The notes under the pieces: generated by a model
The model's database searches: none
What the model was told of the DNA's origin: nothing
The model's input: the letters and a program-made list of their open reading frames with translations, nothing else
Made by a program: the position numbers and the translations under genes
NCBI GenBank assembly: GCA_029881255.1
Contig: JAOUMY010000009.1
Location: 124,001 to 188,000, forward strand
Direction of reading: 5' to 3'
From: Gammaproteobacteria bacterium
GTDB lineage: Bacteria; Pseudomonadota; Gammaproteobacteria; S012-40
DNA: 64,000 nt
Part shown: in pieces, positions 1-64,000 of the stretch
Position numbering within the stretch: the first letter of the stretch is position 1
How the letters are laid out: each line of letters opens with the position of its first letter

Positions 1-1
1 C

Positions 2-40
2 GCCCATTCGATCTCTAAGATTCTGAAGGAGTACGGGTAG
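2..40 (+). CDS. C-terminal tail of a plus-strand gene entering from the left edge (partial)
   Basis: The first bases keep one open frame that ends at a TAG at 38-40 and would encode the tail AHSISKILKEYG. It stops 10 bases before the msbA stop codon, so the two genes would converge. Only 12 codons are visible and no family can be named. The frame could be open by chance. If real, no lpxK follows msbA directly here, unlike in many relatives. Confidence 0.3.
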   Translation, partial: AHSISKILKEYG

Positions 41-50
41 ACGCGCTGCG

Positions 51-1823
51 CTATAGGACGGGGTCAGCGTTTTCATTGAATTGCAAACGATGCAATGTGG
101 CGTAATATCCGTCTTTCGCAAGCAACTCCGCATGGGTGCCCCGTTCAACGATGCGCCCCTGATCCATAACGACAATGGTGTCCACGTTCTCGATAGTGGA
201 CAGGCGGTGGGCAATAACAAAAGTGGTGCGACCCTTCATTAATTCTTCCAGCGCAGCCTGGATAAAGCGTTCAGACTCGGTATCCAGCGCAGAGGTGGCT
301 TCATCCAATATCAGTATTGGCGCATTCTTCAAAATAGCGCGCGCAATTGCCAGTCGCTGACGCTGACCTCCGGACAACAACACGCCACGTTCGCCTACTA
401 TCGTATTGACGCCATCAGGCAGACGTTCGATAAATTCCATGGCGTGAGCGGCTTTGGCGGCAGCGACAATTTTCTCTTCCGTAACATCGGATAGGCGTCC
501 ATAAGCGATATTGTGTGCAATCGTATCGTTGAACAAGGTGATGTTCTGGCTGACCAGCGCGATATGCTGGCGCAGCTCACTGAGTTTGAGTTGACGTATA
601 TCAATGTCGTCGAGAAATATCGTCCCCTCAGGCGCGTCGTAGAATCGTGGAATCAGGCTCACTAAGGTTGTTTTACCGCTGCCAGAGCGTCCTACAAGCG
701 CAATGCTTTCACCGACCTTTACGCGCAGAGAAATATTATGTAACACATCGCCTTTGTCGTCGTTATAGCGAAAACTGAGGTCTCTGAATTCCACTTCGCC
801 TCGTGTTTGCGGTAAACATAGCGTCCCGCTGTCTGCCTCGCATTTTTGTTGCAAAAATCCAAAGATGCTAGCCGCGGCGGCAATACCTCGTTGCAATGTC
901 GCGTTAACCGTGGTCAATCGCTTTAACGGTGAAAGCAACAATATTGCGGCGGCGATAAACGACATAAAACTACCAACGGTGATCTCTTCGACTACTGACG
1001 GTCGCGTCGCATAATAGACGATACCTGCCAGAAAAAAAGCGACCAGCAATTGTATAAAGGGCACCGCCATACTATTGGTGCTGACAACTTTTATATTTTG
1101 TTGGCGGTTATGTTCATTGGCTTTATGAAATTCTTCACGCTCGTATTCCTGACCACCAAATATTTTGACTTCCCGATTGGCGTCGATACTTTCCTGAGCA
1201 ATGTGATTAAGCTCTGCGACGGAATTTTGTATCGTACTACTGATTCGTCGCATGCGCTTATTAACGCGGACAACTATCACACTGGTAATTGGCCCGACGG
1301 TAATAAAAATCAGGGTCAGTTTCCAGTTGAGATAAAACATCCAGCCCAACAAACCTAATAGCGTCAGACTATCTTGTATGATTACCTTGATGGCATTACT
1401 CGAAGCAGACGCCACCTGTTCGGCGTCGTAGATGAGCTTGGAAAGCAATTTACCCGATGACTGAGAATCAAAGAAACGCGTTGGCAGATACAGAAAGTGA
1501 TCATACATCTCACGGCGCAAATCGCGGATAACATATCGCCCGACCCACGCCATGCAATATTCCGTGGCAAACGAACCTATTCCCCGGACGATGAAGATCG
1601 CGATTATCGCCGTTGGGATTAGATACATTGTCGTTGGATCACGCTCGACGAAAGAACCGTCGAGAAGAGGCTTCATCAAGGCAGCAAAGCCAGTCTCGGT
1701 ACCTGCAACGAAAACCATGCCGAACATCGCCACGGCAAAGGCCTTCCAATACGGTTTTACATAGGTAAGAAGATGACCATAGATGGCACTTCCATTGGAG
1801 AGATCGAGTGTTTGTTTTGACAT
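51..1823 (-). CDS. msbA: MsbA lipid A/LPS flipping ABC transporter, fused permease and ATPase
   Basis: Homodimeric inner-membrane exporter that flips lipid A-core across the inner membrane using ATP. The 590 residues are the usual length. Six membrane helices fill roughly residues 20-320. The ATPase follows: Walker A GRSGSGKTT at 378-386, signature LSGGQ at 483-487, Walker B ILILDE at 503-508 and switch His at 539. It is the last gene of the minus-strand run lolC-lolD-comEC-exbB-exbD-msbA and starts 47 bases after exbD. The comEC-exbBD-msbA neighbourhood is common in gammaproteobacteria and supports MsbA over other type I exporters. No separate promoter is evident. Confidence 0.95.
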   Translation of the reverse strand: MSKQTLDLSNGSAIYGHLLTYVKPYWKAFAVAMFGMVFVAGTETGFAALMKPLLDGSFVERDPTTMYLIPTAIIAIFIVRGIGSFATEYCMAWVGRYVIRDLRREMYDHFLYLPTRFFDSQSSGKLLSKLIYDAEQVASASSNAIKVIIQDSLTLLGLLGWMFYLNWKLTLIFITVGPITSVIVVRVNKRMRRISSTIQNSVAELNHIAQESIDANREVKIFGGQEYEREEFHKANEHNRQQNIKVVSTNSMAVPFIQLLVAFFLAGIVYYATRPSVVEEITVGSFMSFIAAAILLLSPLKRLTTVNATLQRGIAAAASIFGFLQQKCEADSGTLCLPQTRGEVEFRDLSFRYNDDKGDVLHNISLRVKVGESIALVGRSGSGKTTLVSLIPRFYDAPEGTIFLDDIDIRQLKLSELRQHIALVSQNITLFNDTIAHNIAYGRLSDVTEEKIVAAAKAAHAMEFIERLPDGVNTIVGERGVLLSGGQRQRLAIARAILKNAPILILDEATSALDTESERFIQAALEELMKGRTTFVIAHRLSTIENVDTIVVMDQGRIVERGTHAELLAKDGYYATLHRLQFNENADPVL

Positions 1824-1870
1824 CGAAGCAGTGTTTCAGGCGTCCCGAACATCGGTCCGGCACTAGCCGC

Positions 1871-2287
1871 TTATTCGTTGGACAACTGCTGTGTGGCGAA
1901 GGTCAGCTTTGTAAAGCCCAGTTGGCGCGCTACATCCATCGCGGTAATCACAGCCTGGTGCGGTGTGGCCGCGTCGGCGCTGATAATAACAGGTAGTTGG
2001 CGATCATTACCAGCGACTTTTTCCAAAGCACGCCTGAGGTGTGAGGCCTGGGTGTTGATGACCTTTTGTTGATTGATAAAGAATTGTCCCTTTTCGTCTA
2101 TGCCGATATTCAATACCTTTTCCACCAGTTTTGCATCGGTCGAGGCCTTGGGCAATTCTATGCTGACTTCAAATTCCTGTTTAAATGTCGTGGACACCAT
2201 AAAGAAAATCAACAACAGAAAAACTATGTCGATTAACGGAGTGATATTCAGATCTGGCTCTTCAACATTCTTGGAACGAAAATTCAT
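1871..2287 (-). CDS. exbD: ExbD/TolR family proton-channel subunit
   Basis: A 138-residue single-pass inner-membrane protein with a periplasmic C-terminal domain. It works with ExbB to couple the proton gradient to energy transfer toward the outer membrane. The membrane helix (about residues 17-35) carries the proton-relaying Asp20 in PLIDIVFLL. Its start overlaps the end of exbB by 4 bases (ATGA), so the two are probably translationally coupled. No TonB gene or receptor lies nearby, so the partner is unknown. In this neighbourhood the pair may serve envelope lipid transport rather than siderophore uptake; that is inference. TolR is the alternative name, but the lack of tolA/tolB argues for ExbD. 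Confidence 0.9.
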   Translation of the reverse strand: MNFRSKNVEEPDLNITPLIDIVFLLLIFFMVSTTFKQEFEVSIELPKASTDAKLVEKVLNIGIDEKGQFFINQQKVINTQASHLRRALEKVAGNDRQLPVIISADAATPHQAVITAMDVARQLGFTKLTFATQQLSNE

Positions 2288-2919
2288 GCCGGCTTCTCCT
2301 CAAGATTCTCGCTGCTGCGCTGGCCATGAATAATCTCTACCAGCTTGATCGCCTCTTGTTCCATCATGACCACCAGATCGTCGATGTGACGACGTAAAAA
2401 GCGATAGCCCATTAAACTGGGGATGGCCACGGTTAAACCCGCTGCCGTAGTGATCAAAGCTTCCGAAATACCACCCGCCAACACGCTGGGATTGCCCACG
2501 CCTTGTGCAGTAATCACGGTAAAAACCTTAATCATGCCGATGACAGTACCTAGCAATCCCAACAAAGGCGAAATCGATGCGATCGTGCCGAGCATATTGA
2601 GGTATTTTTCCATTTCGTGCACCACGTGGCGCCCGGTTTCCTCTATGCTTTCTTTCATGACTTCCCGTTGCTTATTCACATTCGCAACACCCGCGGCGAG
2701 GATTTGACCAAGATAGGAACTGTTGCGCAAGGCGGCCATCGCATTATTGTCGAGCTGACGGCGTTTATACAGGTGATAAATCTGCGCCACCATGTGTTTC
2801 GGCGCGACACGGCTGCGCTGTAATGTCCACACACGCTCGACAAACACCGCCAGTGCCACAATCGAACACAGGATGATGGGTATCATCATCAGGCCACCGG
2901 ACTTGACCAATTCAAACAT
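2284..2919 (-). CDS. exbB: ExbB/TolQ/MotA family proton-channel subunit
   Basis: A 211-residue inner-membrane protein of the MotA/TolQ/ExbB family, which forms a pentameric proton channel around ExbD. Three hydrophobic segments are seen: one near the N-terminus (about residues 8-28) and two further on (about 110-135 and 150-172). Between the first and second lies a long charged cytoplasmic part, as is typical. The start is ATG at 2917-2919, 13 bases after the comEC stop. The 4-base overlap with exbD supports co-translation. It is adjacent to comEC and msbA, as in many gammaproteobacteria. Confidence 0.92.
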   Translation of the reverse strand: MFELVKSGGLMMIPIILCSIVALAVFVERVWTLQRSRVAPKHMVAQIYHLYKRRQLDNNAMAALRNSSYLGQILAAGVANVNKQREVMKESIEETGRHVVHEMEKYLNMLGTIASISPLLGLLGTVIGMIKVFTVITAQGVGNPSVLAGGISEALITTAAGLTVAIPSLMGYRFLRRHIDDLVVMMEQEAIKLVEIIHGQRSSENLEEKPA

Positions 2920-2932
2920 ATACAGAAAACCC

Positions 2933-5227
2933 TCAGTTCGTCATTCGATGTTGCCAGAAGCGGCGTTTTTGCCTACGCCAGCTGTGCGGACCGTCAATCC
3001 CGGACTCGCTAAGCGTCAAGCGGATGGCACCATGTTGCGCCGTATTCCACAGCGCCATGTTTCGTTCAGTATAGCGACGCATCACTTTTGCATTGGGCAA
3101 ACGATAGCGATTGGCATATCCCGCCGCATTTATAGCGATACCAGGCGACACCTGTTCGATAAACGTGGGTGTCGATGATGTCTTGCTACCGTGATGCGGA
3201 ATGAGCAGCACATCGGACCGCAGGCCCAAACCCAGTGATTCTAACAAAAATCGTTCCGCTTTCTTTTCTATATCACCAGGAATGAGTATAGCGTGTTCCC
3301 CCGCGTGAATTTGCAATACGCAGGAACCATTGTTGTCACTCAATTCCTGCAGCGTATTCTCTGGATAGACCAATGAAAATCTCACCTGGTTCACTTGCCA
3401 GTGCGTACCCGCGCGACACGGCTTTTGGCCCTCACGCGTTATTTGTCGAGAGGCGCCGTTGTAGAATGTTGTGACTGGCATCTGCGCAAACACGGCGTCC
3501 AGCCCACCCGCATGGTCACTGTCGCCATGACTGAGTACCAGGGTATCAATCTGTTCCACTCCGTGTTCACGCAGAAACGGCAGTATCACTGCGTCTCCCG
3601 CATTAAAATCTTCGGAGAATCGAGGCCCGGTATCGTAAAGCAAAACATGATCCCGCGTACGAGCGACAACTGCCAGACCTTGCCCCACGTCGAGCACATC
3701 TATGACGACTTCGCCTTCGTTCAATGCCTGAGGTTTTACCGCCAAGGCCGGTATTAAAAAAATGATGCCGATACTGCGAAACATTACACCACGGGGCAAG
3801 ATCAAACACACTACCCCCAGAACTGCCAGCACCGTCGCCCACCAGCCAGGCGCAAAAGACTGGTAGGCAGCCAGGGGCAGATCAGCCATGCGCTGTAGTA
3901 ACCACCAAAGTGTCTGCATTGCCGTTGCGCTACCTTGCCACACCAGCGTCGCCACATCAGGCAAGCCAGAAAATAACGCGCCGAGCAAGGCCAGTGGCAC
4001 AACGATGAAACTCATCCACGGCACTGCCAGCACATTCGCCAGGGGTGAAATTAACGACAGGCGTTGGAAGTACCACAACAACACCGGTACCAGCGCAATC
4101 GTAATTATCCACTGCACCCTGCCCCATTGATACAACGCGCGATCGCGACGGCGTAATTGCAACGCATATAAAATGGCCATCACCGCCAGAAACGACAACC
4201 ACGTGCCTGCAGACAACAAGGCAAAGGGGTCGTATAGCATGACCAACACCCATGCACTGGTTAAAATTTGCAGTGGCCGCCACTGAAAACCCATCAGCAG
4301 ACTCACCGCAAGCACGCCAAACATCAACATCGCCCGTTGCGTGGGCACGGTAAAGCCGGCTAATGCTGCATACACCAAAGCAGAGAGAAAGGCGAAGAAC
4401 ACCGCTACTTTGGTTGCCGGGAACCACAGACAGGCGCGCGCACTGAGTCGCCAGCAGCGGGCAACTATCCACAACACCAGCCCCGCCACCAAACCGATGT
4501 GCAAACCAGAAATCGCCATCAGGTGATTAGTGCCGGTATTATTGAGTATGCGCCAGTCGTCCTGGCTTAGCTCTCCACGATCACCGATTACCAGTGCTTT
4601 GATAAATCCCCTCATCGGCGCATCCACCAAAGCATCGTCGATACGCTCTCTCAACCATTCACGTATCGGCTGCACGATTGAAGTCGCAGGTGCGAGAAAT
4701 TTGTTTTCGGAAGATTTGCGCACGTACCCGGTTGCGCCTATGCCTTGCTCATATAGATAACGTTCGAAGTCAAACCCACCCGGATTGGCAAATCCATGTG
4801 GCGGTTTCAATCGCACCATGAGCTGCCACTTCTCTCCTACTTTTGGCGGATCGTAAGCACCATACCAACTCAGCCGCACCCTTGGTGGCAATTGCACTTT
4901 ATGTGACTCAACGTATGCCGCCTCGATATCGAAAACAAACCGAACCGACTTGTCCTTGTATTGTGGTAAATCTGCAACCGTCCCTATTAACAGCACTTCT
5001 TTTCGTAGCCAGGATTCATCCAGAGCCGCAGGCCCAAAACTATGCGCATAGAAATTCACATAGAGGAAACCGGCGCACACTGCCGCCAGCCAGGTCACCA
5101 TTCGATTACGGGAAAAAACGAGCAGACTGAATATCGGTAGAAACAAACACCAGACGAGGTCAACAAGCTCAGCCTGTTGAAAGGCGGCAAACATCCCTGC
5201 TGTAAACAACATGGTTTTTATGATCAT
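2933..5227 (-). CDS. comEC: ComEC/Rec2 DNA-uptake channel protein
   Basis: Inner-membrane channel that carries single-stranded DNA into the cytoplasm during natural transformation. At 764 residues it is full length. Order: N-terminal membrane helices, a DUF4131/OB-like region (about 70-170), the polytopic competence domain with the family signature ISGLH near 239-243, and a C-terminal metallo-beta-lactamase-like domain (about 505-745) with HGDSDHAGG at 567-575. It lies between lolD and exbB in the envelope operon, an arrangement shared with many non-enteric gammaproteobacteria. No other competence gene is in the window, so competence cannot be claimed from this alone. Confidence 0.93.
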   Translation of the reverse strand: MIIKTMLFTAGMFAAFQQAELVDLVWCLFLPIFSLLVFSRNRMVTWLAAVCAGFLYVNFYAHSFGPAALDESWLRKEVLLIGTVADLPQYKDKSVRFVFDIEAAYVESHKVQLPPRVRLSWYGAYDPPKVGEKWQLMVRLKPPHGFANPGGFDFERYLYEQGIGATGYVRKSSENKFLAPATSIVQPIREWLRERIDDALVDAPMRGFIKALVIGDRGELSQDDWRILNNTGTNHLMAISGLHIGLVAGLVLWIVARCWRLSARACLWFPATKVAVFFAFLSALVYAALAGFTVPTQRAMLMFGVLAVSLLMGFQWRPLQILTSAWVLVMLYDPFALLSAGTWLSFLAVMAILYALQLRRRDRALYQWGRVQWIITIALVPVLLWYFQRLSLISPLANVLAVPWMSFIVVPLALLGALFSGLPDVATLVWQGSATAMQTLWWLLQRMADLPLAAYQSFAPGWWATVLAVLGVVCLILPRGVMFRSIGIIFLIPALAVKPQALNEGEVVIDVLDVGQGLAVVARTRDHVLLYDTGPRFSEDFNAGDAVILPFLREHGVEQIDTLVLSHGDSDHAGGLDAVFAQMPVTTFYNGASRQITREGQKPCRAGTHWQVNQVRFSLVYPENTLQELSDNNGSCVLQIHAGEHAILIPGDIEKKAERFLLESLGLGLRSDVLLIPHHGSKTSSTPTFIEQVSPGIAINAAGYANRYRLPNAKVMRRYTERNMALWNTAQHGAIRLTLSESGIDGPHSWRRQKRRFWQHRMTN

Positions 5228-5287
5228 TTTATTTTTCTTTTTATCACCGCCCCATTGGGAGGCGTGTTGTTTTATTACAAAGTAAAA

Positions 5288-5977
5288 CTAAATCGAATCT
5301 GTTGCGGTTAACACGCCCTGCTCGAGCGATAACACTCTATCCATACGCTTGGCCAGATTCGGATCATGAGTCACGACGAGAAAACTGGTTTCCAGCTCTT
5401 TGTTCAATTCCAGCATCATGGCGTACACCTTGTCCGCCGTTTTGTAATCCAGATTGCCCGTCGGTTCATCGGCCAACACGCAACGCGGCTTGGTCACCAG
5501 TGCACGCGCTATCGCTGCACGCTGCCGCTCACCGCCGGACAACTCACCCGGTTTATGGTTTACTCGTTCACCCAAGCCTACTCTTTCAAGTATGTTCGTC
5601 GCCGCATCTCTGGCATCTATTACACTCGCACCGCCAATCAGCAGAGGCATCGCGACGTTCTCCATGGCGGTGAACTCTGGCAACAAATGATGGAACTGAT
5701 AGATAAAACCCATGTTGGCATTGCGGAACTGACCGCGTTTGGTCTCGTTCATGGTGGAGATCTTGTTGCCAAGAATATCCACCTCGCCGGCACTGGGCGT
5801 ATCCAGACCGCCGAGCAGATGTAACAAGGTACTTTTGCCCGAACCTGAAGCGCCGATGATAGCTACACGCTCTCCCGAAGCGACGGACAAATCAATATTG
5901 CGTAACACCTCGACACGTAGATGACCATCGTCGAAGGTCTTGGATAATCCCTGGCAGACGATGACTGGATCACTCAT
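5288..5977 (-). CDS. lolD: LolD, ATPase of the lipoprotein-releasing ABC transporter
   Basis: ATPase that powers release of outer-membrane lipoproteins from the inner membrane to LolA. I place the start at the ATG at 5975-5977 ([10 protein letters not shown], 229 residues). An upstream in-frame codon at 6004 lies deep inside lolC and would add nine basic residues foreign to the family. The chosen start overlaps the lolC stop by 8 bases (ATGAGTGA), indicating coupling. Walker A is GASGSGKST, signature [15 protein letters not shown], Walker [12 protein letters not shown], and the His switch is in VVTHD. Confidence 0.95.
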
Positions 5978-7217
5978 AACGCAATGCCTCCGCCGGTTGG
6001 ACACGCGAGGCGCGCCATGCGGGATAGAGAGTGGCCAACAAGCACATGACTAGTGCCACGCTGCAAATGCCGAATACCTGCCCCCAACGCATATCCGAAG
6101 GCAGATCGTTAATGTAATACACCTCTGCGGACAGGAACTCCATACCAAGCGCCTGTTCGATCATGGGTACAAGCGTTTCGATATTTGCCGCCAGGGATAC
6201 GCCACCGAGCGCACCCAAGAGCGTTCCAATAACGCCAATCACCGTACCTTGCACCACAAACATACCCATAATACTCATCGGTGAAGAACCCAGGGTACGC
6301 AGTATCGCGATATCCGATTCTTTATCGACCACAGTCATTACCAGGGTCGCCACGAGATTGAACGCCGCCACGCCGACGATCAGGGTCAGAATAATAAACA
6401 TAGTCACTTTTTCCATTTTCACCGCGCGGAAAAAGTTGGCGTGTTCGCCGGTCCAGTCGCTCACCCAATACTCACCAGGCAAATCGCCGAGCAGATCTCT
6501 GGCGACAACCATAGAACGAAACATGTCTTCGAGTTTGAGCCTGACACCGCTCACGTCGTCTTCGAGACGAAACAGACGCGCCGCGTCTTCCATATGAATC
6601 ATGGCCATGGCGCTGTCATATTCATACATGCCGGCTTCGAATATGCCAACCACGGTAAAACGGCGCATACGAGGTAATACACCTGCAGGTGTTACCGAGG
6701 CCTGGGGAATAATTAAAGTTACCTTCTCCTGCATAACCACGCCGAGATTGCGCGCCAGGTCTTTGCCCAATACGATGCCGAACTCGCCGCTTTTCAAGCT
6801 ACTCATATCGCCGAGTACCATTTTGTTGCCGACGTCAGAGACCTTGCTCTCCTCCTCGGGAATAATGCCACGGATAATGGTGCCATTGACCTGCTGGCCA
6901 TAGGACAACATACCTTCGGCCTGTATAAATGGCGCAACGCCGACCACTTCCGGGTGTTTCAAAGCTGATAGCGAAACCAGACGCCAGTCGCGCAAACGCC
7001 CCTGATCACCCTTGACGGTGGCGTGAGAGGTCATGCCGAGAATACGTTCACGCAATTCCTTTTCAAAGCCATTCATGACGGAAATGACCACAATCAAGGC
7101 CATCACGCCGATAGCAACACCTAACATAGACATCAGGCTGATAAAGGATATGAAGTGATTCCGGCGCTTGGCGCGGGTATATCGGAGTCCGACAAAAAGT
7201 TCGATAGGTCTAAACAT
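5970..7217 (-). CDS. lolC: LolC/LolE family lipoprotein-releasing permease (single, LolF-like)
   Basis: Permease partner of LolD, 415 residues. One membrane helix sits near residues 23-48. A large periplasmic MacB-type core follows (about 50-260), then three further helices in the C-terminal FtsX domain. Members are named LolC or LolE when both occur; here only one copy is next to lolD. That suggests a homodimeric LolF-like transporter as in some gammaproteobacteria, unless a second copy lies elsewhere. It is the first gene of the minus-strand run; the 110 bases between it and divergent dapC must hold both promoters. Confidence 0.93.
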
Positions 7218-7327
7218 GGGCCGCCATTAAACCATAAAAGAAGGACTTACAGCCACTATCAGCGTCTGATTTGGTTCTAAGTGCTGTATGTCCTATACTA
7301 CGCGCCTCAATTTTTTGGCACATTTAC

Positions 7328-8512
7328 ATGAATCCGGCGCTCGATCATCTACATCCTTACCCGTTTGAAAAACTGGCGGCTCTGAAGGCAGGTATTACCC
7401 CTGCAGACAAACCCCATATCGCGCTTTCCATCGGTGAGCCCAAGCACCCTGCTCCGGCGCTTGCCCTGAATGCCTTCCAGGAGAGTCTTGGCAGTTTCGC
7501 CAGCTACCCTCTGACCAAAGGCACCGATGAGTTGCGCGCATCTATTGCGGGATGGATAGAACGACGCTTTGCAGCAAAAGTTGATCCAGATTCACAAATC
7601 ATTCCGGTAAGTGGTACTCGTGAGGCCTTGTTTGCCTTTGCGCAGGCCGTGATCGATCGGGATAACAAGGCCAGTGTGTTGATGCCAAATCCCTTCTATC
7701 AGATATACGAAGGCGCAGCGATACTGGCAGGTGCGCAACCGGTGTATCTCAATACCACGGCCGAGAATGGTTATTTGCCAGACTATGACGCTGTACCGGA
7801 ACAGGTGTGGCGAGATTGTCAGCTTCTCTATATTTGTAGCCCGGGCAATCCGACTGGTGCAGTGATGCTCTATGAACAGCTACAGGATCTGATCGAGCTG
7901 GCGGAAAAATACGATTTCATTATTGCCTCGGATGAGTGTTATTCGGAAATCTATCCCGAGGAGAACCGTCCGCCCGCGGGTTTATTGTCGGCGGCGGCGA
8001 ATATGGGCAATACCGAGTTCAAGCGCTGCGTGGTGTTTCATAGTTTGTCGAAGCGTTCGAATCTGCCAGGACTGCGTTCCGGCTTTGTCGCCGGTGATGC
8101 TCAGGTGCTGGCGAAGTTTCTCAAGTATCGCACCTATCATGGTTGTGCCCTGCCACTGCCGGTTCAACAGGCCAGCATCGCCGCATGGAATGACGAGACT
8201 CATGTGCGGGAAAATCGCGATGCCTATCGCGCGAAGTTTGCGGCTGTATTAGATATATTGAATCCGGTACTCGACGTAAGCGCGCCCGACGCCAGTTTTT
8301 ATCTGTGGCCGAAACTCCCTGTTGACGATCAAGTGTTCGCGCAAAAACTTTTCGCCGCACAAAACGTCACCGTTTTACCGGGTAGTTTTTTGTCCCGACA
8401 GGCCGATGGCATCAACCCTGGTCAGAATCATATCCGCATGGCACTGGTTGCCAGCGTGGACGAATGTATCGAAGCGGCAAATCGAATCAAAGCCGTTATC
8501 AGTCAATTTTAA
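7328..8512 (+). CDS. dapC: Succinyldiaminopimelate aminotransferase DapC
   Basis: PLP enzyme that converts N-succinyl-2-amino-6-ketopimelate to N-succinyl-diaminopimelate in lysine and peptidoglycan precursor synthesis. I use the ATG at 7328 ([13 protein letters not shown], 394 residues); the longer frame from 7271 adds 19 residues with no family match. Class I/II aminotransferase features: SPGNPTG near 171-177, PLP-binding Asp202 in SDECYS, and Schiff-base Lys242 in SLSKRSN, followed by GLRSG. It heads the plus-strand run dapC-dapD-yffB-dapE; dapD begins 23 bases after its stop. Confidence 0.93.
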
Positions 8513-8535
8513 ATTTGTTATTTGGAGAAAATGTA

Positions 8536-9357
8536 ATGAGCGATTTACAGACCATTATTAAAGAAGCCTTCGAACGTCGCGCCGACATCACACCTAAGAG
8601 TGCCGACCCGCAGACCAAAGAAGCGGTAATGGCTGCGATTGAGATGCTCGATAAAGGTGAAGCGCGTGTTGCGGAAAAAGTCGATGGCCAGTGGGTCGTC
8701 AATGAGTGGTTGAAGAAGGCGGTATTGCTTTCCTTCCGCATCGAAGACAATCACGTCATGGACAGCGGTTTTACCAAGTATTACGACAAGGTCGAACCGA
8801 AATATGCCAGTTATGATGCACGTCAGTTCCGTGATGGTGGCGTGCGCGTTGTACCACCCGCAATGGTACGTAAAGGTTCTTTTGTCGCGTCTGGTGCGGT
8901 GCTCATGCCTTCCTATGTCAACATCGGCGCATATGTCGATAGCGGTACGATGGTAGACACCTGGGCGACGGTGGGTTCTTGTGCACAAATCGGTAAGAAC
9001 GTGCATCTTTCCGGTGGCGTTGGTATCGGCGGCGTGTTGGAGCCATTACAGGCTAGCCCGACGATCATCGAAGACAATTGTTTTATCGGCGCACGTTCTG
9101 AAGTGGTCGAAGGCGTTATTGTCGAAGAAGGCTCTGTTATCTCTATGGGTGTATACATCGGACAAAGTACACGCATTTATAATCGCGAAACCGGTGAAAT
9201 CAGTTACGGACGTATACCTGCCGGTTCAGTAGTAGTATCCGGAAACCTGCCCTCGAAAGATAGCTCATATAGTCTTTACTGCGCAGTCATTGTGAAGCAA
9301 GTAGACGAAAAGACACGCGGCAAAGTCGGTATTAACGAACTGTTACGCGACATCTAA
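8536..9357 (+). CDS. dapD: Tetrahydrodipicolinate N-succinyltransferase DapD
   Basis: Transfers succinyl from succinyl-CoA to tetrahydrodipicolinate, the step before DapC. The real start is ATG 8536 (MSDLQTII, 273 residues, the usual size), with a purine-rich TTGGAGAAA about 7 bases upstream. The frame also stays open upstream into dapC, but that is not coding. A helical N-terminal domain is followed by a left-handed beta-helix of hexapeptide repeats (for example [18 protein letters not shown]). Its stop TAA shares one base with the ATG of the next gene (TAATG), which implies coupled translation. Confidence 0.96.
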
Positions 9358-9701
9358 TGATTACGATTTACGGCATTAAAAACTGCGACACCATGAAGAA
9401 GGCCATGAAGTGGCTGGAGGATAATGGTATCGAATTTCAGTTTCACGATTTCCGTAAACAAGGCCTGGATGAGAAACAACTCCTGACCTGGGAGAAAGAA
9501 CTGGGTTGGGAGTTGTTATTGAATCGCCGCGGCATGTTGTGGCGCAAGGTCGATCAGAAAACCAAAGACGCGATTGATCGCGATTCTGCTTTGGCATTGA
9601 TGAAAGAAAACCCTGGCATCATCAAACGCCCGGTACTGGATCTTGGAACTAAACGCGTCGTCGGCTTTTCTGCGGACGACTACGCTGCGCTGTTTAACTA
9701 A
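9357..9701 (+). CDS. yffB: ArsC/Spx-family protein YffB
   Basis: A 114-residue thioredoxin-fold protein of the ArsC/Spx superfamily. The N-terminus YGIKNCDTMKKA holds the single conserved Cys of the YffB subgroup; the extra cysteines of true arsenate reductases are absent. Its function is not firmly known; a glutathione-linked role has been suggested for the family. Placement between dapD and dapE is widespread in gammaproteobacteria and supports the name. It starts on the last base of the dapD stop codon. Confidence 0.9.
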   Translation: MITIYGIKNCDTMKKAMKWLEDNGIEFQFHDFRKQGLDEKQLLTWEKELGWELLLNRRGMLWRKVDQKTKDAIDRDSALALMKENPGIIKRPVLDLGTKRVVGFSADDYAALFN

Positions 9702-9732
9702 TCACTTTTCCTCATACGGATAGATAAGAACT

Positions 9733-10866
9733 ATGTCACCTACGATTGAATTAGCCATGGATTTGATATCACGCCGTTCGGTTACGCCGGAAGACGCGGG
9801 ATGTCAGGAAGCGATGATTCAACGGCTGGAGGCCATCGGTTTTCAAATCGAGCGACTGCGTTTCGATGATGTAGATAATTTTTGGGCGCGTCGTGGTGAC
9901 AAAGGTCCGGTGTTGGCCTTTGCCGGTCATACCGATGTGGTACCGACTGGCCCGTTGGCTGATTGGAAGATTGAGCCGTTCACGCCGACGATAGTCGACG
10001 GCATGTTGTATGGTCGTGGTGCGGCCGACATGAAAGGCAGTCTGGCGGCGATGGTCGTTGCTTGTGAAGAGTTTGTGCAACAGCATCCAGATCACGACGG
10101 ATCAATAGCGTTTCTCATCACCAGCGACGAAGAAGGCCCAAGCATTAACGGCACCGTGAAAGTTGTTGAACACCTGGAAGCGCGCCAGGAAAAAATGGAC
10201 TACTGTATTGTCGGTGAACCAACCAGTACCAGCCAAGTTGGTGATGTGGTCAAGAATGGACGTCGCGGTTCACTCAATGCGACGCTGACTGTGCACGGCA
10301 TACAAGGTCATGTTGCCTATCCTCATCTGGCGAAAAATCCCGTACATGTCGCTGCACCTGCACTCGCCGAACTGGCGGCAACCGAGTGGGATAAAGGCAA
10401 CGAGTTCTTTCCGCAAACCACTTTTCAGATTTCCAATATCAGTGCAGGCACCGGCGCGACCAATGTGATTCCCGGTAGCATGACGGTAGTGTTCAATTTT
10501 CGCTTTTCGACAGAATTAAATAGCGAGACTATTCAACAACGCGTGATTGAATTACTTGATCGGCATGGTCTTGATTATCACATCGAGTGGAGTTTGTCCG
10601 GCAATCCATTTTTAACCGGACGTGGTGAGTTGGTCTCTGCCACACAACATGCGATCAAGACAATTACCGGAAGGGAAACAGAACTCTCAACGAGTGGCGG
10701 CACCTCTGACGGTCGCTTCATTGCACCGACAGGCGCACAGGTGTTGGAGCTTGGTCCTTTGAACGCAACGATACATAAGGTGAATGAGTGTGTTTGCGCG
10801 GAAGACCTGGATACACTCAAAGATATTTATCGCGAGGTTTTATCACGTCTACTGGTAGCTGACTAA
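9733..10866 (+). CDS. dapE: Succinyl-diaminopimelate desuccinylase DapE
   Basis: Di-zinc M20-family hydrolase that releases succinate from N-succinyl-LL-diaminopimelate, completing the branch that DapD and DapC start. At 377 residues it is of normal length. Metal and catalytic motifs: [10 protein letters not shown] (His66, Asp68), GRGAADMKG (Asp99), and TSDEEGPS with catalytic Glu133 and metal ligand Glu134. The dimerisation lid domain falls near 180-290. The stop codon overlaps the stop of the convergent kinase gene by 4 bases, leaving no room for a terminator between them. Confidence 0.96.
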
Positions 10867-11945
10867 GGTTTATCTTCTTCGACTACGCGAAAATTCATTT
10901 TTACTAGCGCGCCACCGCTTTCCCGATTTTTCACTTCCAGCTCGCCATCAAACTTGCGCATAACCAGTCGGGCTAAAACCAGACTGGTACACAAACCTTG
11001 AACGTGATGCATCAGATCGGGGCTTTCAAAAAGATTGAAACCATAGCGAAGCTGATCTTCGGTCAAGCCTGGTCCCTGATCAGAAATACTCAGAATGAAG
11101 TTACTCCCTTTCCTCTCACCATCAATATTGATTTCGCTATTTTCTGCGGTAAATCGAATCGCATTTTCCAACACCTCAGACACAACCTCAAAAAGAAGTT
11201 TCTCATGGGAAATCACGCGTATCCTTCCCATATCCTGTAAATCTGATTTCACGTGAATATTCTTGTCTTTTATACTTTTTTGACGACTGTTCAAAATATC
11301 GCCGACCAATACCCGCAGTTCCACGACTTGCTCATCAAACTTCTCATCGCTATTCAGCATGTCGTTTAGCAGCGATATTCTTCGAATCTTGTGATGCAGT
11401 CTTTTTCCGGCCTGACGAATCTCCTTAATATAGGTCAGTACGGTCTCGTTTAGGGGCTCATTGACCAGCAAATCGGAAAAACCAATAATCGCATTGAGTG
11501 GCGTTATCGTTTCGTGATTCATTAGTTGCATAAACGTGCTTTTGTATTGATCTACTTCTTCTATATTGCGCAGCTTCGAATATACACGCACCTTGGCAAG
11601 CAATTCGTCCAACTCAACCGGTTTTGTTACATAATCGTCTGCACCTGCGGCATAGCCTTCCAGCCTTTCCTCAAGTGAAGTTTTTCCTGATACGATCAAT
11701 ACCTTTAACAGTTTATACTTTTCGTTTGCCCGAATTCTCCGACATATTTCGAGGCCGCTAATATCGGGCATAACAATATCCAGAAGAATGACATCCGGGG
11801 AGAACGAGTCCAGCATGCGCATCGCCTCTTCCCCGGTCGTAGCTGACTCAATGCGGTACTGATCCTCCAGTATTGTCCGATAAAGTTCAATATTTTCGAA
11901 CTCATCGTCAACGATCAATATTTTGTTTTTGGCCGAAGTACTCAT
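10863..11945 (-). CDS. Receiver-histidine kinase hybrid (REC-HisKA-HATPase)
   Basis: A 360-residue soluble signalling protein with no membrane segment. Residues 7-120 are a receiver domain with phospho-acceptor Asp56 ([12 protein letters not shown]) and Lys in VTKP. A HisKA-like helix pair follows with His143 in [12 protein letters not shown], which differs from the usual HELRTPL. The C-terminal ATPase domain has an N-box (EVLENAIRF) and a G-box (SDQGPGL). It is the last gene of the minus-strand signalling run, 10 bases after the PP2C-type gene. A receiver placed ahead of a kinase core suggests an intermediate relay protein whose kinase is gated by phosphorylation; that role is inference. Confidence 0.85.
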
Positions 11946-11955
11946 CGCTAATCGC

Positions 11956-13656
11956 CTACCATTTATACGTCGCTAGCACTTCGTTACCATTTCCTATATA
12001 ACGTAGTTCGGCACAAATTTGATTCAAAATCGTTACGCCTCGTCCGTGATAGGAAGACTCCGCGCTAGACTTTTCGAGTTCTACAAAATCAAACCCGTTT
12101 CCGCTATCCTTGACATTTACAAGCACAGCGCCGTTTCTTCCATCAATGGAACAGTTCAACCGGATCTCTATTTTTCCACTATCGAGACTTTCCAGACGAC
12201 GCTCTTTCTCATCGTAGAATTTTTCAAACCCGTTTGTTTGTTGCTTGATTCTGGAATCAAGATTCAACAGACCATGATCCAGCGCGTTAGAAAATAGTTC
12301 ACGCAAAATTAAATAGAGTGGTTGTTTGTGTTCAGAGATATATTCCATTTCCCCTAGTGACTGCATTATCATCGGTATCGGGTCCATCTTGCGCAATATT
12401 CCCGGGCGTAGCTCGTACGACATAGACCATTGAACCTGTGAGTCATCGGCGTCAAAAGCCTCTACAGATGACTCTGTAAAACTGATTTCTTCGCTTACGC
12501 CGCTAGTCGTTATTTCAATCAATGTGACATCATCTATCAGATCGTGTCGCTTTGGATAATTGGTAAGACAATCCAATATATTGTCGAACAGCTTTTCACC
12601 ATCGTCTGTTTTGCTTATTACACTATATACACCTGTATTTCGTATTTTATTACTAAACTCATCAAAAACTGATAAAGCCCCATCTGTAAATGCAATTATT
12701 CTGTCACCTTTCCTTAAAAAAACATCTTCCATTTCAATTTTAAATTCGTCACTACTTACTACAGCAAAAGGATAATTTTTCGACTCTATAGTCCGCCGGA
12801 TTTTATGTTTTTCATCAGAGTAGATCATGATATCGGGACTTCCACCATTCCAAACACGAAGGTGTTTTGATCTAGGATCATAGTCGATTAGTGCAGCGGC
12901 AAGAAAAATCCCCACTGGTAACACGCTACTCAATCTGGAATTTATCTCACGAACAATAGCCTCTATGGAGAACCCTTTCTCGGTCATTGAATAAAATATC
13001 CCCGCCACCGGGATAGACCCAATCGCACCGGACATACCATGACCTGTAAAATCACCTATCATTACCCGTGTAATCTTTTCCGGCGTCTTGGTGACCATCA
13101 AAATATCACCATTAAATAGCGCTTTCGGTGAAATCTTAAACTTTATAGATTCCTCATGAAGATGTTCTTTTTTTGTAATCTTATTGATTACGCCTTCTGA
13201 TATTCGATACTCATTTTCTAGCCACACATTGTGTTTTTCAATATGCGCTATTTTTTCCCTTTCAGAATGATAGAGACTACGCAATTGCAGAAAAGATTTA
13301 ATTTTAGCGTCTATCAGAATAGTGTTATATGGTTTGGTCAGAAAGTCATTTCCGCCACATTCGATACATTTTGCAAGTGAATCATCGTCAGTGAGCGCTG
13401 TGACAAAGATGATAGGGGTAAAAGTGTCAGATTCCAGCTCGCGAATCCGTACAGTCGCCTCATAACCATTTACGACAGGCATCATGATATCCATGAGAAT
13501 CACGTCGGGAGACAGCGACTGATATTGCGCTATCGCTTCTTCGCCATTATTTGCGGCAAACACTTGATAGCCCAACCTTTGAAAGATAGCCTTCAATAGG
13601 GAGATATTGGTTATATCATCGTCGACAACGAGTATTTTCGCCTTGTCTGATTGCAA
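11956..13656 (-). CDS. Receiver-PP2C phosphatase-anti-sigma kinase-like ATPase (HsbR/RsbU-type)
   Basis: A 566-residue three-domain partner-switching regulator. Residues 6-120 form a receiver with Asp56 (VILMDIMMP). A SpoIIE/PP2C phosphatase occupies about 165-385, with metal-site motifs GDFTGHGMSGA and FTDGAL. A serine-kinase-like ATPase closes the protein (N-box LRELFSNALDHG). This architecture matches the Pseudomonas HsbR type, in which phosphorylation selects between kinase and phosphatase action on a STAS partner. The STAS gene lies 19 bases upstream, so that protein is the obvious substrate. The neighbouring flagellar-type genes fit a link to motility, but no anti-sigma factor is in the window. 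Confidence 0.88.
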   Translation of the reverse strand: MQSDKAKILVVDDDITNISLLKAIFQRLGYQVFAANNGEEAIAQYQSLSPDVILMDIMMPVVNGYEATVRIRELESDTFTPIIFVTALTDDDSLAKCIECGGNDFLTKPYNTILIDAKIKSFLQLRSLYHSEREKIAHIEKHNVWLENEYRISEGVINKITKKEHLHEESIKFKISPKALFNGDILMVTKTPEKITRVMIGDFTGHGMSGAIGSIPVAGIFYSMTEKGFSIEAIVREINSRLSSVLPVGIFLAAALIDYDPRSKHLRVWNGGSPDIMIYSDEKHKIRRTIESKNYPFAVVSSDEFKIEMEDVFLRKGDRIIAFTDGALSVFDEFSNKIRNTGVYSVISKTDDGEKLFDNILDCLTNYPKRHDLIDDVTLIEITTSGVSEEISFTESSVEAFDADDSQVQWSMSYELRPGILRKMDPIPMIMQSLGEMEYISEHKQPLYLILRELFSNALDHGLLNLDSRIKQQTNGFEKFYDEKERRLESLDSGKIEIRLNCSIDGRNGAVLVNVKDSGNGFDFVELEKSSAESSYHGRGVTILNQICAELRYIGNGNEVLATYKW

Positions 13657-13675
13657 GAGCTTTCTCCGGAATTCT

Positions 13676-13975
13676 CTACTCTACGTTGAACAGACTATCG
13701 AACTGAATCATGCTCAGGGTTTTTTTGACATCCTCATTACAATTCCGGATATGGATATTCTTTCCATTACCGCCAATGTAATCCTTTAGTACCAAAAGCA
13801 TTCCGCAAGCGGTACTATCCATAAACTCTGTTTGACCAAGATCAATAACGAAGCTGTTTACTTCTTTACCAACTTCCTCGTAAGCGCGACGAAAGTCTTT
13901 CTGCACTGAAAAATCAAAGCGATTCCCAACGTTTATAGTCAGTGTATTTCCGTCTATCCTATGATTAATCGACAT
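13676..13975 (-). CDS. STAS-domain anti-sigma factor antagonist (HsbA-like)
   Basis: A 99-residue single STAS domain of the SpoIIAA/HsbA type. The conserved phosphorylation loop is FMDSTACGML with Ser54 at the canonical position. It lies 14 bases after the chemoreceptor gene and 19 before the PP2C-type gene, so its phosphorylation state is probably set by that neighbour. By analogy with HsbA it would bind an anti-sigma factor or a diguanylate cyclase. That partner is not visible here. Confidence 0.88.
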   Translation of the reverse strand: MSINHRIDGNTLTINVGNRFDFSVQKDFRRAYEEVGKEVNSFVIDLGQTEFMDSTACGMLLVLKDYIGGNGKNIHIRNCNEDVKKTLSMIQFDSLFNVE

Positions 13976-13989
13976 AAATCTTCCTCATT

Positions 13990-15159
13990 TCAAAATAAAT
14001 CAATGTCACCTTCATCCATGCTGGTCTGCTCCACCGCCTTTCTTAGCGTATTTCTGTACTGACTCACACTGCTTTCGAGTATGTCCAGGCGATTTTCTCC
14101 GGTCAGATTGGCGTCCGCCTCACCTGTACTTTCCACCAGTTTCGCGATGTTCTCGTTCTTCTTCTGAATGTATTCGAGTATTTGTCTCACCATGTCTTCA
14201 AACTGCAAATTCCTGATGGCTACACCGACTTGAGAATCAATATCGCCACTGATAGTCGATGCCTGAGCCAAGGCAGTTGCGTAGTTTTCTTCCATTTTTC
14301 CCAAACGCCCCATCAAGACATCGGCCTTTTCTTTGGCAGAGATATGAATATTCATATCTCTGGCCGCAAGTTGGAAAATAATTTCTCTCGCTTCAGATAT
14401 TGTATTCCGAGTTTTCTGCATCTGTTTTTCTATGTCGTCGCTAAATTGTCGTGAGTTTTCCGATAAGGTTCTCACCTCGTCGGCAACCACGGCAAACCCA
14501 CGCCCCGCGTCACCGGCCCGCGCGGCTTCTATCGCAGCATTGAGTGCGAGCAGATTGGTCTGGTCAGCGATTCCCCGCACATTATCCAGCGAGGAAAATA
14601 TTCCACCCATCTGATCAACCATGTCATCAATTCTATGCACGATAAGTACGCCCTGCTTACTTATATCTACAAAAAGATTAATGAAATACTGAATAATTTG
14701 CGAAACCTCATCGCACACACTGGCAATCGTGACGACTTCTTCGTCGCCTTCACTACGTGCGCGTTTTAGCACACGGCTTATCAAGTCTTTTTGCTCACTG
14801 GTCAGCTCTGACAGTTTGCTAAAACTTGTGTTGAGTTCGCCTATCGCCCTGGACACCAGGTCAGTAACCTGCAAAACCTCTTTTTCGCTACCTCTTAACT
14901 CTTCACAGACGAGCTCTTTTGCTTCTTCGAGCTTACGAGATAAGTACTCTTCCGTCTCATCGACAGGCTCAAGTTCTGCCGCCGTTTTTGCATTCTCGAA
15001 CTTACGCAACGCGACGATCAAAACAAACAACCAACATGCACTCAGTACAAACAAGGCAGTTTTCGCCGTCAACAGATCAGGAGTGATGGTATGTCCCACG
15101 GCCAGCAACAATGCGGCACCAATTGGTGGCAAACCATATCCCAATAACTGTTTAAACAT
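13990..15159 (-). CDS. Methyl-accepting chemotaxis protein without a periplasmic sensor
   Basis: A 389-residue chemoreceptor-type protein. Two adjacent hydrophobic segments (about residues 8-26 and 34-53) are joined by a very short loop, so there is no periplasmic ligand domain. The signalling hairpin tip is intact ([35 protein letters not shown]). No HAMP domain is evident. It heads a run with a STAS protein, a PP2C-type phosphatase and a kinase rather than CheA/CheW genes. It may sense a cytoplasmic or membrane-potential signal and feed this pathway; that is inference. Confidence 0.88.
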
Positions 15160-15464
15160 CGCGGTATAAACCCACTTTTCCGTGTCTATTCATTCGTATA
15201 TTGGGTTATCGACATAGGTATATGAAAAAAGACTGTGTTTAACATATTGTTACAATCAGTGTATTTTCTATGTGGCTATCAGGTGCGCGCCTGTTCCCGC
15301 ACTCCGGCGTCTTTCTTGCTATGCTGGACAGTATAAATTCTTCTAAATCAGGGAATTCGGGCCCGATATCGCTATCACGAGCACAGGTATTTATTCGAAT
15401 AGATTAGTAAAACCCTTCTTATATAGGACGATATAAGTAAGACGAACTATCTTTGTGATGTGAA
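15160..15464 (+). other. Divergent intergenic region between the chemoreceptor and FliK-like genes
   Basis: These 305 bases separate divergent genes and must contain promoters for both. No coding frame or RNA gene is recognisable. A flagellar-type promoter-like pair facing the FliK-like gene is listed separately. The stretch near 15180-15260 is AT-rich. Confidence 0.5.
15344..15369 (+). promoter_or_regulatory. Possible sigma-28 (FliA) type promoter for the FliK-like operon
   Basis: TAAA at 15344-15347 is followed after 14 bases by CCCGATAT at 15362-15369. The enterobacterial FliA consensus is TAAA-N15-GCCGATAA, so the boxes fit well but the spacer is one base short. It points at the FliK-like gene, whose start is 96 bases downstream. 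The assignment is by eye only. Confidence 0.35.
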
Positions 15465-17102
15465 ATGGAAATAAGCAATACTCAACTCCAAGCCTTGCAA
15501 CAGGCAATCAGCCTGACAAGTAGCCGACTCCGTACTGAGGGACTCAGTGTCGGACAGCAGCTTCAAGCTCGTGTCGTTGCGGTAAATCCTGATGGTCAGA
15601 TTACACTGCATATCAATAACACCATACTCAATGCACGTAGCCAGCTACCACTCTCACAGGGACAATTGCTGCAACTCGTGGTAGCTCAGTTGGGAAAAAA
15701 GATATTGCTCATACCGACACAGAAGGCCATTGATGACGCCGTACTCGCACATAGCATAAGGCAAACCCTCCCCTTGCAGCAGCCGCTCAAGGATACGATT
15801 CAACAGTTACTACAGGTCATGCATCAGAATACCGCGAAAGCAGATACGCTTCCGCCCTCAGTGGTCAGCGCAGTTCGGCAATTTATGCAGAATCTGCCCA
15901 CCAGCAAAGATGTAGAACAAGCCAAGCAACTTAAGCAGGTTCTGCGAAATGCCGGGACGTTTTTTGAACGTGGTCTCGCGCAAATGGCCAATGGACTAAA
16001 ATCTGAAAATATCGGTAAGGACTTGAAAGCTATGTTGATGCGTCTGCGCGATCAACTGCAGCAGTCAACACCCGGAACCACATCAACCGCAAAAAACACA
16101 TCTCCCTCGGCTACACAAGAAGGCGCGCGAGCAAACAATACTCCGCCACAAGCTGGTACAACCCAGGCCACTAACCCTAGCCTGACTCAAGGACGAGGCG
16201 CATCGACAACTCAGCAATCAACCGCTACGCAAACGCCTTTACCTCAATCCCAAACCACTACTGGCCAGACTGGCAATACCAATACTGCACAAACCGCTTC
16301 GCAGCAACAGCAAACGACTCAGACACAACATTCAACAGCGACGGCCACGTCTAAACAACAAACCACGCCACAAGGCGAAACGCAAAAAATGCCTGAACAA
16401 CGACCTGGCATCCCTATGCCGAAAGCTGCTACGCAAGCCGCGCGCCCCTTGTTAAACACAGCATTGAATTCACAGCCCACGACAACGACATCGCAACCAC
16501 TCAAAACGCCTATCGACGCTTCGAGAGGTGATAGACCCGAGCTCAAAACCGATTTGGCGAACGCAATGACAAAGAATGCGACAGTCAAAGGGGAAAGCGC
16601 GAATACACTGGCAGCTCGGTCCGCCGCGCAGGAAAGTGTTGTTGAACTGGTACGCCATGTGGAAAACGCGCTGGCCCGCACGCAATTGCATCAGCTCAAT
16701 ACGCTTAACGATAACGAAGCAGGCAAGCTCGCGTGGTCCTTGGAAATACCTATTCGCAACGATGATGACGATGTGAATGTACTGAATATGCGCATATTTG
16801 GTGACGCAGAACAAAAAAGTGAGTACGGCGAAATTCCCATCACCGTAACCCTTGAGGTCGCCTTGAAATACATCGGGCCTGTATTCGCCAAAATCACATT
16901 GCTCAAGGATCGAGTTTCTGTCGGCTTCTGGGCTGAACAAAAAGACACGGTTGAACTATTCACTCATCAACTCGATACACTTGAAAGTCGCTTGCAGGAC
17001 TCCGGCTTGACTACCGACAACATCTGCTGTCATCACGGCCCCTCCCCGAGTAAATTACAACCGATTCCACAGATCTCAGGTCTGGTGGATGTGAAGGCAT
17101 GA
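15465..17102 (+). CDS. FliK-like flagellar hook-length control family protein
   Basis: A 545-residue protein with the FliK layout. The N-terminal part (about 1-190) is hydrophilic and helical. A long Gln/Thr/Ser-rich low-complexity linker spans about 195-350. A C-terminal Flg_hook-like domain (about 420-530) includes LEIPIRND and ITVTLEVALKYIGPVFAKI. FliK measures hook length and switches export specificity through FlhB. It overlaps the next, FlhB-like, gene by 4 bases (ATGA). Such a FliK-like/FlhB-like pair outside the main flagellar cluster is known in several gammaproteobacteria, and its exact role is not settled. Confidence 0.8.
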   Translation: MEISNTQLQALQQAISLTSSRLRTEGLSVGQQLQARVVAVNPDGQITLHINNTILNARSQLPLSQGQLLQLVVAQLGKKILLIPTQKAIDDAVLAHSIRQTLPLQQPLKDTIQQLLQVMHQNTAKADTLPPSVVSAVRQFMQNLPTSKDVEQAKQLKQVLRNAGTFFERGLAQMANGLKSENIGKDLKAMLMRLRDQLQQSTPGTTSTAKNTSPSATQEGARANNTPPQAGTTQATNPSLTQGRGASTTQQSTATQTPLPQSQTTTGQTGNTNTAQTASQQQQTTQTQHSTATATSKQQTTPQGETQKMPEQRPGIPMPKAATQAARPLLNTALNSQPTTTTSQPLKTPIDASRGDRPELKTDLANAMTKNATVKGESANTLAARSAAQESVVELVRHVENALARTQLHQLNTLNDNEAGKLAWSLEIPIRNDDDDVNVLNMRIFGDAEQKSEYGEIPITVTLEVALKYIGPVFAKITLLKDRVSVGFWAEQKDTVELFTHQLDTLESRLQDSGLTTDNICCHHGPSPSKLQPIPQISGLVDVKA

Positions 17103-17449
17103 GCGAAGAAGAAAAAATTCCGGGCAAGCCATCATCAGCTGTAGCGCTACGCTATGACGGCGATAGTGCTCCGCGCGTCATTGCCAAAGGCGAAGGTCAC
17201 ATTGCGGAGAAAATTATCGAGATCGCGGAAGAACACGGTATCGTGCTCTACCAGGACTCAGAGCTGGTAAAGCTGTTATCAAAGCTCGATCTAAACGAAG
17301 AAATTCCTAACAATCTTTATCACGCGGTCGCCGCCGTACTGGCCTTTGTCTATCGCATAAATGGTGAGGCAGGCAAACACGCCGGTGATCCTCAAATAAA
17401 AAACGCCTCTCCCCTCGAAAAGCAAAACTCTCACGAAAAAGACGCTTAG
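17099..17449 (+). CDS. FlhB-like C-terminal-domain protein (export-switch family)
   Basis: A 116-residue protein matching only the cytoplasmic C-terminal domain of FlhB/YscU. It begins where FlhB would have finished its self-cleavage site: the expected NPTH is replaced by KPSS before AVALRYDG. It has no membrane part, so it cannot build an export gate. Stand-alone relatives (FhlB/FlhX, YlqH-type) can substitute for the FlhB C-terminal fragment in some bacteria. The 4-base overlap with the FliK-like gene supports a joint function in substrate switching. The tail past residue 95 is polar and unconserved. Confidence 0.82.
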   Translation: MSEEEKIPGKPSSAVALRYDGDSAPRVIAKGEGHIAEKIIEIAEEHGIVLYQDSELVKLLSKLDLNEEIPNNLYHAVAAVLAFVYRINGEAGKHAGDPQIKNASPLEKQNSHEKDA

Positions 17450-17536
17450 TGAGTCGCCTCGACACGACATCGGCAGTGAACTATTATATGCACTTTTCTG
17501 CATAAAAATAGTTCTTGGCGACAGGGTTGAACGATA

Positions 17537-18085
17537 GTGTCACTAAAACATGCCGTATTGATCGCGCTCGAAGAAAATGAAGGCAGCGGTTATGAAATCA
17601 CCAAGTGGTTCGAAGACGGACCTGGTCATTTCTGGTTCGCCACACACCAGCAAATTTACCGTGAACTGGCCAAAATGACTGATGATGGCTGGGTGAGTTT
17701 TAATGAAGTGCAGCAACAGGGCAAACCGGCAAAAAAAATGTACCAGCTGACCACACAAGGTCGCAACGCCTTAGTCGAGTGGTTGCTCGAACCTGGCAGT
17801 CCTTCACCACTGAAAGACACATTATTGATGAAAATCTATTCCGGTCATCTGGTATCGCCGAAACATTTGCTCGAAGAATTATTGCGCGTTAAACACGCAA
17901 ACGAGGAAACCTTAAGTCGCTACCATCAAATTGAAGAAGAGTTGTATACCACAGAAAACAGGAAAGTCGAGTGCGTGCAATTCGCCCATCTCACCTTACG
18001 CAACGGCATCATCATGCTAACTGCCTGGCTGATGTGGGCCGACGAAGTCATTCAGTTTCTCAATAAAAAAATCAAACCCTATTGA
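17537..18085 (+). CDS. PadR-family transcriptional regulator
   Basis: A 182-residue cytoplasmic repressor-type protein. The N-terminal winged helix (about 1-85; GSGYEITKWF and THQQIYRELAKMTDDGWV) is followed by a helical Vir_act_alpha_C-type dimerisation domain. Members of this family answer to phenolic acids or other small molecules; the effector here is unknown. The start is GTG at 17537. It sits 87 bases after the FlhB-like gene, and no target gene is obvious next to it. A strong hairpin follows the stop codon. Confidence 0.88.
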   Translation: MSLKHAVLIALEENEGSGYEITKWFEDGPGHFWFATHQQIYRELAKMTDDGWVSFNEVQQQGKPAKKMYQLTTQGRNALVEWLLEPGSPSPLKDTLLMKIYSGHLVSPKHLLEELLRVKHANEETLSRYHQIEEELYTTENRKVECVQFAHLTLRNGIIMLTAWLMWADEVIQFLNKKIKPY

Positions 18086-18090
18086 AACGA

Positions 18091-18116
18091 AAAAAGCGGC
18101 CAAAAAGGCCGCTTTT
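18091..18116. terminator. Bidirectional intrinsic terminator
   Basis: GCGGCC and GGCCGC (18096-18101 and 18107-18112) pair around an AAAAA loop. The stem is flanked by an A-run on the left and TTTT on the right, so it can end transcription from both strands. It lies between the convergent PadR-type and lipoprotein genes. Confidence 0.85.
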
Positions 18117-18135
18117 CTCTAGTCCATAGCGAAGT

Positions 18136-19479
18136 TTACTCAGTTACCGGCATCATACCGCTATTACTATGTTCGCCTACATGCTCGACACTCACAGAGG
18201 TAATGATGAAACTGCCTGCCATATCGAGATAGCCTTTCAGTTCAACCTCAACACCGGCCACAAGTGCCGCCATATGTCTGTCTCTGATCTTCACTGTGGT
18301 CAAATCGACAAGCACTGTCGTTTCAACAACCGCGCCATTGGTATCTGTGGATTGTACGGATACCGCAATCACACTTCCGTCAATACTAAGTAGCGTGCCT
18401 TTCACTTCATGCTCGTTAGCGTCGTCGCCGTCATCATCCATATCTTCGACTTCAACCGAGCTAATGACAAAAGCGCCGGTCGCATCAACATGGCCTTCGA
18501 TCTCAACTTCAACACCGACAGCCATTTTCGCCAGATCGTTGTCATTGATTTTCACCGTAGACAAATCAACGGTATAAACCGTTTCTACCGTCGCGCCATT
18601 GGCATCAGTGGATTGCACCAAAACCGAAATTACATTGTCTTGGATAGACTGAACAGTGCCTTTGACTTCCTGCTCGTTATCGTCATTGGCCATGTCATCT
18701 GTATCGTCCATAGCGTCGTCGCCATTATCGTCCATGACTTCATCGCCACTGTCATCTACGACATCACTATTGGCGTCATCATCACCCACGCTATCATCCG
18801 ATCCGTTTTCGCTTTCAGGCATACGTATCTTTAACACGCGTGTGGTAAACAGGTTATTGGCATCAATTGTACCCTTCAGCTCAATACTTGCGCCGACAGT
18901 AATATCGTTAATCGATCCCATTTTCAGAAATGCGTCACTAACGGTAACGCTGATTTGCGCACCCAAGTCTGCTGTCGAGTGCTCGACTTCCACAATACTC
19001 ACCACAATGACATTACCGGCAATACTGGATACCACGCCCTTAATTTCAACATGGCTATCGGCTTCTACATCACCTTCGACTTCAGCAGTCGGCGCATCGA
19101 CCAGGCCAGCGCCCACGACCAGGAGCTTATTGCCGTCGTCATTGCTACCCGACATATCGTTCTCAACTTCGATTTTCACTGCGCTAATGGAATTCGTCGT
19201 CGCATCAAATTCGCCAGTGACTTCAAGTTTGTCACCTACCTGAACATCCGTCAGATTCAGCGTCGCGTGGTTATCGCTGATAACAACGCCATCATTGAAC
19301 ACGACGTTAACTTGTACGCCGTCTTCGGTCATCAGCTGTATGCTAGAGGCATCCACGCCGACAACTTCTCCTTCAACTTTGTTTTTTGGGCTGAGAAGAT
19401 TGGCAGAATCGCCACCCACTTGAGAACAGGCACCCAGGCTCAACGCCAGCACCAGTATTAAGACCATACGTAAGGACAT
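18136..19479 (-). CDS. DUF5666-repeat lipoprotein with acidic linker
   Basis: A 447-residue secreted lipoprotein. A short signal peptide ends in a lipobox LGAC within the first 20 residues. The start is ATG 19477-19479, with GGAGG placed 5 bases upstream; a GTG just before it is less well spaced. At least four DUF5666-like beta units follow, each ending in a pattern such as GVEVELKGYLD..SFIITSV; the last two are clear copies of one another. Between the first and second pair lies a strongly acidic Asp-rich linker (about 225-275), which might bind calcium. The function of DUF5666 is unknown. The gene stands alone, with terminators or gaps on both sides. Confidence 0.8.
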   Translation of the reverse strand: MSLRMVLILVLALSLGACSQVGGDSANLLSPKNKVEGEVVGVDASSIQLMTEDGVQVNVVFNDGVVISDNHATLNLTDVQVGDKLEVTGEFDATTNSISAVKIEVENDMSGSNDDGNKLLVVGAGLVDAPTAEVEGDVEADSHVEIKGVVSSIAGNVIVVSIVEVEHSTADLGAQISVTVSDAFLKMGSINDITVGASIELKGTIDANNLFTTRVLKIRMPESENGSDDSVGDDDANSDVVDDSGDEVMDDNGDDAMDDTDDMANDDNEQEVKGTVQSIQDNVISVLVQSTDANGATVETVYTVDLSTVKINDNDLAKMAVGVEVEIEGHVDATGAFVISSVEVEDMDDDGDDANEHEVKGTLLSIDGSVIAVSVQSTDTNGAVVETTVLVDLTTVKIRDRHMAALVAGVEVELKGYLDMAGSFIITSVSVEHVGEHSNSGMMPVTE

Positions 19480-19783
19480 CACACCCTCCTAAAGTTATTA
19501 TCTTGTGAACCATATACCCAATTTGCGAGAAATGATGAAAACGGCAAATTTCCTAGGTCATAGCAGGTAGCAGGCCAATCAGGCTATTACCACCAATCAG
19601 ACAATATCCTATTGAAATCACGATAATTTTTTTATTTATCCCCATCTCTTGCCGTCACGCTATGTCAGCGTACCCCAACAAAACGCCCCTATCCTAACAA
19701 CATTTTGAGAATTTTTCCTCAAATTTTTGGTAACAGATTTGCCACTGGCCGGTGTTTTATACTAGACAGCAAGGAGAAACGTT
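19480..19783 (+). other. Divergent intergenic region, AT-rich
   Basis: About 300 bases between two divergent genes for exported proteins. I see no coding frame or RNA gene. There are T-runs near 19625-19640 and a weak hairpin TTTGAG/CTCAAA near 19700-19725. A TATACT box at 19758-19763 lies close to the following gene, but its best upstream partner (TTGCCA) is only 13 bases away, so I do not call a promoter. Confidence 0.4.
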
Positions 19784-20368
19784 ATGAAAAACATACTTTT
19801 ATTGATCATTATTGGCATTTTCAGCACCGGAAATACTTTTGCGCAGGAGAGAGAGACGCTGGTGGGCAACGGCGACATCGCCCACGGAGGCATGGGCGGC
19901 ATGATGATCAAGTCGGGCATGATCAAGGATGAGCTCAATATTCTGGTCGGGGGAAAAGGGGCCTATCTGATGGACCACCGCCTTTATATCGGTGGTGCCG
20001 GCTATGGCACATCCATGATGATCTCGGCCAACGGCACCGAGTACGCGGCAGGCTTTGGGGGCATGATGATGGGATACAAATTCTTCCCCCACAAACTCGT
20101 CCATGTTGGCGTTGAGACAGTGGTGGGTTCTGGTGGTCTATCCGAGGTCAATACCATGAACCACGATATGAGTTACAACCACCACGGTGGCGACGCCTTC
20201 TTCTACGCCGAACCATCCGTCTATGCCGCGTTTAATATCGCGCCGTTTTTCACCATCCATACCGGGGTTAGCTATCGCTACGTTAAGGGCACCAATACCA
20301 CTGGGTTTAGTGATGCGGATTTTCGCAATTACAATCTGGAAATTTCGATGTTGTGGGGGAAATTCTAA
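19784..20368 (+). CDS. Predicted exported, outer-membrane-barrel-like protein
   Basis: I do not recognise the family. The 194 residues begin with a clear Sec signal peptide (MKNILLLIIIGIFS, cleavage after NTFA). The mature part is rich in Gly, Met and aromatic residues, with alternating strand-like segments (for example YIGGAGYG and FGGMMMGYKF). It ends in ISMLWGKF, whose terminal Phe is typical of outer-membrane beta-barrels. Several His and Met residues (GGMGGMMIKSGM, NHHGGD) might bind metal. A good ribosome site AAGGAGAAA precedes the ATG. Confidence 0.6.
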   Translation: MKNILLLIIIGIFSTGNTFAQERETLVGNGDIAHGGMGGMMIKSGMIKDELNILVGGKGAYLMDHRLYIGGAGYGTSMMISANGTEYAAGFGGMMMGYKFFPHKLVHVGVETVVGSGGLSEVNTMNHDMSYNHHGGDAFFYAEPSVYAAFNIAPFFTIHTGVSYRYVKGTNTTGFSDADFRNYNLEISMLWGKF

Positions 20369-20425
20369 TACCTGCGAAACTCGAGACAGGAAACACCGCG
20401 TAGTGACTGTGATAGGTGCTTGTAA

Positions 20426-20479
20426 CGGGAAAGACCGTTGATTCGAACAGAAGGCTATTCATATTTACGGTCTTTCCCG
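20426..20479. repeat. 13-bp inverted repeat between convergent genes
   Basis: CGGGAAAGACCGT at 20426-20438 is matched by ACGGTCTTTCCCG at 20467-20479, leaving a 28-base loop. It separates the end of the exported-protein gene from the end of parC. No T-run follows on either side, so it is not a standard intrinsic terminator, but it could stall transcription or protect the mRNA 3' ends. Confidence 0.6.
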
Positions 20480-20494
20480 ATTAATAGATACCTG

Positions 20495-22762
20495 TCACTC
20501 TTCCTCATCCATATGTATCGCTTCGATGCGATCAACTTTCTGGAAACCACGAGGCAATTTCAATCCGCGCAGAGAACGCTCGCCCAGGTAATGATCCAGT
20601 TCGTCACCGGCCAATACCACGTGACGCTTGCCCGAATAAACAGCGAGCTTTGATTCCAGTCCAAGTATCGCCACAGACTTCACGTACTCGCTGCGATTAC
20701 TGAATTTGTTACTGGGAATATTGATCAGCTTGAGTCCCTTGCCTTTGGACATTTCGGGCACTTCACCCATGGCGATGATTAGCAGATGACCCTCCGCGGT
20801 AACCATGGCCAGGTATTCTGATTCTATGTCGGTGACCCGTTGAGGCTGAAGAACTCGCGAGCCTTTGGGTACGCTGATAACAGACTTACCCGATTTGTTA
20901 CGCGTGATCATATCGCCAAGTTTGCCGACAAAACCGTATCCACCATCCGTACCCATGAAAAACAGATCTTCGTCGCTACCGGTAAACACGCCATGAAATC
21001 CCGCGCCCGCCGGTGGTTTCACCCGACTGGTAACCGGTTCGCCATGACCACGCGCTGATGGCAGAGTATGACCGGGGAGCGCATAACAACGCCCGGTCGA
21101 ATCGACGAATATTGCGAGTTGATTGGTTTTACCATGCGCGGCGGCGAGAAACTGGTCGCCAGGTTTATACGCCAGTGTTCGAGGGTCTAATTCATGCCCT
21201 TTGCCCGCACGCATCCAGCCTTTTTCCGACAAGATTATCGTAATCGGCTCCGAGGTAATTAATGCTGTTTCATCCAGCGCCTGCGCCGCATCGCGTTTCT
21301 TGATTGGTGAACGACGATCATCACCAAAGGTGTCGATGTCTTCCTTGAGCTCTTTCTTAATCAGCGTCTTCATGCGCGCTGCTGAGCCCAGGGTCTTTTC
21401 CAGAGTATCCCGTTCTTCTTCGAGATCTTTTTGCTCGCCACGAATTTTCATTTCTTCGAGTTTGGCGAGGTGACGTAATTTTAATTCGAGTATGGCTTCG
21501 GCCTGCCGGTCTGACAGGTCAAAAGTCTTCATCAACACCGGCTTTGGTTCATCTTCGGTACGGATGATGCGAATTACTTCGTCGATGTTGAGAAACGCAA
21601 TCAATAAACCATCGAGGATGTGTAGTCTGTCGAGTACTTTATCCAGACGATATTGCAAGCGACGGCGAACGGTTTCGGTGCGGAAGGTCAGCCAGTCGCT
21701 GAGTATGGTTTGTAAATCACGCACGCGTGGCAGACCGTCGATGCCGATCATATTCATATTGACGCGATAAGTACGCTCAAGATCGGTGGTGGCGAACAAA
21801 TGCGTCATCAATTCTTCGACATTAATGTTTTTGTTACGCGGCGTGATCACCAGACGAACCGGGTTTTCGTGATCTGATTCGTCACGAAGATCTTCCACCA
21901 TCGGTAGCTTTTTCGCGTTCATTTGTTGCGCGATTTGTTCCAGCACCTTGGCGCCAGAGGTCTGATATGGCAAGGCGGTGACGATGACGTCATCGTCTTC
22001 CTTTTCGTAGGTTGCGCGCATACGAATGCTGCCATTGCCCGTGCGATACATGCTGGCAATATCTTCTTTCGAAGAAATGATCTCTGCGGTGGTAGGATAA
22101 TCCGGACCCTTAATGAACTTGCACAGGTCTTTGACTGTCGCCTTGGGATTGTCGATGAGATGGATACAGGCCTCACCCACTTCGCGCAGATTGTGTGGCG
22201 GAATATCCGTCGCCATACCTACGGCGATTCCCGTCGTGCCGTTGAGTAATAACACCGGAAGTCGGGCCGGGAGTATCAGCGGTTCATCTAAGGTACCATC
22301 GAAATTGGGAACCCAGTCGACTGTGCCGTGTTTGATTTCATCGAGTAATACCTGCGCAAACGGCGTTAACTTCGCTTCCGTATAACGCATCGCAGCAAAA
22401 GACTTCGGGTCATCTTGCGAACCCCAATTGCCCTGCCCGTCTATTAAGGGATAACGGTAAGAGAATGGCTGCGCCATTAACACCATGGCTTCATAACAAG
22501 CGGAGTCACCATGCGGATGAAACTTACCTAAGACATCACCCACGGTACGTGCAGACTTTTTGTATTTTGAAGCGGCACGCAGACCCAACTCCGACATGGC
22601 ATAAATAATTCTGCGCTGTACCGGCTTGAGACCGTCGCCGATATTCGGCAGGGCGCGGTCCATAATGACGTACATCGAATAGTCGAGATAGGATTTCTCA
22701 GTGAATTCGTGTAACGGTAATTTTTCTATACCGTCGTCGGTGAATTGCGTTTCTTTTCCCAT
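20495..22762 (-). CDS. parC: DNA topoisomerase IV subunit A (ParC)
   Basis: Breakage-reunion subunit of topoisomerase IV, which unlinks replicated chromosomes. It has 755 residues. The catalytic Tyr127 lies in [10 protein letters not shown]. The quinolone-determining stretch [11 protein letters not shown] keeps Ser87 and Glu91, the sensitive-type residues. The C-terminal beta-pinwheel (about 500-740) lacks the GyrA-box glutamine-rich signature, supporting ParC over GyrA. It starts 25 bases after parE, so the two are probably one transcript. Confidence 0.95.
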
Positions 22763-22787
22763 ATGCCTTTCTCACCCGTTCGAGGTT

Positions 22788-24677
22788 TTACACCTGCGCC
22801 AGATTTCCTTTGGACTCCAGCCAGGCCTTACGATCAGCGGAGCGTTTCTTTGCCAGCAACATGTCCATCATATTATTCGTTTCGTCGCCGGCCTCGATAT
22901 ACAGTTGCACGAGTCGGCGTGTGTCCGGTGCCATCGTTGTTTCACGCAACTGTATGGGATTCATTTCGCCCAGACCTTTAAAGCGTTGTACATTGGGTTT
23001 GCCTTTGATCTTTTCCGCGGCAATGCGATCGAGCACACCCTGGCGCTCCGCATCATCAAGCGCATAAAACACATGTTTGCCCACATCAACGCGATACAAG
23101 GGTGGCATTGCCACATAGATATGACCGGCAGCGACTAATGGTCGAAAATGGCGTACGAACAAGGCACACAACAGGGTCGCAATGTGCGCACCATCAGAAT
23201 CCGCATCGGCAAGAATGCAAACCTTGTTATAACGTAGACCTTTTAAATTATCCGAGCCAGGATCAACACCGATGGCAACTGAGATGTCGTGTACTTCCTG
23301 CGAGCCCAATACTTGCTGCGGATCGACTTCCCAGGTGTTGAGTATTTTTCCCCGCAAAGGCATCACGGCCTGAAACTCACGCTCACGCGCCTGCTTGGCA
23401 GAGCCACCAGCGGAATCACCCTCGACTAAAAACAATTCGGTTCGGTCTGGATCCTGAGAACTGCAGTCGGCCAGCTTGCCAGGCAGTGCCGGGCCGCTTG
23501 TAATTTTCTTGCGTACCACTTTCTTCGCCGCGCGCATGCGTTTCTGAGCGTTATTGATGGCGATCTCGGCAATCTGTTCCGCGATGCTGGGATTTTCTCC
23601 CAACCACAAAATAAACGCATCCTTGACCACGCCAGATACGAACGGCGCGCATTCACGCGAAGACAAACGCTCTTTGGTCTGGCCTGAGAACTGGGGATCG
23701 GCCAATTTAACAGAAAGAATATAGGCACACCGTTCCCATACATCTTCTGGCGCAATCTTTACGCCGCGAGGGACCAGATTCTTGTAATCACAAAATTCTC
23801 TAATCGCCTCTGTCAGACCGGTGCGCAAACCGTTTACATGGGTACCACCTTGCGCTGTAGGGATGAGATTGACATAACTCTCGCCGACGATATCGCCACC
23901 TTCCGGTAACCACACCACCGCCCAATCAACGGCTTCCGTCTCACCCTGTTCTGCACCGACAAACGCAGACTCTGGCAGAGTCGGCACATCGCCTAGCGCT
24001 GAACGTAAATAGGCGCGCAGTCCATCCTCATAATGCCATTCTTCATTGTCGTTCTTGTCAAACTCATTAACAAAGCTGACAAATAATCCGGGACAAAGCA
24101 CGGCTTTGGCGCGCAAGACATGCTTGAGACGGGAAACAGAAAATTTCGCGGAATCGAAATATTTAGCCTCCGGCCAGAATCTAACCGCTGTTCCTGTAAG
24201 CTTCTTCGCAACGCTACCGGTCACCTTTAGATTGGTCTTCTTATCACCATTGGCAAACGAAATATGATGTTCTTTGCCATCGCGCTGTATCCAGACCTCC
24301 AGCTTTTTCGACAGGGCATTTACTACCGAAACACCAACGCCGTGTAATCCGCCTGAGAACTGATAATTTTTGTTCGAAAACTTACCACCGGCGTGCAAGG
24401 TCGTCAGTATGACCTCGACACCTGGCTTTTTTTGTTCGGGATGTTTATCGACCGGCATGCCGCGACCATTGTCACGCACGCTGAGTGAACCGTCTTTGTG
24501 TAGGACTACCTCGATTCTATCCGCATGACCGGCCATCGCTTCATCGACACTGTTATCGATGACTTCCTGTGCAAGATGATTGGGCCGGGTGGTATCGGTA
24601 TACATACCCGGCCGCTTACGCACAGGCTCCAGGCCGGTGAGGACTTCAATATCGGATGCACTATAACTTTTTGCCAT
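22788..24677 (-). CDS. parE: DNA topoisomerase IV subunit B (ParE)
   Basis: ATPase subunit of topoisomerase IV, 629 residues, the typical ParE length (GyrB is about 800). The GHKL ATPase is shown by EVIDNSVDEA, DNGRGMP and GGLHGVGVSVVNALS. The TOPRIM domain carries LVEGDSAGGSA (catalytic Glu) and DADSDGAHI (metal ligands). The gene order parE-parC on one strand is standard. The 315 bases upstream separate it from truD, which runs in the same direction, so parE probably has its own promoter. Confidence 0.95.
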   Translation of the reverse strand: MAKSYSASDIEVLTGLEPVRKRPGMYTDTTRPNHLAQEVIDNSVDEAMAGHADRIEVVLHKDGSLSVRDNGRGMPVDKHPEQKKPGVEVILTTLHAGGKFSNKNYQFSGGLHGVGVSVVNALSKKLEVWIQRDGKEHHISFANGDKKTNLKVTGSVAKKLTGTAVRFWPEAKYFDSAKFSVSRLKHVLRAKAVLCPGLFVSFVNEFDKNDNEEWHYEDGLRAYLRSALGDVPTLPESAFVGAEQGETEAVDWAVVWLPEGGDIVGESYVNLIPTAQGGTHVNGLRTGLTEAIREFCDYKNLVPRGVKIAPEDVWERCAYILSVKLADPQFSGQTKERLSSRECAPFVSGVVKDAFILWLGENPSIAEQIAEIAINNAQKRMRAAKKVVRKKITSGPALPGKLADCSSQDPDRTELFLVEGDSAGGSAKQAREREFQAVMPLRGKILNTWEVDPQQVLGSQEVHDISVAIGVDPGSDNLKGLRYNKVCILADADSDGAHIATLLCALFVRHFRPLVAAGHIYVAMPPLYRVDVGKHVFYALDDAERQGVLDRIAAEKIKGKPNVQRFKGLGEMNPIQLRETTMAPDTRRLVQLYIEAGDETNNMMDMLLAKKRSADRKAWLESKGNLAQV

Positions 24678-24992
24678 AAGACTCGTATGTTGGTCGATCT
24701 CGCTTGACGATGCTACTGCGCTGAGAAACTAACTTCAAGTGGCAACCGATCTGCAAATTCTTTTCCGATCAGTCGCATAATCTAAAAAAATCACCTGAAT
24801 TCGGTTGTTTTTGTCGTAAGTGAACGAAAAAAAGCGTTTCAATATGCCCTTTTTGTCAGATTTTGTGTTGGTTTTAACCGAACGGCTAGCCCTGAAAATG
24901 GTTCGCGCCGGAATTTAGCCAATGCAAACCCACGTTGTCAACAGTGTAAATTTGACGTTTTTTCGACGACTGTTGACGTTTTCGCCAGCCTA
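24678..24992 (-). other. Intergenic region between truD and parE
   Basis: About 315 bases without a supported gene. It should hold the parE promoter and the end of the truD transcript. GTCAACAGT at 24937-24945 and ACTGTTGAC at 24969-24977 form a 9-bp inverted repeat just after the truD stop, with a T-run between the arms. It is a weak candidate terminator or protein site. T-rich tracts occur near 24785 and 24825-24855. Confidence 0.45.
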
Positions 24993-26081
24993 TCAGGCTT
25001 GTCGACCGGCATCGATGGACGCACGATGTCCATCGGTGAGCTGTACAAGTTCACGCAATACACTGGTGGCGAAACAACCTTTTTGCAAAAAAAATCGTAG
25101 AGTCACTTCGTTTTCCAGTAGTTCGTATTCCAACTCTCGCACGGCGAGGCGTAAACTCCGTCGTTCCGCATTGAGTTTAGGCACGCGATCCAGTGCCGTG
25201 GCTATCTCCGGAAATTCCGCCAATACCTCACTTTCTATCTGCGCTGCCGCACCGCCAACATGCCTGTCGCCTCGCGCATAGAGTAACCCTGATGGATGTA
25301 TGTCCAACTCGGCAAGTCGTGACGACAAATTTTCATCGCTAGTCGGTTTAAAAAAACTATTGCTGCCATCCAGCATCATGACATCACCATCGATAGCCGT
25401 ATTCCAATTCTTACACACAACGCGTTGGCCAAGAATGTGATTGAATAAAAACGAACGCAACGAAGAAATATACAAACCCCGCTGCTTTCGATTCTGGGTC
25501 CGTTGTTTGCCACTTAGAAAACGCAGCGCCTTTTCAACATTATCACCCTCACGCCCAAAACGTTGCTCTCCAAAATAATTGGGCACACCTCCGAGGGCGA
25601 TTTGCTTGAGGCGGTCTTCCATGCATGCGCGATCGTAATGGCATTCACGAATTCTGATCGCAAACCGATTTCCGCGTAATTGACCGATTTTCAGTTTTTT
25701 TGGATGGCGTGTAGCAGAAAGAACTTTGACTTGTCCCTGAGTGAAATCGTCGATCGCATCCCAAGCTACCTGGTCGCGGTTAAGCATGTTGATACTGAAC
25801 CACTGTCGTGTCAGCGCATGCCTATCTTTCAAGCCCGCATATCCAATGTCGACTGGGCTTACGCGCGCGAAAGCACTCAGCTTCTCTACGACCCATTCGG
25901 TGTTAACACCGCGTTTCTCGATCAATAGCCAATGATGCGTTCCTTCACCAGCCGGTTCGAAGCCTAATTCCTCGGTAACGACAAAGTCCTCAGGGCTACT
26001 TCTGAACACACCATTTGCACAGTACTCGCCCCATGCCTGGGCGTAATCATCCATTCGGTAGCGCAATCCCGCCATATTCAT
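24993..26081 (-). CDS. truD: tRNA pseudouridine(13) synthase TruD
   Basis: Converts U13 of tRNA-Glu to pseudouridine. Its 362 residues are in the normal range. The TruD signature GYAGLKDRHALTRQW carries the catalytic Asp86, and the NYFGEQRFGR motif is near 175. The C-terminal part after RDRH-like segments shows the expected insertion domain. The start ATG at 26081 follows a short GAG; an internal Met at residue 3 is also possible. Many gammaproteobacteria place truD in the ispD-ispF-truD-surE cluster, whereas here it stands between parE and a CRP-like gene. Confidence 0.94.
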   Translation of the reverse strand: MNMAGLRYRMDDYAQAWGEYCANGVFRSSPEDFVVTEELGFEPAGEGTHHWLLIEKRGVNTEWVVEKLSAFARVSPVDIGYAGLKDRHALTRQWFSINMLNRDQVAWDAIDDFTQGQVKVLSATRHPKKLKIGQLRGNRFAIRIRECHYDRACMEDRLKQIALGGVPNYFGEQRFGREGDNVEKALRFLSGKQRTQNRKQRGLYISSLRSFLFNHILGQRVVCKNWNTAIDGDVMMLDGSNSFFKPTSDENLSSRLAELDIHPSGLLYARGDRHVGGAAAQIESEVLAEFPEIATALDRVPKLNAERRSLRLAVRELEYELLENEVTLRFFLQKGCFATSVLRELVQLTDGHRASIDAGRQA

Positions 26082-26168
26082 CTCAAATTTGTATTAAGTT
26101 CCTGGGGCATAATGTCGATAAACAACATAATGTAGATGTAAGTTCGTATTTTTATTAAAGAAGTGTCG

Positions 26169-26837
26169 ATGTTAGCACATAAACAATTGAATCAAACCGC
26201 TGATAATGCTGAACAAGTCCTGGATAAGGTACTCGAGTTCTGCGATATCGATAATTTACCTTCCAAGCGATTAATCATCAGACCTGGTGACCCCGCGGAC
26301 AAGCTCTATTATCTTATCGAGGGCTCGGCCACGATTACCATGGATGATGGCGAGGGTAACGATATCATTTTGGGTTACCTAAATGACGGGGATTTTATAG
26401 GGGAAACCGGTCTGTTCATTCCCCAGCAGCTACGCCAGGTTACCGTGCGTACACGCGCCCAGTGCAAGATCGCGTCTATTTCTTATGCGCGTCTCAACGA
26501 ACTTAGTCGCAATGAATTAAAAGACTCATACGCCGATTTTCTTCTCTCCATCGGTCGCCACATTTCCAAGCGCCTGCATCAGGCCAATCGCAAAGTCGGA
26601 CACCTCGCTTTTATGGACGCCGCCGGACGTATTGCCAGTACGCTACTGGATCTTTGCAAACAGCCGGATTCCCTCACCCATCCGGATGGTATGCAAATCA
26701 AGATCAGCCGCACCGAATTGGGCAGAATCGTTGGATGTAGTCGTGAAATGGTTGGCCGCGTGTTAAAAAATATGGAACAACAGGGGCTGATTTCGGCCAG
26801 GGGCAAAACCATTGTTGTTCATGGCGCACGTGACTGA
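26169..26837 (+). CDS. CRP/Vfr/Clp-type transcriptional regulator
   Basis: A 222-residue CRP ortholog-type protein: N-terminal cyclic-nucleotide-binding roll, long dimerisation helix and C-terminal winged helix. The recognition helix GCSREMVGRVL is nearly identical to E. coli CRP, so it probably reads TGTGA-type sites. The phosphate pocket retains GE (in GDFIGETGLF) and the Arg equivalent to Arg82. Ser83, Thr127 and Ser128 of E. coli CRP are replaced by Gln, Ala and Asn. The ligand may therefore not be cAMP. I use ATG 26169, which has AAGAAG at good spacing; a GTG two codons earlier is the alternative. Confidence 0.88.
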   Translation: MLAHKQLNQTADNAEQVLDKVLEFCDIDNLPSKRLIIRPGDPADKLYYLIEGSATITMDDGEGNDIILGYLNDGDFIGETGLFIPQQLRQVTVRTRAQCKIASISYARLNELSRNELKDSYADFLLSIGRHISKRLHQANRKVGHLAFMDAAGRIASTLLDLCKQPDSLTHPDGMQIKISRTELGRIVGCSREMVGRVLKNMEQQGLISARGKTIVVHGARD

Positions 26838-26842
26838 CGTAA

Positions 26843-27274
26843 TTAGTCTAGTCCGACGTATACGCCACCCGAGATCTTCCAACCATCCTCGAAATGACGT
26901 AGCAATAAAATCTCTCTTCCCTCTATAGGTTTTTCCCGACCTTCCAGTTGATACACAAAACTTTGCACCACTCGCGCAGAATTCATTTTTGTCTCGACAG
27001 GGGCGCGTTGGGCTCTAAATTCCAGGCTCGCGTAATGATCAAAGGCTCTACTCATGTCTGATATCAAATCCTCCAGATGGTATTTCCCATCAAAATATTC
27101 CTCGTGGAGAACTGAGCGATATGCATTGATGTCCTTGGCCTGAATTGCTTCGGCGCGCTTGGCCAGCACGGCGCGTATATCTGCCACATCCTGAGGGTCT
27201 GGCGTGCCGGTATTACACGCTTGAATAAATACGACAGATGACAGGATCAGACATACACGAAAGAAGAATTTCAC
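26843..27274 (-). CDS. NTF2/SnoaL-like lipoprotein
   Basis: A 143-residue predicted lipoprotein. I choose the GTG at 27272-27274 because a GAGGTG ribosome site lies just upstream and the frame then begins with a clean signal peptide (KFFFRVCLILSSVV) ending in lipobox FIQAC. The ATG further upstream at 27331 adds residues that do not look like a signal. The mature part resembles SnoaL/DUF4440 small alpha-beta barrels (ADIRAVLAKRAEAIQAKDINAYRSVL). These act as enzymes or ligand carriers; the substrate is unknown. It converges on the CRP-like gene, with 5 bases between stops. Confidence 0.7.
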   Translation of the reverse strand: MKFFFRVCLILSSVVFIQACNTGTPDPQDVADIRAVLAKRAEAIQAKDINAYRSVLHEEYFDGKYHLEDLISDMSRAFDHYASLEFRAQRAPVETKMNSARVVQSFVYQLEGREKPIEGREILLLRHFEDGWKISGGVYVGLD

Positions 27275-27404
27275 TTTTAACACCTCACCTACGGGATCGG
27301 CATGAGTATAACGCAAGCACAGCCGTATCACACTATAGCCAAGGGCGCGATTCTATGAAAACATATCGCGACAAACCGATCACGAGTGGAAAGCAACACA
27401 AATC

Positions 27405-28283
27405 ATGCGCATACAGAACACACCGGCACTGATGCTTGCACTCGTATTAATCATCGGGTTGGGCATAGGCTGGAGTATCTCCCGAAATAGCGTTGACAAT
27501 GATGTCGCGGAAAAGATTGACGCGATTGCGACAGACGATATCAGCCTTGAATCCCTGCGCTTGAAGGTCAATGAGCTCATTCTTATCGTGGAAAACGAGC
27601 GCCAGGCGCGACAAACCCTGCAACGAAAATACGAACAGCTTCAGAAGCAGCTTATTGTGGCTAGTGCTTCAGTCCATCCATCCAATAGCGCCACAGAGAA
27701 TTCCGACGCCAGTAATCAAACCTCTGCGACCGGGAGTGATGAATCAACTATCAACGCTTTTCAAAACGATGACCGATTAAATGAAGTTCAACAAGCATTG
27801 ATGTCATTAGGCATGGACACTGTCGCCATGGAAAAAATTCAGCATCGTGTTGAACAACAGGAAATGCAGCAACTGTATCTGCAAAACCAGGCCAGGCGTG
27901 AAGGTTGGTACGGCACGCGTCGCTATTTCGAAGAGACCGATAAATTGGAGTCCAAAGGTAATGTCTATCGCGAGGAACTGGGTGACCGACGTTATGACAA
28001 ATTCCTTTTCCAGTCCGGACAGAACAATCGCGTCAAAGTGCAAAGCGTTCTTAGCGGCTCACCAGCAGAGTCTATCGGTTTGCAGGAAAACGATATTGTT
28101 TATACCTACGGCGACAAACGTATCTTCAACTGGAATGATTTAACCAACGCCACTGCCGCTGGCGACCCACAACAAATGGCGCGCGTGGAAGTCTTACGTA
28201 ACGGAGAATTAATCGAGTTTTATATCAAACGGGGACCAATGGGTATTCGATTGGGAAGTGCTCGCGTCGATCCCGAACTCTAA
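27405..28283 (+). CDS. Membrane-anchored PDZ-domain protein
   Basis: A 292-residue protein with one N-terminal membrane anchor (about residues 9-27). A coiled-coil stretch follows (about 45-90), then a polar Ser/Asn/Thr linker, and a C-terminal PDZ domain (about 205-285; VLSGSPAESIGLQENDIVY). The layout suggests a periplasmic scaffold tethered to the inner membrane, somewhat like the PDZ part of type II secretion GspC. No protease triad is present. The exact role is unknown. It is divergent from the NTF2-like lipoprotein gene. Confidence 0.75.
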   Translation: MRIQNTPALMLALVLIIGLGIGWSISRNSVDNDVAEKIDAIATDDISLESLRLKVNELILIVENERQARQTLQRKYEQLQKQLIVASASVHPSNSATENSDASNQTSATGSDESTINAFQNDDRLNEVQQALMSLGMDTVAMEKIQHRVEQQEMQQLYLQNQARREGWYGTRRYFEETDKLESKGNVYREELGDRRYDKFLFQSGQNNRVKVQSVLSGSPAESIGLQENDIVYTYGDKRIFNWNDLTNATAAGDPQQMARVEVLRNGELIEFYIKRGPMGIRLGSARVDPEL

Positions 28284-28300
28284 AATCAGTGCATGCCTCA

Positions 28301-29311
28301 CTAATTTCTTATCGCCTCAGAAAGCAAACCGACTGATGTTGCAAAGCTGGTGGATTTATTCCAGTCCATGATGACAAAGTAATTATGGAAAATAAGGAAG
28401 TAACGTCCCTCTTCACCATCAAGATTGATTAATGCCGCTTCCGAGACATTGTCTGGCAAAGATCCGTCGGACATCGACTTTACACCCAGTTTTGTCCATT
28501 CAGACATCGGGCGCATTTTTTCCTGGTCAAAGTAGCTGGCATCCATACCCTTTGGTACTTTAACCTCCATACCCCAGGATTCATTTCTCTTCCATCCCAC
28601 TTGCGAAAGATAATTGGCGCCTGAAGCCAAAGCGTCGTTACGTGTTTTCCACACGTCTTTTTTACCGTCGCCATTGTGGTCAACTGCATACGAAAGAAAA
28701 GTCGATGGCATGAATTGCGTCTGCCCCATCGCACCAGCCCATGAACCAATCATATCCTGTTTGCTTACATGGCCCTGGTCGATGATGAGCAAGGCATTGA
28801 TTAATTCACGACGAAAATAGGTACTACGCCTTCCATCAAATGCCAGCGTAACCAGGGCATCTATCACCTGAAACCCGCCAGTAATCCGACCGAAATCGGT
28901 TTCAATTCCCCATAAGGCGACAATGATTTGCGGTGGAACGCCGTATTGTTGATAAATCTTTTCCAGAGTAGCTTTATTTTGCGAAAGCTTGGCCCTGCCT
29001 CGCTTGATACGTCGCTTATCCACTACCTTGTTCAGATACTTCTCAAAAGTCCATTTGAATTCCGGTTGACTACGATCGAGCTCAATCACCCGCTTTAGCG
29101 GCTTGACTCCTTTCAATGCAAGCTTGAGCGTCTCGTCAGAGACACCTTTAACTTTTGCTTCGCTTTTCAAACCCGTTAACCAACCCTCGAAGGTGGGATC
29201 GACGCGATGTTCGTCATAGTCGTCTTTCTGACCATGCGCGGCATTTACGCCTTGTACGGTCAGCAAGAAGGTGATCAAAAGAAAAACTGTTTTGTGCTTT
29301 ATTGCATTCAT
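28301..29311 (-). CDS. mltB: Lytic murein transglycosylase B-type (MltB family)
   Basis: Cleaves the glycan strand of peptidoglycan with formation of 1,6-anhydro-muramic acid. The 336-residue protein has a signal peptide (FLLITFLLTVQGVNA). The catalytic Glu137 lies in VALWGIETDFGRITGG, the MltB signature, and MGQTQFMPS follows. It lacks a lipobox Cys, so it appears to be periplasmic and soluble rather than a lipoprotein as in E. coli MltB. It converges with the PDZ gene, with 17 bases between stops. Confidence 0.9.
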   Translation of the reverse strand: MNAIKHKTVFLLITFLLTVQGVNAAHGQKDDYDEHRVDPTFEGWLTGLKSEAKVKGVSDETLKLALKGVKPLKRVIELDRSQPEFKWTFEKYLNKVVDKRRIKRGRAKLSQNKATLEKIYQQYGVPPQIIVALWGIETDFGRITGGFQVIDALVTLAFDGRRSTYFRRELINALLIIDQGHVSKQDMIGSWAGAMGQTQFMPSTFLSYAVDHNGDGKKDVWKTRNDALASGANYLSQVGWKRNESWGMEVKVPKGMDASYFDQEKMRPMSEWTKLGVKSMSDGSLPDNVSEAALINLDGEEGRYFLIFHNYFVIMDWNKSTSFATSVGLLSEAIRN

Positions 29312-29573
29312 ATCGGTTTCGGATCTGTAGTCAAATCGCGTTCCACCTTATGCAGAACGCATGCTAGTTTAAAATAACCCTTTAGTTTCATCCAGTTGTA
29401 GATATAAGTATTGCAGATTTTGGTGCTTCGACAATTTTTCATCGTTGGCATCACGAGAATTTGACTTGACTTAGCCACACCCGGTTCCAGGCATTATGGC
29501 TCAGACAGAAATGACAGCTCGATCTCAAAGACGTTATCGTTCGCCTGGTGGAACAACATGAGAATAGCCGCAG

Positions 29574-30023
29574 TTAATTCAGCTTTTTGTTATCCAGATG
29601 GGTAAAAGGCAAAGGCACGGCCTCGATACCTTCTTCATGCAAATCGACGATCTCCTTAACCGTCGCCTCGCCCCGAATATTTCGGTGCTCGGTCTCTCCA
29701 TAGTGCATTTTGCGCGCTTCCTCTGGAAATTGCCGTCCAACATCTTCGCTACTATTAACGATGAATTCACGCATCTTTTCCATTACCGCTGGATTGATAG
29801 TGGGAGCAAGAGCTTGATTACTGTTTGAGCGTTTTTCATTACTGGAAGAAGAGCCTCGACCAAGATTGATATAGCTGGCAGAAGGAACGCGGTTGATGTC
29901 GAGAGAATCACATACTGGACAGCGTAACAAACCCTGTTCATGCTGTTGCGCAAATTCATTGCTGGATCTGAACCATCCTTCAAACTGATGCATGGACGGA
30001 CATGTCAGATCGTACACAACCAT
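29574..30023 (-). CDS. DUF1178 family protein
   Basis: A 149-residue cytoplasmic protein with the DUF1178 pattern. It opens with VYDLTCPSMHQFEGWF, then has a CPVC pair (forming a likely zinc site with the first Cys) and ends with a conserved PLPF segment. A Ser/Asn-rich spacer lies near 55-70. The function of the family is unknown. It is separated by about 260 bases from mltB, so it is probably transcribed alone. Confidence 0.85.
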   Translation of the reverse strand: MVVYDLTCPSMHQFEGWFRSSNEFAQQHEQGLLRCPVCDSLDINRVPSASYINLGRGSSSSNEKRSNSNQALAPTINPAVMEKMREFIVNSSEDVGRQFPEEARKMHYGETEHRNIRGEATVKEIVDLHEEGIEAVPLPFTHLDNKKLN

Positions 30024-30107
30024 AAATTACCCTCTTGGTGAAAGACGCGCCATTTTAACATAGCTATTACAGCGCACTAAATGGATTAATTGATACGCTC
30101 ATCGGCA

Positions 30108-30938
30108 TTAGTGTTTATCGAGCGTTATACGTATACCGCCATTCCATTGCATCGCACGATCAGAACGGTAATTTACATGAGGCCCAGCGGCATTGATGAA
30201 ACGACTGTCGAAAAATAAACGGATATTTAGCCAATAGCTAAAGACATCCAGCACTCTGGTGAGTTCCATATGGCCAAACGGCATTGGGAATCCGCTTGGC
30301 TGTAACGATCCAATTGCGCTCAGATTTATTCGTTCGATGATTGCCGGATGTTTGATTCCTAATAACATGCGGTGACGGCGTCGCCCCCACCATCCCGTCA
30401 TACCGGCAGAAAGACTCGGCGAAACCACCAGGAATGCCTCCTTTACGCCTCGCCCAATTCCGGAACCTACTTCTGTGCGTATATTTCTGCCCCAGGCATC
30501 TATTTCAACGCCAACCATCACTTCTAACATATAGGGTTCGGCAAGAAATCCATAGCGCTGACCAACATTGCCGCTAATACTTGTACCTATATAGTCGGCC
30601 TTGCTTGCCAGTGTCTCGGTTGTTACGCCCAACATGGGCATGGGGTCGGCGTCACGGTAATAGACGACACCGAGTATGCCTTTTCCTGAAATTTCGTAGA
30701 GAATTCCGGGATGATTCCAGCCCATATTGTCGCTGGTATATCCCACACTCATTCTTTGGCCTTCTTCATTGCGCAGAAACTGGCCACTGGTGTCGCTTTC
30801 TTCCCACAGGTATTGTTCCATTTCCATAAACAAGGCCTCAGTATGACGTTGGCGAAACGTCTCTGCATGCGCTTGGGTCGCATAGATACACAAGCTTGCG
30901 ATAAACCAAATTAGGCAGCCTTGCCACACCTTCTTCAC
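30108..30938 (-). CDS. Predicted exported protein, possible outer-membrane barrel
   Basis: I do not recognise the family. The 276 residues open with a signal peptide (WFIASLCIYATQAHA). The mature part has alternating amphipathic segments with many aromatic and Gly residues (RYGFLAEPYMLEVMVGVEI, WNGGIRITLDKH), suggesting beta-barrel strands. No catalytic motif is seen. The start is a GTG at 30938 with only a weak ribosome site. Neighbours are a DUF1178 gene and a divergent PilZ gene; they give no clue to function. Confidence 0.6.
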   Translation of the reverse strand: MKKVWQGCLIWFIASLCIYATQAHAETFRQRHTEALFMEMEQYLWEESDTSGQFLRNEEGQRMSVGYTSDNMGWNHPGILYEISGKGILGVVYYRDADPMPMLGVTTETLASKADYIGTSISGNVGQRYGFLAEPYMLEVMVGVEIDAWGRNIRTEVGSGIGRGVKEAFLVVSPSLSAGMTGWWGRRRHRMLLGIKHPAIIERINLSAIGSLQPSGFPMPFGHMELTRVLDVFSYWLNIRLFFDSRFINAAGPHVNYRSDRAMQWNGGIRITLDKH

Positions 30939-31090
30939 CTACTGGATTTCCTGAGACGATACCTGATAAGGTTTTCGTGCGTAGCCGACAAAGGCTTTAG
31001 ATTTGCTCTTCATAAGACTTGTTTTGGTAAAGTAATTGCTTGATCAAGACGACTGATAATCTACTGATACATCCATATATAAGGTGAGAC

Positions 31091-31465
31091 ATGACTGCTG
31101 AGGCGAATCAGAACGAGAGACGACAATTTTCCCGCGTACCATTTGAGGCATCTGTGACGCTCAGCTGCCCTGCCGGAAAGTGGACAGGCAAGCTTGTCGA
31201 CATATCGCTGAAAGGCCTGCTGGTTAGCCGCCCACAATACTGGACATGCAAAGCGGGTGATCCAATGCTGATCGAGATCCATCCACCGGAAGAGGTTTTC
31301 CAGATCACAATGGAAGTGATAGTGGCGCATGCAGAGTCCGATAGAGTTGGATTGCGCTGTATTGGTATTGATATCGATAGCGCGTCCCATTTGCGCCGCC
31401 TGGTCGAGCTCAACCTGGGCGACGAAGAGATACTCAATCGCGAATTGTCGATTATGGGTGCTTAA
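31091..31465 (+). CDS. PilZ-domain protein
   Basis: A 124-residue single PilZ domain. The c-di-GMP-binding motifs are present: an Arg-rich RRQFSRVPF at the N-terminus and DISLKG after the first strands. It should therefore bind c-di-GMP and act as an adaptor. The start ATG follows AAGGTGAG. Its stop overlaps the radA stop by 4 bases on the opposite strand, leaving no terminator between them. Confidence 0.88.
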   Translation: MTAEANQNERRQFSRVPFEASVTLSCPAGKWTGKLVDISLKGLLVSRPQYWTCKAGDPMLIEIHPPEEVFQITMEVIVAHAESDRVGLRCIGIDIDSASHLRRLVELNLGDEEILNRELSIMGA

Positions 31466-32829
31466 ATCAGACTCAGAGCGTCACCAAGTCGGCTGACGGG
31501 TATAACTTCGACGCCATCAGGAATATGTCGTGGTTTGTTGGCCTTGGGTAACACTACCCGGTGATAACCATGTTTAGCCGCCTCCCGTACCCGTTCTTCC
31601 CCATTGGGCACAGGGCGTATTTCACCGGCAAGACCTACCTCACCAAATACCGCCATGTCGTTTGCCACGGGGCGATTGCGAAAACTCGATAACGCCGCCA
31701 GTATGACCGCCAGATCAACCCCAGTTTCACCCACTCGCACGCCGCCGACGACGTTCACATACACATCCTGATCATACATGGCGATGCCACCGTGACGATG
31801 TAACACCGCTAGCAACATCGACAGGCGATTATGCTCCAGACCTACTGTTACTCGTCGCGGATTAGACAAATGCGACTCATCCACCAGCGCTTGAAGCTCC
31901 AGCAACATAGGACGACTGCCTTCGCGGGTAATACTGATGACGCTACCAGGAACGGGATTCTCATGGCGCGAAAGAAAGATTGCCGAAGGATTACTCACCT
32001 CTTTCAGACCACCCTCGGTCATGGCGAACACCCCAAGCTCGTTCACGGCGCCAAAGCGATTTTTCACCGCCCGCAGCATACGATAGCGTCCATCCGACTC
32101 CCCTTCAAAATACAGGACAGTATCGACCATGTGTTCCAGCACCCGTGGCCCGGCTATCACGCCCTCCTTGGTGACATGCCCAACCAGGAAGATAGAGGTG
32201 CCGGTCTGTTTGGCAAACTGCACCAGCATGCCTGCGGTCTCCCGTAACTGAGCGACTGCCCCTGGCGCTGATTGTAATGTTTCGCTGAAGATGGACTGTA
32301 TCGAATCGATTACGATGACTTTCGGTCGATCACGCTGCGCCGTCGCAATTATCGTCTCCACCCGTGTCTCGGCCATCAAACGTATTTTGTCCGCTTTGAG
32401 CCCGAGTCGCTGGGCGCGCAAACTTACCTGTTGCAATGACTCTTCGCCAGTAACATACAGCACCGGCAGGCTCTGGCTCAAACTGACCGTTCCCTGTAAT
32501 AGCAGCGTTGATTTACCGATACCGGGATCACCACCGATAAGGATAACGGAACCGAGTATCAGTCCCCCGCCCAACACCCGATCGAGCTCCGGACTTCCTG
32601 TGGTAATTCGACTTTCCTGTACCGCTTCCACCTCGGACAATAACAAGGTGTGTCCACTACCATCGGCGCTGCCCGCATAGCCGGAAAATCGAGCTTTGCG
32701 CCCAATCGCTGTTGGAGCGGTGGTTTCCTGCAAGGTATTCCAAGCCAGACAGTCCGCGCATTGGCCGCCCCACTTGCTGGTCTGGCTACCACAGGCGTTA
32801 CACACATAAATAGATTTGGTTTTTGCCAT
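31462..32829 (-). CDS. radA: DNA repair protein RadA
   Basis: RecA-like helicase that assists branch migration of recombination intermediates. The 455 residues include an N-terminal zinc finger (Cys10, Cys13, Cys24, Cys27). Walker A is GGDPGIGKST near 99-108, the RadA-specific motif is KNRFG, and a Lon-protease-like C-terminal domain follows. It starts 3 bases after the alr stop, so dnaB-alr-radA are one operon. Confidence 0.96.
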   Translation of the reverse strand: MAKTKSIYVCNACGSQTSKWGGQCADCLAWNTLQETTAPTAIGRKARFSGYAGSADGSGHTLLLSEVEAVQESRITTGSPELDRVLGGGLILGSVILIGGDPGIGKSTLLLQGTVSLSQSLPVLYVTGEESLQQVSLRAQRLGLKADKIRLMAETRVETIIATAQRDRPKVIVIDSIQSIFSETLQSAPGAVAQLRETAGMLVQFAKQTGTSIFLVGHVTKEGVIAGPRVLEHMVDTVLYFEGESDGRYRMLRAVKNRFGAVNELGVFAMTEGGLKEVSNPSAIFLSRHENPVPGSVISITREGSRPMLLELQALVDESHLSNPRRVTVGLEHNRLSMLLAVLHRHGGIAMYDQDVYVNVVGGVRVGETGVDLAVILAALSSFRNRPVANDMAVFGEVGLAGEIRPVPNGEERVREAAKHGYHRVVLPKANKPRHIPDGVEVIPVSRLGDALSLI

Positions 32830-32831
32830 GA

Positions 32832-33911
32832 TTATTGCTCGACAAAGCGCACGCGAGAGGTCACGCGACAGACGAGTTCATAGGGTATGGTGTGGGCATG
32901 GCCGGCAATTTCTTCAACGGGTAGACCATCGCCCCACAAAATGACCTTGTCGCCAACCATGACGTCGTGATCCATGCCCAGGTTGACGCACAGGCTGTCC
33001 ATACTCACCCGGCCAACTAGGGGATAACGCAGGCCACCGATCAACACTGGCGTGCCGTTCTCCGCATGTCGTGGATAGCCATCGCCGTATCCGATCCCAA
33101 CCACCGCGATTTGGGTATCGCGTTCTGCCTGCCAATGACCACCATAGCCGACGGTGTCGCCCTTCCCGATTGTTTTAATCGCAATGACCTGGCTGGCAAG
33201 TGTCATGACTGGCAACAACTCGAACTGATCACCCCAGGTATCTGCAAACGGCGAAATACCGTACAGCATCACGCCGGGACGCACCCAGTCCATGTGGCTT
33301 TCCTGCATCGCGAGCAGGCCCGCGGAATTGGCCATACTTTTCTCGCACACCAGGTCTTGGGTGTACTCATGAAACATATCGATTTGTTTGCGATTGACCG
33401 GATCGTTGCGCCGATCGGCATTGGCAAAATGAGACATCGCAAAACAATTTGCAATGTTCGAAGTAGACATGGCACGCAGGCGATCCCAAGCCCGATTGAA
33501 TTCGACTGGATCGAAACCGAGACGATGCATACCCGTATCGAGTTTGGCCCACACGTCTATGGGGTTAGTGAGCGCCACCCCCTCCAGGATTTCAACTTGT
33601 TGCATATGGTGGATGACGCTGTCGATACGCCACTGAGCCAGCGTCTTCAATTCCTGTCGGTCGGCAAATCCTTGTAGTAACAATATCCGCTGCGTCATAC
33701 CTGCTTCGCGCAGATAGATTGCTTCTTCAATTTTCGCCACCCCAAAGGCGTCCGCATCGGCGAGATTTCTCGCCACGCGCAGCAAACCATGACCATAGCC
33801 ATTGGCCTTGATGACCGCCATGATTTTGCTGTTTGGGGCCAGTTTACGGACTTGCTTTAAATTGTGTTGAAATGCTCCGACGTCGAGGGTGGCAACAGCC
33901 GAACGGGTCAT
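32832..33911 (-). CDS. alr: Alanine racemase
   Basis: PLP enzyme making D-alanine for peptidoglycan. The 359 residues carry the PLP Lys34 in MAVIKANGYGHG and the catalytic Tyr in GIGYGDGYPR; substrate-loop residues around LYGISPF are present. Its start overlaps the dnaB stop by 4 bases (ATGA). The dnaB-alr order is conserved in gammaproteobacteria. Confidence 0.96.
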   Translation of the reverse strand: MTRSAVATLDVGAFQHNLKQVRKLAPNSKIMAVIKANGYGHGLLRVARNLADADAFGVAKIEEAIYLREAGMTQRILLLQGFADRQELKTLAQWRIDSVIHHMQQVEILEGVALTNPIDVWAKLDTGMHRLGFDPVEFNRAWDRLRAMSTSNIANCFAMSHFANADRRNDPVNRKQIDMFHEYTQDLVCEKSMANSAGLLAMQESHMDWVRPGVMLYGISPFADTWGDQFELLPVMTLASQVIAIKTIGKGDTVGYGGHWQAERDTQIAVVGIGYGDGYPRHAENGTPVLIGGLRYPLVGRVSMDSLCVNLGMDHDVMVGDKVILWGDGLPVEEIAGHAHTIPYELVCRVTSRVRFVEQ

Positions 33912-35305
33912 TCATAGTCCTCGTCATAGACGCTATGGATATAGTTTTCAAAACGCGTGTACTGGCCCAGGAAGGTCAGCCGCACCGAGCCGATGGGACC
34001 GTTACGTTGTTTGCCGATAATAATCTCGGCCGTACCCTTGTCTGGACTTTCCGGATTGTAAACTTCATCGCGGTAGATGAATACAATGACGTCGGCGTCC
34101 TGCTCGATCGCACCTGATTCACGCAAGTCGGACATAACCGGGCGCTTGTTTGGCCGTTGTTCAAGACTGCGATTGAGCTGCGACAGGGCAACAACAGGGA
34201 CGTTGAGTTCCTTCGCCAGACCTTTCAGTGAGCGGGAGATTTCAGAAATCTCGGCTGCACGACTTTCTTTCATTCCAGGTACCTGCATCAGCTGCAGATA
34301 ATCGATCACGATCAAACCCAGTTGCCCTACTTCACGACTGAGACGACGCGCTTTGGAACGCAATTCATTCGGACTCAAGGCAGGCGTATCGTCGATAAAA
34401 ATCGGCGACTCTGCAAGCAAGCCAACGGCTTTTGTCAATCGTGGCCAATCATCGTCGCCTAACTTACCTGTACGTACTTTATGCTGGTCGATACGTCCGA
34501 TAGACGACATCATACGCATCGCCAGTTGCTCACCCGGCATTTCCATACTGTAAACCGCTACTGGACGGTGACCGTCTATAGCGGCGTACTCCGCCATGTT
34601 CATACAAAATGTGGTTTTACCCATTGAGGGACGACCGGCTACGATAACGAGATCGCCTGCCTGTAAGCCGGAGGTCATCTCATCAAATTCGCTCCAACCT
34701 GTGGGAACGCCAGTGATCGGATCATCTTGTTGAAACAGCATGTCGATGCGATCAACTGCTCTACTCAACAAATCCTTTATGCCAACAAAACCTTTGTTGC
34801 TACGCGAACCTTTTTCCGCGATTTCAAATACCAGTCGTTCCGCAGTGTCGAGAATTTCAGCGCTTGCGCGCCCTTCGGGATTGAACGCACTATCGCTAAT
34901 AGCCCCACCAACCGTAATAAGTTGGCGAAGAATTGATCGCTCACGTACGATACCTGCGTATGCTTTTATATTCGCTGCACTAGGCGTATTTTTTGCCAGT
35001 TTGCCGAGATAAACCAATCCACCGGCATTGTTTAATTCGTTTACGTTCTCCAACCATTCCGACAATGTAACAACGTCGAAAGGTTTTCCCTCGGAGGCAA
35101 GATGTCCGATCGCACGAAAGATTAACTTATGATCATGACGATAAAAATCATCTTCGATAACCATATCTGAAACCTGATCCCACGCATTGTTATCCAACAT
35201 CAACGCGCCCAGTATGGACTGTTCCGCTTCAACTGAATGTGGCGGAATCTTGAGTTGTTCGGTTTCTGTATCTCGAGTGGGTAATGGAACGGCGAAGTCT
35301 TGCAT
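33908..35305 (-). CDS. dnaB: Replicative DNA helicase DnaB
   Basis: Hexameric helicase that opens the replication fork. At 465 residues it has the N-terminal DnaG-interacting domain (IPPHSVEAEQSILGALM) and a RecA-type C-terminal domain with Walker A GRPSMGKTT and LIVIDYLQLM. No intein is present. It lies downstream of rplI but beyond a strong terminator, so it probably starts from a promoter in the 180 bases before it. Confidence 0.96.
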   Translation of the reverse strand: MQDFAVPLPTRDTETEQLKIPPHSVEAEQSILGALMLDNNAWDQVSDMVIEDDFYRHDHKLIFRAIGHLASEGKPFDVVTLSEWLENVNELNNAGGLVYLGKLAKNTPSAANIKAYAGIVRERSILRQLITVGGAISDSAFNPEGRASAEILDTAERLVFEIAEKGSRSNKGFVGIKDLLSRAVDRIDMLFQQDDPITGVPTGWSEFDEMTSGLQAGDLVIVAGRPSMGKTTFCMNMAEYAAIDGHRPVAVYSMEMPGEQLAMRMMSSIGRIDQHKVRTGKLGDDDWPRLTKAVGLLAESPIFIDDTPALSPNELRSKARRLSREVGQLGLIVIDYLQLMQVPGMKESRAAEISEISRSLKGLAKELNVPVVALSQLNRSLEQRPNKRPVMSDLRESGAIEQDADVIVFIYRDEVYNPESPDKGTAEIIIGKQRNGPIGSVRLTFLGQYTRFENYIHSVYDEDYE

Positions 35306-35477
35306 AGGAGTTTTATAAAGACTTCTGAGACGGGTTGCAAGGACAATTCTTTGGCAGTTAGTCGGCTAGAAACAATATATTGGTTAAAACATGATCATGA
35401 ATTTAAGCCAGTATTTGATTTCATTCACGAAACTTTTTTCAGCAAAATTAAACGAAACACTTGCACGAAATCGCCAA

Positions 35478-35510
35478 CAAAAAACGGGATGGTGTGTTAC
35501 ACCATCCCGT
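35478..35510 (-). terminator. Intrinsic terminator of the rpsF-rplI operon
   Basis: Read on the minus strand, ACGGGATGGTGT pairs with ACACCATCCCGT around a 3-base loop (35484-35510) and is followed by a T-run. This 12-bp stem about 45 bases after the rplI stop is a strong rho-independent terminator. Confidence 0.92.
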
Positions 35511-35555
35511 TTCATATCGTGTCGCTATGCGTTAAAACAAATATTGTTTTAACAA

Positions 35556-36002
35556 TTATTCTGCAACAACCGTTAGCTTAAGTGTCGCGCTAACATCAGG
35601 GTGTAATTGCACAGTGAACTCATACTCGCCCACGTTACGAATCGCACCTTCTGGCATGGAAACTTCATTTTTTCCAATTTCAACGCCAGCAGCAGTCGCC
35701 GCGTCTGCAATGTCACGTCCACTGATGGAACCGAACAACTTTCCTTCATCCCCGGCAGTGCCAGACATGGTCAGGCTAAGCGCTGAAATTTTATCCGCTC
35801 TTGCCTGTGCTTCAGCCAAAGACTCAGCAGCACGTGCCTCCAGTTCGGCACGCTTGGCTTCAAACAAGGCAATATTTTCCTTGGTTGCTTGAACAGCCTT
35901 ACCTTTTGGGATAAGAAAATTACGCCCGTAACCGGAACGAACCCTTACCTGATCGCCAATGCTACCCAGGTTTTTAACTTTATCTAATAGAATGATTTCC
36001 AT
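35556..36002 (-). CDS. rplI: 50S ribosomal protein L9
   Basis: Structural protein of the large subunit. I place the start at ATG 36002 ([13 protein letters not shown], 148 residues), preceded by CGAGGTG; a longer open frame to 36116 runs into the DUF2232 gene and is not coding. The N-terminal L9 motif and the long connecting helix are intact. It is the last gene before the operon terminator. Confidence 0.96.
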
Positions 36003-36048
36003 TGCATCACCTCGTAAACGCTTGTTGCCCGTGAGGCAACACAAATAT

Positions 36049-36960
36049 TTAAACTGAACTCTTTTTAAAATACTTTCGTAAATCAACCCAACTATCGATA
36101 ACCGCACTGATCGCAAGCGCTGCAGTCATTTGTGGCATGGCAAATAGCAACAACACATACAAGATCACCAAAAAGATGACGTTACCGCCACCATTAGCTA
36201 CCCAGTCGTGCATCAATGCCAATCCGGGTATGCCCGCAATGGTGACTACGACTAACATCAAGTCTGTGGCAATCGGCATAGATCCACTACCAACCATAGC
36301 CAGAACGATAAACAACACCGTCAACGCAGCCGTTGTCCGATCAAGGCGTAAGCTGAAAAACTCCTGCTTAAATCCACCTGGGTTGTAAAGCATTGCCTGC
36401 CACCAACGCCCAAGAAACAGGCTAAATATCAGGCTGACCACAAAGGCACTGGCAATTATGCCGGTCATCATCTGCGCCATGACATCTACGATTTCCGCAA
36501 CGCTTGATATGCCTTCTGGTAACTCTGTCTGACTCAAGGCATCACTGAAAAACTTGGTCAGAATGTCTCGCCACCAGGCAACCGGATCATCTAGCGCCGC
36601 ATAGATACCCAGCACCACCAGGATACCGAGTAATCCCGCGACACTCAGCGTCAAGGGCAAAGAAACCGTGCGGCGTAATACCAACGACAAACCCAGTATC
36701 GGTAACCATACCACCAGCAAATAAGCCAGGGCTAAAGCCATCTGACCAAACATCATCATGGATAACGCGCCCATGATGAGCACCGCAACACCGGTGATTA
36801 ACAGACCTTCGGTTGCGCCTTTACGCAAAGTGATCAGCGCAATAATACCGCCACTGACATAGCTAAAAGGCGGCAATATTAACGACAAAACCGCAAAGAT
36901 TGCCGTTAATACCATGGCCTGAATACGGCCACGCGTCACGAAAGTGGCCAGGGCCTTCAT
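36049..36960 (-). CDS. DUF2232 family membrane protein
   Basis: A 303-residue inner-membrane protein with about eight hydrophobic helices and short loops. It matches the DUF2232 family often found between rpsR and rplI in gammaproteobacteria. Its function is unknown; no transport motif is visible. It sits 30 bases after rpsR and 46 before rplI and is almost certainly part of the ribosomal-protein operon. Confidence 0.85.
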
Positions 36961-36990
36961 CTATTCTGTTCCCTGCCTCAAATACACCAA

Positions 36991-37218
36991 TTACTTATGT
37001 GAATCAGTATATGGCAACAAGGCTACATAGCGGGCACGCTTGATAGCAGCCGCCAATTGACGCTGATAACGCGCACTGGTACCCGTGATACGGCTGGGTA
37101 CGATTTTTCCGTTTTCAGTAATGTAATTCTTCAACAAGTCCAGATCTTTGTAATCGATCTGCTTGATACCTTCTGCAGTAAAGCGGCAAAACTTTCTACG
37201 ACGAAAAAAACGTGACAT
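36991..37218 (-). CDS. rpsR: 30S ribosomal protein S18
   Basis: A 75-residue small-subunit protein that binds 16S rRNA with S6. Typical features include [10 protein letters not shown] at the N-terminus, [13 protein letters not shown] in the middle and the basic [14 protein letters not shown] stretch. It lies 7 bases after priB. Confidence 0.97.
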
Positions 37219-37225
37219 ATTTAAT

Positions 37226-37555
37226 TCACTCCATCAATTTCAATTCGTTTGCGTGGATGACCAGTTTGATTTCCTGACCACGAAAAACTGATTTATTTAA
37301 AAACCCTTTGACCTGGACTGCGCTACCTTCTTTAAATCCCTGCAACTTTGGCTGTAAGTCCTTACCGGCGACGATCACACTGATTCGTAACTGAACCTGT
37401 CGTGGTAAACCGGCTTCCTGTTGCTGCGAAACATGCTCAAGCGTAAAACGACTTATCGGAATACCAGCTGGTGTTTCGCGGGTCTGAGGCGAACGGACTA
37501 TATATCCGTTCAAGCAAACCAGGTTAGCGTCAAACCCTTGTTCAGGCGTCTTCAC
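37226..37555 (-). CDS. priB: Primosomal replication protein PriB
   Basis: A 109-residue OB-fold protein that helps reload DnaB at stalled forks. It contains the PriB/SSB-like strands ([31 protein letters not shown]). Translation starts at a GTG inside the end of rpsF, with a 14-base overlap, implying coupled translation. The rpsF-priB-rpsR order supports the name. Confidence 0.93.
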
Positions 37556-37919
37556 TCACTGATTCATCAGCGCGTGAGGCCTTGCGTGAATCTTCAGCTG
37601 CCTTCTCTTTGGCCATAGGCGAAGGTTCGGTAACAGCTTCATCCAACACGATGATCATGTCACGCAAAACAGCATCATTGAAACGGAAGGCGCTCTTTAA
37701 CTCATCAAGCGCTTCCTGACCACATTCGATGTTCATCAGGATATAGTGCGCTTTATGGATTTTTTCGATTGGAAAGGCAAGTTGACGACGACCCCAATCT
37801 TCCAGACGGTGAACCTTGCCGCCACTGGACTCGATAGACGAACGATAACGCTCTACCATACCAGGAACCTGCTCACTCTGATCAGGGTGTACCAGAAAAA
37901 TAACTTCGTAATGTCTCAT
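37542..37919 (-). CDS. rpsF: 30S ribosomal protein S6
   Basis: A 125-residue small-subunit protein. The start is ATG 37919 ([12 protein letters not shown]), with AAGGGG 9 bases upstream. The longer open frame to 38042 covers the leader and is not coding. The C-terminus carries an acidic/basic tail. It heads the operon rpsF-priB-rpsR-DUF2232-rplI. Confidence 0.96.
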
Positions 37920-37943
37920 ATTAATCCCCTTATGGATTCGACA

Positions 37944-37964
37944 GCCTCCCCTAATGGGTGAGGC
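37944..37964 (-). promoter_or_regulatory. Hairpin in the rpsF leader, possible S6:S18 autoregulatory element
   Basis: On the minus strand GCCTC-A-CCC and GGG-GAGGC pair with a bulged A around an ATTA loop, about 25 bases before the rpsF start. Many bacteria control rpsF through an S6:S18-binding leader hairpin. I cannot confirm the characteristic bulge motif, so this is a candidate only. Confidence 0.35.
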
Positions 37965-38157
37965 AAGGAGTAGAAACGACTGAAAATTAGCCAGACGCTT
38001 CTGAAGCCGACGGATTCTACTGGATTTGTCCGCAAGCTGCAAACCCTGTGGGCTAGACTAACCCACAGAGATTTCAGTATAGAAGCGGCACTTTGCATGA
38101 ACTATAGTGTCAATACCAATTAACCCGGAACTAATAACCGAGTGGGAGGGAAAAGAT

Positions 38158-38382
38158 ATGAGACGTCAGCCTTCAAATCGCACACGCCAATTACTGTATA
38201 TCAGCATCGCGGCCAGCGTTTTTTCTTTAATATTATATAGTTACAAGTCTATTTCCAGCACAGGAGTGGAAGAACAGCTATCCCAGGGATGTTCGAACAA
38301 TGACATTCAGATCGTCGACAGCGGTCTGTGTGAACAGATTCAGTCTCCCGTTTCTCAGATTCAACTTAGCAGTACCAGGTAA
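38158..38382 (+). CDS. Small single-pass membrane protein, unknown
   Basis: A 74-residue protein with no family I recognise. The chosen ATG at 38158 has GGGAGGG about 9 bases upstream; the open frame continues to 38107. A basic N-terminus (RRQPSNRTRQ) is followed by one hydrophobic helix (about 12-30) and a polar tail with two Cys. The basic start predicts a cytoplasmic N-terminus and periplasmic tail. It is divergent from rpsF, and its stop touches the rlmB stop from the other strand. Confidence 0.55.
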   Translation: MRRQPSNRTRQLLYISIAASVFSLILYSYKSISSTGVEEQLSQGCSNNDIQIVDSGLCEQIQSPVSQIQLSSTR

Positions 38383-39126
38383 TCAGGCACGCGCCAAACG
38401 TTGGCGCCTGACCTCATATAGGCAGATGGCGGTCGCGACCGAGGCATTCAGGCTTTCTACTTGCCCTGACATGGGTATGTTTACCAAAAAATCACAATAT
38501 TCACGGGTCAGGCGGCGCAAGCCGCTGCCCTCACTGCCTATGACAATGGCGACTGGCCCAATATAGTCACCTTCAAATACGTTCTTCTCCGTCGCGGCAT
38601 CTGTACCCGTAATCCATATCCCCTGTTCGCGTAACCATTCCATTGTTCGCGATAGATTTGTCACCTGGACAAAAGGCGTGGACTCGGCTGCACCACAGGC
38701 GACTTTTCGTACAGTCGCGGTAATTCCAACCGAATTGTTTTTGGGCGCGATCACTACCTGTACCCCAGCCGCATTCGCCGTCCGCAGACAGGCTCCAAGA
38801 TTGTGTGGATCCTGAATACCGTCGAGGATGAGAATAAACGCGGGTTCTTTAAGATCGGCTAGCAGCGCCGGCAATTCCTGTTCACTAATGCTTCGTTCGC
38901 TTGCGCCATATACGATGGCTATCCCTTGATGGTTGCCATCGCATCGTTCATCCAGTTGTCGCTTGTCAAGAAAGCTGAAACGGATATTGCGTTTCTTGAG
39001 CTCGCCTAAAATGTCCTGCACTTGCGCATTACGAATCTGTTTTTGTACCAGCGCTTCACGAATATTATCCGCATCACTACTGAGTATTGCGCGTACCGCA
39101 TGTATGCCATATACGATTTCTGACAT
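38383..39126 (-). CDS. rlmB: 23S rRNA (Gm2251) 2'-O-methyltransferase RlmB
   Basis: SpoU-family methyltransferase, 247 residues. An N-terminal L7Ae-like RNA-binding domain (about 1-75) precedes the SPOUT core. Knot motifs are LDGIQDPHNLGACLRTA, VIGSEGSGL and IPMSGQVESLNASVA. It follows rnr by 6 bases, the standard rnr-rlmB operon. Confidence 0.95.
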   Translation of the reverse strand: MSEIVYGIHAVRAILSSDADNIREALVQKQIRNAQVQDILGELKKRNIRFSFLDKRQLDERCDGNHQGIAIVYGASERSISEQELPALLADLKEPAFILILDGIQDPHNLGACLRTANAAGVQVVIAPKNNSVGITATVRKVACGAAESTPFVQVTNLSRTMEWLREQGIWITGTDAATEKNVFEGDYIGPVAIVIGSEGSGLRRLTREYCDFLVNIPMSGQVESLNASVATAICLYEVRRQRLARA

Positions 39127-39132
39127 TAACTA

Positions 39133-41457
39133 TTACCTACGCGATTTCTTTTTTGCTTTGGCAGTGGATTTTTTCCTGCCGGTCTTTTTACGCGCCTTTT
39201 TTTCAGACTTGCCCGGTTTTTCGGACCTATCTGCGTCACGGTGTTTCCCTTGCTTACTCGAAGGAGGCTTTCCTTCCTGTACACGGCTCGCCAGCTCGAA
39301 ATCGATCTTTTTGTCATCCAAATCTACCCGCACTACCCGTACGCGCAATTCATCAGACAATCGATAGATTTTTCGACTACGCTCGCCAACCAGACGATGC
39401 TTGGCAGGATCATAATGATAGTAGTCGTTATCCAGTGCGGTAACATGCACTAAGCCTTCGACAAAGAAATCATTGAGCTGAACGAATAAACCGAAACTCG
39501 TTACCGCTGCAACTTTACCATCAAACTCCTCACCCACTTTGTCTTGCAGGAATTCACATTTCAACCAGTCGAGCGCGTCGCGAGTAGCGTCGTCGGCGCG
39601 TCGTTCAGTCATCGAACAGCCTTCGCCGAGGCGCTCCATTTCTTCAAAGCTGTAATTAAATGCTTTGGCTGATTTGCCCTGAATTAAATGTCTCAATGCG
39701 CGATGTACGAGCAAATCGGGATAACGTCGAATCGGCGACGTAAAGTGCGTATACGCATCATAGGCCAATCCAAAGTGACCGCTATTTTCGGGACAATAGA
39801 CCGCCTGACTCAGGCTTCGTAACAATACTGTTTCTATCATTTGAGCGTCTGGACGCTCGCGAATTTCGCGTATCAACTTGGCATAATGTTTTGGCTCGGG
39901 ATCGTTACCGCCGCCGAGATAGAGCCCAAACTCTCCAAGAAATTCACGCAAATATTCCAGCTTTTCTTCGGTAGGCCCCTGATGTACGCGGAACAGAATG
40001 GGGATTTCGTGTTCTTCCAGATATTCAGCTGCCGCAACATTGGCCGCGACCATGCACTCTTCAATAATTTTATGCGCGTCGTTACGCACGACTGGTACGA
40101 TGCGTTCAATTTTACGATGCTCACCAAACACGATGCGTGTTTCGATGGTATCAAACTCAATGACGCCACGCTTTTCGCGGCGGGAGGCAAACGATTTATA
40201 TAAAGCATATAAATGATCAAGATGTTCGGTGAGATGTTCGTATTGCCGACGAACAGTCATATCACGCTCGACAACCATGGCCGCGACTTCGTTATACGTC
40301 AGTCGCGCATGTGAACGCATAACGCCTTCGAAGAAGCGATAGCTTTTTACTGTTCCGCTGGCAGAGACAATCATTTCACACGCCATACACAAACGGTCGA
40401 CTTGCGGATTCAACGAACACAGTCCATTGGACAATACTTCCGGTAACATCGGAATCACAGTGCCGGGAAAATAGACCGAATTCCCTCTTTGCTGGGCTTC
40501 GAGATCCAGCGCAGAATCGGGTTTTACGTAATGGGAAACATCCGCTATTGCAACTATGAGGCGAAAACCTTTTCCGTGAGGTTCACAAAATACCGCGTCG
40601 TCGAAATCGCGAGAATCTTCACCATCTATCGTGACTAACGGTGTTGCGCGTAAATCTTCGCGACCTTGTTTAGCCGCTTCAGGTACTTCTTTGTTAAAGT
40701 CCTGTATTTCTTTTTTTACGTCATCAGGCCATTCAAAAGGAATCTGATAGGTACGCAGGGCAATATCAACCTCCATGCCCGGTGCCATCTCATCACCCAG
40801 CACTTCGACTATCTTACCTATCGGTGCCGAACGCCAAGTGGGATGCTCGATAATTTGCACGACTACGATCTGACCATCTATGGCACTGGAGCGATTTTCC
40901 GGAGAAATTAAAATATCCTGGTTTATACGCTGATTGCTGGGAGATACGAAACTAACCCCATGCTCCTGCCGATAACGACCGACTATCTGTTCATTTGCCC
41001 TTTCTAACACTTCGACCGGTGCGCCTTCTTTACGCCCTCGCTTGTCTACACCAGCGACACGCGCGACGATTCTGTCGCCGTTAAGAATACCTCGCATACG
41101 TTTAGCAGAAAGAAAAAGGTCTTCACCACCATCGTCAGGCACCAGGAATCCGTAGCCATCACGATGACCTATTACGCGACCACGAATAAGATCCATCTTA
41201 CGGGTAACACCGTAGGCGCCACGGCGATTACGTATCAGTTGTCCATCTCTTTCCATGGCACGCAAACGACGGCGCAGCCCTTCCATTTCATCATCATCAA
41301 CAATGTCAAAATGTGAGGCGATATCACCTAAATGCAAAGGATGCCCAATGTCTTCAAGGATTTGCAGGATAAACTCCCGACTGGGTACAGGCTTTTCATA
41401 TTTTTCGGCCTCTCGGCCGGCGTTTGGGTCGTCAGTGAAACGCTGATTGTTTGACAA
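39133..41457 (-). CDS. rnr: Ribonuclease R
   Basis: 3'-5' exoribonuclease that degrades structured RNA, 774 residues. Domain order: N-terminal HTH-like region (about 25-85), two cold-shock domains, RNB catalytic domain (TIDGEDSRDFDDAVF), S1 domain (about 635-720) and a Lys/Arg-rich tail. The only in-frame start near the N-terminus is a TTG at 41457, with GGGAGATG about 9 bases upstream, so expression may be limited at initiation. The start codon overlaps the -35 box of the divergent tRNA-Leu promoter. Confidence 0.94.
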   Translation of the reverse strand: MSNNQRFTDDPNAGREAEKYEKPVPSREFILQILEDIGHPLHLGDIASHFDIVDDDEMEGLRRRLRAMERDGQLIRNRRGAYGVTRKMDLIRGRVIGHRDGYGFLVPDDGGEDLFLSAKRMRGILNGDRIVARVAGVDKRGRKEGAPVEVLERANEQIVGRYRQEHGVSFVSPSNQRINQDILISPENRSSAIDGQIVVVQIIEHPTWRSAPIGKIVEVLGDEMAPGMEVDIALRTYQIPFEWPDDVKKEIQDFNKEVPEAAKQGREDLRATPLVTIDGEDSRDFDDAVFCEPHGKGFRLIVAIADVSHYVKPDSALDLEAQQRGNSVYFPGTVIPMLPEVLSNGLCSLNPQVDRLCMACEMIVSASGTVKSYRFFEGVMRSHARLTYNEVAAMVVERDMTVRRQYEHLTEHLDHLYALYKSFASRREKRGVIEFDTIETRIVFGEHRKIERIVPVVRNDAHKIIEECMVAANVAAAEYLEEHEIPILFRVHQGPTEEKLEYLREFLGEFGLYLGGGNDPEPKHYAKLIREIRERPDAQMIETVLLRSLSQAVYCPENSGHFGLAYDAYTHFTSPIRRYPDLLVHRALRHLIQGKSAKAFNYSFEEMERLGEGCSMTERRADDATRDALDWLKCEFLQDKVGEEFDGKVAAVTSFGLFVQLNDFFVEGLVHVTALDNDYYHYDPAKHRLVGERSRKIYRLSDELRVRVVRVDLDDKKIDFELASRVQEGKPPSSKQGKHRDADRSEKPGKSEKKARKKTGRKKSTAKAKKKSRR

Positions 41458-41479
41458 AAATTACATCTCCCGGTAGAGT
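41451..41479 (+). promoter_or_regulatory. Sigma-70 promoter of tRNA-Leu
   Basis: TTGACA at 41451-41456 and TAGAGT at 41474-41479 are separated by exactly 17 bases. Transcription would start near 41486, a few bases before the mature tRNA. The -35 box overlaps the first codons of rnr on the other strand. Confidence 0.8.
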
Positions 41480-41492
41480 TCGCTTTCGCTGA

Positions 41493-41579
41493 GCCGAGGT
41501 GGTGAAATTGGTAGACACGCTAGCTTCAGGTGCTAGTGGGGGCAACCCCGTGGAGGTTCGAGTCCTCTCCTCGGCACCA
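41493..41579 (+). tRNA. tRNA-Leu (anticodon CAG)
   Basis: An 87-base tRNA with acceptor GCCGAGG pairing CCTCGGC, discriminator A and an encoded CCA end. The anticodon stem CTAGC/GCTAG holds loop TTCAGGT with anticodon CAG, which reads CUG. The variable arm GGGGGCAACCCC is long, as expected for leucine tRNA, and the T-loop TTCGAGT is normal. Confidence 0.96.
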
Positions 41580-41694
41580 ATTATTCTTTCCAATTGATCA
41601 AATAGATCACCTGCCCACAATGGGCGGGCCATTATTACAGATCCCGTGTATTTTTTCTACGTAAGTGTTTGGAGATAGAGGAAACGAGGCGACG

Positions 41695-42399
41695 TTATGC
41701 CGCCCGTTGAAGTATATCCATTACCTGATCTGGGTCGAAGGGTTTGTAAATACAACCAGTGATTGAGAGTGATCGCAGAGGGTCTATACCCTGTTCACTG
41801 TTTAGTTTTTCTCCTATGAGGAAAATCACCGTTGTACCTGACAATTGATCACGGATGTTTATGTACTCAGCCAATCCGGATATAACAGTGTTGTCTAGTT
41901 CATAAATAATAATATTTGTAGACTGACGGTGAGCATCCAAGGCCTGTTCACCATTTGTAACAATAGCCGCTTTCGCCCCTGATGCACTAATCGCTTGTTT
42001 CAATTGCTCAGCAAAACCAAGCGAGGGATTATCAACCAAAACGATGCCGTGTCGATTTGCCTTAGCCGTTTCCACCACTTTATCAGGTTCACTATTGGAA
42101 CGAAGTACTGCAACGGGATTCCCATTGGAAACTGTCTCAAGCACCTGTTCAATTCGAAATCCAGTCATCAGGATGACTTTAGATTTTGGATAGGTTCTGG
42201 TCAATTGACTAAACAATGTGACCCCGTTGGTGTCTGGTAATTTGATATCAACAAAAGCCAGATCAAATCCTTCGCGCGCCTTTTCCAATGCCATTTTCCC
42301 GTCATAGGCAGCATAGACTTCATAGCCTTCATCATCGAGTATCATCGACAAGCCATCAGCCAGGTCTTCGTTGTCATCCACGACTAACACACGCTTCAT
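41695..42399 (-). CDS. Response regulator with two receiver-like domains, no output domain
   Basis: A 234-residue protein. Residues 3-118 are a receiver with acidic pocket VVDDNED and phospho-acceptor Asp51 (AFVDIKLPDTNG); the usual Lys-Pro at the end is replaced by RSNSEPD. Residues 119-232 form a second receiver-like unit that lacks an acidic pocket and the acceptor Asp but keeps a KPFDPD end. No DNA-binding or enzymatic domain is present, so it probably acts by protein contact. It overlaps the upstream kinase gene by 26 bases and is surely its partner. Confidence 0.85.
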   Translation of the reverse strand: MKRVLVVDDNEDLADGLSMILDDEGYEVYAAYDGKMALEKAREGFDLAFVDIKLPDTNGVTLFSQLTRTYPKSKVILMTGFRIEQVLETVSNGNPVAVLRSNSEPDKVVETAKANRHGIVLVDNPSLGFAEQLKQAISASGAKAAIVTNGEQALDAHRQSTNIIIYELDNTVISGLAEYINIRDQLSGTTVIFLIGEKLNSEQGIDPLRSLSITGCIYKPFDPDQVMDILQRAA

Positions 42400-43939
42400 T
42401 GCTCAGTCCTCCTGTGCTAACACATGTTATAGGTAGCCAAAGCTTTACTGTTGTCCCGCTACCTGCAATAGACTCAATTTCTATACCGCCGCTATGTTGC
42501 TCCATAATCTGCTTAACCGTTGGCATACCCAGGCCTACGCCAAAACCTTTGGTACTATATAGCGGCTCGAAAATCCGTTCGAGAACCTCATCAGTCATAC
42601 CCACGCCGCTGTCTTTTATTTCAATCGCAACGCGTTCAGCTTCCATCTTGGTCTGTATTGAAATCAGTTTTTCATTACTGTTTTTGTTTTCAGCAATCGC
42701 TTGCCAGGCGTTTTCCAGTATATTGACAATGGCTCTTCGCAACCGACCGGTATCGACAACAATGGATTCTGGTCCGGAAAACGTTAGTTTTGCCTTGATA
42801 CCATCTGGAAACAATATTTCACCAATCAAATTCTCGAGCCAAGGTTTAAATAAAGTTTCTTCGCGCTCCAAGGTTGTAATACGTGTAAAGTCGAGCAGTT
42901 CATCTATTATATGATCGCAACGGGCAATATTGCGCTCTATGCGCTGGTAGGCCTGAACCAATTGCTGATCATCGGACAATTTCTTACGAATATAGTAAAG
43001 CGATGGACGGATAGCTCCCAAGGGGTTACGCAGTTCATGACTGACCGTCGCGGTTAATTGCCCTAGTGTTGCGAGTCTTTCACTTCTGACGAGTTCGGCC
43101 TGGGCCTTGTGTAATTCTAATGTTCTTTCCTCGACCAATTCTTCCAAGCGCTCACGGTATAGTCGAAGTTCTTCATCTTTGCGTTTTTGTTCTGTTATGT
43201 CGTAAACCGTTCCAATCATACGAATCGGGTCACCGGCTTCGTTGCGATAAACCTTTCCGCGCTCTTGAACGACTCGTTCTTCACCGGTTCGAATTCGAAC
43301 TATGCGATGCTCAATATGATATTCGACATTCTTATCTGCGACGGCTGCATTTACTGCGTCAACAACTTTCTGTCTATCATCTTCATGTATAGTTTCGAGA
43401 AAGGCTTCATAGGTGGCGCCAAAGCTTTTTGGCGCTTGACCGAAGATACGATAGATCTCATCTGTCCAACTGAGACCTCCATTGATGATGTCCCAGTCCC
43501 AGCTACCAATATGGGCGATTGCTTCCGCCTTGGCATAGGTTTCCTCGCTTCTGGCTAAAGCTGCCTGGATCTTTTTCGTTTCAGAAATATCCATGAACGA
43601 CATCATGATACACATCGGATTTTGTTCGTGATCGAATAGTAGGCTCGCCGCTAATTGAGCACAAAACCGACTTTCGTCATGGCGTATACCACCAACCTCG
43701 CCTATCCAGTGTCCTTCGCCAGGAACCGCTTCCAAGATGGCTTTTAGATCGTCTTTTTGAGAAAGAAAGATTTCAATGTTTTTTTCAATGATGTCCTTGC
43801 AATCATTAAGTCCCCACAACTTGAGAAAGGCGCGATTGACATATCCAATCTTTCCTTCCAAGGTGGTAAAAGCTATGGCATTTACTGAAGCCTCGATTGC
43901 GCGACTTCTGAGACCGGTGTCGTTCAAATGTCTGCCCAC
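42374..43939 (-). CDS. PAS-domain soluble histidine kinase
   Basis: A kinase of about 521 residues without membrane segments. Two PAS domains are seen (about 12-120 and 140-255; IGSWDWDI and YDITEQKRKDEE mark the second and its end). A coiled coil leads to HisKA with His301 in TVSHELRNPLGAI, then an ATPase domain (N-box ILENAWQAIAEN, G-box DSGVGM). I choose GTG 43939, which has AGGAAAG 5 bases upstream; a TTG at 43978 would add 13 residues without a ribosome site. The PAS domains suggest an internal ligand or redox signal. Confidence 0.87.
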   Translation of the reverse strand: MGRHLNDTGLRSRAIEASVNAIAFTTLEGKIGYVNRAFLKLWGLNDCKDIIEKNIEIFLSQKDDLKAILEAVPGEGHWIGEVGGIRHDESRFCAQLAASLLFDHEQNPMCIMMSFMDISETKKIQAALARSEETYAKAEAIAHIGSWDWDIINGGLSWTDEIYRIFGQAPKSFGATYEAFLETIHEDDRQKVVDAVNAAVADKNVEYHIEHRIVRIRTGEERVVQERGKVYRNEAGDPIRMIGTVYDITEQKRKDEELRLYRERLEELVEERTLELHKAQAELVRSERLATLGQLTATVSHELRNPLGAIRPSLYYIRKKLSDDQQLVQAYQRIERNIARCDHIIDELLDFTRITTLEREETLFKPWLENLIGEILFPDGIKAKLTFSGPESIVVDTGRLRRAIVNILENAWQAIAENKNSNEKLISIQTKMEAERVAIEIKDSGVGMTDEVLERIFEPLYSTKGFGVGLGMPTVKQIMEQHSGGIEIESIAGSGTTVKLWLPITCVSTGGLSNEACVSRG

Positions 43940-44060
43940 GATATCTTTCCTATAGCGCTGGTCTAACCTATAGCGCAAAAAATAGGCGATACTGTATACA
44001 CAAACATCCCCACACAGGGGGAATATTACATTTATTTACGTTTGAACAATTGAAATTAGA

Positions 44061-44087
44061 AACGAAATGGCGGCGCAGCGCCGCCAT
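44061..44087 (-). terminator. Terminator after purA
   Basis: ATGGCGGCG and CGCCGCCAT (44067-44087) pair around a 3-base loop. On the minus strand a TTTCGTTTC stretch follows. It lies 7 bases after the purA stop and separates purA from the kinase gene. Confidence 0.75.
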
Positions 44088-44093
44088 CCGATA

Positions 44094-46573
<2,480 letters not shown>

Positions 46574-46600
46574 AACTCAATTCACTCTTATTTCAAACGC

Positions 46601-46627
46601 AAAAAGGCGGTGCGTTTGCGCACCGCC
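46601..46627 (-). terminator. Intrinsic terminator after hflC
   Basis: GGCGGTGCG and CGCACCGCC pair around TTTG (46606-46627), and on the minus strand a run of five T follows. It lies 35 bases after the hflC stop and ends the miaA-hflC run before hisZ. Confidence 0.88.
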
Positions 46628-46661
46628 TGTAGTCATTGCTTTTTCACTCTAAACGCTACGA

Positions 46662-47525
46662 TTACTTACCTGCGTTATTAAAATATTTAAAGAATTCTGC
46701 GTCGGGCTGTATCACGACGAAATCCTGTTTGTCTTTGAACGTCGAACGATAGGCGCTCAAACTGCGATACAAAGCGTAGAATTCACTGTCTTTGTTGTAT
46801 GCATCTGCGTAAATCTTGGCCGCGCTTGCATCACCCTGACCACGAATCTGTTCTGCATCACGATAGGCCTCTGCCAGCAAGATTTCACTCTGTCGGTCTG
46901 CATCCGCACGTATACGTTCTGCTTCCTCCGCACCTCGTGAGCGGAAATCTTTGGCAACACGCGCGCGTTCGGCTTCCATACGTTGATAGACGGAACTACT
47001 GACGTCTCGAGGAAGGTCAATACGCTTGATACGCACATCGACGATTTCGATACCGAATTCACTTGCCTGCTTGGCGGCATTTACCAATATGCTGTTCATA
47101 ATCTGTGAACGCTCACCGGACACCGCTTCCTGGATAGTTCGCTTACCGAACTCGTTACGCAGACCGTCTTTGATAATTTGCGAAATTCGATTCGATGCTC
47201 TGCGCTCATCACCACCCATGGATTTATAATATTGCGCGACGTCGTTGACACGCCATTTGATAAACGAGTCTACAGTGACGTTTTTCTTTTCACTGGTGAG
47301 ATACTCTTCTGGACGAGCATCTACTGTCAGTACACGCGAGTCGAATTTACGAACGTTATTCACAATCGGAATCTTGAAATGTATGCCTGGCGCAAACTGA
47401 TCATCAACGATTTCACCCAGGCGAAACATGATCGCCTTTTCCTTTTCGTTTACGATGAATACCGAAAATGAAGCCACCAGCACAACAATCGCCAAAACAA
47501 CACCTAAGGACTTAACACCACTCAT
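46662..47525 (-). CDS. hflC: HflC, SPFH-domain regulator of FtsH
   Basis: A 287-residue protein with an N-terminal membrane anchor (about 7-25) and a periplasmic SPFH/band-7 domain (EKEKAIMFRLGEI and DVRIKRIDLP). A helical region with alternating charges follows. With HflK it forms a large complex around the FtsH protease. It starts 2 bases after hflK. Confidence 0.95.
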   Translation of the reverse strand: MSGVKSLGVVLAIVVLVASFSVFIVNEKEKAIMFRLGEIVDDQFAPGIHFKIPIVNNVRKFDSRVLTVDARPEEYLTSEKKNVTVDSFIKWRVNDVAQYYKSMGGDERRASNRISQIIKDGLRNEFGKRTIQEAVSGERSQIMNSILVNAAKQASEFGIEIVDVRIKRIDLPRDVSSSVYQRMEAERARVAKDFRSRGAEEAERIRADADRQSEILLAEAYRDAEQIRGQGDASAAKIYADAYNKDSEFYALYRSLSAYRSTFKDKQDFVVIQPDAEFFKYFNNAGK

Positions 47526-47527
47526 AA

Positions 47528-48730
47528 CTATCGTCCTCCTCTACCGCGTGAGTTATCGCGATTGCGACTCTCGGGCAATACCCGTCTAATCCCCTCTTCG
47601 GTGATTTCGGGGAGATTCATAGGAACAGCTGTCGGAGACGACGCGCCTTGCGGCATCAAACGATCCAGTGGCAGATACATCAGATTATTACCACCTTTGA
47701 CGTCTATCATCACTTTGGTTGTGCTGCTCAGCACCGACTCCATGGTCTCAAGATAGAGACGTTGGCGTGTTACCTTTGGCGCCTTTTTGTATTCTGTCAG
47801 CATTTGTTCGAAGCGCTGAGATTCACCTTCGGCCTGCGCCACGATTCGTGCCTTATAACCGCTGGCCTGCTCCAGTTCACGGGCAGCCTTACCACGTGCA
47901 CGGGGAATAGTGTCATTAGAATAGGCTTCTGCTTCGTTGATCAATCGTTGTTGATCCTCGCGCGCCTTGATAGCGTCCTCGAACGCGCCTCTCACCTCTT
48001 GCGGTGGTTGCGCGCTCTGGAGATTTACACCGATGACTTCAAGACCAGTACCATAGCGATCCAGCTGTTCCTGGATTAATTGTTCGGTACGATCAGCGAT
48101 GTCACTCTGTCCTTCGGTGAGAACGAAGTCCATCTTGCTCTTACCCACCGCTTCACGGATGGCACTCTCGGTCGCCTGACGCAAGGTCGCATCCGGATCA
48201 CGTACCATGAACAGATAGTCCTTGGCATCCTTCACCCGATACTGCACCGCGAACTTGATATCAACGATATTTTCATCCTGGGTCAGCATCAAGGCTTCCT
48301 GAGGAACGCTTGCGGCTTCGCGCGCTGAAGATTGGCGGTAACCAACTTCGACATTCCGGTTCTGATCAACATCCACGATTTCAACGGACTCGACAGGATA
48401 AGGGATATGCCAGTGTGGTCCGGGTTGTGAGGTATCCACATACTGACCGAATCGGGTCACTACGCCGCGCTCCGCCGGTTCAACAATGTATATACCTGAT
48501 AGCCCCCAGACGATGACAACGACGACGAGAATAAGTCCGATAGCCCCAGACCCAGGAGCGCCGCTCCCGCTGTCACCACCACCAGTGCTCTTGCCGCCAA
48601 AGATACCGCCAAGCTTGTTTTGAAATTTCTTCAAAACCTCATCGAGGTCGGGAGGGCCTTGGTTCTTGCCACCACCCGAATTACCCCAAGGGTCTTTATT
48701 ACCGGAACCGCCAGGTTCGTTCCAGGCCAT
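47528..48730 (-). CDS. hflK: HflK, SPFH-domain regulator of FtsH
   Basis: A 400-residue partner of HflC. The N-terminus is Gly/Asn/Pro-rich and cytoplasmic (PGGSGNKDPWGNSGGG). One membrane helix follows (about 65-85; GLILVVVVIVWGLSG), then an SPFH domain and a helical tail ending in an Arg/Gly-rich stretch. It lies 53 bases after hflX. Confidence 0.95.
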   Translation of the reverse strand: MAWNEPGGSGNKDPWGNSGGGKNQGPPDLDEVLKKFQNKLGGIFGGKSTGGGDSGSGAPGSGAIGLILVVVVIVWGLSGIYIVEPAERGVVTRFGQYVDTSQPGPHWHIPYPVESVEIVDVDQNRNVEVGYRQSSAREAASVPQEALMLTQDENIVDIKFAVQYRVKDAKDYLFMVRDPDATLRQATESAIREAVGKSKMDFVLTEGQSDIADRTEQLIQEQLDRYGTGLEVIGVNLQSAQPPQEVRGAFEDAIKAREDQQRLINEAEAYSNDTIPRARGKAARELEQASGYKARIVAQAEGESQRFEQMLTEYKKAPKVTRQRLYLETMESVLSSTTKVMIDVKGGNNLMYLPLDRLMPQGASSPTAVPMNLPEITEEGIRRVLPESRNRDNSRGRGGR

Positions 48731-48783
48731 AAGAGTCTTACCTTTTTTGCTATGAATTCAATAAAAACGTTAGCCCACGAATT

Positions 48784-50103
48784 TTAGGGGGCTTGGTCCA
48801 CGCCCGCAAGTAATTGCCCGTTTTTTGGCAAAATTTTTTCAAATTGATGGCCAAATCGCTTTTCCAGCCCTTCGAGCGTGCTGCGCTGTATGCTAACCTC
48901 CAACAAAAACCCACCATCCTGCGGGTCTTTTTCATTGACAACCACACCTAATTCAAAGAATTCCGCTCTTGCGCGAGCATCTTGCGGCGCGAGCTTAATC
49001 CAACAGTGGATAAACTCTTTGCCAAAATAACGTTTCAACGCATCAATCAAGAGTTCAACGCCGGAACCATTTACAGCGGAGAGCCAGATTCGACGTGGTA
49101 CTCCGGACTCATCTGATTCGGTTGCGGGCGCCTTGTCTTCAATCAAATCAATCTTGTTGAAAACCTCGATCTGCGGCACGTTTTCGGCCCCCACTTCCTT
49201 CAATACCTCGTTGACCTGCTCGATTCGCTGGTCGCGATCAGGATCTGCCGCATCAATAATATGTAACAACAGGTGCGCCTGACGCGTTTCTTCAAGCGTT
49301 GAACGAAACGCCGCCACCAGATCATGGGGCAAGTTTCTTACGAATCCAACAGTATCCGCGAGCACAACTGGACCGGCGTCAGCAATATCCACACGACGTA
49401 TGGTTGGGTCCAGCGTAGCGAACAACTGATCTGCTGCATACACCTCAGATTCCGTCAGATAGTTAAACAGCGTTGACTTGCCTGCATTGGTATATCCGAC
49501 TAAGGAAACGGTCGGTATGGCGGCGCGGGCACGGGAACGTCGTCCTTGCTCGCGCTGCTTAAGCACCTTATCCAGGCGCTTGTTGATTTGTTTGATGCGA
49601 TTACCGAGTAGACGGCGGTCGGTTTCCAACTGCGTCTCACCTGGACCTCGCAATCCAATACCACCTTTTTGGCGCTCCAGGTGGGTCCAGCCTCTGACCA
49701 GTCGTGTCGACAAGTGTTTGAGCTGCGCGAGTTCGACTTGCAGCTTCCCCTCGAACGATCGTGCGCGTTGGGCAAAAATATCCAGTATCAAACCGGTTCT
49801 ATCCAGAACTCGGCATTGAAACAGGTGTTCGAGATTTCTTTCCTGGGCAGGTGATAGTTCGTGATCGAAGATCACCAATTCAGCATCACATTGCAACACA
49901 CGCTGATGTATCTCTTCCGCCTTGCCCGAACCGACAAAATACTTGGGATCGGGACGAGGCCGGTTACCGGTGATCAAGTCAATAACTTCGGCGCCCGCAG
50001 AACTTGCAAGCTCGCGAAATTCATCCTCGTCACCGCTCTCAAATCCCTGAATACTGATATGAACCAGAACGGCACGCTCACCACCCTGGGGACGCTCAAA
50101 CAA
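48784..50103 (-). CDS. hflX: Ribosome-associated GTPase HflX
   Basis: GTPase that splits stalled or heat-damaged ribosomes. The 439 residues have an N-terminal HflX domain, a linker with GLRGPGETQLE, and a GTPase domain with G1 GYTNAGKST (Lys209), DTVGFV and NKID. The start is a TTG at 50103: an in-frame TGA lies two codons upstream, and GGGGGTG sits at good spacing. It lies 52 bases after hfq. Confidence 0.94.
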   Translation of the reverse strand: MFERPQGGERAVLVHISIQGFESGDEDEFRELASSAGAEVIDLITGNRPRPDPKYFVGSGKAEEIHQRVLQCDAELVIFDHELSPAQERNLEHLFQCRVLDRTGLILDIFAQRARSFEGKLQVELAQLKHLSTRLVRGWTHLERQKGGIGLRGPGETQLETDRRLLGNRIKQINKRLDKVLKQREQGRRSRARAAIPTVSLVGYTNAGKSTLFNYLTESEVYAADQLFATLDPTIRRVDIADAGPVVLADTVGFVRNLPHDLVAAFRSTLEETRQAHLLLHIIDAADPDRDQRIEQVNEVLKEVGAENVPQIEVFNKIDLIEDKAPATESDESGVPRRIWLSAVNGSGVELLIDALKRYFGKEFIHCWIKLAPQDARARAEFFELGVVVNEKDPQDGGFLLEVSIQRSTLEGLEKRFGHQFEKILPKNGQLLAGVDQAP

Positions 50104-50155
50104 CGCTCACCCCCAAGGTGAATGAATCTTGACGATTGGAAAAAAAACGAATTGG

Positions 50156-50404
50156 CTAGTTGCCGGAATCAGATCCGCCTTCCTCTGAAGTGGCCAACCT
50201 GATGTTGCGCGCAGGCACAACAGTGGAAATGGCGTGCTTGTAAACCATCTGATTCACGCTATTCTTTAGCAGCACCACAAATTGATCAAAGGAATCGATT
50301 TGGCCCTGCAGCTTTATACCATTCACCAGGTATATTGAAACCGGGACTTTTTCTTTACGCAGAGTATTTAAAAAAGGGTCTTGTAGGCTTTGCCCTTTTG
50401 ACAT
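50156..50404 (-). CDS. hfq: RNA chaperone Hfq
   Basis: An 82-residue Sm-like protein that pairs small RNAs with mRNAs. The proximal-face motif [24 protein letters not shown] and Sm2 motif [11 protein letters not shown] are intact (the first counted here in two parts: [11 protein letters not shown] and [13 protein letters not shown]). The short acidic C-terminal tail (EEGGSDSGN) is typical. About 217 bases separate it from miaA, room for its own promoter. Confidence 0.97.
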
Positions 50405-50621
50405 GTCGCTTCTCCTTACGAGTTTCTTTTTTAAATCTTCCCAAACATCAGTTCGGGTTGAATGTTTTCCGAGGTATAAAACGTAACCTCTAATTTTTCA
50501 GGAAAATCCCCAAAAAGCACCAAACGCACGAAATCATACACACAACATAAAATCGAAACTACTGAAATTTCATAAGCGCCGGTTAATATTATATACATTT
50601 GTCCGAAAATAAAGTGATTTT

Positions 50622-51551
50622 TTAAATTTCAGCCACTTTTTTTATGCTTTGCCAAATTTTATCGGTTAGCAATGTTTGTTCCGTATCGAACCAAACTAAA
50701 TTGTCTTCACTGCGCATCCATGTGAGTTGTCTCTTGGCGAGCTGTCGTGTCGCAACGACTCCTTTTTGTCGCATTGTGTCATAGTCATATTCACCTTCGA
50801 GGTATTGCCACACCTGTCTATACCCTACACAACGCATGGAAGGGAGACCGAGATGCAGGTCTGTGCGCGATTTGAGTGCACGCACTTCCTCGACGAAACC
50901 GTTATCGAGCATTTGATCAAATCGTGTTTCGATACGTTGGTGTAAAATCGCACGCTCAGTTGGTGCAATTCCGATTTTGACAAACTGATAGGGAAATCCA
51001 TTCTTGGTTTGCTCTGCCCAAAGCTCGCTCATGGGCCGCCCCGTCAGGCGAAAAATTTCCAGCGCACGCATAATGCGTTGTGGATCATTTGCATCTATGC
51101 GTTGGGCAGAGACAGGATCTACCTCAGACAATTGTCGATGTAGACTGACCACACCTATAGCAGAAAGTTCTTTTTCCAATTCAGAGCGAATTTCTTCGTT
51201 GGCCGATGGCAAAGCCGACAGCCCCTGTTCAAGTGCGCGGAAATACAACATGGTGCCGCCAACTAACAAGGGCATCTTGCCCCGCCCTCGTATTTCTTCG
51301 ATCAAACGCTGCGCGTCGGCTCGAAATTCGGCAGCAGAATAGGCCTCGGCCGGGTTCAGGATATCGATGAGATGATGGGGAACGGTGCTTAGTTCGTCCG
51401 CAGAGGGTTTGGAAGTGCCGATGTCCATGCCGCGATATACCAGGGCGGAATCAACACTGATAATTTCACACGCCATACGTTCGGCCAATGCGAGCGCCAG
51501 CGCAGTCTTTCCGGCCGCCGTCGGCCCCATGATGAAAATAGCTTCAAGCAT
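50622..51551 (-). CDS. miaA: tRNA dimethylallyltransferase MiaA
   Basis: Adds the dimethylallyl group to A37 of tRNAs reading UNN codons. The 309 residues start with the P-loop [11 protein letters not shown], followed by [16 protein letters not shown] and the substrate motif [11 protein letters not shown]. In most relatives mutL precedes miaA on the same strand; here the upstream side is occupied by a small plus-strand gene and the island, so synteny breaks at this point. Confidence 0.96.
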
Positions 51552-51660
51552 GTCTCTAGATTATTGCTTTCCTGCTAACGCTACAGTTGCCATATACATT
51601 ATACGGGTATATGATAAAAACCTTGTAAAATCAATACAAAACCTTCGAAAATACTCAGAT

Positions 51661-51855
51661 ATGGCTAGTCTAAACAAGCTAAACCAAGAGCCTGTCAAAG
51701 GGGAGAAGATTACCTGGGGCGAACTCAAGGCACTAGCAGAAAATGCTGGTGTCCGCGATGAAGACGAAATCGATCTCATCGACATCGCTTGGGGGCGGAT
51801 AGAAGACTGTCAGTGCACCAAAGACGAGGACTTTGGCTGGCAGATTCGTCTCTAG
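51661..51855 (+). CDS. Small acidic protein, unknown
   Basis: A 64-residue acidic protein (MASLNKLNQEP to GWQIRL) with no family I recognise. The frame is open upstream into the miaA antisense, but the ATG at 51661 gives a compact start; there is no strong ribosome site. The segment KITWGELKALAENAGVRDED is helical. It ends 16 bases before the convergent antitoxin-like gene. Reality rests on composition and position only. Confidence 0.5.
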   Translation: MASLNKLNQEPVKGEKITWGELKALAENAGVRDEDEIDLIDIAWGRIEDCQCTKDEDFGWQIRL

Positions 51856-51870
51856 TCGTCGAATTATTGT

Positions 51871-52308
51871 TCACGATTTTTTGGATACCATCGATGACAA
51901 TACTACCTTTGCCCGCTTTTCATCGGTTTCCCAATCAAATGCGCAATCCAGGTGTGAGCGTACCGCGATTATGCCGTGCAGATCGTCTTCAAGCATGGCT
52001 TGCACCGGGGTGCGGCCGTTAAACCGGCGATGGACCTGATTCATCCAAATCGGCCCCATACTAGCATTGTGTGGGTAAGAAGTCCGGAGCGCATCAGCTA
52101 TACCCATGAAGTGCATAACTCTTTCATATATATGCTTTTCTTCCGGAAACGGCGTCTCTTTGCGATACTGGCTGAGATGCCGGGTGCGAGTCTTCTCGGG
52201 CAAGCCTAACAAGCGAATCTGACCTTCAGGCGGTATTTCCCAGCTGCCGAGCAAGCGCATGATAAATCTGGCCAGCTCGATCTTTTCTTCATCCGTCAAT
52301 TGATCCAT
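51871..52308 (-). CDS. MbcA/ParS/Xre-type antitoxin-like protein (DUF2384)
   Basis: A 145-residue protein with the layout of Xre/MbcA/ParS antitoxins. A helical N-terminal DNA-binding-like region contains GQIRLLGLPEKTRTRHLSQYR. A C-terminal DUF2384-type domain has the hallmark W-x-N...F-N-G-R-T-P-V-Q-A-M (NQVHRRFNGRTPVQAM). Such proteins normally pair with a RES-domain NADase toxin. No toxin gene is adjacent, so it is orphaned, a stand-alone regulator, or a remnant. Confidence 0.7.
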   Translation of the reverse strand: MDQLTDEEKIELARFIMRLLGSWEIPPEGQIRLLGLPEKTRTRHLSQYRKETPFPEEKHIYERVMHFMGIADALRTSYPHNASMGPIWMNQVHRRFNGRTPVQAMLEDDLHGIIAVRSHLDCAFDWETDEKRAKVVLSSMVSKKS

Positions 52309-52388
52309 TAAATTTTCCGAGTGAAATAGTAAACCTATACTAACAAGTTCATACCTTCGAGTCAGTCTTTAATATCAATGCTAATTAT

Positions 52389-52790
52389 GTGAAAAAGTGT
52401 GAAATAACTCACTATTTTGGCCGATATAGAGACATGTTACCGGCTTTGAATAAAACGATGAGTGAACACAAAGCACAACTATCGGCCCAGGTTCATCGAA
52501 ATGCGATTGCTATCTTTGACAAAAAAACCAAGTTAAAGGCCAAACTACTAACCATCTCCGAGATTGGAGCGGGGATTCTGTTGCCTAAACAGATAGCGGA
52601 GGGCACCGAATTCCTCTTATTAATCAATCTGCCGGCTGGCAAGGGCACGTATGAATGCCTTATCAAGGTGCGTGCCGTGCATTATCGTTTACAACAAGAT
52701 GTTTACTATATCGGTGTGCATTTTGTTGGACTAAAAGATCATGAACGTGCCCGGATCAAACAGTATATTCTGGGAAAACATCGGTTATAG
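52389..52790 (+). CDS. PilZ-domain-like protein
   Basis: A protein of up to 133 residues resembling a PilZ domain (VHRNAIAIFDKKTKLKAKLL, then ISEIGAGILLP; the second matches the D/N-x-S-x-x-G region loosely). The N-terminal Arg motif RxxxR is weak, so c-di-GMP binding is uncertain. The start is unclear: GTG 52389 and ATGs at 52434 and 52458 are possible, none with a good ribosome site. It is the last gene before the repeat cluster. Confidence 0.6.
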   Translation: MKKCEITHYFGRYRDMLPALNKTMSEHKAQLSAQVHRNAIAIFDKKTKLKAKLLTISEIGAGILLPKQIAEGTEFLLLINLPAGKGTYECLIKVRAVHYRLQQDVYYIGVHFVGLKDHERARIKQYILGKHRL

Positions 52791-52796
52791 GATGAA

Positions 52797-52858
52797 CTCG
52801 AACCGAAGGGTTCTCATCATGACCTACCTCTCCGCCATATAAAAAAAGAGGGCTACCC
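52797..52858 (+). repeat. 62-bp direct repeat, copy 1, with tRNA-Ser-3'-like end
   Basis: This block, beginning CTCGAACCGAAGGGTTCTCA, recurs exactly at 52970-53031. It contains CCTCTCC-G-CCA, which matches the 3' acceptor, discriminator and CCA of serine tRNAs, and then A7 and GAGGGCTACCC. In copy 1 the block runs on into GGTAGCC, forming a small hairpin with a short T-run after the PilZ-like gene. Confidence 0.85.
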
Positions 52859-52969
52859 GGTAGCCTTTTGGAGATTAGGGTGTTGGGCAGAGGGATTGAT
52901 TCGCTCCTGCGTCGCTCACCCCTACGGGGCGCCGGCTATCGCCGACGTCTCCGCTCGCTGCGCTCGCTT
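52859..52969. other. GC-rich spacer between repeat copies
   Basis: About 110 bases with short palindromes, for example GCGCCGGCTATCGCCG and CGCTCGCTGCGCTCG. Composition differs sharply from both sides. No coding frame is supported. It looks like part of a repeated intergenic element. Confidence 0.5.
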
Positions 52970-53031
52970 CTCGAACCGAAGGGTTCTCATCATGACCTAC
53001 CTCTCCGCCATATAAAAAAAGAGGGCTACCC
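52970..53031 (+). repeat. 62-bp direct repeat, copy 2
   Basis: Identical over all 62 bases to 52797-52858. Its right part forms the left arm of the long palindrome that follows. Confidence 0.85.
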
Positions 53032-53070
53032 ACCGGGTAGCCCTCTTTTTTTATATGGCGGAGAGGTAGG
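52996..53070. repeat. 75-base perfect palindrome (36-bp arms, 3-base loop)
   Basis: The arms 52996-53031 and 53035-53070 are exact reverse complements around ACC. Each arm carries CCTCTCCGCCA, A7 and GAGGGCTACCC. Its centre works as a bidirectional terminator (stem with flanking A and T runs). The whole could be extruded as a cruciform, a plausible recombination site next to the integrase. Confidence 0.85.
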
Positions 53071-53085
53071 GATTATTTCTAGCTT

Positions 53086-53208
53086 CCGATAACGTCCAGC
53101 AACGTCTTTTTTATACATATTTACAATGACTTATAGACCGATGACGTCCGACAAAGTATAGTAGCTTCCAAATTATTTGGGGGACCAAATGTGGTACCGG
53201 TAACGTTC
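53086..53208 (+). repeat. Three short repeats upstream of the integrase (candidate arm sites)
   Basis: CCGATAACGTCC (53086-53097), CCGATGACGTCC (53138-53149) and CCGGTAACGTTC (53197-53208) share 9 to 11 of 12 positions and are spaced 52 and 59 bases apart. They lie between the palindrome and the integrase start. Tyrosine integrases bind such repeated arm sites; the assignment is inference. Confidence 0.5.
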
Positions 53209-53225
53209 GAAAGAGAGAATTCGAG

Positions 53226-54458
53226 ATGGCAATACACAAGCTAAATCCTGCCAAGGTCAAAAATGTGGGACCGGGTACCTACGAGGATGGTGGAGGGCTA
53301 CGCTTGGTGGTTTCCAAGACCGGAGCGAAGAAATGGGTTCTCAGGATAACAGTCAAAGGCCAGAAAGGTCGCAAGGAGATGGGGCTGGGTGGATATCCGA
53401 CGGTAAGCTTGGCTAGGGCTCGTATCAACGCTGCCGCTGCGCGAGAGCTAGCCAGACAAGGAATTAACCCTATTACAGCGAGAAAACTTCAACCTACCGA
53501 AACGCCAACCTTCACAACCTGCGCGGCTAGATATATCCGAGCTCACCGTCGAGCATGGGCTAATCCTAAGCACCAACGGCAGTGGGTAAGAACATTGAAG
53601 ACCTACGCGAGACCTATTATTGGCGAAATGCTCGTTGACCAAATATCAACCGAGGATATTCTAAAAATACTTCAGCCCATCTGGACCACAAAGACCGAAA
53701 CCGCGAGCAGAGTACAGGGCCGACTTGAAAACGTCTTTGACTTCGCCATTGCACATGGACGGAAAGACGCATTTAACCCGGCCCGTTGGAAAGGTCATCT
53801 CGACAAAATGTTACCTAAACCGTCAAGGGTCAAGAAGGTTGTACACCATCCAGCGATGCCCTTTGCCGAAGTTCCTGACTTTCTGACCAAGCTCGCCGAG
53901 AGCAAATCGATCTCTGCAAAAGCGCTAGCCTTTCTTATTCTAACGGCCACGCGGACAGGAGAAGTGTTAGGTGCCACTTGGGACGAAATCGATATAGAGA
54001 ACGCTGTTTGGACTATCCCGGCTGAGCGCATGAAAGCGAAACGAGAGCACAAAGTTCCTTTGACGGGCCGGGTAATACAAATTCTCAACTCTCTGCATCG
54101 ATTCGCTGACACGCCGTACATTTTTCCAGGGCTCAAGAAAGGGAAGCCTATGTCGAATATGGCGCTACTCAAACTCATGCGCGATATGGGCTACGGTACG
54201 GCGAATACACACGGTAACTACGTACCCCATGGCTTTCGTTCCAGTTTTCGTGATTGGGCGGGGGAAACTACAAACCACCCAAGCGACGTCGTTGAGATGG
54301 CACTGGCGCATACAATCAAGAACAAAGTTGAGGCTGCCTATCGGCGAGGCGACTTGTTCGCAAAGAGAATACGACTAATGGAAGATTGGACGACCTTCCT
54401 TACCAGTAAAAAGCGGCACCCCACAGTTATCCCTTTCTATTCAGAAAAATCTGGCTAG
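53226..54458 (+). CDS. int: P4-type tyrosine integrase
   Basis: A 410-residue site-specific recombinase. It has an N-terminal DUF4102 arm-binding domain (about 1-90; LTDGGG-like EDGGGLRLVV, GLGGYPTVSLARAR), a core-binding domain and a catalytic domain. Catalytic residues: Arg243 (TATRTGEVL), His335 and Arg338 (PHGFRSSFRDWA), His362 and Tyr372 (AAYRRGDLF). All are present, so it should be active. It reads away from the repeat cluster into the island and ends 36 bases before the convergent cargo operon. Confidence 0.94.
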   Translation: MAIHKLNPAKVKNVGPGTYEDGGGLRLVVSKTGAKKWVLRITVKGQKGRKEMGLGGYPTVSLARARINAAAARELARQGINPITARKLQPTETPTFTTCAARYIRAHRRAWANPKHQRQWVRTLKTYARPIIGEMLVDQISTEDILKILQPIWTTKTETASRVQGRLENVFDFAIAHGRKDAFNPARWKGHLDKMLPKPSRVKKVVHHPAMPFAEVPDFLTKLAESKSISAKALAFLILTATRTGEVLGATWDEIDIENAVWTIPAERMKAKREHKVPLTGRVIQILNSLHRFADTPYIFPGLKKGKPMSNMALLKLMRDMGYGTANTHGNYVPHGFRSSFRDWAGETTNHPSDVVEMALAHTIKNKVEAAYRRGDLFAKRIRLMEDWTTFLTSKKRHPTVIPFYSEKSG

Positions 54459-54493
54459 ACTCGATTGAGAAGCGAGATGCTGGCTGGAATCAC

Positions 54494-54766
54494 CTACTTC
54501 TTTATTCGCTTTTTCAATCGTCCAACTGTGATAACGCAACCATTTGTTAGACTTTCCACCCTATAGACGTCCAGATACTTTTTATTTTCCCGTACGAAGT
54601 GACGCCCAAAGTCGTTCTCCATACGCCGGATACTATTTTTAGTAAACGTTACTTTTACCGCTCCCCGACCATCGTGAATCTCTTCACCATAATCTGAAAG
54701 CCAAATGTGTACTATTGGCGGAATGGCTCGCTGCTGATTTCGGGCTATACAATGCTTACTATACAT
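54494..54766 (-). CDS. Small basic protein of a coupled two-gene module, unknown
   Basis: A 90-residue basic protein. I do not recognise the family. It has an N-terminal ARNQQRAIPP segment, a core strand pattern (VKVTFTKNSIRRMENDFG) and a basic end (GRLKKRIKK). Its ATG overlaps the stop of the upstream gene by 8 bases (ATGTATAG), so translation should be coupled. Size, charge and coupling to a ribbon-helix-helix-like partner resemble a toxin, but no toxin motif is visible. Confidence 0.65.
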   Translation of the reverse strand: MYSKHCIARNQQRAIPPIVHIWLSDYGEEIHDGRGAVKVTFTKNSIRRMENDFGRHFVRENKKYLDVYRVESLTNGCVITVGRLKKRIKK

Positions 54767-55427
54767 TCTCTTCCGCTCCCTCGGCTGATGTCACATCAAA
54801 CGCGAAGTTCAGCTCCGCCTGCAATTTCTCCAAATCCAAAGATAACGACAAATTCTCGGGGCTGCCCGGTATTTGCGCATCGTCCAGATAACACGAAAAC
54901 GCACTAAATTTACCCGGAAGTAATGCTAAATAGAGTCCCGTTTCATTCCGCTCCGCCATTGCAACCCTTAGATACCAAAGTGGATCAGAAAATATATGTT
55001 GGGCAGCCATCAAGGGGCTCGTTGGCACATCCTCGTAGTTATCAAATTCGAAACTACTGCTGTATTCCGGAAGGTCAAGCCATTTCAACAGTTGACGCGG
55101 CGAAAGAAGAAACAAGAAGACTCTATTCGCGAATGCATCCCGAACGAGGTTACCCTGCTTTACTACTTTGTTGAGCCTTGAGGCGACCTCCTTATCGACC
55201 AGCACATTTATCGTCGTTGTATCTAATCGTTTTATACTGTCCGATATGTGTTTCCGAGCTTTGCTTGATAGCCTACGACCCTCCAGTTCCGCTTCCAAGC
55301 AGCTTGACTCCATGCGCAGTACGGAGTTTAGGAAGGCATCACGCTTCACAAAAAGCGCTCTAAATTGGTTGTTCACTGCCTTTAGCAAAGGTTGGTAGAT
55401 TTTCAATGTGACTTTTGTCTGTTCCAT
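54759..55427 (-). CDS. Protein with duplicated ribbon-helix-helix-like segment, unknown
   Basis: A 222-residue protein. The start ATG at 55427 has AGGA about 10 bases upstream; an earlier start at 55460 adds 11 unlike residues. The N-terminal half holds two related units, KVTLKIYQPLL...RDAFLNSVL (about 4-37) and TTINVLVDKEV...RDAFANRVF (about 68-102). Each is a strand followed by two helices with the shared motif RDAFxNxV, as in a tandem ribbon-helix-helix. The C-terminal half is unrelated to anything I know. It likely binds DNA and might repress its own operon through the repeat just upstream. Confidence 0.7.
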   Translation of the reverse strand: MEQTKVTLKIYQPLLKAVNNQFRALFVKRDAFLNSVLRMESSCLEAELEGRRLSSKARKHISDSIKRLDTTTINVLVDKEVASRLNKVVKQGNLVRDAFANRVFLFLLSPRQLLKWLDLPEYSSSFEFDNYEDVPTSPLMAAQHIFSDPLWYLRVAMAERNETGLYLALLPGKFSAFSCYLDDAQIPGSPENLSLSLDLEKLQAELNFAFDVTSAEGAEENV

Positions 55428-55485
55428 TGCGAATATCCTGTCAAAGGTGGCGGTACACAAACAGAATAGCCGCAGCAGAATCCAG

Positions 55486-55507
55486 TTTAAAGATTTTTCT
55501 TTAAAGA
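55486..55507. promoter_or_regulatory. Palindromic operator-like site upstream of the two-gene module
   Basis: TTTAAAGA at 55486-55493 and the perfect 10-base palindrome TCTTTAAAGA at 55498-55507 share the same core. They lie about 60-80 bases before the start of the ribbon-helix-helix-like gene, inside the 164-base gap. Autorepression by that protein is a guess. Confidence 0.35.
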
Positions 55508-55591
55508 TTAATGGAAGCTTTTTATGCTATTGTTTTAAATAAGATTTGTAATGTCTTACCATATTCACAGCAAATTGATATTGCTCAAGAC

Positions 55592-58500
55592 CTAGGACGA
55601 ATTCGAGTTATTCATAACAAATCGGTATGAATCGCCTTGCAAGAATTCTGGTTTCATAAAAAAAACGAATTCCAAGGTCACCTCGTTCGCGTCGCTAACC
55701 ACTGGCTGAGGCTGGACATCGACATAACGGTTCTGATCAAACTCCTGGACATCAAGCGTTTTGAATGAAGATTTCGGCAAAAGTAGCGAGTGCTCAACAC
55801 CACCTGGAGGCATCCGATAAATCTCTATGCTGTCTAGATGGCAGATGTATCGCGATGGGTACCCGTCGTTCTTGCGCACTACGAGAGAGGCGTCAAGTTC
55901 ACTTTCAGAACCAAACAAAGCACGATCCAGCATATTATCCAAATCCCGATGACCAACAAACAATACCGGAGTATCGCCTTGATTCGATATGTCCCGTGAG
56001 CGCTGGACCAAGCTTTTTACTATTCCATGGATCGATTCTTCCGCTACTTCCTCGAAATTGATTCCGCCCAACATCGCTCGATACAACATTTCTTCAAGCA
56101 CGCCTCGAAAAAAGTCCCTAACCCAGTCCTCATCGTTCACAGCCCGCGTGACTGTAATATTTGTTACTAGGTCACTTTTAGGATAATTCGCAATCGAGCA
56201 CTTCCGACGAAAACTTTCATCAAGCGACTGCACAAATCTGATTTCCCTAAATAGCGTCAAGGGTACCGGCCCAGAATCGCGTGAAAACACACCCGATGAT
56301 GCAAGCTTACCGAAAGTAATTAGACGATTATTGTCATATTCTCCCGTAGCCAGCTCTTGCTCATTGGTATTTCGTATTTCTGCGCTCAACTTATCAATTG
56401 ACGTTTTATAGTTCTGCAAACGTAATTTTAGGGAATCATTATTTTCGATCAAGTAATCGTAATGAGCCAACTCTTGGGCCTCGATACTCATCAACCAATC
56501 CAATTCAACCAGCAAGTCACGACGTTTTTCGAATCCAAATAGGTCCGACAAAAGATATGCTCTCATCGAACTTGACAATCGCCACTCCAGACCAGAATAG
56601 TAGACGGCAAGCACCCTATACATTTCTCGTAGAGACCATATACTATCTGCGCCCCGGCTACTATACACACGCCCTATCACTCTAGGTGTCTCTTCAATTT
56701 CACCTAGCCGCTCGACAAATCCATCCAGCCAATTGGTGTACCTCGTGCCGTCTCCTCTCCCTGTCCAACGTTGATGTATGTAGGCCTCTACTATGCTCTT
56801 TCCACTTGCCACACCGTTTTGATGTCGACCGAACGCGCCAGAGGGCAACAGCCGATTATTCTCCACTAGAGCTTTTATGAGATCCACGACATCTTCGCCG
56901 TTATCACGTGCTCTCTTTAGTACATAGGTTGCGACAATCAAGCGAACATCGAACCAAGCGTTTCGAATCGCAAGATTCATAGCGACGTCTGCTGCTAGCT
57001 CTCCATCGTGCTGTCCAAATTCCCTGGTTCTGTTTCCCTGATCGATTCCTAAGATCGTATACGAAATAAAGGCTCCGCTATACATAAAGGTATTAGCTTC
57101 ACGCCCAATAAATGCAGATTCGTACCAATACACAAGCATGTCCGCAGCCCAATTTGACGCCATCTTGTCACCCACTCGCAACGAATCAACAATCATGAAC
57201 GCCGTATCCCTCAAATGGGTCATAAATGGCTCGGATATTTTCTTACAATCTTCCCAAGCTTTTGGTTGCTTTGGCAGCAAACGCCCCCAATGCTCCCAAG
57301 CGCCTACAAAAACGGAAAGACTACGTTCATGGGACTCTATTATTTCACGCGAAAGACGGTCTCGCCCTTTGAATCCTATAGGGTCTACTACTGTACTCCA
57401 CATTCTGTAGTGATCGTTTATCTTTTCGGTAATGAGAACAGGCGCCATATGCTCCCAGAGCGAACCAAATATGTTCAAGTGAAAATAACTAAGAGTGCGT
57501 AAATATTTGCTATAGTCACGCGTGTTTACACGAATTGCTTTCGACATTTCGTAATATTCGATCGACAACTGTCTTAGCAGACTAACTCCCCCAAAAGCGT
57601 CTCTACCCAATAGAAGCCAACTGCTCTTTTCACCATTTGGCCGGGTATATGCTGTAGTGCATATAATATCGCTGGCCCATTCCTCTAACTCACCAACGGC
57701 ATCCTCAAAATTCTTGTGATTGTCCGCCTTTATCGCATCAAAAACTTCACTTACAATGGCATTCAAGACGGGCTTTATGTTTTCTATTGGGAATACCGGT
57801 TTAGTCCTAAAAGAATATGCTAACCAAAGTAATATTTTCCATGACTTTTTCATCCGGGTCGTCGACTGCGCAACGACCCATTGATCGCTCGGCCTAGCCA
57901 TTCCAACTGCCGGAAGCTCCAAACAACCTTTTTCATTCCTTGCATTCATAAACCAGCCACATATCATGGCAGAAAGAACCCGACCATATATATTGTTGAG
58001 AAATTTCTTCCTTCGAAATTTCCGAGTGAATGAATCTGCAAATTTTTTACGATAGCAATAATGCATTATCGATTTAGCGCCGCCATCTTCTAAACCATAC
58101 CTCGGCACAAGCCCAGATTCCTGTAGATTCATCGAAAGAGTCAAAGATGAACTGGACCGTATTTCAGAAATGAGAAGCTCATTAATGCAAAACCTTTGAA
58201 CCAGATTATTCTTGCTATCGATAGATATAAATCGAAACGTAGCAAATAAGAACCAACCCACGAGAACGAGGTTAAACAAAAACCATACTGCGAGACCGAA
58301 GGAAATGATGTTATCGAAGCGCACCGGTAACCACGGATGCAAAAACTGCACTAGAATTATCACCCCGGCTAGTGCGAGCCCACTATAACCAACAAACATA
58401 AAGCCTGAATATCGTCGAAAGATTCCCCACAAAGCTCTATTTGACGTTCGGTTTTGTAACAACAAACCCACAAACCCAACGACCAATGGAAAAATCAAAC

Positions 58501-58810
58501 CTATAACCGTGAGCTGCCCAGCAAATATATTGCTCTGCCAAACCGCTATATCACCCCACGGCCGCGTCCACGACGGAAATACTTGTTTTAATTCTGGTAG
58601 CCAAAAGTCTAAAGCGACGCAATTTAGTACGTAGGCTATCGATAACAAAAGTGTGTATCGAACCGGGTGGGTCGACCATCTTAATACTTGTCTTTCAAAC
58701 AGCCCCCACTTTTTTTCCCTATAGACTTTGTTCTTAAATACCGTTTCCCGTAGATTTTTTTCGATCTGATAATTTAGTGAATTGAGCAGCCAGCCCCTTT
58801 TCCACCACAT
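55592..58810 (-). CDS. Large four-helix membrane protein of unknown function
   Basis: A 1072-residue protein; no family recognised. The start is ATG 58808-58810, with AAGGAAG about 6 bases upstream; a TTG one codon earlier is less likely. A basic N-terminus (about 1-48) precedes four hydrophobic helices, about 51-73, 94-119, 133-160 and 167-195. The remaining 870 residues are soluble, charged and mostly helical, with no P-loop, nuclease or protease motif that I can see. It lies between hsdR and the two-gene module on the same strand, 85 bases after hsdR. That suggests a cytoplasmic sensing or effector part tethered to the inner membrane, perhaps in phage defence. Confidence 0.75.
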   Translation of the reverse strand: MWWKRGWLLNSLNYQIEKNLRETVFKNKVYREKKWGLFERQVLRWSTHPVRYTLLLSIAYVLNCVALDFWLPELKQVFPSWTRPWGDIAVWQSNIFAGQLTVIGLIFPLVVGFVGLLLQNRTSNRALWGIFRRYSGFMFVGYSGLALAGVIILVQFLHPWLPVRFDNIISFGLAVWFLFNLVLVGWFLFATFRFISIDSKNNLVQRFCINELLISEIRSSSSLTLSMNLQESGLVPRYGLEDGGAKSIMHYCYRKKFADSFTRKFRRKKFLNNIYGRVLSAMICGWFMNARNEKGCLELPAVGMARPSDQWVVAQSTTRMKKSWKILLWLAYSFRTKPVFPIENIKPVLNAIVSEVFDAIKADNHKNFEDAVGELEEWASDIICTTAYTRPNGEKSSWLLLGRDAFGGVSLLRQLSIEYYEMSKAIRVNTRDYSKYLRTLSYFHLNIFGSLWEHMAPVLITEKINDHYRMWSTVVDPIGFKGRDRLSREIIESHERSLSVFVGAWEHWGRLLPKQPKAWEDCKKISEPFMTHLRDTAFMIVDSLRVGDKMASNWAADMLVYWYESAFIGREANTFMYSGAFISYTILGIDQGNRTREFGQHDGELAADVAMNLAIRNAWFDVRLIVATYVLKRARDNGEDVVDLIKALVENNRLLPSGAFGRHQNGVASGKSIVEAYIHQRWTGRGDGTRYTNWLDGFVERLGEIEETPRVIGRVYSSRGADSIWSLREMYRVLAVYYSGLEWRLSSSMRAYLLSDLFGFEKRRDLLVELDWLMSIEAQELAHYDYLIENNDSLKLRLQNYKTSIDKLSAEIRNTNEQELATGEYDNNRLITFGKLASSGVFSRDSGPVPLTLFREIRFVQSLDESFRRKCSIANYPKSDLVTNITVTRAVNDEDWVRDFFRGVLEEMLYRAMLGGINFEEVAEESIHGIVKSLVQRSRDISNQGDTPVLFVGHRDLDNMLDRALFGSESELDASLVVRKNDGYPSRYICHLDSIEIYRMPPGGVEHSLLLPKSSFKTLDVQEFDQNRYVDVQPQPVVSDANEVTLEFVFFMKPEFLQGDSYRFVMNNSNSS

Positions 58811-58895
58811 CAATGCTTCCTTACTTTGGTTGAAACGAAAGAGAACTCTATAAGCGTAGTTGTTAAAAACGGGAGGTACGTCTTATCCGAATATC

Positions 58896-61800
58896 CTACC
58901 CCGAATGACTCACCGCATTTTCATTTATATGCCTAACCAACTCCACTACCTTCTTACTCATATCCGGCCCAAACACCCCAACAACACCCTTATCGTTGAT
59001 ATTGGTGAATGGGGTATCAAACATCGCCTTAGGCTCCATCACGCCGTTCTGGACGAGGTATTCGACAACTTCGTTGAGAAAGGATATTTGATCAGGTTGT
59101 AGCGTTGCATCGGCTAGGAAGTCTGCAAACGCCTCCTTAGCGGCATTGCGGTCGAGGCCCACAACAGAGCGAACGAGAACACCCAAAGTTTTCCCTTCGT
59201 ATATTTTTTCGTACTCTTCTCTGGGAATTGGTCCAAGTTCGGAGAACAAGATGTCTTCGAGCGCTTTGATGTCGGTCTGCGTGACTGGCTGGTTATTTTT
59301 CAAGCGCCGAATCGTGATGTGATCCTGGTGCTCTCGAATATAACGCTGTACCCGAGAGCGATAGTCCACGAGGTTAGTATCGGGCCTGACGATATCGAAT
59401 TCTTCTCCTTCTTCCCCAATCTCATCCTCAAAATTGGTATACACATCCTCTTTGCCCTTCTGGGTATCGACGAACCGGATTAGATCACGCAAGCGGGTCC
59501 TGACATTCTCCAACATAGGCAGAGTGACGTTCATCCACCAGTCATCGGTCTGCAAGTCTAGAATCAACTCCATCTGCTTCGCGACACTCGGAATACTTGA
59601 TTTCTCTTCGAGATCGCTAGCAATCTCCCTGATCATCTTTTGATATTTAACCTGGGCACTGGCATTTCTCAATATCGCGAGTTGAAGGTTTAACACGAGC
59701 AAATCAAATCGACGCCGAAACTCGTCATCATCATCTTGTGACGGTAGACCGCTGATATCGTTGCTTAGGGCTGCGATATCGTCATCACTCAAAGTTTGCC
59801 AACTATCCCGCTTAGAATATTTCTCTACCTCGCGTCTTTGCTTGCGAACGATGAAATTATCCAGATTCATCGAATCGACGACCGTGTGCAAATCATCCTT
59901 TAGCTGATCAATGAGCCCCTTCAAGCCTTCGTCATCAGGTTTACCGTGCTCAAGAGACACAGCCAGCTCCAATCGTCGTTTGAAGACCTGCTGTTTAATC
60001 GACTCCTGTACGGGCGAGTCGTAGCCATCGGGATTAGCATCGAAGAAATTCAGGTTCTGGCAGTAGTCGAATATAACGAACTCTTTCTTATCAAGCCCCG
60101 GCCCAAACAGTTCCGGGCAAAGGCGCGTCCCCCTGCCGATCATCTGCCAGAACTTTGTCTTGGAACGCACCAGTTTGAAGAACACCAGATTCACGACCTC
60201 CGGCACATCGATGCCGGTGTCCAGCATATCAACCGATACAGCGATCTGAGGCATCTTGTCCTTGATGCTGAACTGATCGATCAGGCTCTGGACATACTTG
60301 ACCGAGAAATCTATTTTCTGACAAAACTTGCCAGCGTAATGGGGGTAATTCTTGTCGAACTGCTCGACGATAAAATCGGCGTGTTTACTGTTCTTGGCAA
60401 AAATAATGGTCTTGCCTAGTTTGTCTCCCCCTTCAACCTTTCTACCCTTCGCCATCAAGTGTTCCAGAACCTTGTTCACCGTATCGATATTAAAGAGCCA
60501 CTTGTTGAGCGCGGCTGGTTCGATAGCTTGTTTTAGCTGCCCGGTATTCTCGTCGTAGAACTGCTCCTGCAATTCGTACTCTTCCTGCTCTTCTGGGCTA
60601 AGCTCATTGTATTTGATACCTTCGCGTTGAAACTTTAGCGGAACCGATATCGCCCTTGGAGGAACCAGAAAGCCATCCTTCACCGCTTGATCCAGCTCAT
60701 AGGCAAACGTTGGTTGATGATCGTCCAACTCAAACAGACGGTAAGTATTGCGGTCCACTTCCCCTCGAGGCGTAGCTGTCAGACCCAGTAACAACGAATC
60801 GAAATAGTCGAAAATGGCTCCAAATTTTTGGTAAACGGACCGATGCGCTTCGTCGATGATGACTAGATCAAAATGTGCAACCGAATAGGTTTCTTTTAAA
60901 TCCTTCTTAGTCCCGTCGATCAGATTCAACATCGACGGGTAGGTGGAGAAGACAATACGCGCCGCCTCGCGCTCCTCCTTTGTGGACTTCTCGATGAGAC
61001 TAACAGTAGTAGAATGCGCTGCGAATTTTCCGAAGGCCTTTTTCGCCTGTCGTACTAGCGCTGTGCGGTCAGCCAGGAACAGTACTCTTCTCGCCCAACC
61101 TGCCCGTAATAGCATGTCAACTAGCGAGATGGCGAGACGGGTTTTACCGGTACCGGTGGCCATGACGATAAGACTTTTCCTCTTACGTTTGGCACCGAAC
61201 TCTTCCATCACTCGCGCAGCGGCCTCAATCTGGTAATGCCGCCCAGTGATCTCTGTCTTGGGTTTTATCAAAGTCAGGTCTTGCCTACTCTCGCGTTGAT
61301 TTATACGCCACTGGAGTTCGTCACGAGTAGCAAAGCCATGTACCTCTCTTGGCGGATAAAAGGAATCGTCCCACAATTGAGTCTTGTAGCCGTTCGTATA
61401 GTAAATGATTGGGCGTTGACCGAAATGCTTTTCTAAACAGTCCGCATAAAGTTCAGCCTGCCGTTTGCCCTCTTTTTCGCTTACTCGGGTACGTTTTGCT
61501 TCTACCAAGCCCAAAGGCTTACCATCCTGCCCCCAAAGCACGTAGTCGACATACCCGGTACCGGTAAAGGTACCCTTTGCGTCAGGCATGCAATTGGTAA
61601 CTTCGAACTCCTCGGTATCATCCGCCTTTGGGTCCCAGCCAGCTTCACGCAGCATCACATCGATAATCAGCTCACGGGTCTGGGCCTCGGTGTATTCGTC
61701 ACTGCCGATTGTTTTTTCGTTTTCTTCCTTAACCTGCTGTAACAAGGCTAGTTGTTCTTGCAGTTCTTTGAGCTTGGCCTCTGACTGTTTAAGCTTTTTC

Positions 61801-62327
61801 TGTGCTAGATCGTGGGCCCGGTCTTTCGCGTCCAGGTCCTGCTGAAGTCTTTCCAACTGTTGCTTGTTGAGCTGAGGCACGTCCGGTTCGGACTTTGGCA
61901 ACCATTCGACCTTGAACGTATCAGGTGCCGCTCCACCACGCGTATAGACTCGAGCAAGCCATCCGAGGAAACTGTGTAAGGAAGTAGCCGCCTTGAGACT
62001 TTCCTCCGTAGAGATCTTCTGATCACCGTGTACCGCCACATTCCCAAGGCGGTGGATAAACTTGATATCGTGGAAAAGACCTTTGCGGATATTGGTTGCA
62101 AAGGTCGGCTCATGAATCATAGCCGCCAGGCTTTTTTCGTACGGGGCTTTTAAGGCAGTATCATTGGCGAAAAGCCATTTGAGGGAGCGCTCAAGCGTGC
62201 GTCGCGCAAAAATCGCGGCGGCGCGGGGATCACGCAGGGCATACGCTTCCACCTGCCCCGCATCATCCAGCAGGAAGGCCCAGTGTTCGGCCAGAAAACC
62301 AAAATTGCTTTTTTCTTTTTCTTCCAA
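58896..62327 (-). CDS. hsdR: Type I restriction enzyme HsdR subunit (DEAD/DEAH motor-nuclease)
   Basis: Motor and nuclease subunit of a type I restriction-modification enzyme, 1143 residues. Order: N-terminal DUF4145-like domain (about 10-130), coiled coil (about 150-210), PD-(D/E)xK nuclease with Asp261 and Glu276-Ala-Lys278 (LVEAKRT), then helicase motifs: Walker A MATGTGKTR (389-397), IIDEAH, GLTATPRG and QMIGRGTRL. The EcoEI-type C-terminal domain closes it. Translation begins at a TTG (62327) preceded by AAAGGA. All catalytic motifs are intact. hsdM and hsdS are not complete in the window and should lie to the right. Confidence 0.92.
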   Translation of the reverse strand: MEEKEKSNFGFLAEHWAFLLDDAGQVEAYALRDPRAAAIFARRTLERSLKWLFANDTALKAPYEKSLAAMIHEPTFATNIRKGLFHDIKFIHRLGNVAVHGDQKISTEESLKAATSLHSFLGWLARVYTRGGAAPDTFKVEWLPKSEPDVPQLNKQQLERLQQDLDAKDRAHDLAQKKLKQSEAKLKELQEQLALLQQVKEENEKTIGSDEYTEAQTRELIIDVMLREAGWDPKADDTEEFEVTNCMPDAKGTFTGTGYVDYVLWGQDGKPLGLVEAKRTRVSEKEGKRQAELYADCLEKHFGQRPIIYYTNGYKTQLWDDSFYPPREVHGFATRDELQWRINQRESRQDLTLIKPKTEITGRHYQIEAAARVMEEFGAKRKRKSLIVMATGTGKTRLAISLVDMLLRAGWARRVLFLADRTALVRQAKKAFGKFAAHSTTVSLIEKSTKEEREAARIVFSTYPSMLNLIDGTKKDLKETYSVAHFDLVIIDEAHRSVYQKFGAIFDYFDSLLLGLTATPRGEVDRNTYRLFELDDHQPTFAYELDQAVKDGFLVPPRAISVPLKFQREGIKYNELSPEEQEEYELQEQFYDENTGQLKQAIEPAALNKWLFNIDTVNKVLEHLMAKGRKVEGGDKLGKTIIFAKNSKHADFIVEQFDKNYPHYAGKFCQKIDFSVKYVQSLIDQFSIKDKMPQIAVSVDMLDTGIDVPEVVNLVFFKLVRSKTKFWQMIGRGTRLCPELFGPGLDKKEFVIFDYCQNLNFFDANPDGYDSPVQESIKQQVFKRRLELAVSLEHGKPDDEGLKGLIDQLKDDLHTVVDSMNLDNFIVRKQRREVEKYSKRDSWQTLSDDDIAALSNDISGLPSQDDDDEFRRRFDLLVLNLQLAILRNASAQVKYQKMIREIASDLEEKSSIPSVAKQMELILDLQTDDWWMNVTLPMLENVRTRLRDLIRFVDTQKGKEDVYTNFEDEIGEEGEEFDIVRPDTNLVDYRSRVQRYIREHQDHITIRRLKNNQPVTQTDIKALEDILFSELGPIPREEYEKIYEGKTLGVLVRSVVGLDRNAAKEAFADFLADATLQPDQISFLNEVVEYLVQNGVMEPKAMFDTPFTNINDKGVVGVFGPDMSKKVVELVRHINENAVSHSG

Positions 62328-62367
62328 GCAATAATCCTTTGCGTTGCTCTTTTAACGAATAAGCCGA

Positions 62368-63519
62368 TTACCCATTCGTACCTTGATTTCTAAATATGAC
62401 GATATAGTCAACAAACCAAAATGTACGGTTACGCCGTTTCTCTGATAACTCCGCCAAAATGCCATGTTTAACGAAATCGTTGACCAACGCAGATGCGGTA
62501 TTAACGTTGACCCCGAGCATACCGGACACAATCTTTATATTAACCACGGGTGCCTGATAAAGGTATTGCATCAAGGTCTGTGCATTCTCCTGGCGGCGCG
62601 TGGAAAAACGTGGCAATACCTCCCGCTCCAGTCGCTCCTTCAAGGCAAGTATATCTTTGAATACCTGGATCGAGTTTGCCGCCGTTTCACGCACACCATA
62701 CAGAAAAAACACCAGCCACTCTTTCATCTTGTTGGCCTCGCGAACGGCCATGAGGCGATCAACATACTCTGTCTTATTACGCTCGAAATAATCCGACAAA
62801 TACAGAGCAGGTTTATGCAACAACCCAAAGCTAGCCATATAAAGAGCTATCATAAGGCGTCCTAAACGACCATTACCGTCTAAAAAAGGGTGTATCGTCT
62901 CGAACTGATAGTGCGCAACGGCGATCTTGATGAGATGTGGTACGTGTAGCTCGTCATTGTGTAGAAACTTTTCTAGGTCGCTCATCAAGTCTGTAACTTC
63001 ATCCTGATGTGGCGGTATAAAAACCGCGTTTTTCAGGCTAACCCCGATCCAGTTCTGACTGTTTCGAAACTCACCCGGCAGTTTGTGCTCCCCGCGCACA
63101 CCTTGCATCAAAACCCGATGCGTATCCTTCAACAGCCTGTTTGATAGGGGCAAGGTCCTGAGCTGATCGATGGCCGCATTGATCGCCTGAATGTAGTTCT
63201 GCACTTCTTGCCAGTCATCCCGCTTTTCCGGCTCGACATCCTGTTCGTCTAGTAGCGCCTCCTCCATATTGGTGCGCGTACCTTCGATGCGACTGGACTG
63301 GGTGGCTTCCTTGGTGATGTGCATGCGAATGAAAAAATCGACATCGGGCACCAATTGAGAAAAGGCATTTAGCTCGCCCAATACCCTGTCGGCATCGCTC
63401 AATAACTGGGCGACCTCCCCGTCGGCGATCTCCCAGGGGTGATTGATTGGCTCGGGCGAGAAGCTTTTGTATTCATATTGCTGCTTATAGCCACCCGCTT
63501 TGTATGCCTTAATATCCAT
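62368..63519 (-). CDS. Fic family protein with self-inhibitory helix and winged-helix tail
   Basis: A 383-residue Fic protein, predicted to transfer AMP from ATP to a target protein. The active-site loop is canonical: HPFLDGNGRLGR at 210-221, with catalytic His210. An N-terminal inhibitory motif SSRIEG at 75-80 (class II type) would block ATP until released. The flap NAVFIPP lies near 164-170. A C-terminal winged-helix-like segment (about 310-365) could bind DNA. It sits 40 bases before hsdR on the same strand. Fic genes are often found inside type I restriction loci; the target is unknown. Confidence 0.9.
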   Translation of the reverse strand: MDIKAYKAGGYKQQYEYKSFSPEPINHPWEIADGEVAQLLSDADRVLGELNAFSQLVPDVDFFIRMHITKEATQSSRIEGTRTNMEEALLDEQDVEPEKRDDWQEVQNYIQAINAAIDQLRTLPLSNRLLKDTHRVLMQGVRGEHKLPGEFRNSQNWIGVSLKNAVFIPPHQDEVTDLMSDLEKFLHNDELHVPHLIKIAVAHYQFETIHPFLDGNGRLGRLMIALYMASFGLLHKPALYLSDYFERNKTEYVDRLMAVREANKMKEWLVFFLYGVRETAANSIQVFKDILALKERLEREVLPRFSTRRQENAQTLMQYLYQAPVVNIKIVSGMLGVNVNTASALVNDFVKHGILAELSEKRRNRTFWFVDYIVIFRNQGTNG

Positions 63520-63670
63520 TTATGTCGAATTCTCCACTACTTTTCGATATAACTAAACCGATAGTTCGAAATGTAGACGACAAATAAGTGTTATGTCAAA
63601 TTCTTAGCCACTTTTTGACATAAGAGAATTCTTATGTCAAAAACCCCTGACACCCACCCGACATAACCCT
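63520..63670. promoter_or_regulatory. Repeated TTATGTC operator-like array upstream of fic
   Basis: The core TTATGTC(A/G)AA occurs at 63520, 63591 and 63632 on the plus strand and in reverse at 63612-63623 and 63660-63666. Two of these form a 12-bp inverted repeat (TTTTTGACATAA / TTATGTCAAAAA, 63612-63643) with an 8-base spacer. The first copy overlaps the fic ribosome site. A repressor binding here would cover the fic start; the winged-helix tail of Fic itself is one candidate. Confidence 0.6.
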
Positions 63671-63863
63671 ATGTATGAAAAAGCCTTTTGAATGGGCTCT
63701 TGTCGAACAGCCACTTGAGGGAACGCTCCAGGGTACGGCGGGCGAAGATGGCGGCTGCACGGGGATCACGCAGGGCATAGCTTTCCACCTGCCGGGCATC
63801 GTCCAGCAGGAAGGCCCAGTGTTCGGACAAGAATGAAAAATTGCTGTTATTGTTATCCGCCAT
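63669..63863 (-). pseudogene. Truncated 5' fragment of a second hsdR
   Basis: A 64-codon frame whose residues 7-53 match residues 7-53 of the intact HsdR at 43 of 47 positions (SNFSFLSEHWAFLLDDA and so on), then diverge and stop. At the DNA level I count about one difference in five or six bases over 112 aligned bases, mostly silent. It therefore comes from a different hsdR allele rather than a recent copy. The rest of this second hsdR has been replaced by fic. Confidence 0.85.
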
Positions 63864-63867
63864 CTGA

Positions 63868-63913
63868 CCGCCATGGATGGCGGAAATGCCGATTTTGCAG
63901 GAGCAAAAATCGG
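63868..63913. repeat. Two adjacent hairpins upstream of the hsdR fragment
   Basis: CCGCCAT/ATGGCGG (63868-63883) and CCGATTTTGC/GCAAAAATCGG with one bulged base (63889-63913). They lie between the end of the right-edge gene and the start of the hsdR fragment. The first abuts the fragment's start and could mask its ribosome site. The second could act as a weak terminator. Confidence 0.5.
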
Positions 63914-63967
63914 CCTCTCACCATTCCCTTATTTGTTGATCGAAGCCACATCCTTGTAACCATCCTC

Positions 63968-64000
63968 CTAAGCCGCCTTGGTTGATTTACTCAGTTCGCC
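63968..64000 (-). CDS. C-terminal end of a gene entering from the right edge (partial)
   Basis: On the minus strand one frame reads GELSKSTKAA and then meets TAG at 63968-63970. The same frame stays open afterwards as EDGYKDVASINK until TAA at 63929-63931. By position it should be the end of hsdS or hsdM, but 11 codons are too few to name it. A frameshift or an internal amber codon is possible. Confidence 0.35.
   Translation of the reverse strand, partial: GELSKSTKAA

Follow-up and report, generated by a model that had tools for sequence, protein, structure and literature searches.

Two kinds of described system come close to the locus analyzed here. Islander-type tRNA-gene islands, as far as the accessible part of PMC4383910 describes them, have a regenerated tRNA gene at one end and a displaced tRNA fragment at the other, encode a tyrosine integrase and are matched by an empty site in a relative. 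The tRNA-linked repeats (TLRs) of E. coli, in the accessible text of PMC8144298, number 22 copies at ten loci within tRNA or rRNA operons, and share 18-19 identical bp with the 3' end of the tRNA or rRNA gene that lies upstream of them; for the copy at tyrT an early functional claim was retracted according to the same text. We compared the locus with both, and with the Rfam model RtT (RF00391). The TRIP1 repeats of E. coli were also considered and were dropped, as they are not tRNA-linked in the available part of PMC10888264. Our literature search, in which Bosl and Kersten 1991 and Rudd 1999 were covered via citations only, returned no island that splits a tRNA gene from an RtT/TLR tail.

The window, i.e. 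the whole stretch of 64,000 nucleotides that was analyzed, contains a block of repeats next to an integrase gene. We consider it very probable that this block is the native tail of a tRNA-Ser(UGA) gene, displaced by an island of ~19.5 kb that was inserted at the end of the gene, and that the tail, including its palindrome, predates the insertion. The relevant features are listed below (C9 is the contig of the window, C21 the contig onto which the island continues).

50622..51551, minus strand: miaA (Pfam IPPT), native chromosomal neighbour of tRNA-Ser(UGA), which adjoins tRNA-Ser(TGA) in the relative G002
52797..52865, minus strand: tail unit 2, truncated, with half a palindrome and the terminator (52851-52865), the tRNA end copied in inverted orientation (52823-52837) and the beginning of the unit
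52878..53020, minus strand: RtT/TLR-like tail unit 1, matching RF00391 over 1-130 and 88% identical to the tail of the genome's own tRNA-Ser(GCT)
52996..53070, minus strand: palindrome, made up of the tRNA 3' end, the native terminator hairpin with A and T tracts, and an inverted copy of the tRNA 3' end
53055..53074, minus strand: att core, the displaced 3' end of tRNA-Ser(UGA), AATCCCTACCTCTCCGCCAT, a 20-bp exact match to C21:4588-4607
53055..64000, no strand: left part of the island (integrase, two unknown ORFs, HsdR and Fic), which runs on to the end of C9 and then to C21:4607
53086..53206, plus strand: three short CCGRTRACGT repeats (at 53086, 53138 and 53197), possible arm sites of the integrase
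53226..54458, plus strand: tyrosine integrase of 410 aa (Pfam Arm-DNA-bind_3, Phage_int_M and Phage_integrase)

A repeat search of the window recovered the two identical 62-bp copies (52797-52858 and 52970-53031, spacing 173) and the perfect inverted repeat with 36-bp arms (52996-53031 and 53035-53070, 3-nt loop) that had been reported in the initial annotation, together with a perfect inverted match of 39 bp between 52823-52861 and 53032-53070. Identity over 36-62 bp is far above chance expectation, and the folding energy of the palindrome is -69.6 kcal/mol versus -22.0 +/- 3.3 for its shuffles (z -14.4). The annotated lack of a complete tRNA-Ser was borne out by ARAGORN, which finds none in the 64-kb window and returns a tRNA-Leu (41493-41579) as the sole tRNA. 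The three copies of the tRNA-Ser 3' end are likewise present, but their orientation had to be revised: the true 3' end is the minus-strand copy at 53055-53074 and both plus-strand copies are inverted versions of it. Read along the minus strand, the block starts with the final 19 nt of tRNA-Ser(UGA) (53074 to 53056), followed by an A-tract, a hairpin, a T-tract, the inverted copy of the tRNA 3' end, a GC-rich stretch of ~125 nt, one half of the palindrome once more, and, down to 52797, a second stretch in truncated form.

The counterpart of this tRNA end was found outside the window. A genome scan with CCTACCTCTCCGCCA gave four exact copies, three of them in the block and the fourth on C21, where it constitutes the 3' end of an intact tRNA-Ser(tga). 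The 20-bp AATCCCTACCTCTCCGCCAT is common to both places, arranged as direct repeats. The earlier proposal of an attachment site derived from the tRNA-Ser 3' end next to the integrase is thus supported by a 20-bp core at both ends of the island, and the suggested check for a copy at the true tRNA-Ser gene or the other island end came out positive at the intact tRNA-Ser(UGA) on C21. The distance between both att copies amounts to ~19.5 kb on a join of C9 and C21 that is based on a 126-bp overlap: C9 ends at window coordinate 68111, and its end and the start of C21 have 126 identical bases, the final few bases of C9 differing in a G run. Moreover, TGGGGGAC has a single copy in the 64-kb window, next to the integrase at 53178, and two copies in the examined 14 kb of C21 (4513 and 4525). 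The location of these copies only at both island ends fits the two ends of one element. On the island side, the sequence 3' of the intact tRNA folds into a hairpin that resembles a terminator and precedes a T run (z -5.6); this hairpin is absent from the output of a simple terminator scan. By eye, the island-borne terminator (L019 on C21, 4538-4587) resembles the one behind tRNA-Ser(TGA) in the relative G008 (L079), where miaA likewise does not adjoin the tRNA gene and where a related element perhaps once resided.

A comparison with relatives provides the third hallmark of an Islander-type island. In G002, which belongs to the same family and a different genus, an uninterrupted site is present with the order purA, hisZ, hflC, hflK, hflX, miaA, tRNA-Ser(TGA) and the Bax1-I gene (miaA and Bax1-I confirmed by Pfam, the other genes named from reading their translations), with 133 nt between tRNA-Ser(TGA) and the miaA frame. 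In the window the purA-to-miaA genes lie left of the block as in G002, and on C21 the Bax1-I gene lies right of tRNA-Ser. A tRNA-Ser(tga) was found within 6 of the 11 Bax1-I-match loci, own genome included, and miaA adjoins the tRNA-Ser(tga)-Bax1-I pair in one of the five relatives, G002. The remaining four have other DNA (G006 and G011, by eye), other genes (G008) or a contig end (G005) at this position. G002 lacks the 1.2 kb (51552-52796) that separates miaA from the block in the window and contains small ORFs. This stretch holds a weak MbcA/ParS-like ORF and a PilZ ORF, the latter having, besides itself, only one weak match among 13 family genomes, in the own genome. Among 56 relatives, own genome included, the block was matched at all in five, and a close, island-free relative with the tail still on tRNA-Ser(UGA) was not found.

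The locus therefore resembles the Islander-type islands, in the accessible description of PMC4383910, in all respects named above: an intact tRNA gene at one end and the displaced fragment at the other as direct repeats, a tyrosine integrase (by Pfam) inside, and an empty site in a relative. It differs from them in that a palindromic terminator and a repeat tail are attached to the displaced fragment, and in that the integrase lies at the fragment end. As to the cargo, PADLOC matches in the island comprise the restriction (HsdR), specificity and methyltransferase subunits of a type I system and a Fic protein, and the part on C21 encodes a second, short tyrosine recombinase (L019, 368-964, 198 aa), an AAA_25 protein and a CHC2 zinc-finger protein. 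Several island ORFs gave no match. Two of these, 55592-58813 (minus strand, 1073 aa) and 54759-55460 (minus strand, 233 aa), lack a Pfam, PADLOC or NCBIfam match and, lying beside the type I restriction-modification system and the Fic gene, are candidates for unknown defence genes.

The integrase itself shows a clear association with tRNA-Ser ends. Homologues (E<=1e-60) were found in 23 of the 369 genomes of the class, at 27 places including that of the window. Within 250 nt upstream of the integrase start, TGGYGGAG is present at 21 of the 27 places and the exact GGCGGAGAG at 13 of them, compared to 5.2% and 2.3%, respectively, of random windows drawn from the homologue loci themselves; six places have neither. 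This enrichment indicates that the integrase type usually adjoins a displaced tRNA-Ser end. A perfect palindrome lies beside the integrase at one homologue locus (L216), an RtT-like unit of 29.6 bits was found at another (L219), and a third (L213) has two 84-bp repeats, 92% alike and 185 apart, in the layout of the window. L213 is not among the matches of the RtT model.

The tail unit in the window was compared with RtT and the TLRs on the basis of a full-length cmscan match to RF00391 at 52878-53020 (minus strand; 29.4 bits, E 6.2e-4 in a 321-bp search). The likeness, for the TLRs as far as PMC8144298 is accessible, concerns the length of the unit, its place behind a tRNA gene and its full-length alignment to the RtT model, and extends in the intact units of other genomes to the 19-nt copy of the tRNA 3' end. 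The differences are a score below the Rfam gathering score (29.4 versus 45 bits), a decayed copy of the tRNA 3' end (AATCAATCCCTCTGCC, at the end of the unit), a palindromic terminator that includes an inverted copy of the tRNA, and a tRNA that is no longer in front: whereas the TLRs are situated within tRNA or rRNA operons, the ~19.5-kb island separates the block from tRNA-Ser(UGA). Because the RtT score was missed and the 3' copy is decayed, we describe the unit as RtT/TLR-like and have not filed it as a member. The tail of the own tRNA-Arg(CCG), unlike the decayed copy in the window, carries a 19-nt copy of the tRNA 3' end. In the class-wide search RtT matches (E<=0.001) were obtained in 65 of 369 genomes, in 23 of them above the cut-off, and none in the own genome; the tails of a tRNA-Gln (L241) and of tRNA-Ser(TGA) in G005 reach 54.8 and 40.5 bits. 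A conserved RNA structure of the tail is not claimed, as four units barely beat their shuffles (z -1.33, -0.95, -0.11 and -0.43); in an alignment of 15 tail units there are only 10 consensus pairs, 5 of which changed on both sides.

The same tail is found behind other tRNA genes. In fact, the own tRNA-Ser(GCT) on C10 runs straight into a perfect palindrome, identical in layout to that at 52996..53070 but different in sequence, and into the spacer of the block (88% over 184 bp), and a palindrome with three units, spaced about 186 apart, comes after the tRNA-Ser(GCT) gene of G247, which belongs to a different family. Tandem tails also occur behind the own tRNA-Arg(CCG), with a period of 176, and behind tRNA-Ser(TGA) in G005. 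Copies of the tRNA's own 3' end (direct, at least 12 nt, or inverted, at least 15 nt) follow four of the 31 own tRNA genes tested, i.e. Arg(CCG), Pro(GGG), Arg(ACG) and Ser(GCT). At the tRNA-Pro(ggg) locus (L042) there are two further 16-nt copies of the 3' end, and the spacer looks unlike the Ser and Arg tails.

These findings bear directly on the two origins that the initial annotation had offered. Serial integrations at one tRNA-Ser 3' end, leaving tandem att copies, would account for the tRNA-Ser end in every copy and for the adjoining integrase. Yet site-specific integration would not yield copies inverted relative to the tRNA, as two of the three are, and tails are present at Arg, Gln and Tyr tRNAs as well as at tRNA genes without the window integrase. 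A homologue of this integrase was found in none of the 80 palindrome, 30 RtT, 28 spacer and 4 further tail loci, which are short, so that a different or distant integrase could escape. Since the palindrome and unit follow tRNA-Ser(GCT), both in the own genome and in G247, with no integrase homologue there, the repeats do not stem from repeated integration, an origin to which we assign very little probability. A mobile tRNA-derived repeat, inserting at many places, is improbable too, though slightly less so: the unit is present in many genomes, and the Ser and Arg tails of one genome have part of the core in common. Against it speaks the persistent linkage to tRNA genes. In the own genome the convincing spacer matches are the two tRNA-Ser tails only. 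A spacer-only query matched 24 of the 369 genomes, own included (E<=0.01), and among the loci fetched (28 foreign ones for the spacer, 30 for RtT) the eight strongest spacer matches (E<=1.3e-4) are each preceded, at a distance of 65-283 nt, by a same-strand tRNA-Ser. Of the remaining 20, which are weaker, five follow a tRNA for Ser, Arg or Gln, two near a contig start have a downstream tRNA-His only (L240, L258), and 13 of the 28 (all E >= 3.7e-4) have no tRNA within the locus; these 13, L240 and L258 are taken as weak or chance matches. Similarly, a tRNA for Gln, Tyr or Ser immediately precedes the match in 26 of the 30 RtT loci, and 12 nt or more of its own 3' end recur in 22 of the loci, mostly the 19 nt from AATCC to CCA; the tRNA is absent in four, two of which lie near contig ends. 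What survives of the mobile repeat is a weak form, a unit that resembles tails staying linked to tRNA genes.

Chimeric reads can give rise to perfect palindromes with 3-nt loops, and an assembly or cloning artefact was considered for that reason. A different perfect palindrome is present, however, at the tRNA-Ser(GCT) on C10, and a scan of genome contigs with CTCTCCGCCA-N25-55-TGGCGGAGAG yielded at least 115 such stretches. In the 80 loci examined, the tRNA-Ser 3' end constitutes one arm in 67 of 81 palindromes and not in the other 14, a linkage that is partly by construction as the search pattern was derived from the tRNA-Ser end. In 65 of 68 cases the part of the arm inside the tRNA measures 10-16 nt, but the pattern fixed the first 10 nt for most loci and nothing follows for the lower bound. 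Palindromes of this form are common and do not depend on an island of the window type, and an artefact is very improbable. Perfect palindromes of a tRNA-Ser 3' end and its terminator, with arms of up to 40 bp, were seen in records of Rhodanobacter, Dyella, Massilia, Stenotrophomonas, Clostridia and others (L088-L167).

The preferred reading, a native tRNA-Ser(UGA) tail displaced by an island, builds on what is visible at the sequence level: both att copies, the contig overlap, the order at the empty site of G002, and the tail elsewhere without the integrase. Against it count that G002 is the only one of the five relatives with miaA at this site, the 1.2 kb missing from G002, the reliance of the contig join on an overlap, the RtT score below the cut-off, and the failure to find a close, island-free relative with the tail in place. 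The tRNA-Ser(UGA) gene would originally have been located between the Bax1-I (YccA-type) gene and miaA. An island with a tRNA-Ser-targeting tyrosine integrase would then have entered by recombination between its attP and the final ~20 bp of this gene, the exact crossover point falling somewhere within the 20 bp. By supplying a replacement 3' end and terminator the island would have regenerated an intact tRNA at its far end, now on C21, and the original 3' end with its palindromic terminator and two-unit RtT/TLR-like tail would have been pushed to the integrase end. This order of events, like the history of the tail, is what we infer, and any RNA product or function of the tail would be hypothetical. 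The tail would no longer be co-transcribed with tRNA-Ser(UGA).

The case consists of known kinds of elements, and the severing of RtT-like tails by islands is mildly new. It explains an odd block of repeats and a palindrome as the native, island-displaced tail of a tRNA gene. Moreover, the accessible sources describe RtT/TLR-like tails in E. coli and Pasteurellaceae, and the analysis suggests that they occur in many of the families that make up the class. It also suggests that, in at least three genomes (the window, L213 and L219), an island carrying this type of integrase has separated tRNA-Ser from such a tail. The severed tails may serve as natural experiments for a putative tail RNA. A broader reading, which we regard as rather unlikely, is that RtT/TLR-like tails are a common gammaproteobacterial tRNA appendix, and that tails and tRNA-targeting integrases shape each other; as part of this reading, the 19-nt 3' copy of the tails (AATCC...CCA) spans the same stretch as the att core of the island. 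If true, the tails would be spare att sites or descendants of old ones, and islands would repeatedly sever tRNAs from their tail RNAs, with altered tRNA 3' processing or tail-RNA output as a result.
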